A stretch of 36,716 bases of DNA, from contig JAQXLO010000010.1 in assembly GCA_029012165.1 (NCBI GenBank), positions 1-36,716 on the forward strand. Direction: 5' to 3'. The translations under genes were made by a program, and so were the position numbers. Below are positions 1 through 36,716 of this stretch, piece after piece. The DNA is from Oscillospiraceae bacterium. Lineage in GTDB: Bacteria > Bacillota > Clostridia > Oscillospirales > Acutalibacteraceae. Each line of letters begins with the position of its first letter. The first letter of the stretch is position 1. Below the pieces are notes generated by a model. It searched no databases. It was given only the letters and a program-made list of their open reading frames with translations, and was not told where the DNA came from.

Positions 1-55
1 GGGTTCAAAACGCCGCCGCACGCAGACAGCAAAAGTCGGCGAAAAACCCTCCCGA

Positions 56-93
56 CGAGGCTGACGCCTCGCCACCCTCCCTCGCAGGGAGGG
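56..93. repeat. Two adjacent small intergenic hairpins (CGAGGC-tgac-GCCTCG and CCCTCCCT-cgc-AGGGAGGG)
   Basis: Perfect 6-bp and 8-bp inverted repeats read directly from the sequence, in a non-coding stretch. Confidence 0.6.
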
Positions 94-202
94 CTTTCGC
101 TTTGTAAAACCAAACTTTCGCCGGACTTTTTCGACAGTCTGGCGAGCCTTCCCAAAGGCTTGACCGAAACTTTTAATCCCGCAAAAACCCGTGATAAATC
201 GG

Positions 203-243
203 AAAAGTCCGGCTTTCATCGTTGGATGAGAGCCGGACTTTTT
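203..243. terminator. Rho-independent terminator-like hairpin 3' of the GH4 gene
   Basis: AAAAGTCCGGCT ... AGCCGGACTTTT perfect 12-bp stem with flanking A/T runs. Confidence 0.75.
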
Positions 244-253
244 GGTGTTTGAA

Positions 254-1537
254 TCAGTCTTTGAAGAACTGGGGCAGAAACGCTTTGTGCGCTTCCTTCA
301 TTTCCTCGAAGCAGCGCTGTGCCTTTTCCCAGTCGCCCACCAGCGGATGCACCAAAAGGGCATTGAGTGCGGCAGTGTCATCACCGTTCACACCCGCCTC
401 CACCGTGTAGCGCTCGTACTGCTTGACCGTCTGCATCATGGCAACCACATGGCGGTTGTCAATGGGGGCAATCTCGACGGGCTTCGCACCGTCCTTGCCG
501 ATCACACAAGCGACCTCGATCACATCGTCGGGTTCAAGGAACGGCAGTGTGTCGCCGTTCTTCACGTTGACGACCTGCACATTCTGCTTGTCGTTGGCAA
601 TGGCATCGATCAGGGAAACAGCAACGAGAGAATATTTATGACCGCCACGCTTATCCAGCAGAGCGGGCTTTACATACAGGTTGACGTCGGAATACATCTC
701 CAAAAGCTGTTCCTCGATCTCCATGCAAACCTGTGCACGGCTCTTTTCCGCTTTCTTAAGATAGTCAAGCTTTGCGGCACGGCAGTAGTAATACTGCAAG
801 TAGGAGGACGGAATGGCTCTGATGGCTTTCAGCGTTTCCAAAGAGAAGCCGTCATCCTTGATGTTTGCCATCACCTTGGGCGTGAAGCCCTCCCCAATCA
901 GCTTATCAATCAGCTCCTCGCCGTGCAGTCTCACCGAAGTGAACCAGCTGAGATGGTTCAGACCCACATAGGTGTATTCCATATCCTCGCCGACATCTTC
1001 CTTGGTATCGTCAATCATATCGATCGGCACATTGCAAAGACCGATACACTTGACATTGGTATGGTTCAAAACAAAATCGGTGATGATGCCGGACGGATTG
1101 GTGAAGTTGATGAGCCATGCATCGGGACAGATGGCTTCGATGCGCTCGCAAATATTTTTCATCACGGGGATGGTGCGCATCGCCTTGAAAAAGCCGCCGA
1201 TACCGGTGGTTTCCTGACCGATCAGGTCGTACTTGAGCGGGATGGTCTCGTCCAGATACCGTGCGGGCAGTTTGCCGACGCGGATCTGCGTGACCACGAA
1301 ATCCGCACCCTGCAGTGCTTCGTCCAGATCATCCGTCAGAAGTGTTTCGCAGTCGATGCCCGCCTTTTCCAAAATGCGGCAGCAAAGACCGCCGACAATG
1401 TTTCTCTTGCGGTCATCAATGTCCATAAAGGAAATCTTCTTGAGTTTCAGGGAATCCTGTGCCTTCAAAAAACCATCCACCAACTCCGGGCAATAGGTGC
1501 TGCCGGAACCGATGACTGCAACTGTAATTTCTTTCAT
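254..1537 (-). CDS. GH4 family glycosidase, 6-phospho-beta-glucosidase-like
   Basis: N-term VAVIGSGSTYCPELVDG, NFTNPSG, CIGLCNVP, GLNHLSW: GH4 hallmarks of the CelF/LicH-type subgroup. Confidence 0.88.
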   Translation of the reverse strand: MKEITVAVIGSGSTYCPELVDGFLKAQDSLKLKKISFMDIDDRKRNIVGGLCCRILEKAGIDCETLLTDDLDEALQGADFVVTQIRVGKLPARYLDETIPLKYDLIGQETTGIGGFFKAMRTIPVMKNICERIEAICPDAWLINFTNPSGIITDFVLNHTNVKCIGLCNVPIDMIDDTKEDVGEDMEYTYVGLNHLSWFTSVRLHGEELIDKLIGEGFTPKVMANIKDDGFSLETLKAIRAIPSSYLQYYYCRAAKLDYLKKAEKSRAQVCMEIEEQLLEMYSDVNLYVKPALLDKRGGHKYSLVAVSLIDAIANDKQNVQVVNVKNGDTLPFLEPDDVIEVACVIGKDGAKPVEIAPIDNRHVVAMMQTVKQYERYTVEAGVNGDDTAALNALLVHPLVGDWEKAQRCFEEMKEAHKAFLPQFFKD

Positions 1538-1585
1538 ACTGCTTTGACGCCGATGGGCGTCTCCCTCCTTTTATGTAATACTATT

Positions 1586-2530
1586 TTATTGCTGTACATA
1601 GTCCTGCATGATCCAGTTGATACAGCCCACAACAGGCGGTACGTCCAACTTGATGAAGCAGAATTTACGAGCGGAATACTGTGCGACTTTTTCCCGGATG
1701 GCATCGAGATACTTCTTGCTCGGCAGTTTGGTGAGGATGGAGCCGGAAAGTACGACCTCGATCTCGTCGCCGTCAAACTGAAGCTGATTGGCATGAGCGA
1801 CGATCAGCCTTGCACTGCGCTCCGCCATCCTATCGAGAATCTGCATTGCCGCTTCGTCCCCGTCCTCCAGCGCTTCAAAGAAACAGTCGATCAGCGCACG
1901 GATATGATCCTCTGCGTCCTCGGACTCGAAAGCACTCACCGCAGACAGGAAATCCTCTCGGCTGTGCAGGTCGAAACGATTGAAATACATTCCGGTCATG
2001 GACGTCTCCAGGATACCGAGATAGACATCATCGTAAATCGCACGATACGCCTCGGTCGCAATCCAGTGGCCGTTGCCCATATCGCCGGAAAACTCGCTGA
2101 GCCCCGCCAACTGGAGCATTCTGCCCGTGGAGTCGATGGCGTTGCAGCAAGTGCCTGTGCCGTTGTTCAGTCCGATGGCGGCGCCGGAAATGCTGCCGGC
2201 TTTCACAACAATGAAACCGTCGTTGAAAATTTCAAAATGCTTCAATCCCTTGGCACGCAAACGTTCAAAGAGCGCATCGTGCTGGAACGGGTGATCTACG
2301 CCGGCAAGTCCCATCAGGGTAAAGCCCACATCCTCCAGCGTTTTCCCCGCTTCCCGGAGAAGCCCGGTAAGCCCCTCCCAGATAATCTGTGCCGCTTCGT
2401 CAAAAGAGCCTTCCAGATTTTCATGGTTGCTGCCCGGGGTTTTGTAGTCTGCGACAATCTCTTTGTTTTCATTGAACAGGGCGTAGTATGTTTTGGTACC
2501 GCCGCCGTCTACGCCGATATAGTAGCTCAT
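1586..2530 (-). CDS. BadF/BadG/BcrA/BcrD ATPase family kinase (N-acetylglucosamine kinase-like)
   Basis: YIGVDGGGTKTYYAL N-terminal phosphate loop, LNNGTGTCCNA, GDMGNGHWIA; start overlaps upstream stop (ATGA). Confidence 0.82.
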   Translation of the reverse strand: MSYYIGVDGGGTKTYYALFNENKEIVADYKTPGSNHENLEGSFDEAAQIIWEGLTGLLREAGKTLEDVGFTLMGLAGVDHPFQHDALFERLRAKGLKHFEIFNDGFIVVKAGSISGAAIGLNNGTGTCCNAIDSTGRMLQLAGLSEFSGDMGNGHWIATEAYRAIYDDVYLGILETSMTGMYFNRFDLHSREDFLSAVSAFESEDAEDHIRALIDCFFEALEDGDEAAMQILDRMAERSARLIVAHANQLQFDGDEIEVVLSGSILTKLPSKKYLDAIREKVAQYSARKFCFIKLDVPPVVGCINWIMQDYVQQ

Positions 2531-3786
2531 TGCTTTTCCTCCTCAAAATAATCCATGCACACTTCTTCCAGACAGAAAATGCCTCTGTGATACGGTTCAC
2601 GGTCGATCCACATTCCGTTGGTAAAATCCGGGATGGGCACAGGCATACCGCCCATGGCGGCTGACTGCTCGGAAAGGCAGGTCACCGCCATCCACGCCGC
2701 CGTATCGTAAACGTCAATGGGCGGCTGATGATGATGGACCACCGAATCCACAAAAGCCGACATCACCAGAAAGTCCATGCCGCCGTGACCGCCGTGGACA
2801 CCGTCCACCTGATATTTTTTCCACAGGGGATGCTCAAACTTTTCAATGTCCTCGGCGAAGGGATAAAACTGCGGCTCCCTGCCCTTTTCCCCCATGGTGT
2901 CCAGGAAATATTCGCCGCCATGGCTGTTCTCCTGAAAGATGCCCCGTGTCCCCTCGATCACATAGTTTCTCGAATAGGGTCTGGGCAAACTGCAATCGTG
3001 ATGCAGGGTGATGGTCTCGCCGTTGGCACACCGGATCATCGTAGTCGTCACATCGCCCTGATTAAAGGGGTACTCGGTGATATCATAGTCGGCGCCTTTC
3101 GTATCCCGAAGGTACACGTTCAGACCTCTCGACTTGCTGGTCATGGAGCAAAGCGTGAGCATACGGTTGCCCCGGTTGACGCCGATCAGTTTGCAGATGG
3201 GACCGAGCTGGTGTGTCGGGTACAGTTCCCCGTTGCGGTGCATGAAGTTGAACAGTCTGCCGTGGCGGTTCTCTCTGCCGGAGGTGATCTCCTCACGCAG
3301 GTCGTGACGATAGCCGCCCTCCAGGTGGACGACCTCGCCGAACATTCCCTGCTTGACCATATGGAACAGCGCCATCTCGTTGCGGTCGTAGCAGCAGTTT
3401 TCCAACAGCATACAAAACTTGCCGCTCTCCTCGCTGGCACGAACCATTTGCCAGCACTCCTCGATAGAGGCCGCGCCGCCGACTTCGATGGCCACGTGCT
3501 TGCCCGCACGCATGGAATCGGTCGCAATGCGTGCGTGGGTGATCCATGTGGTAAAGCAAAGGATTGCTTCGATATCCTCCCGCTTGAGCAGTTCTTTATA
3601 GTCCAGATACATCTCGGGCGCTTCGCCGGTCTTTTCTTCGACAATTTTCACGCCCTGCTGTGCACGATCCTCGTACTTGTCGCAGACCGCCGCCACACGC
3701 ACACCGGGAATATCCAAAAACTCCCGCAGATTTCCGCACCCTCGTCCGCCGAGACCGATCACGCCGAAATTGGTTTTCTTCTCCAT
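2527..3786 (-). CDS. Gfo/Idh/MocA family protein, GH109-like
   Basis: N-term Rossmann GVIGLGGRGCGNL; EVGGAASIEECW; NFMHRNGELYPTHQLGPICKLIGVNRGNRM resembles the GH109 (NAD-dependent alpha-N-acetylgalactosaminidase) signature. Confidence 0.8.
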   Translation of the reverse strand: MEKKTNFGVIGLGGRGCGNLREFLDIPGVRVAAVCDKYEDRAQQGVKIVEEKTGEAPEMYLDYKELLKREDIEAILCFTTWITHARIATDSMRAGKHVAIEVGGAASIEECWQMVRASEESGKFCMLLENCCYDRNEMALFHMVKQGMFGEVVHLEGGYRHDLREEITSGRENRHGRLFNFMHRNGELYPTHQLGPICKLIGVNRGNRMLTLCSMTSKSRGLNVYLRDTKGADYDITEYPFNQGDVTTTMIRCANGETITLHHDCSLPRPYSRNYVIEGTRGIFQENSHGGEYFLDTMGEKGREPQFYPFAEDIEKFEHPLWKKYQVDGVHGGHGGMDFLVMSAFVDSVVHHHQPPIDVYDTAAWMAVTCLSEQSAAMGGMPVPIPDFTNGMWIDREPYHRGIFCLEEVCMDYFEEEKQ

Positions 3787-3797
3787 CTAATCCTCCT

Positions 3798-4343
3798 CTA
3801 TTTCAAGCGAAACAGCTTTTTAAATCGCTTTTGCCACCTGCGCAGGTACTCGCCCACAAACAGGGTCAGGCAATAATCATATCCCACAAACGCCACTGCA
3901 CCCACGCCCAACAGCACGGGCACCGCCGCTTTGCCATACTTGTCGATTTCTTCAAACTCGATGCCCATAAAGCGGATCATGAGATAATACGCCGCCGTCA
4001 TCACCACGGAAAACAGCAAAAGCTTTGCGATCCACTCCACAGAGCGCTTACGGATATGCTTCTCCATAACGGCCTTCAGGATGGGATAATATCCGAAGAA
4101 AACCACATACAGGATTGCGGCTTCCTTCGACGGGATGACCAGCATCGCCAAAATACTGACGGCCACATAGATGCCGAACGCCCAACCCTTGCCCATTTCC
4201 AAAACAGCAAAGATCAAAAATATGCCGGCAACCGCCGGTGCGGCGATCGTCGCAGAGGGAAAGATGGCAAACAAAAACATGATTACCAGCGACAGCGCCG
4301 CCAAAATTCCGCCCAAGGCGGTTTTAGAAGCTTGTTTCATCAC
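3798..4343 (-). CDS. Uncharacterised polytopic membrane protein (start may be ATG at 4340)
   Basis: Multiple hydrophobic segments (GGILAALSLVIMFLFAIFP, FGIYVAVSILAMLVIP, LLLFSVVMTAAYYLMI); tightly follows the J-like gene. Confidence 0.75.
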   Translation of the reverse strand: MMKQASKTALGGILAALSLVIMFLFAIFPSATIAAPAVAGIFLIFAVLEMGKGWAFGIYVAVSILAMLVIPSKEAAILYVVFFGYYPILKAVMEKHIRKRSVEWIAKLLLFSVVMTAAYYLMIRFMGIEFEEIDKYGKAAVPVLLGVGAVAFVGYDYCLTLFVGEYLRRWQKRFKKLFRLK

Positions 4344-4349
4344 GATTCC

Positions 4350-4946
4350 TCAACAACAGCTGATCAGGTCGCCGCCCATGCATTCACAGCAGCAGTCGGC
4401 GCAAAGAAGTCCCGTGCACACGTCACAGGCCGATGTCCCCTGCCTGCCCGTCTGCCGTGCCGTCCGATAGCCGCCGGAGCCGGAGTTTTGGATCTGCGTA
4501 TAGGCTGCTCTGTATTCCTGATTGGAAGGATCCAGTCTGCACGCTGCGGAAAAATTGCCCGCCGCTTCTTCCAGCCAGCCCTTCCTTTGCTGTACGCAGC
4601 CTTTCAAAAAAAACCATTCCGCACTGCGACCGCTTTCCGGGATCCCGTCCAGCAGCGTCTGTGCATCATCCAGTCTGCCCTCACGCACCTTGGCACGGAT
4701 ATCCGAGAAATCCGAGGGCGGCACATAGCTGTTCCCCGTACTGTATGCGCCCTGCCCACCGCCGGAGCGGGTCAAAATGATCGCATCATATGCCCCGTCC
4801 AGCTCCTGCATTTTCTGCTTTGCGTATTCCACATTGACGCCTGCATCAATCTGCTGCTGATACCGCCTCGCCTGATAGCGGTACGCTTCACGGATCTGGT
4901 CATCCGTTGCGTTTTCGGAGACGCCGAGAACAGTGAAAGGATTCAT
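4350..4946 (-). CDS. J-domain-like protein with TPR-like middle and Cys-rich C-terminal tail; HPD motif absent
   Basis: MNPFTVLGVSENATDDQIREAYRYQARRYQQQID...KMQELDGAYDAI matches the J-domain pattern with QQQ where HPD is expected; tail CDVCTGLLCADCCCECMGGDLISCC. Confidence 0.8.
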   Translation of the reverse strand: MNPFTVLGVSENATDDQIREAYRYQARRYQQQIDAGVNVEYAKQKMQELDGAYDAIILTRSGGGQGAYSTGNSYVPPSDFSDIRAKVREGRLDDAQTLLDGIPESGRSAEWFFLKGCVQQRKGWLEEAAGNFSAACRLDPSNQEYRAAYTQIQNSGSGGYRTARQTGRQGTSACDVCTGLLCADCCCECMGGDLISCC

Positions 4947-5794
4947 TTGTCCACCTCCTGACTTTTATGGGCACCTGTCACATACAGCGCCGAGTTGTAT
5001 AGTCCGTTGAATAATACATTATATATAAGCGCCTCGTTCTGACCGAATTGCAGTCGGTCGAAGCAGCGAAGCATCTCCCCGATGTTCAGGTTCAAAAGGT
5101 ACATCCCGTATGCGGAGAAATCCGTATCGGTTTGCCGGAACTTTTCCATCAAAGGATTGAAGTTTCTGCGGCGAATATCCTTTTCGATATCGTCCACGGC
5201 GTCGATCACATAGACAAATTTGCCCAGCAGGTAAAACATATGCTGCAAATCTTCGTTCCCCGACCGCAGAGCCACCAGCCTTCGCAGGGCATCGGCCGAC
5301 GGTTCCGCCGCCGCATCCGCAGTGCAGGACAAATCCTTCTCGCAGTCTGCCTGTCGGCGCATGGCATCGGCAATGACACGCTCCGCCTGCGGCTGTGCTT
5401 TCTGCGCTTTTTTATGCATACACCAGACAGCGGGGTACAGCAGCGCAGCGCCTATCTTTCGCACGAAGCCTGCATCGTGCAGGTCGTCCAGTATTTTATA
5501 GTATGCCATCAAAACAGAGACATCGGCGCAGAAATCCAAGGTTTCATTTTTTTCGCAGGCATAGCATTTTTTGCAGGGATTATAGCAGCAGCGGGACGGG
5601 TGCATCGGTGTGCAGTCCTGCGATGCGGACAGCAGGCACAGCGCCATAAATGCGGCATCATACGTCAAAAAGAGCTGACCGAACGGTGAATACCGGCGCA
5701 GGAGCGATTTGCACAGGGAGCAATACACGCCCTTGTATACATCGTACTCCTTGAATTTCAGCTCCGGCTTATACGCTCTGACATATCCGAACAC
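4943..5794 (-). CDS. DUF5685-like protein (probable GTG start at 5794; ORF track start 5863 looks too long)
   Basis: MFGYVRAYKPELKFKEYDVYKGVYCSLCKSL; RBS GGAGG lies 6 nt before GTG; Asp-rich motifs DDLHD and DAVDDIEKD; 4-nt overlap with the J-like gene. Confidence 0.75.
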   Translation of the reverse strand: MFGYVRAYKPELKFKEYDVYKGVYCSLCKSLLRRYSPFGQLFLTYDAAFMALCLLSASQDCTPMHPSRCCYNPCKKCYACEKNETLDFCADVSVLMAYYKILDDLHDAGFVRKIGAALLYPAVWCMHKKAQKAQPQAERVIADAMRRQADCEKDLSCTADAAAEPSADALRRLVALRSGNEDLQHMFYLLGKFVYVIDAVDDIEKDIRRRNFNPLMEKFRQTDTDFSAYGMYLLNLNIGEMLRCFDRLQFGQNEALIYNVLFNGLYNSALYVTGAHKSQEVDK

Positions 5795-5875
5795 GCACAT
5801 CCTCCGTTCCGTTTGATTCGATGGAGATATTATACTATATTCTCCCCGAAAATGGATGAACACATTATGAATTTT

Positions 5876-5932
5876 TTAAGGCAATACCGCAAAATTGAGG
5901 TGTGCGCCGCAATTTGTGCGGCGTAGCCTTAA
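5876..5932. repeat. Dispersed palindromic element, copy A
   Basis: TTAAGGCAATACCGCAAAATT...AATTTGTGCGGCGTAGCCTTAA terminal inverted repeats; related half-sites at 25031, 29449 and 36620. Confidence 0.75.
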
Positions 5933-7248
5933 TGATATTTCGGAAGCCAGTCGCCGTGTGCCTCGATCAGATCATCGCAAAGGCGAACTATATCGTCAAT
6001 CGACAGCTCGGAGGAGCAATGCGGGTCGAGCATCGCCGCCTGATAGATATGTTCCTTTTTCCGTGTGACCGCCGCCTCGATGGTCAGCAGCTGGACGTTG
6101 ATCTCCGTGCGGTTCATGGCCGCCAGCTGTACCGGCAGCGCAGGCTGGGCGCAGGGCTGTACGCCTGCATGATTGACAAGACACGCCACCTCCACACAGG
6201 CTTCACGGGGCAAATTGGGAATCAGACCGCTTGTGTTCAGGACATTGCCGCCGATTTTATACGGAACATCCGTCACGATAGCCTCCATGATCCCCGACGC
6301 ATACTCCCGGGTGCGCTCGTGGGTGACATCGCCGCACAGATACTTTTCCTTGTCCTCGTTCCAGCGTCTGATCTGCTCCACACAGCGGCGGGGGTACTCG
6401 TCCAGCGGGATATTGTACCGCTCGATGAGTTCGGGATATTTGGACTTGATGAAGAAATTGTTGTATTCCGCATTATGTTCGCTCGACTCGGTGCAGTAGA
6501 AGCCCAGTCTGCGGATATATTCGTAACGCACAAGATCCTTGCAGTCCTTGTCGTTCTCTAACTTTTCAATCGCACGGCGGCGGATCTCGGGGTACAGATC
6601 TGTGCCGTCGGCATTGCGCACTTCCAGCAGCCAGCCCATATGGTTGATGCCGGCGATACGCTCGAAAATCGGCTCTTGAAATTCAATGCCCAGATCCTTT
6701 AAAAGATGGCGGGAGCAGACCTGTACGCTGTGGCAAAGACCGACTGTATTCACGCCGGTATAGCGCTGCATATAGCCCGAGAGCATCGCCATGGGATTGG
6801 TGTAGTTGAGGAACAGCGCATCCGGGCAGACTTCCTGCATATCCTCGGCAAAATCATGCAGCACGGGAATGGTACGCAGAGCACGGAAAATACCGCCGAT
6901 GCCTGTGGTGTCGGCAATGGTCTGGCGAAGACCGTACTTTTTCGGCACCTCAAAGTCGATGATGGTGCAGGGGTCATACAGCCCGACCTGAATCGCATTG
7001 ACGACAAAATCCGCACCCTTCAGCGCCGCTTTGCGGTTTTCCACACCGAGATACGCATGGACAACCGCACGGTTTTCGTTGATATTTTTATTGAGTGTGT
7101 TGACCATCAGCTCCGACTGTTCCAGCCGTTCCGGGTCAATATCGTACAGGGCGATCTCACATTCCCGCAGCGCAGGCACACACAGGACATCGCCGATCAC
7201 ATTTTTGGCAAATACGGTGCTTCCCGCACCCATAAAAGTCAGCTTCAT
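5929..7248 (-). CDS. GH4 family glycosidase (alpha-glucosidase/alpha-galactosidase, MelA-like)
   Basis: MKLTFMGAGSTVFAKNVIGDVL, DTTGIGGIFRALRTIPV, NYTNPMAMLSGYMQR, GLCHSVQ, GINHMGWLLEV. Confidence 0.88.
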   Translation of the reverse strand: MKLTFMGAGSTVFAKNVIGDVLCVPALRECEIALYDIDPERLEQSELMVNTLNKNINENRAVVHAYLGVENRKAALKGADFVVNAIQVGLYDPCTIIDFEVPKKYGLRQTIADTTGIGGIFRALRTIPVLHDFAEDMQEVCPDALFLNYTNPMAMLSGYMQRYTGVNTVGLCHSVQVCSRHLLKDLGIEFQEPIFERIAGINHMGWLLEVRNADGTDLYPEIRRRAIEKLENDKDCKDLVRYEYIRRLGFYCTESSEHNAEYNNFFIKSKYPELIERYNIPLDEYPRRCVEQIRRWNEDKEKYLCGDVTHERTREYASGIMEAIVTDVPYKIGGNVLNTSGLIPNLPREACVEVACLVNHAGVQPCAQPALPVQLAAMNRTEINVQLLTIEAAVTRKKEHIYQAAMLDPHCSSELSIDDIVRLCDDLIEAHGDWLPKYH

Positions 7249-7260
7249 ACGTTTTTACCC

Positions 7261-7998
7261 TCACATATAGAATATATTGTCTTTGTATTCCTCAAAAATT
7301 TTACGGTTGTGTTCGTCCCCGCCGTCCAGATTGGCGCTCATGAAAACGGGCGGCACAATGCCATCTGCAATCAGGCACTCCACCGCTTCGATCACAATGG
7401 AATTGATCAGCGATACACCGACAGCCGTGGAGGTCGGTCCCATGGGCTCCGCCAGTCCCGGCACGGAAATCGCCGCATCACCGGGCACGCCGCAGTTGTC
7501 GATCACGCTGTCGCACACCTCGAAAAGACGCTTGCCGCCGGGGTGACGGGACGTGACGGACTTGGAGTGCTGCAAGCTGGTGAAGCCGATGGTATACACG
7601 CCCATCTTCCGTGCCTCCAGCGCCATTTCAACGGGAACCGTGTTGCGTCCGGAATTGGAGTGGATGATCAGGCAGTCTCCGGGCTGTACGCCGTTATCCT
7701 CCAAAATGATCTTTCCCAAGCCGGGCAGTCTTTCCAGCTTGCTGGTCATGGTGACGGGGCGTGTGTTGAGCATGACGCCGGAAAACAAAATCGGGTTGAT
7801 GATCGCCAGACCGCCGGTGCGGTAGAACACTTCCTCCGCCAGCATACCGGCATGGGAGCAGCCGAAAACAAAAACGCTCCTTTTGTTTTTAATGGTTTCG
7901 GCAATCACCCGTGCACCGTGCAGAATTTCATCCTGCTGTGTGGAATAGGCGGTCTCGATGGTGTCCAAAACCTTTTGAATATACGCCTTGCTCTGCAT
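7261..7998 (-). CDS. SIS-domain (phosphosugar-binding) protein, UPF0309-like
   Basis: SVFVFGCSHAGMLAEEVFYRTGGL; CLIIHSNSGRNTVPVEMALEARKMG; PMGPTSTAVGVSLINSIVIE. Confidence 0.82.
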   Translation of the reverse strand: MQSKAYIQKVLDTIETAYSTQQDEILHGARVIAETIKNKRSVFVFGCSHAGMLAEEVFYRTGGLAIINPILFSGVMLNTRPVTMTSKLERLPGLGKIILEDNGVQPGDCLIIHSNSGRNTVPVEMALEARKMGVYTIGFTSLQHSKSVTSRHPGGKRLFEVCDSVIDNCGVPGDAAISVPGLAEPMGPTSTAVGVSLINSIVIEAVECLIADGIVPPVFMSANLDGGDEHNRKIFEEYKDNIFYM

Positions 7999-8270
7999 AC
8001 TCCTACCCCGATTCTACAATTAAATTTCATTTATTATACACCTTATGGAAAAAGAAATAAAGGGTTTTTTGAAATTTTTTGGAGAAAACAGCAAAAAGAC
8101 CGGATATAAACATTCTATGCTATGGCAAACAGGGTACAAGCACATGGATTTTTCGGATATCCTTAATTAGTCCAATGGGACAGCTGCACAGCCGGTGCTG
8201 TGCCGACTGCGGCAGGCTGAATTGCCAAAACATGGTCAAAGCAAAACAGCGCCTTTTTCTTTTTTGCGGG

Positions 8271-8299
8271 TTGCATTATTTATGGTTTTCCGCTATAAT
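8271..8299 (+). promoter_or_regulatory. Sigma-A-type promoter for the 8331 gene
   Basis: TTGCAT - 17 bp - TATAAT, about 30 bp before the ATG at 8331. Confidence 0.7.
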
Positions 8300-8330
8300 G
8301 TTAAAGACTATTTTGAAAGGTGGTTTTTCC

Positions 8331-9347
8331 ATGAAAGCTTCAAAGAAAATTTTGATCGCCGTTATTGCCGTCATTCTCGTTGCGGCAATCGTTTTGGGCG
8401 TTGGCTATATCGTTTTATCCAAAAAGGTTCCGACTTTGAACGAGGATGCGGAAGGTCTGTCCGATTTCAGCACACGCACCACCTACACCGTCGTCAAGGC
8501 GCCGTATATCCAAAGCGGCGTCATGGAGACCCGCACGGGGATTCAGGACTTTTGGACGCAGAACAAATACAGCTACGGCGTAGAGCTTGTCCTGCAATGC
8601 ACCGCAGATGATGAGCTTGTCGTCCTGTCCGAGCCGCTTCCCGGTCTGAGCAACGCCGAGTCCGTGCTTGGCAAGGATGTTTCCGTCAGCGGCAACACGC
8701 TGAGCAAGCTGCAAAAGGTCAATCTGCTGTACAACTACACCGATGCGGACGGCAAAACACCCTACAGGGACTACGGCAAGTCGGAGCTAAGTCAGGTCAC
8801 GATTCTGTCTTTGGACGAACTGCTCTACTACTTCAGCTCCCCCGTCCACTACACATCCATGCTCTTTTTCCGCTTCCTGGACGAATCGGCGGTGCAGGAC
8901 ATGAACGCTATGCTGGAGAAGCTTTCCCAGCTGCTGGTTCGCCACGGCTGTGCCCTCTCCTCCGTTTTCTGTCCGCAGAGCGACGCCACCGCCGCCTGCA
9001 TCGACAGCAGCTGTCCCGATCTCATGCGCACGGCGACCGAATCCGAAATGCGCAAGCTGTACTTCGACTGCCTGCTGAACAAATCTCAGGGCGAGCTGCC
9101 CTATGTGGTCGTAACGGCGGACAAGGATTCCCGATATGGCAGCGAAAAATTCATCCACTATGCACGCAATCTCGGTCTTGCCGTCGTCCTCGACAACGTC
9201 ACCGAGGACGAGATTCTGACCTATCGCAGCCGTGGGGCTACCGCCCTGCTGACCGCCGACGGCGAGAGCTTTAATCAGGTTCTGTCGGACGCAAGGAAGG
9301 CGGATCAGATTGCGAGACGGGAAGCAAAGAAAGTTGCTGCACAGTGA
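8331..9347 (+). CDS. Membrane-anchored GDPD-like protein with apparently degenerate active site
   Basis: RBS AAAGGTGG then MKASKKILIAVIAVILVAAIVLGVGYIVL (TM anchor); GVELVLQCTADDELVVLSEPLPGL ... ILSLDELLYYF resembles the GDPD segment IElDVqlTkDgelVviHD...TLeEvL. Confidence 0.6.
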   Translation: MKASKKILIAVIAVILVAAIVLGVGYIVLSKKVPTLNEDAEGLSDFSTRTTYTVVKAPYIQSGVMETRTGIQDFWTQNKYSYGVELVLQCTADDELVVLSEPLPGLSNAESVLGKDVSVSGNTLSKLQKVNLLYNYTDADGKTPYRDYGKSELSQVTILSLDELLYYFSSPVHYTSMLFFRFLDESAVQDMNAMLEKLSQLLVRHGCALSSVFCPQSDATAACIDSSCPDLMRTATESEMRKLYFDCLLNKSQGELPYVVVTADKDSRYGSEKFIHYARNLGLAVVLDNVTEDEILTYRSRGATALLTADGESFNQVLSDARKADQIARREAKKVAAQ

Positions 9348-9771
9348 TCGCCTGCTGCGTGCCGTACAGCAAATAGCGGAAGTATTCCGTTTCCGTCTTT
9401 TGAATCTGGTCGGAATTCTCCATGATTTGGGCAAGAAAGGATTCCGGCACATCTTCCCCCAGCGGCGATGCCAAAACCGAAAAAGCGATCTGCGCAGTCT
9501 GCATAAGCTGCGCCGCATCCTTCGTTTGTGCGGTCAAAATGCAGTTCTGCACGGCGGCATCCGCATCCGTTTGCAGACGCAGCAGTACGTCGTCCGCCAC
9601 CACCAGCATTTCGTCTGCACTGCGGCGCATGACATCCGCTTCCGTGATCTGCACGGTTTGCGAGCGCTGATTAAACTCTTTGCAAAACAAGACCGTGTCT
9701 GTTTTTTCACTGCGGGCACAGCCGCAAAAAAGCAGTACGGGCACCAATACCAACAAAATTCCTCGGCGCAT
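9271..9771 (-). CDS. Putative small lipoprotein
   Basis: MRRGILLVLVPVLLFCGCARS signal peptide with lipobox-like Cys; overlaps the 3' end of the plus-strand gene by 77 nt. Confidence 0.55.
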   Translation of the reverse strand: MRRGILLVLVPVLLFCGCARSEKTDTVLFCKEFNQRSQTVQITEADVMRRSADEMLVVADDVLLRLQTDADAAVQNCILTAQTKDAAQLMQTAQIAFSVLASPLGEDVPESFLAQIMENSDQIQKTETEYFRYLLYGTQQAITVQQLSLLPVSQSDPPSLRPTEPD

Positions 9772-9815
9772 CTTCTCACCCTTTCATTTATTTCTATTGT
9801 TGGAGGATGTATAAT

Positions 9816-10739
9816 ATGAAAAATATCGCTGACTTTTTGGAGCTTTTCATGGACAAAACGGGATATCCCGAGGACGCCAAGGACACGTTCCGCAATATAC
9901 ACGCACAGCTTCTGCGCACACCGACAGCCGCTGAAAAATTCGACGGCATCCTTGCCGGCATGGAAAACGGCGGACGCAAGGAACTGCTGGTGGAAGCAGA
10001 CGCTCTGGCCGAGTCATTGGGCGTCCACCCCTACTCCATGGAGCTGTACGTTTTCATGGTACGTGCCCTGCCTTTGCGTGAGCGCTACAGACAGGCGGGC
10101 ATTGACGAGCAGGTCTACTGGGATTCCATGACCGATCTGCGGGCCAAGCTGATTGAATGCCGGGACGTTTACGGCGTCAACGGCTCCTTTGTGGCATCGT
10201 GGTTCTTCGGGTTCTTCGACATGACCCGCTTTGCCCTCGGTCGATTGCAGTTTGAGATCGGGCAGTTTCATCACGACAAGCCCTATCTCTGGGGCGATCT
10301 CGCCTTGCAGTCCGGGGACAACGCCATCAATATCCACATCCCCTCCCTCGGACCGCTCCCGACAGAATCCGTGCTCGACGCCCTGGGGCGGGCATACCGC
10401 TTCCCGTACTTTGAAAAGGTACGTGTACAGGGCTCGGACATCCGCCCGTTCATGTGCGGCTCCTGGCTGCTGTACCCGGGGCACAGGGACTTTCTGCCGA
10501 GCCGGTCGAACATCCTCAAATTCATGGACTGCTTCGACATCATCCGCTGCGAGGAAGAACGGGAGTTCGGCAACAAGTGGCGTGTCTTTGGCAAGGACAA
10601 GGACACCCCGCCCGAAAATCTGCCCACCGACACCGCCCTGCGCCGTGCCTATGCCGAACGCCTGCGGGCAGGCGGCATGACCGGCAGTGGGTTCGGCATT
10701 CTCCTGTTTGACGGAGAAAAAATCGTCAACCACCGCTAA
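9816..10739 (+). CDS. Acyltransferase-domain protein (GNAT_C/NAT_N type)
   Basis: RBS GGAGG at 9802; all-alpha N-term MKNIADFLELFMDKTGYPEDAKDTF and C-term FALGRLQFEIGQF...VLNIHIPS-like (here AINIHIPSLGPL); pattern recalled from PF18082/PF18164 proteins. Confidence 0.65.
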   Translation: MKNIADFLELFMDKTGYPEDAKDTFRNIHAQLLRTPTAAEKFDGILAGMENGGRKELLVEADALAESLGVHPYSMELYVFMVRALPLRERYRQAGIDEQVYWDSMTDLRAKLIECRDVYGVNGSFVASWFFGFFDMTRFALGRLQFEIGQFHHDKPYLWGDLALQSGDNAINIHIPSLGPLPTESVLDALGRAYRFPYFEKVRVQGSDIRPFMCGSWLLYPGHRDFLPSRSNILKFMDCFDIIRCEEEREFGNKWRVFGKDKDTPPENLPTDTALRRAYAERLRAGGMTGSGFGILLFDGEKIVNHR

Positions 10740-10750
10740 GGAGCTCGTAC

Positions 10751-12829
10751 ATGAATCGTTTATTTGAACGCACTGCCCCGGAGCTTTGCGCACTTTTGAA
10801 CTGGAAAATCGACGACCGCAGGGACGGTTCGGAGTTCTACGAGATTCGCCCGGACGGCGACAAGGTACTTCTTTGCGGCAGCAGCCAAACGGCTGTCGCT
10901 GCGGCGTTTTACCGTTTCCTCGGCGAATGCTGCGCTTTGGAGCTTTCCCCCTGCGGCAACACGAAAATCTACACCTGCGACAGTATTTCCATGCCGAAAA
11001 AGGTCATCACACAGACCATCCCCTATGACAGGCGCATGGGCATGACCTATGAAACGTACATGAACGACGCTTTCTGCTGGGACTGGGATCGCTGGGAACG
11101 GGAACTGGATTTCCTCGCCATGCAGGGCGTCAATATGGTATTCATGCCCGTGGGACAGGAAGCCGTCTGGTACTACGGTGCACTGGATATGGGCATCAAC
11201 CGGGAGGACGCCATGGAGTTTTTGTCCAGCCCCTGCTACTACCCCCTGCAGCTCGCCGGCAGACTGGACACCGTTTTCCCCATGACGGACACCAACTATC
11301 TCAAGGCACAGATCAAATTGGGACAAAGAATTGTCGAACGTATGCGGGAATTGGGCATGGAGCCCGTTCTGCCCGCCTTTAACGGGCACGTTCCCCAATA
11401 TATGAAGGGTTATTTTTCCGGTGCAGGACTGTTCTTCGTTATGCCCTACGGTCAATATCCCTTTACCTACCGTGTTTTTCCCGATGATGCGCTGTTTGAA
11501 AAGACGGCATTTGCTCTGGCGAACAAACAAACGGAATTTTTCGGTGAAGCAAAGTATTATCTTGCCGATCCCTTTTACGGCGTCTCGCCTCGCATGAAAG
11601 CGGACACGCTGCTGCCCGCCTACGGCAAGGCTATCCAGCGTACCATACAATCCCGGCATCCGGGTGCGGTCTGGGTTTCCCACGCCTGCGAACACACCGA
11701 CACGCTTTTGCGGGATGTGGACGCACAGTCCGTGCTGATTCTCGACACGGACGGCACAGCGAACAGTTTCGGCGGCAAGCCTTTCGTGTCCGGCACCCGA
11801 TGCAACTTCGGCGGGCACAGCGTCCTTTGCGGCAATGCCGACACGGTATTTCAAAAGAAAGACGCTGTGGGACGGGGCATTTTCTGCGAATATACCCTTG
11901 CCAATCCGCTGTACATGGACTGCGCCTTCCGTGCGCTGACCACACCCGACATCTCTGCACAGGACTTTTTTGTGCAGTCCGCCATCCGCCGCTGGGGCAG
12001 TGACGAGGCGTGTCTGCGGGAAGCCGCCAAACTGCTGTACGACAACTGCTACTGCGGTGCGCCGTCCGGGGCTGTCGGCTCTATCCCCGCTTGCAGACCC
12101 TCCACGGAACTTGCGCACACCGCTCCCGGCGACACATTGCAGCTGCACTACGACAACAAGGCGCTGTGCCAAGCGCTGGAATGTATGCTCGCTTCCAAAG
12201 GCGACTACACGGACGGCTACGCCTTTGACGTATGCGACGTCACACGGCAGATGCTCTCCAACTATGCACGGCGGCTGTATGTCGGCGTGATCGAGGGGTA
12301 CCAAAAGCGGGACAGCCGACTGTTCGAGACCTCGACCAACGCTTTTCTGCGTCTGCTGTCGGACATGGACAGACTGCTGCACACCCGGTCGGAATTCTGC
12401 CTGCACACCCATCTGCTCGCCGCAGAAGAACGTGCCGAGGGCAACACCAACAAGCAAAACTTCGAGGTGGCATTTCTCTCCAGCGTTTCCATGTTTGGCC
12501 CGTTCAAACAGCCGGAATTTTACGATATGCTGTGGAAGGAATGGGCGGATCTTTTGAACACCTATTATGCAGAACGCTGGCACGAATTTTTCTCCCTGCT
12601 GGCGAAGGGCTTCAAAAAACGAAAAAATATTTCCACCGTCTGCCGCAAACAGATCGACGGGCGCAATCCCTGCCGTGGTGACAAATTCGGCAAAACGCTG
12701 GACAAAAAGGAACGTCACTGGATCACCACCTGCAAAACAACGCCGCCCTCCGAGGAGGATACGCTGGAGGTTGCGGCAGAACTTCTGCAAAAGTACAAGC
12801 CCATGATCGAACGGGAATACATACAGTAA
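10751..12829 (+). CDS. GH89-like protein (alpha-N-acetylglucosaminidase/NAGLU family), divergent active site
   Basis: FCWDWDRWERELDFLAMQGVNMVFMPVGQEAVWYYGAL; LGMEPVLPAFNGHVP; YYLADPFYG; CNFGGH; GRGIFCEYTLANPLYMDCAF align in order with NAGLU landmarks. Confidence 0.82.
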   Translation: MNRLFERTAPELCALLNWKIDDRRDGSEFYEIRPDGDKVLLCGSSQTAVAAAFYRFLGECCALELSPCGNTKIYTCDSISMPKKVITQTIPYDRRMGMTYETYMNDAFCWDWDRWERELDFLAMQGVNMVFMPVGQEAVWYYGALDMGINREDAMEFLSSPCYYPLQLAGRLDTVFPMTDTNYLKAQIKLGQRIVERMRELGMEPVLPAFNGHVPQYMKGYFSGAGLFFVMPYGQYPFTYRVFPDDALFEKTAFALANKQTEFFGEAKYYLADPFYGVSPRMKADTLLPAYGKAIQRTIQSRHPGAVWVSHACEHTDTLLRDVDAQSVLILDTDGTANSFGGKPFVSGTRCNFGGHSVLCGNADTVFQKKDAVGRGIFCEYTLANPLYMDCAFRALTTPDISAQDFFVQSAIRRWGSDEACLREAAKLLYDNCYCGAPSGAVGSIPACRPSTELAHTAPGDTLQLHYDNKALCQALECMLASKGDYTDGYAFDVCDVTRQMLSNYARRLYVGVIEGYQKRDSRLFETSTNAFLRLLSDMDRLLHTRSEFCLHTHLLAAEERAEGNTNKQNFEVAFLSSVSMFGPFKQPEFYDMLWKEWADLLNTYYAERWHEFFSLLAKGFKKRKNISTVCRKQIDGRNPCRGDKFGKTLDKKERHWITTCKTTPPSEEDTLEVAAELLQKYKPMIEREYIQ

Positions 12830-12843
12830 AAACACGCTTTCAC

Positions 12844-12887
12844 AAAAAACAGCCTGAGAAGCACTATCTCTTCTCAGGCTGTTTTTT
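12844..12887. terminator. Bidirectional rho-independent terminator
   Basis: AAAAAACAGCCTGAGAAG-cactatct-CTTCTCAGGCTGTTTTTT: perfect 18-bp stem between convergent genes. Confidence 0.93.
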
Positions 12888-12896
12888 CGTCCCGGG

Positions 12897-13364
12897 TCAT
12901 TTTCCTTTGCAGGATATTTTCTGTACCGTCAGTTTGAAAACGGCGACCGTCTCCAGCTCTGCGTCCGAATATTCCCATTCGGCGCTCTGTGTCGCCTGCT
13001 GCATCAAAGCGTTCAGTCCGATTTGTTTTTCTGCGGCGTCCTCCACGATTTGCAGTGTGCCCGTGCCGATGACGCTCTGAAAGGATGCTGTGTATTGGCA
13101 CGCCGTATCGCCCTCGATCAGGCGGTACTGTCCGTCCACTTCAAAACCCACGGTGGGATTTGATCGGCAGAGTTCATATTTTCTGCCCGCCTTTGCACCG
13201 TGAAAGTAGAAGGTATAGCGTCCGTTTTCGCACAGACAGCCGTAATTGACGGGGACGATATACACTTCCCCTTTGTCATAAAAACCGACACGCAGAATCT
13301 GTTCGTGGGCAAGGAACGCTGCGATGGCTTTTTCGTCGGTGATCTCTCTGTCGCTTCTGCGCAT
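12897..13364 (-). CDS. Pyridoxamine 5'-phosphate oxidase-like flavoprotein, NimA-like
   Basis: MRRSDREITDEKAIAAFLAHEQILRVGFYDKGEVYIVPVNYG...YTFYFHGAKAGRKYELCRSNPTVGFEVD. Confidence 0.82.
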   Translation of the reverse strand: MRRSDREITDEKAIAAFLAHEQILRVGFYDKGEVYIVPVNYGCLCENGRYTFYFHGAKAGRKYELCRSNPTVGFEVDGQYRLIEGDTACQYTASFQSVIGTGTLQIVEDAAEKQIGLNALMQQATQSAEWEYSDAELETVAVFKLTVQKISCKGK

Positions 13365-13368
13365 CGTA

Positions 13369-14865
13369 TCACTCCTTCAAAAGGGACGTAAGCTTGCTGT
13401 AGTCAATGTCGGTATACTTTTTCGTAAACGCATACAGCGTTTGCAGCATTTGCAGCGTGCCGCCCTGTGTATTGCTCTCGGCGTTGATGACGATCACCGG
13501 GTCATGCACACTCAGGCGCACCAAGATCCAGCCGTCTCCGGCATCCGCATCGGTGGAAAACCGCACACCCTCGTAGTTGTCCGGAGCGACGGTGTAGCCC
13601 GCCAAAGCGCCGGCGAAGGCCGTCCAGCTTTCAATAAACTGCTCGCCCACCGTGCGGAAATCCTCGGAGAGAATGCGGAAGCGCACTTCGTTCTCCTCCG
13701 CCGGAACCGCAAGACCGTCCAGCAGGGCGGACAGATTTTCCTTGCCCAGCTTCGCCATGCGGATAATGATGCGGGTCATCAAATAGGCGCCGTCATCCAA
13801 ATTATAGTTTTCCCGGAAAGCCGCATGACCCGATGTTTCCATCGCCAGCGGACAGCTTTCCCCCGCCTTGTTCAGCTCGATCATCTTGTCAATGACGTTC
13901 TTGTAGCCACGCTTAAAGCGCAGATGCTTGCCGCCGTGCGCCTCGATGAACTTTTGCAGTCCGTCGGACGTCACGGAGTCGGTCACCACGGTACCGCCGG
14001 GACAATCCTCCAAGGCGATTGCCGCCGCCAGCGCCACAAGACGGTTGCGGTTGATCTCCACGCCCTTGGCATCCACGCATCCGGCACGATCCACGTCCGT
14101 GTCAAAGACGATGCCCAGATCGGCACCGCTGTCCACGGTCGCCTCGGCCGCCATGCGCATGGCGGTCTTGTCCTCAGGGTTGGCAATATGGTTCGGGAAG
14201 GTGCCGTCCGGCTCCAAAAACCGACTGCCGGAAATGTCGGCGCCCAAGGGCGCCAGTACATTTTTGGCGTAGAACCCGCCGACGCCGTTGCCGGCATCCA
14301 CAGCGATTTTATAGCCCAGAAGCGGCTGTTCCCCGCCGCCGATGCCGTCCCGGATCTGTCGGCGCAGGATCGCCGCATAGGTTTCCATAAAATCCACCGA
14401 CTCTGCCTTGCCGCCCTCAGCGTCCGGGAAGTCGTTCGCCTCGGCAAGCGTCAGGATCGCCGCAATATCGCCGCCCTCCAGTCCGCCGTCCCGGGTGAAA
14501 AATTTCAACCCGTTTTTGTCCATGGGATGGTGGCTCGCCGTGATCTGCACGGCGCCGTCACACGAAAGCTCCACCGTTGTCAGGAACATCGCCGGCGTGG
14601 AGGACATCCCGCAGGATTTGACGCAAACGCCCATGGACAGCAATGCCGCCGTCACTGCGGCGTCGATGCGCTCGGAGGACACCCGGGAATCATGACCGAC
14701 CGCCACCGTCAGCGTATCTTTTTTCGTATATGTACGCAGCCAACAGACAAAGCCCTTTGCCATGCGGGCAACGACCTCGTCGCTCAAATACAGCGGATCC
14801 TCCGTCTGTACACAGCCGTAGCCCCGAATATCCGTGCCGCTTTTGAATCCTTTCCAGTTCACCAT
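13369..14865 (-). CDS. Phosphohexomutase (phosphomannomutase/phosphoglucomutase family)
   Basis: FKSGTDIRGYG, VGHDSRVSSERI, VQITASHHPMDKNGLKFF (catalytic Ser), FDTDVDRAGCVD metal loop. Confidence 0.88.
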   Translation of the reverse strand: MVNWKGFKSGTDIRGYGCVQTEDPLYLSDEVVARMAKGFVCWLRTYTKKDTLTVAVGHDSRVSSERIDAAVTAALLSMGVCVKSCGMSSTPAMFLTTVELSCDGAVQITASHHPMDKNGLKFFTRDGGLEGGDIAAILTLAEANDFPDAEGGKAESVDFMETYAAILRRQIRDGIGGGEQPLLGYKIAVDAGNGVGGFYAKNVLAPLGADISGSRFLEPDGTFPNHIANPEDKTAMRMAAEATVDSGADLGIVFDTDVDRAGCVDAKGVEINRNRLVALAAAIALEDCPGGTVVTDSVTSDGLQKFIEAHGGKHLRFKRGYKNVIDKMIELNKAGESCPLAMETSGHAAFRENYNLDDGAYLMTRIIIRMAKLGKENLSALLDGLAVPAEENEVRFRILSEDFRTVGEQFIESWTAFAGALAGYTVAPDNYEGVRFSTDADAGDGWILVRLSVHDPVIVINAESNTQGGTLQMLQTLYAFTKKYTDIDYSKLTSLLKE

Positions 14866-14868
14866 TTG

Positions 14869-16143
14869 TTACCCCTCCCGTTTTTCCGAATCCGTAATCC
14901 GCAGCACTTCCTGCGCCGCCAGAGAAATACCCACCTTCGCCGAGTGGAAATTCAGTCCTCCCTGCATCCACACCGCAAACGGCTCCCGCAGGGGTGCATC
15001 GGCAGAAAGCTCAATAGAGGAACCCAAAATAAACGCACCCGCCGCCATAATGACCTTGCTGTCGTAACCGGGCATATCCCACGGTTCGGGCGTTGCCGCA
15101 GAATCCACGGGAGAGCCGCTTTGCAGTCCCTTACAGAATGCGATCAATTTTTCGCTCGATTGCAGCTTGAGTGCCTGAATAATGTCGTATCTCGGTTCCC
15201 ATGATGCGGGCGTTGCCTCAAAGCCCATCTCCTCGAACAGCGCCGCCGCAAAGACCGCCGTCTTGAGCGCTTCGCCGGTCACATGGGGCGCATGGAACAG
15301 CCCCATGAACAAATTGCGGTTCATCCCGAGGGAAGCGCCAACCTCCGCACCCAGTCCGGGCGTAGTCATGCGATAAGCGCACAGCTCCACCAAATCCCTG
15401 CGTCCGGCAATATAGCCGCCGTTCTTCGCCAGTCCCCCGCCGGGGTTTTTGATCAGCGACCCGGCAATAATATCCGCACCCACGGAAAGCGGCTCGGTGC
15501 GCTGGACAAATTCGCCGTAGCAGTTGTCCACCATGACGACGGCGTCGCTGTTTTCCCGGGTGATCTTTACAATCTCGCCTATTTCCTCGACCGACAGGCT
15601 GGGGCGCAAAGAATAGCCCCGGGAGCGCTGGATATACACAAGGCGCACCTTCTGCGCACGCAATGCTTTGCGGATGCCGTCCAAGTCGGGCTTGCCGTCC
15701 CGCAGGGGGACTTCCCTGTACTGTACGCCGAAGTCGATGAGTGACCCTCTGCCGGGTTCGCAATGGATGCCGATGCTCGGCTGGATGGTGTCGTACGGCT
15801 CGCCCGTGACAGACAGCATCACATCTCCCGGACGCAGAAGTCCGAACAGTGCAACGGTCAGGGTATGCGTGCCGCAGGCAAAGCTGTGGCGCACCAGTGC
15901 GCTCTCGGCGCCCATGCTTTGGGCAAAGACGGCGTCCATGGTCTCCCGTCCGCTGTCGCCGTAGCCGTAGCCGGTACTCTCCGCAAAATGTCCCTCCCGC
16001 ACACCGTTGTCGATAAACGCCCGAAGCACCTTTTGCTGGTTATATTCCGTCGTCGCCTCAATGGCAGCGAAGTACGGCGAAGCCTTTTCCATCGCCCGTG
16101 CGCTCAGGGCAGAAAGACGTTCGTCGAAGGTGAAAAATGGCAT
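14869..16143 (-). CDS. Aluminium-resistance / methionine gamma-lyase-like PLP enzyme (start at 16143, not 16377)
   Basis: MPFFTFDERLSALSARAM...STGYGYGDSGRETMDAVFAQSMGAESALVRHSFACGTHTL...GSLIKNPGGGLAKNGGYIAGR; RBS CGGAGA upstream of 16143. Confidence 0.87.
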   Translation of the reverse strand: MPFFTFDERLSALSARAMEKASPYFAAIEATTEYNQQKVLRAFIDNGVREGHFAESTGYGYGDSGRETMDAVFAQSMGAESALVRHSFACGTHTLTVALFGLLRPGDVMLSVTGEPYDTIQPSIGIHCEPGRGSLIDFGVQYREVPLRDGKPDLDGIRKALRAQKVRLVYIQRSRGYSLRPSLSVEEIGEIVKITRENSDAVVMVDNCYGEFVQRTEPLSVGADIIAGSLIKNPGGGLAKNGGYIAGRRDLVELCAYRMTTPGLGAEVGASLGMNRNLFMGLFHAPHVTGEALKTAVFAAALFEEMGFEATPASWEPRYDIIQALKLQSSEKLIAFCKGLQSGSPVDSAATPEPWDMPGYDSKVIMAAGAFILGSSIELSADAPLREPFAVWMQGGLNFHSAKVGISLAAQEVLRITDSEKREG

Positions 16144-16865
16144 AGTGCAAATTCTCCGTTCCGGGTAAAACCCAATGATTCGTAAAAGCTGACCCGATGC
16201 GCACGGCACAAAATCTCCGCCCGTTTGCCGCACTGCGCCAGCCGCAGTACCAGATCGCCGCCCAGTCCCTGCCCTCGGCACGTATCCCTCGTCCCCACCG
16301 CACCGAGATAGACGGCGGTATCGGTGAGAAATAAGGCGGAAGCCGTGGACACAGCACGGTCGTTTTGGCGCACACAAAGGACGTTCGCCGTCCCCCTGCG
16401 CACCCGCAGGGCAAAATCACCGAGCCAAGCGTCATATTCGCCGGGGGTGAAGCCGCACGCTTTCAGCAGATCATACACCTCCCGGTAGCGGAAGGCGTCC
16501 TGATCGGGCGTGATACAGTCCGCCTGCGGTATGCGCTCCGTGTGTACATAGCGCATAATATGCCCGATGCAGTCCGGCGCAAAACCGAGGGATTCGGCGC
16601 TCTGTTTGTCGCAAAGCAGGGTTTGCAGTCCGAGAAAGTGCACAAACTCCCGCAGTTCGTCAAAGTCCGCATCGGAAGTACAGCAGAGTGTGCCGTCCGA
16701 AAACGCATCGGACAGCACGGCGGTGACGGCATCGCCCGCCTGCTGCACATAGACCGACACGCCGTCCCTGTCCAAGCCGTATGTGGCAAGGGTTGCGGCA
16801 ATGCGTGTGCCGAAAATATCCCGCCTGCAAAACGCTTCTGCACCTGCCTGTGTGCGGCGGATCAT
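16104..16865 (-). CDS. GNAT-family N-acetyltransferase
   Basis: AVYLGAVGTRDTCRGQGLGGDLVLRLAQ acetyl-CoA loop and SFYESLGFTRNGEF C-term. Confidence 0.78.
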   Translation of the reverse strand: MIRRTQAGAEAFCRRDIFGTRIAATLATYGLDRDGVSVYVQQAGDAVTAVLSDAFSDGTLCCTSDADFDELREFVHFLGLQTLLCDKQSAESLGFAPDCIGHIMRYVHTERIPQADCITPDQDAFRYREVYDLLKACGFTPGEYDAWLGDFALRVRRGTANVLCVRQNDRAVSTASALFLTDTAVYLGAVGTRDTCRGQGLGGDLVLRLAQCGKRAEILCRAHRVSFYESLGFTRNGEFALCHFSPSTNVFLP

Positions 16866-17878
16866 TTCGCCAGCTCCTCGGCCAAAGCCGCCGCCAGATT
16901 GCGGGAGGCGATATAGTCCCGCTCGCAGATGACACAGGACGGAGAGTGCAGATAGCGGCAGGGCAGAGAAATCGCCTGCACCGCCACGCCGCCCCGTGTT
17001 TTAAAGATATGTCCCGCATCGTTGCCGCCTGCTACCACAGTTTTCGGCTGGGCAGGGATGCCCTTTTCGGCGGCAATGGCAAAGGTTTTTTCGTACATTT
17101 TCGGCAGGTACACGGTGCGCTTATCCATTTGCGACACCACCGCACCCTTGCCGAGCAGACAAACCTTCTTTTCCCCGCTCACGCCGTCCACATCCGAGGC
17201 CGTTGTCGCCTCCAGCACGATGGCATATTCCGGGTCTATGCGGTACGCTGCCGCCCCTGCGCCGCCCGTGCCGGTCTCCTCCTGTACGGTAAAGGCGAAC
17301 CACAGGTCATATTCCGTTTCCCTGTGCAGAAGTTCCAGCAGGATCGCACAGCCTGCACGGTCGTCCAGCGCACGACCCTTCAGATAACCGTCCCCAAAGG
17401 GCACCACGGCGGAATCAAAATAGGCGCAGTCCCCGAGGGAAACATATTCCTCCGCCTGCGCCCTGTTTTCGGCGCCGATGTCGATCACCATTTCCTCCTG
17501 CTTGGGGTACTGCTTTTCCTCGTCGCCGTGCAAAAGGTGCACGGGCTTCATGCCCAAAACGCCGCTCACAAGCTGTTTGCCCACACGCACAGCCTTGCCG
17601 CACAGCGCCGACACGCTGATGCCGCCCACATTGCCGAATTTCAGGAAGCCCTCCTCGGTGATGTGGGTGATCATCATGCCCACTTCGTCCATGTGCGCAC
17701 AGAGCATCACCCGGTGTGCCGCCCTCTTTTTGCCCTTTTTGAACACGATGAGGTTGCCGATGGCGTCCACGGAATACTCAACATTTTCAGGGAGTTCGGA
17801 AATAATATAGTCACGCACGGCATCCTCCCGCCCGGAGGTACCGTACAGGGAGCAAAGCGCAGTCAATCGTTCGATCAT
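16862..17878 (-). CDS. M42-family aminopeptidase/deblocking peptidase (copy 2)
   Basis: VMLCAHMDEVGMMITHI, GRALDDRAGCAILLE, VQEETGTGGAGAAAY metal/catalytic motifs. Confidence 0.88.
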   Translation of the reverse strand: MIERLTALCSLYGTSGREDAVRDYIISELPENVEYSVDAIGNLIVFKKGKKRAAHRVMLCAHMDEVGMMITHITEEGFLKFGNVGGISVSALCGKAVRVGKQLVSGVLGMKPVHLLHGDEEKQYPKQEEMVIDIGAENRAQAEEYVSLGDCAYFDSAVVPFGDGYLKGRALDDRAGCAILLELLHRETEYDLWFAFTVQEETGTGGAGAAAYRIDPEYAIVLEATTASDVDGVSGEKKVCLLGKGAVVSQMDKRTVYLPKMYEKTFAIAAEKGIPAQPKTVVAGGNDAGHIFKTRGGVAVQAISLPCRYLHSPSCVICERDYIASRNLAAALAEELAK

Positions 17879-18888
17879 ACGGTTTCGCCCTCCTTTTCCA
17901 CATACAGTGCCAAAAGCTGTGCAGTACTTTCAATATCCCGCAGGTCGCAGACCTCCACGCAGGTATGCATATTGCGAATCGGGATAGACAGCAGACCGTT
18001 TCGGCGTCCGCACTTGGAAAAGCCGTAGTCCTCGGCGTTGGTGCCTGTTTTGCCGGGCATGACCTCCACGGTATAGGGAATGCCCGCATCTTTCGCCAGA
18101 GATTGCAGACGGTCGCTGACACAAAAGCTCAGCGCAGAGGAAACGCCGACCAGCGTCCCCTTGCCCATGGGCTTTCCCTGCACATTGTCCACGCCCGGCT
18201 GGGTCGCAAAGCTGACATCCACACAGATCGCCGTGGCATCGTCACTTTGGAAAGCGGCGCCGATGGCACCGCCGCCGGTCACTTCCTCCTGCACGGAAAA
18301 AACGACCGTCAGCTTTTTGCGGATATTCTTCTCTTTCAAAATGTCCAGCGCACGCAGAATCGCCGCCATGCCTGCACGGTCGTCGATGGCGGCGCCGCAG
18401 ACACGGCTGCCGAGCATTTTGCGCATCCCGCCCAAAAGCAGGACACGGTCCCCGGGCGCAATGCATTGTTTTGCTTGCTCCCCGGTCATGCCCACATCCA
18501 CGGCGATGTCTCCCCAGTCCGGGACGGTACTCTCCCCCTTCAGAAGATGGGGCGGCACGGAAACCACCACGCCATACACTTCCCTTTTGCCGAGGATCTT
18601 CACCTCTTGACACGCCATGGTGCGTAAATCGGCGCCGCCGCACTTGCCGACCTTGACGAAGCCCTCGTCCGTCACATGGGTGACCATCAGCCCGATACGG
18701 TCGAGGTGCGCATCCAAAAGGATGCCGTCCCCCTCGCCCTGCATCTCCCCGATCACACTGCCGAGGGCATCCCGGCGCACGGGCATATAGGCAGACAGCA
18801 GTTTTTCTGCCGTCTTTGCTGCATCGTCCTCCGCACCGCAGATGCCCGGCACGGAAAGCAGCTCTGTCAGTAACTGTTCTGTATTCAT
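17875..18888 (-). CDS. M42-family aminopeptidase/deblocking peptidase (copy 1)
   Basis: ILLDAHLDRIGLMVTHV, GAAIDDRAGMAAILRAL, VQEEVTGGGAIGAAF; tandem paralogue of the next gene. Confidence 0.87.
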   Translation of the reverse strand: MNTEQLLTELLSVPGICGAEDDAAKTAEKLLSAYMPVRRDALGSVIGEMQGEGDGILLDAHLDRIGLMVTHVTDEGFVKVGKCGGADLRTMACQEVKILGKREVYGVVVSVPPHLLKGESTVPDWGDIAVDVGMTGEQAKQCIAPGDRVLLLGGMRKMLGSRVCGAAIDDRAGMAAILRALDILKEKNIRKKLTVVFSVQEEVTGGGAIGAAFQSDDATAICVDVSFATQPGVDNVQGKPMGKGTLVGVSSALSFCVSDRLQSLAKDAGIPYTVEVMPGKTGTNAEDYGFSKCGRRNGLLSIPIRNMHTCVEVCDLRDIESTAQLLALYVEKEGETV

Positions 18889-20144
18889 TGCGGTTTCTCC
18901 TTGTTGATCTCCCCGGTAGCCTTGCGCAGAAGCGCACCCTCCTGCACCGGGAAAGGAACCTTAAATTTGAAGTGCATCATGGGATGCGGCACCGATTCGA
19001 GCATTTCCCCCTCCTCGGTTTGCAATTCCTGCACCTTGACCGTCATGGGAGGCTTGCCCTTTTCCAGAATCTCCACTTCATCGCCGTTCCAGAATTTGTT
19101 GCGCTGTTCACAGTGGAGATATTCGCCATCGCAGGACAGCGCCAGCGCACAGGTCTCGTAGTAGCGGCGGTAGACGCCGTCATAAAAAATCTCGGCATTC
19201 TCCCGGGGAGAGCCGAAGAAAAAGCCTGTGCAGTACTCACGGTGACTGACTTTATACACCTCGTCCAATATCCACTGCTCGGGGACATAATCGGGCGAGG
19301 GATTTTGCAAATAGCCGTCGATGGCACAGCGGTAGGCGTTGACCACCACGGAAACGTAGTACGGCGATTTGGCACGTCCCTCGATTTTGAACGAGGTGAT
19401 CCCCGCTTCCACAAGCTCCGGGATGTGGCGGATCATGCACATATCCCGGGCATTGAGGATATATGTACCGTCCCCGTCCTCCCCGATAGGGTAAAATTCG
19501 CCGGGGCGCTTTTCCTCCTGCAAATGGTATGTCCAGCGGCACGGCTGTGCGCAGTCACCCCGGTTGGAGTCCCGCCCCGTCAGATAATTGGACAGCAGAC
19601 ATCTGCCGGAAAAGGACACGCACATGGCGCCGTGGACAAAGCACTCGATCTCCATATCCTCGGGAATATGCGCCCGCATTTCCCGCAGCTCCCGCAAAGA
19701 CAATTCCCTTGCCGGGATGACCCGTTTCGCCCCCAATTCATAAAAGGCGTTGGCGGTTTCGTAGTTGGTGATCCCCGCCTGGGTGGAGATGTGTATCTCC
19801 ATGTTGGGCGTGACACGGCGAATCAGGCGCAGCGTGCCGAAATCGGTGGCAATGAATGCATCGACCCCGCAAGCCTCTGCCTTCGGCAAAAACGCTTCCA
19901 TATCCGACAGCTCATCGTTTCTCGGCAGGGTGTTGCAGGTCAGGTACACCCGCACACCATGGGCATGGGCATAAGTCACGGCGTCCTGCAGCGCATCCAA
20001 GGTAAAGTTGCTCGGCGCAGTACGCATACCAAACTGCGTACCTGCAAGATACACCGCATCCGCACCGAACTGCACCGCCGAACGCAGTGCGTCCATATCG
20101 CCTGCCGGCGCCAAAAGCTCCGGAGTTTTTCTGAGTATTGCCAT
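18885..20144 (-). CDS. U32-family peptidase-like protein
   Basis: PELLAPAGDMDALRSAVQFGADAVYLAG; ECFVHGAMCVSFSGRCLLSNYLTGRDSNRGDCAQPCRW. Confidence 0.93.
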   Translation of the reverse strand: MAILRKTPELLAPAGDMDALRSAVQFGADAVYLAGTQFGMRTAPSNFTLDALQDAVTYAHAHGVRVYLTCNTLPRNDELSDMEAFLPKAEACGVDAFIATDFGTLRLIRRVTPNMEIHISTQAGITNYETANAFYELGAKRVIPARELSLRELREMRAHIPEDMEIECFVHGAMCVSFSGRCLLSNYLTGRDSNRGDCAQPCRWTYHLQEEKRPGEFYPIGEDGDGTYILNARDMCMIRHIPELVEAGITSFKIEGRAKSPYYVSVVVNAYRCAIDGYLQNPSPDYVPEQWILDEVYKVSHREYCTGFFFGSPRENAEIFYDGVYRRYYETCALALSCDGEYLHCEQRNKFWNGDEVEILEKGKPPMTVKVQELQTEEGEMLESVPHPMMHFKFKVPFPVQEGALLRKATGEINKEKPQ

Positions 20145-20159
20145 GGTTTCACTTCCTGT

Positions 20160-21539
20160 TTAGCCTGCATTGCGCAGGGCGATCTCCGTTTTATAGCGGT
20201 TATGCTCGGCGTTGGTACGGGCAAGGTAAATGTTGCCCTGCTTGTCGTGCTGGAAATAGTAGTAATCCGTTTCGTCCGGGTACAGCGCCGCTCGAATCGC
20301 CGCTTCGCCGGGATTGCAGATGGGACCTGCGGGCAGCTTGGGACAGGCGTAGGTATTGTACGCCTGACGGTATTTTGCGCCCAGCGATTCGCCCACCACG
20401 GGCGTGACGTAGTTGTCGATGTAGTTGTAGGTCGAGTCGCAGTCCAGCGTCGGGAAGCCTGTGGGATTGTTTAAACGGTTGTGCAGAACGGAAGAAACCT
20501 GCGTCATCTGTTCCTCGTTGGCCGCCTCACGCTGGATGATGGAGGCGATGCGGATGATCTCGTCCACGGAGTAGCCCAGTTCGTCGGCACGCTGTTGGTA
20601 CTCATCCGTCCAGATCTCGCCGAAGCGGTCAAGGAAACGCTTGAGCACGCTGCTGGCGTTGTTGTCCACAAAGAACTCGTAGGTATCCGGGAACAGGTAC
20701 CCCTCTAACAAAAGGTACCGTGCGTCGGTATTGGCAGATTTGGCACTCGACAAAAACGGTTCGTTGAAGTTGGAATTCTGAATGGTCTTGTAGAGGTAAT
20801 CCGCTTCGCAGACCCCGTACTTTTCCAGCTTGTCAAAGATTTGCTTGGCCGACCAGCCCTCGGGGAAATACAGCGTGACCGTTTCGGTCAGCTGCTGGTT
20901 CTCCTTGACACGGTTGAGCATCCCCTCCAGACCCATGCTCGCCTTGAGCGTCACGATGCCCGACACATACACCGGTTCCTTTTTGGCGGAGCGGATCTTG
21001 TTCTCCACCTTATAAAACAGCTTGCAGATCAACGGACGCTTCACCAGACCCTCCTTGGCCAAAACGTGGATCACGTCCTCCGTGGTGGCGTCGTCCGGTA
21101 TCTCCACTGCCACAGGTTCGGAGCTGCGGTTGATGGCAAGGATGTCATTGACGGCAGAGATTCCGATGCCCGACAGCAAAGCCGTGCACAAAAACACCGA
21201 GATCAGCACCTTGGCCGTCGCCGTGAGATAGCTGACTTTTTTCTTCTTTTTCTTCTTTTTGGTGCCGGTGGGTTTCGTTGTCTGCCTCGTCTGCACCGGT
21301 TGAGGGCGGCGAGGCTCCACGGGACGGGGCGTCTGCACCGGCTCCTGCACCGCTGATTTTCTTGAATGGTTGGAAAAGTAAACCTCTCCCTTGTACACCG
21401 GCTGGTTCTGCGCATAGGGCATATCGCCGAAGCCGCCCACATCATCGTCGATGTGAACGTGGAAATTGCGCACCTTTTCACTGCGGTCACTGTATGTGCC
21501 GCTGTCTTCACTGCGCAGATTGCGCTCATGCTCATCCAT
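20160..21539 (-). CDS. mltG: Endolytic transglycosylase MltG
   Basis: Lys-rich then TM helix; VEIPDDATTEDVIHVLAKEGLV; ASIIQREAANEEQMTQVSSVLHNRLNNPTGFPTLDCDSTYNY; LPAGPICNPGEAAIRAALYPDETDYYYF; RBS AAGGAGG before 21539. Confidence 0.92.
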   Translation of the reverse strand: MDEHERNLRSEDSGTYSDRSEKVRNFHVHIDDDVGGFGDMPYAQNQPVYKGEVYFSNHSRKSAVQEPVQTPRPVEPRRPQPVQTRQTTKPTGTKKKKKKKKVSYLTATAKVLISVFLCTALLSGIGISAVNDILAINRSSEPVAVEIPDDATTEDVIHVLAKEGLVKRPLICKLFYKVENKIRSAKKEPVYVSGIVTLKASMGLEGMLNRVKENQQLTETVTLYFPEGWSAKQIFDKLEKYGVCEADYLYKTIQNSNFNEPFLSSAKSANTDARYLLLEGYLFPDTYEFFVDNNASSVLKRFLDRFGEIWTDEYQQRADELGYSVDEIIRIASIIQREAANEEQMTQVSSVLHNRLNNPTGFPTLDCDSTYNYIDNYVTPVVGESLGAKYRQAYNTYACPKLPAGPICNPGEAAIRAALYPDETDYYYFQHDKQGNIYLARTNAEHNRYKTEIALRNAG

Positions 21540-22107
21540 AGTGTAAACCTCCTTGAGAGATTGTATCAAAAGTCGAATAACCCGAAGCCGTCACGACGGA
21601 ATGCATCGGAACATCCCACGGCTCTTTGGGCAAAGCATCCGATAATGTATAGCAAAGCGCCATGGTCAACATGGGCGTCTTTTGCAAAAAGCGGTCGTAA
21701 TACCCACCGCCGAAGCCGAGCCTCGTGCCGCATTTGTCCACCGCCAGCGCCGGCACGATGCACAGATCCTGCTTTTGCGGCCATATCGCCGAGCAGTGCG
21801 AGTGCGGCTCCAAAATTCCGTAGGCGCCGGCTTCCAGCGCCGCTTCGTTGTCCACACGGTGAAAGGTCATCGTCCGATTCTCCCCGCACCGGGGCACGGC
21901 AACCGTCTTGTCCATTGCCCATGCCGCACGCAGGATGCGGCGGGTATCCACCTCCGAAGGCATGGACACATACAGGAAAACGGTCTGCGCCTCACGGAAC
22001 GCTCCGCTTTGCAGAACGTATTGTGCAATGATCGCATCCCTTTGCGCTTTATCGGTCATGGAACGGCGTTCCCGCAAAAACCGGCTGCGAAGCTCCGCCT
22101 TGGTCAT
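21532..22107 (-). CDS. 5-formyltetrahydrofolate cyclo-ligase family protein
   Basis: MTKAELRSRFLRERRSM...VDKCGTRLGFGGGYYDRFL. Confidence 0.9.
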   Translation of the reverse strand: MTKAELRSRFLRERRSMTDKAQRDAIIAQYVLQSGAFREAQTVFLYVSMPSEVDTRRILRAAWAMDKTVAVPRCGENRTMTFHRVDNEAALEAGAYGILEPHSHCSAIWPQKQDLCIVPALAVDKCGTRLGFGGGYYDRFLQKTPMLTMALCYTLSDALPKEPWDVPMHSVVTASGYSTFDTISQGGLHYG

Positions 22108-22640
22108 GGGCACTGGATGGCGTCGTGGATCTGTTGAGCCGTCTCTGCGCCGCAGAGTGCCTGCGTGATGCAAAAGCCGAAATCCAGCGCCACACCCGCA
22201 CCCTTGGCAGTGATAATATTGCCGTCCCGGCAAACGCTGTCCGGGGACAGCTCGGCGCCGAGAAGATCCTTTTCAAATCCGGGAAAACAGGTTGCCCGCT
22301 TGCCCGCCAGCAGTCCCATGTGTCCGAGAATGGACGGGGCGGCGCAGATGGCACAGACCAGACCGCCCTGCTCATATGTTTGACGCACCAAACGGCAGAC
22401 CGTCTCGCTCTTTTCCAAATTCAGCGTACCCGGCATTCCGCCCGGCAGGATCACCGCCTCGGGCTGTTCTGCCAGAGAATCCACCGTGACATCACAGACA
22501 ACAGGGATGCCGTGGGCGCCCATCACGGTACTGCCCGTGACGCCCACCGTCTTGACACACTGCCCTGCACGGCGCAGGATGTCCAGCGGCGCCAGCGCCT
22601 CGATCTCCTCAAAGCCTTCAGCTAAAAATAAATAGATCAT
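22104..22640 (-). CDS. DJ-1/PfpI family protein
   Basis: MIYLFLAEGFEEIEALAPLDILRRAG; VILPGGMPG; VCAICAAPSILGHMGLLAGKRATCFPG. Confidence 0.92.
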   Translation of the reverse strand: MIYLFLAEGFEEIEALAPLDILRRAGQCVKTVGVTGSTVMGAHGIPVVCDVTVDSLAEQPEAVILPGGMPGTLNLEKSETVCRLVRQTYEQGGLVCAICAAPSILGHMGLLAGKRATCFPGFEKDLLGAELSPDSVCRDGNIITAKGAGVALDFGFCITQALCGAETAQQIHDAIQCP

Positions 22641-22651
22641 ATGTGCATCTC

Positions 22652-23479
22652 CTATTCCATGGGAAAGCTTAAAAAAGCATTTTCAAGCGGTATTGTTTGC
22701 CGTGCGCTCCACAGCATCCCGCCCTTTTGCAGTCTGCCGATGGGTGCATCCGCAGGCAAAATCAGCGTCAGCTCGTTCTCTGTGGTCAGAGACAGCAAAG
22801 CGTGGACGCCTTTGCCGAAGTTTTCCGGCGCAGAAAGCAGGAAACACTCCTCCCCCACTGCGGCAAACGCCGAAGCATCTGCGGCGGTATAGGCACCACG
22901 AAACTTTGCCTGCTCTCGCAAAGCATAGTCCAAAGACGGCTCTGACCAGAGAATGCCGTCTCTCGTCTGCTGATCCCGAAGCAGGAACGCCTTGGCCTGC
23001 GCCGGGTCGCAGGATGCCGCAGCGGCAAACGGCGCGAGCGCTTCCCGACTGCCGTGCCAGACTTTTCGGGAGAAAGCTTCTTGGAACCCGAAGCGCTCGT
23101 AGTAGCGGTAAAGTCCGTCCCCGGCGGGCAGCAGTACGATCCCGTCCGTTTTTTCCGCAAGGCACCTTTGCTGTGCGGCACGGAGCAGATCTCCCATATA
23201 ACCATGCCCACGGTACTGCGGCAGTGTGGCGGCGGCAAAAAGATAATAGACCGAGAAGATTTCCTCGGCTGCTTTCAGCTTTGCGGACAACAGAAACAGC
23301 TGGGAAACGACGGCACTGCTTTGGGTGTACACCAGCGTATGGGGCAGTGCACAGCGATTGTCCAGAAAAAAACGGATGTACGCTTCGCTGTCCCCAAACA
23401 CGGTTTGCCAAACGTGAACGATCTGCGGCAGATCGTCCCGGGTCGCCGCACGAATTTCAGTCTTTGCAAATGGCTTCAT
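22652..23479 (-). CDS. GNAT-family N-acetyltransferase
   Basis: IRAATRDDLPQIVHVWQTVFGDSEAYIRFFL; LFAAATLPQYRGHGYMGDLLRA; YRYYERFGF. Confidence 0.82.
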   Translation of the reverse strand: MKPFAKTEIRAATRDDLPQIVHVWQTVFGDSEAYIRFFLDNRCALPHTLVYTQSSAVVSQLFLLSAKLKAAEEIFSVYYLFAAATLPQYRGHGYMGDLLRAAQQRCLAEKTDGIVLLPAGDGLYRYYERFGFQEAFSRKVWHGSREALAPFAAAASCDPAQAKAFLLRDQQTRDGILWSEPSLDYALREQAKFRGAYTAADASAFAAVGEECFLLSAPENFGKGVHALLSLTTENELTLILPADAPIGRLQKGGMLWSARQTIPLENAFLSFPME

Positions 23480-24344
23480 ATTTTTTCAGCAGTTTATACG
23501 GGTGGTAGGACAGCTTTGCCTTGCGCAGTCCCTCGTCGCCCGTATCCTCCTCACGGTTAATGTAGCGGTACTCCCGGAGCGTCCGTGCGGCAAACTCCCG
23601 ATTGATCATCGGATAGGCGCCGCGCACATCGGCAAACGCCTTTTCAAAATGCGTGCAGAACATTCGGCTGCTCATCTCTTCGCCGATGGTGAACGCCACC
23701 ACTTCTCCGCCCTTGCGCAGAAGCGCACCTTTGAATCCCAGCGCCGCATAGTTGTCAAATGCCCGCATCAGCGCCTGACACTCCTGCCGAAGTTCTTCCT
23801 CATTTTTGGCGATATTTTTTTGCAGCCACTGCTTGTCCATTTCGATGCAGTCTGGCAGATTGTCGGGGGTGATCTCCTCATATGTCCAATCCCCGTCCCG
23901 CTCAAAGGCGGCGATGTGGTTGCGCTTGCCGTGATACTTTTTCCCGGACAGCGCCGCCAGATCGGACTGCGCATAAATATAGTCAAAAAAATCTCTGTTT
24001 TCTCTAAAAAGAAAGCGATCGGGATAGAGCGTTTCCAAAAGCGTTTTGTCCTCTTGCGTCACACCGAAAAAGCGCAGCAGGTTGCCCCTTTGCACAGCGT
24101 CCCGGTGCAGCTCGTCCACCGCTTTGCGCAAATCGCCGTGCCCCATGGGGAAACAGTACATCCCGTCCTCCGTACCGCTCAGGGAAATAAAATAGTCCTC
24201 AAAGCGAACGATGCGTGTTTTGTACACAGGGCTCCAGACAAACACGTTGCCGAAGCAGTACTCACAGCTCTCCCTACCCGCAGACTCGATCAACGCCGTG
24301 ACCCACTGCCTGTCCTCGATCTGCGGATCCTTAAAATCCAACAT
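23457..24344 (-). CDS. DUF2156 / phosphatidylglycerol lysyltransferase-like domain protein
   Basis: MLDFKDPQIEDRQWVTALIE...ESCEYCFGNVFVW...KKYHGKRNHIAAFERDGDWTYEEIT...YPMINREFAARTL; RBS AGGAGA before 24344. Confidence 0.83.
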   Translation of the reverse strand: MLDFKDPQIEDRQWVTALIESAGRESCEYCFGNVFVWSPVYKTRIVRFEDYFISLSGTEDGMYCFPMGHGDLRKAVDELHRDAVQRGNLLRFFGVTQEDKTLLETLYPDRFLFRENRDFFDYIYAQSDLAALSGKKYHGKRNHIAAFERDGDWTYEEITPDNLPDCIEMDKQWLQKNIAKNEEELRQECQALMRAFDNYAALGFKGALLRKGGEVVAFTIGEEMSSRMFCTHFEKAFADVRGAYPMINREFAARTLREYRYINREEDTGDEGLRKAKLSYHPYKLLKKYEAICKD

Positions 24345-24349
24345 ATCCG

Positions 24350-25015
24350 TTAAATCTCCTTTGATACGATCTGCGCCGTTTGCGCAGCGATACTTTCGAT
24401 ACTGTGCGGTGCGTCGCCGTCTGCACAGTCGAGCACGTGCCACCCGAGCCTTTGCGCCGCATACAGCGCCGCCGTGCGGCAAGAGCGCAAATAGGCTATG
24501 TTGGCTTCGTGAATATCCTTTTTGGCGGCGTCGCCCTCATAGCGCTTGAGAAGAAGTTTTTGGGAAATGTCAATGGGCATATCCAGATAGACCACGCAAT
24601 CGGGTCTGGGCACGCCGAGCTTGTCGTACTCGAAATCCTCCAGCCAGCAAAGGTACTCGTCCCATTGCGCACGGGGCAGCTTTTGCAGCTGATGGTACGC
24701 ATTGGAGGTGGTGTAGCGGTCTGCCAAAATGATCTGTCCCGCTTCGTAGTCCGCCTTCCATTTGCGCAGGTAGTTGGCCGCTCTGTCCACGGCGTAAAAG
24801 GCGGAAGCCGTGTATGCATTGACGCTCTGCGGATCGGTGCCGAATGCGCCGCCGAGATACATCCGTACCAGGGCGCTGGAGTCGTCCTCGTAGTCGGGAA
24901 GCTTGATTTTGCGGGTGGTTTTTCCCATGGCGATGAGCGCCTTTTCCAGCTCCAAAAGCTGTGTGCTCTTTCCGCTCCCGTCCAGTCCTTCCAATACGAT
25001 CAGCTTGCCGGCCAT
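24350..25015 (-). CDS. tmk: Thymidylate kinase-like P-loop kinase
   Basis: MAGKLIVLEGLDGSGKSTQLLELEKAL, ILADRYTTSNAYHQ; GGAGG 7 nt before the ATG at 25015 (upstream ATGs at 25021/25030 too close to the RBS). Confidence 0.85.
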   Translation of the reverse strand: MAGKLIVLEGLDGSGKSTQLLELEKALIAMGKTTRKIKLPDYEDDSSALVRMYLGGAFGTDPQSVNAYTASAFYAVDRAANYLRKWKADYEAGQIILADRYTTSNAYHQLQKLPRAQWDEYLCWLEDFEYDKLGVPRPDCVVYLDMPIDISQKLLLKRYEGDAAKKDIHEANIAYLRSCRTAALYAAQRLGWHVLDCADGDAPHSIESIAAQTAQIVSKEI

Positions 25016-25030
25016 ATCCATTTCCTCCAT

Positions 25031-25052
25031 AATTTGTGCGGTGTTGCCTTAA
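25031..25052. repeat. Dispersed repeat, half-element copy B
   Basis: AATTTGTGCGGTGTTGCCTTAA vs AATTTGTGCGGCGTAGCCTTAA in copy A. Confidence 0.7.
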
Positions 25053-25077
25053 CAAATTCTTCCTCATGTTAAAGTTT

Positions 25078-25106
25078 ATTATACATTATCGCAGGATAAA
25101 AATCAA
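25078..25106 (-). promoter_or_regulatory. Sigma-A-type promoter for the tmk-led operon
   Basis: Minus strand TTGATT - 17 bp - TATAAT. Confidence 0.7.
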
Positions 25107-25131
25107 TAGGCAAGACACAAAGTCCGTGCGC

Positions 25132-25191
25132 AAATAAAAAAAGCAGACAGGCGCAGCCGCCCTTCAAAAAAAGCTGCCGTCCCCTGTCTGC
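25132..25191 (-). terminator. Rho-independent terminator of the DUF1294 gene
   Basis: Minus strand GCAGACAGG...GGCAGC...GCTGC...CCTGTCTGC followed by TTTTTTTATTT. Confidence 0.85.
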
Positions 25192-25205
25192 GATCTGCGC
25201 AGAAA

Positions 25206-25478
25206 TTATCTGAATTGGAAAAATAAAAATCCCCCGACACACGCCGTTTGCACAAGGAAAATACACGGAATGCCGAGCATGAATTTTTTGTGCCGTGTTT
25301 TGTGCCGAATCAGGCGCATGGCTGTGTACATCGCCGCACTGCCGCCCAGCACCGCCAGAAGCAAGAGTGTCTTTTCCGGCACACGACGGCGGTGCGCTTG
25401 GGCGTTTCGTTTGTCCAAAACCGTCACGAAAACGGATAGTGCAGAAACAAACAGGATATAATACACAAAAAAGCGCAT
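25206..25478 (-). CDS. DUF1294 family membrane protein
   Basis: MRFFVYYILFVSALSVFVTVLDKRNA...RVPEKTLLLLAVLGGSAAMYTAMRLIRHKTRHKKFMLGIP. Confidence 0.88.
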   Translation of the reverse strand: MRFFVYYILFVSALSVFVTVLDKRNAQAHRRRVPEKTLLLLAVLGGSAAMYTAMRLIRHKTRHKKFMLGIPCIFLVQTACVGGFLFFQFR

Positions 25479-25537
25479 TTCTCTCCCTCCTGCGTACAGC
25501 ATACCACACTTTTGTGTTTTCGGCAATGGCTTTTGAA

Positions 25538-25566
25538 TTGACGAAAAAAGGCGGATATGCTATAAT
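25538..25566 (+). promoter_or_regulatory. Sigma-A-type promoter for the nucleotide-sugar dehydrogenase
   Basis: TTGACG - 17 bp - TATAAT. Confidence 0.75.
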
Positions 25567-25636
25567 ATTGTGCAGTGTACGGGATGTGCCGCTTTCGGGT
25601 ACGGCGCTGTTCATTCCCGTTTTCGAGGAGGCACCT

Positions 25637-26947
25637 ATGGATTATCAAGAAGAACTGTCGCAAAAGCGGGAGAAGCTGGCCGTTGTGGGGCTTGGCTATG
25701 TGGGGCTGCCGCTGGCGGTGGCCTTCGCAAAGGGATTTGACGTGATCGGGTTCGATCTGAACGCAGACAAGATCGCACTGTACAAGGCGGGCAAAGATCC
25801 GACGGGCGAGGTTGGCGATTCCGCTGTCGCCGCTTCTTCGATACATTTCACCTGCGACGAAGCCGAACTGCGCAGGGCGAAGTTTACCATTGTCGCCGTA
25901 CCCACCCCCATCAATCAGGACAAGACCCCTGATCTCACCCCCGTTGTCGGCGCCAGCGAAACCGTCGGGCGCAACCTTTCGGCGGGCACCGTGGTCGTCT
26001 ACGAATCCACCGTCTATCCCGGCGTGACGGAGGACGTGTGTATTCCCATTCTTGAGAAAGAATCGGGTCTTGTTTGCGGCAGGGATTTCTTTGTCGGCTA
26101 TTCCCCCGAGCGCATCAATCCCGGCGACCGGGTGCATACATTGCCGAAGATTCGCAAGATCGTTTCCGGCATAAACAGGGAGATCTGCGACCAAATCGCC
26201 CGGGTGTACGATGCCGTGATCGAGGCGGGCACCTACTGCGTTTCCTCCATCAAAACGGCGGAGGCGATCAAGGTGGCGGAGAACAGCCAGCGGGACATCA
26301 ATATCGCCTTTATGAACGAGCTGGCGATGGTCTTTGACCGCATGGGTATCGACACCGGCGAAGTCGTGGATGGCATGAACACGAAATGGAACGCCCTCGG
26401 CTTCCGTCCCGGTCTTGTGGGCGGGCACTGCATCGGCGTTGACCCGTACTACTTCACCTATGAAGCGGAAAAGCTCGGCTACCACAGCCGCCTCATTTTA
26501 GCCGGGCGGCAGATCAACGACGGCATGGGACAGTTCGTCGCCGACGCCGCCATTCGGGAAATGACTCTCTGCGGCAAGACCGTCCGCAGTGCCCGTGTTG
26601 CCGTGCTGGGACTGACGTTTAAGGAAAACTGTCCCGATATCCGCAACTCCAAGGTGGTCGATATTCTCAAGCGGCTGGCAGAGTACGGCGTACAGCCCTT
26701 TGTCACAGACCCCTACGCCGACAGCGCAGAGGTACTGCACGAATACGGCATCGAGCTTTGCGCCGAGGAAGAGCTGCACGATATGGACTGTGTGATTGCC
26801 GCCGTTGCCCACGACCAATACAGGCAGGCGGGACTGCCCGCCGTATGCGCCCTGTTCGGCGAGGGGGAAAAGGTTCTGATTGACGTCAAGGGAATCTTTC
26901 GTCCCGAGGAAACGGCGGCTCTCGGGATCCGCCACTGGAGACTGTGA
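25637..26947 (+). CDS. Nucleotide-sugar dehydrogenase (UDP-GlcNAc/ManNAc 6-dehydrogenase, WbpA/TviB type)
   Basis: LAVVGLGYVGLPLAVAFAKGF, YESTVYPGVTEDVCIPILE, GYSPERINPGD, GGHCIGVDPYYFTYEAEKLGY. Confidence 0.92.
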   Translation: MDYQEELSQKREKLAVVGLGYVGLPLAVAFAKGFDVIGFDLNADKIALYKAGKDPTGEVGDSAVAASSIHFTCDEAELRRAKFTIVAVPTPINQDKTPDLTPVVGASETVGRNLSAGTVVVYESTVYPGVTEDVCIPILEKESGLVCGRDFFVGYSPERINPGDRVHTLPKIRKIVSGINREICDQIARVYDAVIEAGTYCVSSIKTAEAIKVAENSQRDINIAFMNELAMVFDRMGIDTGEVVDGMNTKWNALGFRPGLVGGHCIGVDPYYFTYEAEKLGYHSRLILAGRQINDGMGQFVADAAIREMTLCGKTVRSARVAVLGLTFKENCPDIRNSKVVDILKRLAEYGVQPFVTDPYADSAEVLHEYGIELCAEEELHDMDCVIAAVAHDQYRQAGLPAVCALFGEGEKVLIDVKGIFRPEETAALGIRHWRL

Positions 26948-27091
26948 TGCCATGCGTTGTGTCTTCGTTCTTTTTGGAAAAGAGCGGAGGCATTTTCGTT
27001 TTATTTGCAAAAAATTTTCCATAACCTCTTTATTTTTTTAGCAAAAAACGCTATAATGTAGTATAGCAATTCTCAAAAAGGGGTAATTCAT

Positions 27092-28723
27092 ATGCAAACT
27101 GTTCAACCGTCCGCATTGCCGCGCGCCGCATATCCGGAGGAGGTCGGCGTTTCCTCATTGGACATCGCCGCCTACATAAAGGATCTCCAAGATTCCGGCA
27201 TTGAGGCACACAGCATCATGATCCTGCGTGAGGGCAAGGTCGCCTTTGAGACATGGCGTGCGCCGTACACGCCCGATATGCCCCACGCCATGTATTCCGT
27301 CAGCAAATCCATCACCTCCATTGCCGCAGGTTTTGCCGTGGAGGAAGGCTTTTTTGCCCCGCAGACCAAGGTGCTGGATATTTTTCCCGAGTACCGCACG
27401 GAGGGCTACGACAAAAAGCTGGAAAAGATCACCGTTCGCCATCTGCTGAACATGACCGCCGGCAAGGACGTCAGCCTGCTTGCCGACAAGTCCAAGGGAA
27501 GCTGGCAGAAACAGTTTTTGGATTCCAAATGGTACGCCGATCCCGACGACGGAGAATGGCGCTACATCAGCGAATGCTCCTACATGGTCTGCGCCTGCAT
27601 CAAGCGCACCACCGGAATGTCCGTACTCTCGTTCCTGACGCCACGTCTCTTTGAGCCGCTGGGCTTTGGACGTGTGCCGTTCTGGGAGGTGGACAGCGAG
27701 GGCATTGAGGCAGGCGGATGGGGCATATACATGACCACCGAGGAGCTGGCGAAAATCGCACTTTGTATGCTCAACAACGGTGTTTTCGAGGGCAAGCAGG
27801 TCATCCCGGCTCGCTGGGTCGCCGAGGCGACACGCAAGCAGGCCAATCCCGAACGCTACTCCGAGATCGACAACCGTGCCGGCTACGGCTACTTTTTCTG
27901 GCACAACGGCATCGTGCCCAACTCCTTCCGTATGGACGGAATGTTCTCCCAGTTCGCCGTCTGTTTCAAGGACTACAATGCTGTTCTGGTCGTTACCTCC
28001 TGCGAAATCGAAGAACAAAAATCCCGAGACTGCATCTGGCGGCATTTCCCCGCCGCATTTCTTCCCGCACCGCAGAGCGACAAAAACTACCAAAAAAACC
28101 GGGAACAGCTTGTACTGGAGCCGCTCCCGGAGCTGCACGCCATGCCCCACAGCACGCTCGAACAGACCATCGCCGGACGGGAGATCTCCTTCAAAAAGCC
28201 TGCCCTGCTCAACAGCGTCAACTTTCCCGTCAGTATGCTTCCGCTGGCGTCCGTGTATATGTCCGCCGACCGTGCCGGCAACATCGACAAGGTCTCCTTC
28301 CGCTTTGAGGAGGACGTGTGCTACATGACATGGAGCGAGGGGGAAGCCACCAACACCATCGCCTGCGGCATGGACGGAAGTCCCCGGCACTCGCACATCC
28401 ACCTGGCCGGCATCGACTACACCGCCCGATGCAGTGCCGCATGGGAAAGTGAAAATTCCCTGGCGATTTGGTTCCGCCCCATGGAAAGCGTTTGCCAGCG
28501 CCGCTGGACGTTTGTGTTCGCTGAAAACGGCACTGTCCAAGCGATTCCCCGCAGTATGCCCAGCATCAAAACCATGGTCAAGTATTTGTGCGATTCCATG
28601 GACGATTTCATCGACAGCAAGGCCGTCTCCAACGCCGCCAAAACCGCTGCCATGAAGATGTACGGCATCGTGGAACCCATCCACAAGGGCAAGTTTACCG
28701 ACACCGATTCCCCGGAAGAATAA
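27092..28723 (+). CDS. Serine hydrolase, class C beta-lactamase-related
   Basis: MYSVSKSITSIAAGFAVEEG (SxxK), IRHLLNMTAG-like VRHLLNMTAGKD, GWGIYMTTEELAKIALCMLNNG. Confidence 0.88.
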   Translation: MQTVQPSALPRAAYPEEVGVSSLDIAAYIKDLQDSGIEAHSIMILREGKVAFETWRAPYTPDMPHAMYSVSKSITSIAAGFAVEEGFFAPQTKVLDIFPEYRTEGYDKKLEKITVRHLLNMTAGKDVSLLADKSKGSWQKQFLDSKWYADPDDGEWRYISECSYMVCACIKRTTGMSVLSFLTPRLFEPLGFGRVPFWEVDSEGIEAGGWGIYMTTEELAKIALCMLNNGVFEGKQVIPARWVAEATRKQANPERYSEIDNRAGYGYFFWHNGIVPNSFRMDGMFSQFAVCFKDYNAVLVVTSCEIEEQKSRDCIWRHFPAAFLPAPQSDKNYQKNREQLVLEPLPELHAMPHSTLEQTIAGREISFKKPALLNSVNFPVSMLPLASVYMSADRAGNIDKVSFRFEEDVCYMTWSEGEATNTIACGMDGSPRHSHIHLAGIDYTARCSAAWESENSLAIWFRPMESVCQRRWTFVFAENGTVQAIPRSMPSIKTMVKYLCDSMDDFIDSKAVSNAAKTAAMKMYGIVEPIHKGKFTDTDSPEE

Positions 28724-28733
28724 GGAGGTCACC

Positions 28734-29453
28734 ATGTTTACAGCCCAATTTATCGCCGCACTTGTCCTCGCAGGCATTACGGCGGCGTCCATGCCCTACT
28801 ACTGCAAGCTCACTTTCCCCGGCAAGAGCAGAACGACGCTCCTTTTCAAAATGGGGCTGTCCTTCCTTTTTGTCCTCACCGCCGTTTTGGCGCTTTCCGC
28901 CGCCCCGAAAAAGTTTTCCTACTGTATCGTCATGCTCGTCGGTTTTCTGTGCGCCTTTGTGGGCGACTTCTTTTTGGGCAGGAGTGAAAAGCTGAAGTAT
29001 TTTGTCATCGGTTCCTGCTTTTTCACCGCCGCCCATGCGCTCTATATCACCGCTTTTTCCTTAGCCGCCAAGGCGCTCACGCCGGATGTCCCGTGGTTCA
29101 ACGGCATGGAGATCGGCATTTATCTTTCCCTCGTCAGCATCATGGCGCTAATCTTTATTTGGAAAAAACCGCCGTTCCACAAGCTGATTCTTGGGATGTT
29201 CGCCTACCTGTGCGTGATCGCGCTCATGGTCACCAAGGCGCTCGGGCTGGGCATTCGCCTGTTCGGCACCTCTCCCGTCACCATTCTGCTGCCTCTCGGC
29301 GCACTGTCTTTTATCTGCTCGGACTACACGCTGGGCATGATGCGCTTCAAAATGCATGAGCGCACCAAACCCTTTAAGGCGTTCAGCACTGTAACCTACT
29401 TCGCCGCACAAATGCTGCTGGCCTTGTCGATGTTTACCCTGATCCGACTTTAA
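28734..29453 (+). CDS. YhhN family (lysoplasmalogenase-like) membrane protein
   Basis: Eight or so hydrophobic helices; VGDFFLG; FFTAAHALYITAF; FICSDYTLGMMRF. Confidence 0.83.
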   Translation: MFTAQFIAALVLAGITAASMPYYCKLTFPGKSRTTLLFKMGLSFLFVLTAVLALSAAPKKFSYCIVMLVGFLCAFVGDFFLGRSEKLKYFVIGSCFFTAAHALYITAFSLAAKALTPDVPWFNGMEIGIYLSLVSIMALIFIWKKPPFHKLILGMFAYLCVIALMVTKALGLGIRLFGTSPVTILLPLGALSFICSDYTLGMMRFKMHERTKPFKAFSTVTYFAAQMLLALSMFTLIRL

Positions 29454-29538
29454 GGCTGCACCGCACAAAGTGCGGCGTATGCCTTGTTTGAATCTTACTT
29501 CGCAATCCGCACACCCCGATTGTGCGGTGTTGCCTGAA
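29449..29538. repeat. Dispersed palindromic element, copy C (composite)
   Basis: TTTAAGGCTGCACCGCACAAAGTGCGGCG...CCGCACACCCCGATTGTGCGGTGTTGCCTGAA; 43-bp segment 29492-29534 matches the reverse complement of 36620-36662 at 41/43 positions. Confidence 0.8.
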
Positions 29539-29557
29539 TGTGAAAGAAGGTTTGTTT

Positions 29558-31222
29558 GTGGAAATCAAAAAACACTGGTACAAAGAAATGGTCGTCTACC
29601 AAATCTGGCCCCGCAGCTTCTGCGACGGCAACGGGGACGGTATCGGCGACCTGACGGGTGTTCTCTCGAAGCTCGACTATTTGCAGGATCTGGGTGTCAA
29701 CGCCATCTGGTTCTCGCCCCTGTACTGCTCTCCCAACGCCGACTACGGCTATGACATCGCCGACTACCGCAACATCTCTCCCGAGTACGGCACCCTGGAG
29801 CAGTTCCGGCAGGTTGTGCAGGAAGCCCACAAACGGGGCATGCGCATCATCATGGATTTGGTCGTCAACCACACCTCCGACGAACACGAATGGTTCAAAA
29901 AAGGGGCGGCGGACAAAAACAGTCCCTACCACGACTACTACTTCTGGCGCAAGGGCAAGGGCAAGAATCCGCCCAACAACTGGAAGTCCGTTTTCGAGGG
30001 CGGCGCATGGGAATACAACAAGGACTTGGACGAATACTACCTGCACGTTTTCGCCAAGAAGCAGCCTGACCTGAACATGGATAATCCCGCCGTGCGTGAG
30101 GAAGTCAAGCAGATCATGCGCTACTGGCTGGACATGGGGGTGGACGGATTCCGTGAGGACGTCATCACCTACATCTCCAAAGCCGAGGGTCTGCCCAACG
30201 GCATTCCTCTGCCCGTCGGCACAGGAATCGAGCATTACACCGTCGGTCCGCATCTGTATGAATATCTCTCCGAGTTCCGCCATGACGTGCTCGACCACTA
30301 CGACTGCTTCACCGTGGGCGAAGCGCCCATGATGACCCCAAAGCTTGCCCGCACCTTTATCGCCGAAAACGACAAACAGGTACTCAACCTCATGTTCCAC
30401 TTCCAGCACCAGGAAGCGGACTGCTTCCTGACCGACTGGCTGCACACGCCGCTGAGCCTCAAAAAGATGAAGAAGGCATTCTCCACCTGGCAAAAGGAAA
30501 TGTACGGCGATGCGTGGAATGCGCTGTACATCGAGAACCACGACCATCCCCGTGCCGTTGACCGCTTCGGCAGTGTCCGATACCAAAAGCAGAGCGCAAA
30601 AATGCTCGCCGCCATGTACATCTGCCAGTGCGGTACGCCGTTCATCTATCAGGGACAGGAAATCGGCATGACCAATACCACGTTCCGTTCGCTGGACGAG
30701 TTCAAGGATGTGGTCACCTTCAACAACGCCAAGGTCTTTGCCAAGTTCGGCATCAAGGGCGAACGTTTTCTGAAGATCGCCAACAAGTGCTCCCGGGAAC
30801 AGTCCCGCACCCCTGTACAGTGGGACGGCACCGAAAACGCCGGTTTCACCACGGGTACGCCGTGGATGCCGGTCAATCCCAATTATACCGAAATCAACGT
30901 TGCCGACCAGCAAAAAGACCCCGATTCCGTGCTGAATTTCTACAAAAAGCTTTTGAAATTCCGCAAGGAAAACGAGATCGTCATTTACGGCTCCTACGAG
31001 GAGCACTGCAAGGACAGCAGCACCCTGTACGTCTACTCCCGGGAATACGAGGGCAAGCGGATGCTGGTGGTCTGCTCCTTCACGGAAAAGCCCGTCCGCT
31101 TCACTGCCCCCGATGGCTTCGACCTGTCCAATGCCGAGTTGGTTCTGCAAAACTACGACGTCCTGTACAACAGCAACTCCTTTCTCACCAAGCCCTACGA
31201 GGTACGGGTATATATGCTGTAA
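29558..31222 (+). CDS. GH13 alpha-glucosidase / oligo-1,6-glucosidase (probable GTG start at 29558)
   Basis: WYKEMVVYQIWPRSFCDGNGDGIGDL, DLVVNHTSDEHEWF, GVDGFREDVITYISK, FTVGEAP, NHDHPRAVDRFG; RBS GAAAGAAGG precedes GTG at 29558. Confidence 0.92.
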   Translation: MEIKKHWYKEMVVYQIWPRSFCDGNGDGIGDLTGVLSKLDYLQDLGVNAIWFSPLYCSPNADYGYDIADYRNISPEYGTLEQFRQVVQEAHKRGMRIIMDLVVNHTSDEHEWFKKGAADKNSPYHDYYFWRKGKGKNPPNNWKSVFEGGAWEYNKDLDEYYLHVFAKKQPDLNMDNPAVREEVKQIMRYWLDMGVDGFREDVITYISKAEGLPNGIPLPVGTGIEHYTVGPHLYEYLSEFRHDVLDHYDCFTVGEAPMMTPKLARTFIAENDKQVLNLMFHFQHQEADCFLTDWLHTPLSLKKMKKAFSTWQKEMYGDAWNALYIENHDHPRAVDRFGSVRYQKQSAKMLAAMYICQCGTPFIYQGQEIGMTNTTFRSLDEFKDVVTFNNAKVFAKFGIKGERFLKIANKCSREQSRTPVQWDGTENAGFTTGTPWMPVNPNYTEINVADQQKDPDSVLNFYKKLLKFRKENEIVIYGSYEEHCKDSSTLYVYSREYEGKRMLVVCSFTEKPVRFTAPDGFDLSNAELVLQNYDVLYNSNSFLTKPYEVRVYML

Positions 31223-31242
31223 AATGCGACAGCCCCTTGTTC

Positions 31243-31530
31243 TTATATTTTGTTGTGTTCCTTGAGAATTTTACGAATCCACTTCTCGCTGTATGCGTAG
31301 CGTGTGGCAAGCTGTTTGATGTTGTGTCCGTTGTACTCGTCCGCAATTTTTTCGGCGAGGAATGTGCGGTCAAACAGCTCCACCGGCAGAGATAGTGTCT
31401 GTCCGCGGTACGTCTCGTGCAGGAGCAAGACCGCTTCCACGCCCAAAAGATACGACAGATCACGGTAGGCGCCGTTGAGTTTTTCGCACTCGATTTCATC
31501 GGGTCTGAGCCGAATCCGCAATCCCTGCAT
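31243..31530 (-). CDS. Mor-like transcription activator family HTH protein
   Basis: YRDLSYLLGVEAVLLLHETYRGQTLSLP...FLAEKIADEYNGHNIKQLATRYAYSEKWIRKILKEHNKI; RBS GGGAGGGA before ATG 31530. Confidence 0.75.
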   Translation of the reverse strand: MQGLRIRLRPDEIECEKLNGAYRDLSYLLGVEAVLLLHETYRGQTLSLPVELFDRTFLAEKIADEYNGHNIKQLATRYAYSEKWIRKILKEHNKI

Positions 31531-31700
31531 CAGTCTCCCTCCCTGCCCTGCCGAGCGTCCATTCTGTCGAGTATCCGACGCAAGGAACGCCGAAACCGCA
31601 CGCCGCAATCGTCCAGCTTTTGCCCAAGGGTTGCGCCGTCTGCTCTGTGGAGCTTCCACAAGACGAACAGCGGAAAAAGCGCCAGTAAAAATGTTCCCAT
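31530..31700 (-). CDS. 56-aa small ORF with hydrophobic N-terminus, stop/start-overlapped (TGATG) with the Mor-like gene
   Basis: MGTFLLALFPLFVLWKLHRADGATLGQKLDDCGVRFRRSLRRILDRMDARQGREGD*, translated by eye; below the ORF track cutoff; GAGGTG upstream. Confidence 0.5.
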   Translation of the reverse strand: MGTFLLALFPLFVLWKLHRADGATLGQKLDDCGVRFRRSLRRILDRMDARQGREGD

Positions 31701-31745
31701 ACAATCACCTCATCTGTATTTGTATGGCTTCATTATACCGGCGCA

Positions 31746-31766
31746 CATGGACAGAAGTTGTCCATG
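31746..31766. promoter_or_regulatory. Inverted repeat, candidate operator upstream of the small ORF/Mor-like pair
   Basis: CATGGACA-gaagt-TGTCCATG; a minus-strand TATAAT lies just downstream at 31732-31737. Confidence 0.45.
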
Positions 31767-31782
31767 GAACAGTTCTTTAGAA

Positions 31783-31832
31783 AAAAACAGAAGTTTTTTC
31801 GGAGTATTTATCCGAGGAAAACTTCTGTTTTT
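31783..31832 (-). terminator. Rho-independent terminator for the WYL regulator gene
   Basis: AAAAACAGAAGTTTT ... AAAACTTCTGTTTTT 15-bp stem with flanking A/T runs. Confidence 0.85.
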
Positions 31833-31871
31833 CTTTTCCTTATTTTCTTCTCGAAATGCGGCAGTCTCTTT

Positions 31872-32786
31872 TCAGGATCGGATATTTTGTACCTTGTTCC
31901 CCTGTGCCCCCAGCCACATGAGGATGCCGTCACCGTAGGACTCGGCGGTGATGGTATACACGCCGTCCTTTTGTGCAATAACCTTGGCGGTGGGCACTTT
32001 ATCGAGCATCGCTTCCAGCACGCCCGTATACTCAAAGGTCACCCTGCGCAGAGGACCCATGTACATAAACTGGATGCGTTTGCGAAATTCGCCGTCCTGA
32101 AAGCGATCCTTGTACGGGACAGCAAACCGCTCGCCCGTAGGCTCAACGTGTTCCATGCGGTCGATACGAAACACGATGGGATAATCCGTCTTGTCCGCAC
32201 CGTCAAATGCGATGCAATAAAAATAGAACTCGGAAAACAGGATCCCCACCGGCTTCATGACACGGCGGCTTTTTTTGCCGTCCTGCCGTGTGTAGTCGAA
32301 GGCAATCATTTGGTGCGCAACGATGTACCGGGACAATTCCCAAATCGGCGCCAAGAGCGCTTTGCCGTGGTGCGGCGGAATGTAGTTGAACATCTCGTTG
32401 CGGATGAGTTCCTCCGCCACGGCTCGGTCTGCGGGTGCAATTTGGGCAATCAGCTTCTCCACAAGGCGGGATAGCTCCTGCTTGGGAAACGCTCGGCTTT
32501 CCAGCAGGATCTTGCACAGTGCCAGCGCTTCCTCATTGGTCATCCATTCCCGCTCCTGCCGCACCAGAGTGTAGCAGTTGCCGGCTCGGTCATATGTAAG
32601 CGTCATTTCCGCTTCATCCCCGTGCAGTTCGGCAATGTAGGCACGCAGGTCATCCATGTCCCGCTGAACGGTTTTCAGCGAGACACCGTACGCATCGGCA
32701 AGACTTTGTTTGTATAGCCGTTCGCCCTTGTTGAGCCGCTCGTACATATTGAGCAGGCGAAAGCTTTTCTCTGCGGCGAAGCCCAT
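31872..32786 (-). CDS. HTH-WYL domain transcriptional regulator
   Basis: RLLNMYERLNKGERLYKQSLADAYGVSLKTVQRDMDDLRAYI; IAFDYTRQDGKKSRRVMKPVGILFSEFYFYCIAFDG. Confidence 0.88.
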   Translation of the reverse strand: MGFAAEKSFRLLNMYERLNKGERLYKQSLADAYGVSLKTVQRDMDDLRAYIAELHGDEAEMTLTYDRAGNCYTLVRQEREWMTNEEALALCKILLESRAFPKQELSRLVEKLIAQIAPADRAVAEELIRNEMFNYIPPHHGKALLAPIWELSRYIVAHQMIAFDYTRQDGKKSRRVMKPVGILFSEFYFYCIAFDGADKTDYPIVFRIDRMEHVEPTGERFAVPYKDRFQDGEFRKRIQFMYMGPLRRVTFEYTGVLEAMLDKVPTAKVIAQKDGVYTITAESYGDGILMWLGAQGNKVQNIRS

Positions 32787-32790
32787 AGCG

Positions 32791-33861
32791 TTACACTTTG
32801 GGGGGCAGGCACTCGAGGATTGCCATATTACCGCTGATCTCAAAATCCGCCGCTTTGGCGGGGATAAACAGGCACTCGCCCTTTTGCACCGGAATGCCGG
32901 CGACGGTGCCGCTCCCCTCGGTCACGGTATAGGCACAGGGCTTGCCCGTACAGGCACGGGTAAAGTCGCCGTTTACGTCGATGCGGCGCAGAGAGAAATA
33001 CGGCGTGCGGTCATAGGAGATGAGCTCTGTGACGGTGTGGCTCTCGTCCCGCTCCACTTCCTGCGGCTGCAGCTTATACTTCTCCAGCAGTGCTTCCTCG
33101 GAGAAGCGGGTATAGTGGAAGCAGTCGAACATCTTGTCGAAGCCGATACCCATATGGCACAGAAAATCGGGCAGCTTCTCCCCCTTGGTATTGCACTTTT
33201 CCAAGCTGATGGTGTAGTCGGTCGGCTCCTGAATCTCCAAAAGAAAACAGCCGGGACCGATGGCGTGGGGTGTACCGCCCTCAATGATAAACACATCGCC
33301 CTTTTTCACAGGAATCTTGTGCATCAGAGCCGCCATACCGGCGATGTCCTGCTTGTCGAACAGCTCATGCAGCTGTTCCTTGGTCACGTCCTCCTTGAAG
33401 CCCAGCAGGATATGCGGCGCTTCGCCGCCGATCTCTCTGCCGTCGAGGATATACCATGCTTCGGTCTTGCCGTAGTCGGAGTGGAACAACTGTTTCGCCG
33501 CCTGCTTGTCCGGATGCACCTGAATCGGCAGACGCTCTGCAGAGTCGAGGAACTTGGTCAGCACGCCGAAGTTGACGCCCAGCGCCTCGATGTGTTTTGC
33601 ACCGAGATATCCCTCGGGGTCGGCGTCAATCAAATCCTTGAGATAGGCAGTGCCGTTCTCCGTCTCCACACGGCTCAAACCCTCCCGCTCGGGCGTATCC
33701 TCCCGGGGCGGATTATTCGCCGAGACCACGGATGCCAGCCAGTCCTCCGGGAAATAGCCGTCCTCGCCGTCCTCTCCGCGCAGTTTATCGAGAAGCAAAC
33801 CGCCGAGATAGATTCTCCACACACGGTTTGGCAGCATTTTTAAAGGCTTATAGTTTTCCAT
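32791..33861 (-). CDS. manA: Mannose-6-phosphate isomerase, class I
   Basis: LPIQVHPDKQAAKQLF, EAWYILDGREIGGEAPHILLGFKEDV, VFIIEGGTPHAIGPGCFLLEIQEPTDYT; RBS GGAGATGACGAT before 33861. Confidence 0.9.
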   Translation of the reverse strand: MENYKPLKMLPNRVWRIYLGGLLLDKLRGEDGEDGYFPEDWLASVVSANNPPREDTPEREGLSRVETENGTAYLKDLIDADPEGYLGAKHIEALGVNFGVLTKFLDSAERLPIQVHPDKQAAKQLFHSDYGKTEAWYILDGREIGGEAPHILLGFKEDVTKEQLHELFDKQDIAGMAALMHKIPVKKGDVFIIEGGTPHAIGPGCFLLEIQEPTDYTISLEKCNTKGEKLPDFLCHMGIGFDKMFDCFHYTRFSEEALLEKYKLQPQEVERDESHTVTELISYDRTPYFSLRRIDVNGDFTRACTGKPCAYTVTEGSGTVAGIPVQKGECLFIPAKAADFEISGNMAILECLPPKV

Positions 33862-33918
33862 ATCGTCATCTCCTTTGCCAACAGTATACAGCCTTTGGCA
33901 CAAAAAAGCAATCCAAAA

Positions 33919-33947
33919 TTGACAGAACGTCCAAAAAACGGTATAAT
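33919..33947 (+). promoter_or_regulatory. Consensus sigma-A promoter for rfbB
   Basis: TTGACA - 17 bp - TATAAT, exact consensus hexamers. Confidence 0.88.
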
Positions 33948-33967
33948 AATCTGAAAGGAGTGAGCGT

Positions 33968-35023
33968 ATGAAAACAATCTTGGTCACAGGCGGCGCCGGA
34001 TTTATCGGCTCCAACTTTGTGCACTATATGCTGGAAAAGCACGACGATCTGCACGTTCTTAACCTCGACGCACTCACCTATGCGGGCAATTTGGAGAATC
34101 TGCGGGATGTGGAAACGCACCCCCGCTACACCTTTATCCACGGCGATATCCGGGACAAGGACACGGTGGACGGCATCTTTGAGCGGTACACGGTGGATTA
34201 TGTGGTCAACTTTGCCGCAGAAAGCCACGTAGACCGCAGCATCACCCATCCCGAAATCTTTCTGTCCACCAACATTCTGGGCACCGGCGTCCTGCTGGAC
34301 AGCGCAAAACGTCATTGGAGTGACCGCCCCGAGGACAAATATTGCCGCACCTATCGGGAGGGCGTAAAGTTTTTGCAGGTCTCCACGGACGAAGTCTACG
34401 GTGCGCTGGGCAAAACAGGACTGTTCACGGAAACCTCGCCCCTGTCTCCCAACAGCCCCTACTCCGCATCCAAGACCAGCGCTGACCTGCTGGTGCGTGC
34501 TTACGGTGAGACGTATGGTTTGCCCGTCAACATCACCCGCTGCTCCAACAACTACGGTCCGTAGCAGTTCCCCGAAAAGCTGATCCCCCTGATGATCCAC
34601 AACTGCCTGCACGACAAGCCTCTGCCCGTCTACGGGGACGGAATGCAGGTGCGGGACTGGCTGCACGTGCGTGACCACTGCGCCGCCATCGACACCGTTT
34701 TGATGCACGGCAAACCCTCCGAAATTTACAACATCGGCGGCAACAACGAAAAGGCGAACATTGAGATCGTCCGCCTTATCCTGCAATCCACGGGCAAGAG
34801 TGAAAATCTCATTCGCCATGTCAAGGACAGACCCGGGCACGACCGCCGCTACGCCATTGACAACACCAAAATCACCACCGAACTCCACTGGGCACCGCAA
34901 TACACGTTTGCGCAGGGCATGGCGGAAACGGTGGATTGGTACCTGCACCACACGCAGTGGGTGGAGAACATCGTCAACGGCGAGTACCAAAACTACTACC
35001 GCAAGATGTACGAAAACGCCTGA
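33968..35023 (+). pseudogene. rfbB: dTDP-glucose 4,6-dehydratase interrupted by a single in-frame TAG at 34562-34564
   Basis: [72 protein letters not shown] in the same frame on both sides. Confidence 0.88.
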
Positions 35024-35038
35024 AAGGAGGGTACTTCT

Positions 35039-36349
35039 ATGCGTGTGTGCGACCTGATTCGCCGGAAACGGGACGGCGGTACACTCACCGCCGAGGAGAT
35101 ACGGTATTTGATCGAAGGCTACACCGACGGCTCCATCCCCGACTACCAGATGTCCGCACTGACCATGGCGATCTATTTCCGTGGCATGACGGCGCAGGAG
35201 ACTGCTGCCCTGACCTTTGCCATGGCGGATTCGGGCGAACAAATGGCACTTCCGAACGTGGGCGGCGTCTTTGTAGACAAGCACTCCACCGGCGGTGTCG
35301 GCGACAAGACAACGCTCATCGTTGCCCCCATTGTTGCCGCCTGCGGTGGAAAAGTCGCCAAGCTGTCGGGACGAGGTCTCGGTCACACGGGCGGCACCAC
35401 TGACAAGCTGTCCGCAATCCCCGGTTTTCGCATAGACCTCACGCCCGACGAAATCGCCAAAGCGGTCGGCGAATGCGGCTTGTGCGTCACCGGCAGTACG
35501 GGCGAACTTGCGCCCGCAGACAAAAAGCTCTACGCACTGCGGGATGTGACCGCCACGGTGGACAGCATTCCCCTCATCGCCGCCAGCATCATGAGCAAAA
35601 AAATCGCCGCCGGCGCTAAAAACATCGTTCTCGATGTTAAGACCGGCAGCGGTGCATTTATGAAAAGAAGTGCAGACGCCAAAGCCCTCGCCCGGGCGAT
35701 GGTGAGCATCGGCACCCATCGGGGACTGCGTGTGACCGCCATGATCACCAACATGGACGCTCCCCTTGGCTACGCCATCGGCAACACACTGGAAGTGATC
35801 GAAGCCGTGCAGACGCTCCGAGGCATCGGTCCTGCCGACCTGACGGAGCTGTGTCTGAAGCTATCGGCACAGATGCTGCGGATGTGCAGCGGCGGTTCCC
35901 GAGAGGAATGCTTTCGCATGGCGAGCAACGCCCTGTACAACGGGCTTGCCTATGAGCGATTTTTAGAAATGGTTCGGGCACAGGGCGGCAGTACAGACGT
36001 GCTGAACAACACGGCACTGTTTCGCAAGTCCTGCTGTTACCGCACCATCGAAGCACCCGCAGACGGCTACATCCGCCGCATGGACGCCGAGAAGTGCGGT
36101 ATCGCCGCCATGCAGCTGGGCGCAGGCCGCCAGAAAAAAGAGGATTCCATCGACTACGCTGCCGGCATTGTTTTGGACGTCAAGCCCGGCTCTGCCGTCT
36201 GCGCCGGGGACAGAATTGCCACGCTGTACGCTGAGCGGGAGGAACTGTTTGACGATGCCCTCGCCACACTTTCGGACGCTTTTGAGATCGCAGACAGCGC
36301 ACCCAAGCCGATCCCGATGGTGATCGACACGGTGAGCAATGTGCAATAG
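35039..36349 (+). CDS. Pyrimidine-nucleoside (thymidine) phosphorylase
   Basis: MRVCDLIRRKRDGGTLTAEEIRYLIEGYTDGSIPDYQMSALTMAIYFRGM; VDKHSTGGVGDKTTLI; GRGLGHTGGTTDKLSAIPGF. Confidence 0.95.
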   Translation: MRVCDLIRRKRDGGTLTAEEIRYLIEGYTDGSIPDYQMSALTMAIYFRGMTAQETAALTFAMADSGEQMALPNVGGVFVDKHSTGGVGDKTTLIVAPIVAACGGKVAKLSGRGLGHTGGTTDKLSAIPGFRIDLTPDEIAKAVGECGLCVTGSTGELAPADKKLYALRDVTATVDSIPLIAASIMSKKIAAGAKNIVLDVKTGSGAFMKRSADAKALARAMVSIGTHRGLRVTAMITNMDAPLGYAIGNTLEVIEAVQTLRGIGPADLTELCLKLSAQMLRMCSGGSREECFRMASNALYNGLAYERFLEMVRAQGGSTDVLNNTALFRKSCCYRTIEAPADGYIRRMDAEKCGIAAMQLGAGRQKKEDSIDYAAGIVLDVKPGSAVCAGDRIATLYAEREELFDDALATLSDAFEIADSAPKPIPMVIDTVSNVQ

Positions 36350-36359
36350 GGAAAACAAA

Positions 36360-36659
36360 ATGAAAAAGAAAGACTGTCCGTGCAAAAAGAAAAAGTGTGT
36401 ACGGCACGGGGATTGCGACACTTGCAAAGCCCATCACGCCACCTCCAAGCGACAGCGACCATGTGAAAAAGAGAAACATACACTTTTCAAAAAGAAACGT
36501 TCTTCACGGAAAATTGTGGGATTTGTGCTTCGCACCGGGGAACCCCCGGCGAGGGTTCCCCACGCCAAAACAGTTCACCGGACTGTTTTGGCTCCCCTCC
36601 TGCGCTTTTCTGTTGTCAGGGCAATACCGCACAATTGGGGTGTGCGGATTGCGAAGTAA
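36360..36659 (+). CDS. Small Cys/His-rich protein; 3' part of the ORF runs through hairpins into the repeat
   Basis: MKKKDCPCKKKKCVRHGDCDTCKAHHATSKRQRPCEK; remainder low-confidence coding. Confidence 0.5.
   Translation: MKKKDCPCKKKKCVRHGDCDTCKAHHATSKRQRPCEKEKHTLFKKKRSSRKIVGFVLRTGEPPARVPHAKTVHRTVLAPLLRFSVVRAIPHNWGVRIAK
36537..36591. other. Two consecutive strong hairpins
   Basis: GGGGAACCC-ccggcga-GGGTTCCCC (9 bp) and CCAAAACAGT-tcaccgg-ACTGTTTTGG (10 bp). Confidence 0.7.
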
Positions 36660-36662
36660 GAT
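36620..36662. repeat. Dispersed palindromic element, copy D (partial or degenerate)
   Basis: GGCAATACCGCACAATTGGGGTGTGCGGATTGCGAAGTAAGAT is the reverse complement of 29492-29534 with 2 mismatches. Confidence 0.82.
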
Positions 36663-36716
36663 TTTTTGTCAGGTTGCACAGAAAGACCGCCGACTTGCTA
36701 ACGCAAGTCAAGGGAT

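Follow-up and report, generated by a model that had tools for sequence, protein, structure and literature searches.

The closest described systems are those in which an enzyme with the class I isoprenoid-synthase fold is encoded next to, or overlapping, the polypeptide that is prenylated, namely ComQ-ComX (comQXPA), PalQ and ChrPC (PMC5331326, PMC4008528, PMC13290415). ComQ prenylates the peptide encoded next door, for which its second motif must be NDxxx (or GDxxx), and the acceptor of the ComQ type is a tryptophan near the C-terminus (PMC5331326). According to a 2026 review, all characterised trans-IDS-like prenyltransferases target tryptophan (PMC13290415), and isoprenylation of cysteine is described as undetected in prokaryotes in a review of ComQ (PMC5331326). 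Lipidated cysteines are found in lipid-anchored J proteins, namely DNAJC5 (cysteine string protein), which is defined by a palmitoylated string of cysteines following the J domain, and farnesylated Ydj1/Hsp40; their Cys-rich or C-terminal Cys region is lipidated for membrane targeting (PMC4447612, PMC8262983).

The window analysed here, a stretch of DNA of 36,716 nucleotides, carries three minus-strand genes arranged in a comparable manner. The gene of a DUF5685 protein overlaps that of a J-like protein by 4 nt and, as in ComQ-ComX, a membrane protein is encoded downstream, in this case after a gap of 6 nt (Table 1). This layout, the assignment of the first two products as DUF5685-like and as a J-like protein without HPD, and their richness in cysteine (about 15 in DUF5685 and 12 in the J-like protein, 10 of the latter within the last 25 residues) had been proposed in a first-pass annotation and were all confirmed; the J domain is recognizable below the threshold only, with 25.8 bits against the Pfam DnaJ cut-off of 27.8. 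The TATAAT-like box that the same annotation had noted upstream of DUF5685 is not supported as a promoter: the box stands alone, scanning with the consensus gave no match with both hexamers at this site, and promoter-like matches in the region occurred at chance level. We placed the start of DUF5685 at GTG 5794, with GGAGG 6 nt away at 5801-5805 and an N-terminus that then fits the MFGY of the family, while an in-frame ATG at 5800 remains a possible alternative.

Table 1. Features of the three-gene locus in the window; residues of DUF5685 are numbered from ATG 5800
Feature	Position	Strand	Basis or remark
DUF5685 gene	4943..5794	-	Pfam PF18937, E=6e-71; predicted class I isoprenoid-synthase fold; proposed protein prenyltransferase
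First Asp motif of DUF5685, D105xxxD109	5474..5488	-	each position in 131/132 sequences
Second Asp motif of DUF5685, D200xxxD204xxxD208	5177..5203	-	132/132 sequences
C27xxC30 of DUF5685	5711..5722	-	132/132 sequences
Third invariant Cys of DUF5685, C71	about 5588-5590	-	132/132 sequences
J-like + TPR + Cys-tail gene	4350..4946	-	DnaJ 1.2e-5, TPR_2 0.0018; adjoins DUF5685 in loci read; proposed substrate/adaptor
J domain of J-like protein	4785..4940	-	no HPD in window protein; HPD kept by most orthologues elsewhere in the family
C-terminal Cys tail of J-like protein, CDVCTGLLCADCCCECMGGDLISCC	4353..4427	-	column conservation in 70 tails
Membrane protein gene	3798..4343	-	predicted ECF S-component (RibU-like) fold; likely start ATG 4340
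TATAAT-like box	5829..5834	-	sequence; promoter role not supported

The three genes form a genuine, ordered unit with deep conservation, recurring far above chance. DUF5685 was present in 44 of 60 close relatives, and in all 30 distinct loci first read (one of them cut by a contig end) the J gene lay directly downstream, followed in 28 by the membrane gene, which was absent from one short contig and from genome G054. In an even sample of the order (n = 295 genomes), 218 encoded DUF5685, 212 the full J protein and 209 both (209/218; Fisher test, p=8e-56, relatedness not corrected for). Nine genomes of this sample had DUF5685 without a J match at the cut-off used (not all were examined), and the J protein alone was found in G031, in G509, where the gene ends near a contig end, and in G430, which is 80% complete. 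The flanking DNA of more than 100 loci places the J protein gene beside DUF5685. Across the phylum, 26 of 250 genomes contained DUF5685, and the 15 with a near-full-length J match were all among those 26. Scanning named genomes with the J tail as a probe yielded 80 loci, mostly from Clostridia/Oscillospiraceae MAGs, with DUF5685 upstream wherever the contig extends far enough. We excluded one genome (L054/L179), in which DUF5685 is broken. The same gene order and overlap are seen in other members of the order and outside it. A neighbourhood conserved over many families and more than one order supports the earlier suggestions that the three genes act together and that similar trios occur in other Clostridia. 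Neither of the outcomes that would have refuted them was observed when checked: the genes are not adjacent in this genome alone, and no unrelated role already known for one of them came to light. As far as could be found, the trio is undescribed, as had been surmised: we found no paper combining this gene set, none for PF18937 and a single one naming DUF5685, in passing in the part of the text available.

Around the window trio, same-strand carbohydrate genes occupy positions 1586-3786 and 5929-7998 (GH109-like oxidoreductase, BadF/ROK-type kinase-like, GH4 and SIS-domain protein), and some of the neighbouring genes are seen again in about 16 of the 80 loci. These sugar genes, as well as uvrA/uvrB, a flavoprotein, cmk, plsC and ispH (about one-third of the 80 loci), were judged to be neighbours rather than parts of the system; most flanking genes were named by reading their sequences. 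Nothing pointed to a defence or phage role for DUF5685.

The DUF5685 protein matches PF18937 with 239 bits (cut-off 26.7) and no other Pfam family. Its AlphaFold2 model (pLDDT 94.2, pTM 0.91) confidently predicts an all-alpha class I isoprenoid-synthase fold, a result not anticipated in the first-pass annotation, which offered no mechanism. The best 50 PDB matches listed by Foldseek comprise prenyl diphosphate synthases, MoeN5, the tryptophan prenyltransferase Ord1, UbiA homologues and a terpene synthase. Their probabilities are mostly near 1 (1.00 for the best hits, which are isoprenoid synthases, and at least 0.75 throughout), their TM scores about 0.35-0.58 and their E-values 0.009 and up. 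Residues Y26, C27, C30, C71, Y197, D200, D204, D208 and N215 are invariant in 132 sequences, and the three cysteines possibly form a metal site, metal binding being inferred. At the level of sequence profiles, no significant match to known isoprenoid synthases was obtained (hhalign probability 1.6-4.9%; a true pair from the isoprenoid-synthase superfamily itself scored only 21%), and kinship with phytoene synthase or polyprenyl synthase by profile comparison was not significant. A PDB sequence search with the DUF5685 profile returned designed helical repeats and weak matches only. As in squalene/phytoene synthases (PF00494), there are two Asp motifs, which hhalign aligns in register with those of phytoene synthase, without statistical significance; unlike those enzymes, DUF5685 has three extra invariant cysteines and a different genomic context. 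Unlike ComQ, it lacks the PF00348 domain and the NDxxx pseudo second motif, its own second motif being DxxxDxxxD.

The constant element of the partner, likewise new here, is its C-terminal tail. In this tail, with the consensus CDxCxGLxCADCCCECMGGDLIxCC, hardly any variation occurs across 70 window-type sequences at the positions C, D, L, CC, E, C, GGD and CC, and column conservation revealed no conserved tryptophan; 74 of 77 proteins of the window-type set end in CC, and a Cys tail was found in all 20 further loci read, from many families. The remainder of the protein is more variable: its middle is TPR-like, and HPD, absent from the window protein, is present in 52 of the 77 orthologues and in every one of the 20 from the wider set. 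Besides J+TPR+tail, as in the window, we observed J+tail (L036, L041), TPR-like+tail without J (L044, L053), a Cys-rich tail fused to a distant DUF5685 itself (L049) and separate small Cys-tailed proteins (L173, L176, L177, L178). Because the tail moves among J-only, TPR-like and DUF5685-fused carriers, it is the tail and not the J domain that goes with DUF5685. Unlike ComX, the partner spans 120-270 aa, appears intracellular and bears a Cys tail without a conserved tryptophan, and unlike in comQXPA, no histidine kinase accompanies the trio. With DNAJC5 and Ydj1 it shares the combination of a J protein and a Cys-rich or C-terminal Cys region, including a string of cysteines whose modification is not known; it differs from them in being bacterial, in the tail being at the very C-terminus with GGD, in the added TPR and, in the window, in the loss of HPD, and no homology to them has been shown.

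The membrane protein is predicted to have an ECF S-component (RibU-like) fold (AlphaFold2 pLDDT 91; Foldseek match to TmRibU with probability 1.00 and TM 0.58-0.62). Unlike ECF S components, it falls below the family cut-offs (no Pfam family above cut-off; DUF2232, E=0.048), has no ECF module genes in its operon and is paired with a chaperone-like gene. A PDB sequence search with its profile gave no matches; an EcfT gene is present elsewhere in this genome, and at L173 a DUF2232 protein (5e-9) occupies an equivalent setting. At L002, L032-L037, L169 and L186, the third gene is replaced by one for a two-helix (two-transmembrane) zinc-ribbon protein, and at L169 dnaK is directly upstream. Moreover, the S-component-like gene persists in four genomes that have neither DUF5685 nor the J protein (G023, G037, G041 and G045; L188-L191), which indicates that the third gene is not strictly tied to the other two.

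The fused J-TPR-tail gene is missing from five loci with an intact DUF5685 (L167, L173, L176, L177 and L178, from G209, G284, G310, G216 and G113, respectively), and at each of these distant loci a polyprenyl synthase is encoded within 10 kb. It was confirmed by Pfam at L167 and L173 (PF00348; E 2.9e-49 and 2e-42) and identified by reading the sequence at the other three; PF00348 genes were seen beside DUF5685 only at distant loci. All five linked synthases carry an intact first motif and NDxNN as the second, in contrast to DD in 17 of 17 aligned polyprenyl synthases of relatives, and the ComQ-like NDxxx resides in these synthases and not in DUF5685. At L177, the synthase gene (4612-5643) is split by a frame break, which may reflect an assembly error or a decaying gene. 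The S-component-like membrane protein is also encoded at L173, L176, L177 and L178, a protein whose C-terminus resembles an HPD-less J domain at L173, L176 and L178, and two Hsp70 genes, one of them Pfam-confirmed, at L173 (2685-6498, in the cluster nearby) and L176. Also beside DUF5685, at L173:9721-10869, is a gene for a JAB/MPN-like protein with a LysM domain. The tails of the distant loci have fewer cysteines and are more hydrophobic.

The reading that we favour, while giving it slightly less than an even chance, is that DUF5685 prenylates the cysteine tail and thereby anchors the J/TPR adaptor. DUF5685 would be a divergent class I (trans-isoprenyl-synthase-fold) enzyme which, by an inferred Mg-dependent prenyl diphosphate chemistry, moves an isoprenoid chain from a prenyl diphosphate, the presumed donor, to at least one cysteine of the C-terminal tail, the presumed site of modification. 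A zinc bound by the three invariant cysteines of DUF5685 may activate the thiol of the tail, the modified tail would anchor the J/TPR protein to the cytoplasmic membrane, and the S-component-like protein would be the membrane partner of the anchored protein. Catalysis, zinc, anchoring and partnership are inferences too; what computation supports directly is the fold, the invariant Asp and Cys residues, the conservation of the tail, the linkage and co-occurrence of the genes, the isoprenoid genes at distant loci and the exchange of the tail for a hydrophobic helix. The earlier idea of a membrane-associated complex fits this scheme, although it has not been shown. By analogy, the trio would work like ComQ-ComX in gene logic, while its outcome would resemble that of Hsp40 farnesylation (PMC8262983) or of cysteine string protein (PMC4447612). 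By the tests made it does not qualify as a ComQ system, and membership of the Hsp40 or cysteine string protein families was not established.

We counted for prenylation the modelled fold with its invariant Asp motifs, the tail as the constant part of the partner, the co-occurrence in 209 of 218 genomes, and the NDxNN synthases at distant loci taken together with the NDxxx requirement of ComQ. A further observation comes from G031, which is 99% complete and lacks DUF5685: its J-TPR gene is kept, but where the Cys tail would be the protein has a strongly hydrophobic segment, GRIMRIIFIIIVIRIIFRLIFSIGG, resembling a transmembrane helix. In this single case, the swap is what one would expect if the tail anchors the protein and DUF5685 enables the anchoring. 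Weighing against prenylation are the absence of a sequence-level match to isoprenoid synthases, with Foldseek E-values of at least 0.009 and TM scores not above 0.58, the restriction of the helix swap to one genome, the loose tie of the third gene to DUF5685 and J, and the fact that known trans-IDS-like peptide prenyltransferases target tryptophan, with cysteine isoprenylation undetected in prokaryotes. In addition, the window-type operon has no polyprenyl synthase, and where this enzyme does occur, at distant loci, it might be the one that carries out the transfer, which counts against assigning this role to DUF5685.

The strongest rival, unlikely as we judge it, is a metal system, in which zinc or an iron-sulfur cluster carried by the tail is passed on to, or bound jointly with, C27xxC30...C71 of DUF5685, the fold being reused as a scaffold. 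The ten conserved tail cysteines with CxxC and CCC spacing and the invariant D, E and GGD resemble a metal site more than a lipidation signal, which speaks against prenylation, and DUF5685 adds three invariant cysteines; J proteins assist Fe-S assembly elsewhere (HscB). However, such a system has no need for the invariant Asp motifs of DUF5685 and leaves the polyprenyl synthase neighbours unexplained, the tails of distant loci lose cysteines and turn hydrophobic, and the helix swap in G031 suits an anchor. Rather improbable is the synthesis of a small isoprenoid by DUF5685, chaperoned or scaffolded by the J/TPR protein, with the S-component-like protein moving or sensing the product. This would accommodate the fold and Asp motifs, the small-molecule-binding nature of the S-component fold, the EcfT gene in this genome and the ispH gene (named by sequence reading) downstream in about 29 of 80 loci, but it leaves unexplained why the Cys tail is invariant, moves from one protein to another and is fused to DUF5685, and ispH belongs to the cmk-plsC-ispH neighbourhood that is common in Clostridia. 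Least probable is a catalytically dead DUF5685 that helps to assemble the Cys-tailed protein or acts as its receptor. Such a role is compatible with a likeness to known enzymes at the fold level only and with the non-catalytic use of the squalene/phytoene synthase fold in human NDUFAF6, but both Asp motifs are kept even in the most divergent DUF5685, which would be unusual for a dead enzyme.

Even if prenylation proves wrong, the conserved pairing of an isoprenoid-synthase fold with a Cys-tailed protein remains a system in need of explanation. Should prenylation be correct, DUF5685 would, in a more tentative extension of the proposal, be the first bacterial protein cysteine prenyltransferase, lipidating a dedicated Cys tail and widespread in Clostridia. 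Protein cysteine prenylation, described so far for eukaryotes and undetected in prokaryotes according to reviews, would then exist in bacteria, and a fold known to prenylate only tryptophan in peptides would act on protein cysteines. A Pfam family present in 218 of 295 sampled genomes of one gut-bacterial order would gain a function and the widely conserved Cys-rich tail an explanation, and Hsp70 co-chaperones would be linked to the bacterial membrane, giving bacteria their own equivalent of farnesylated Hsp40 or cysteine string protein.
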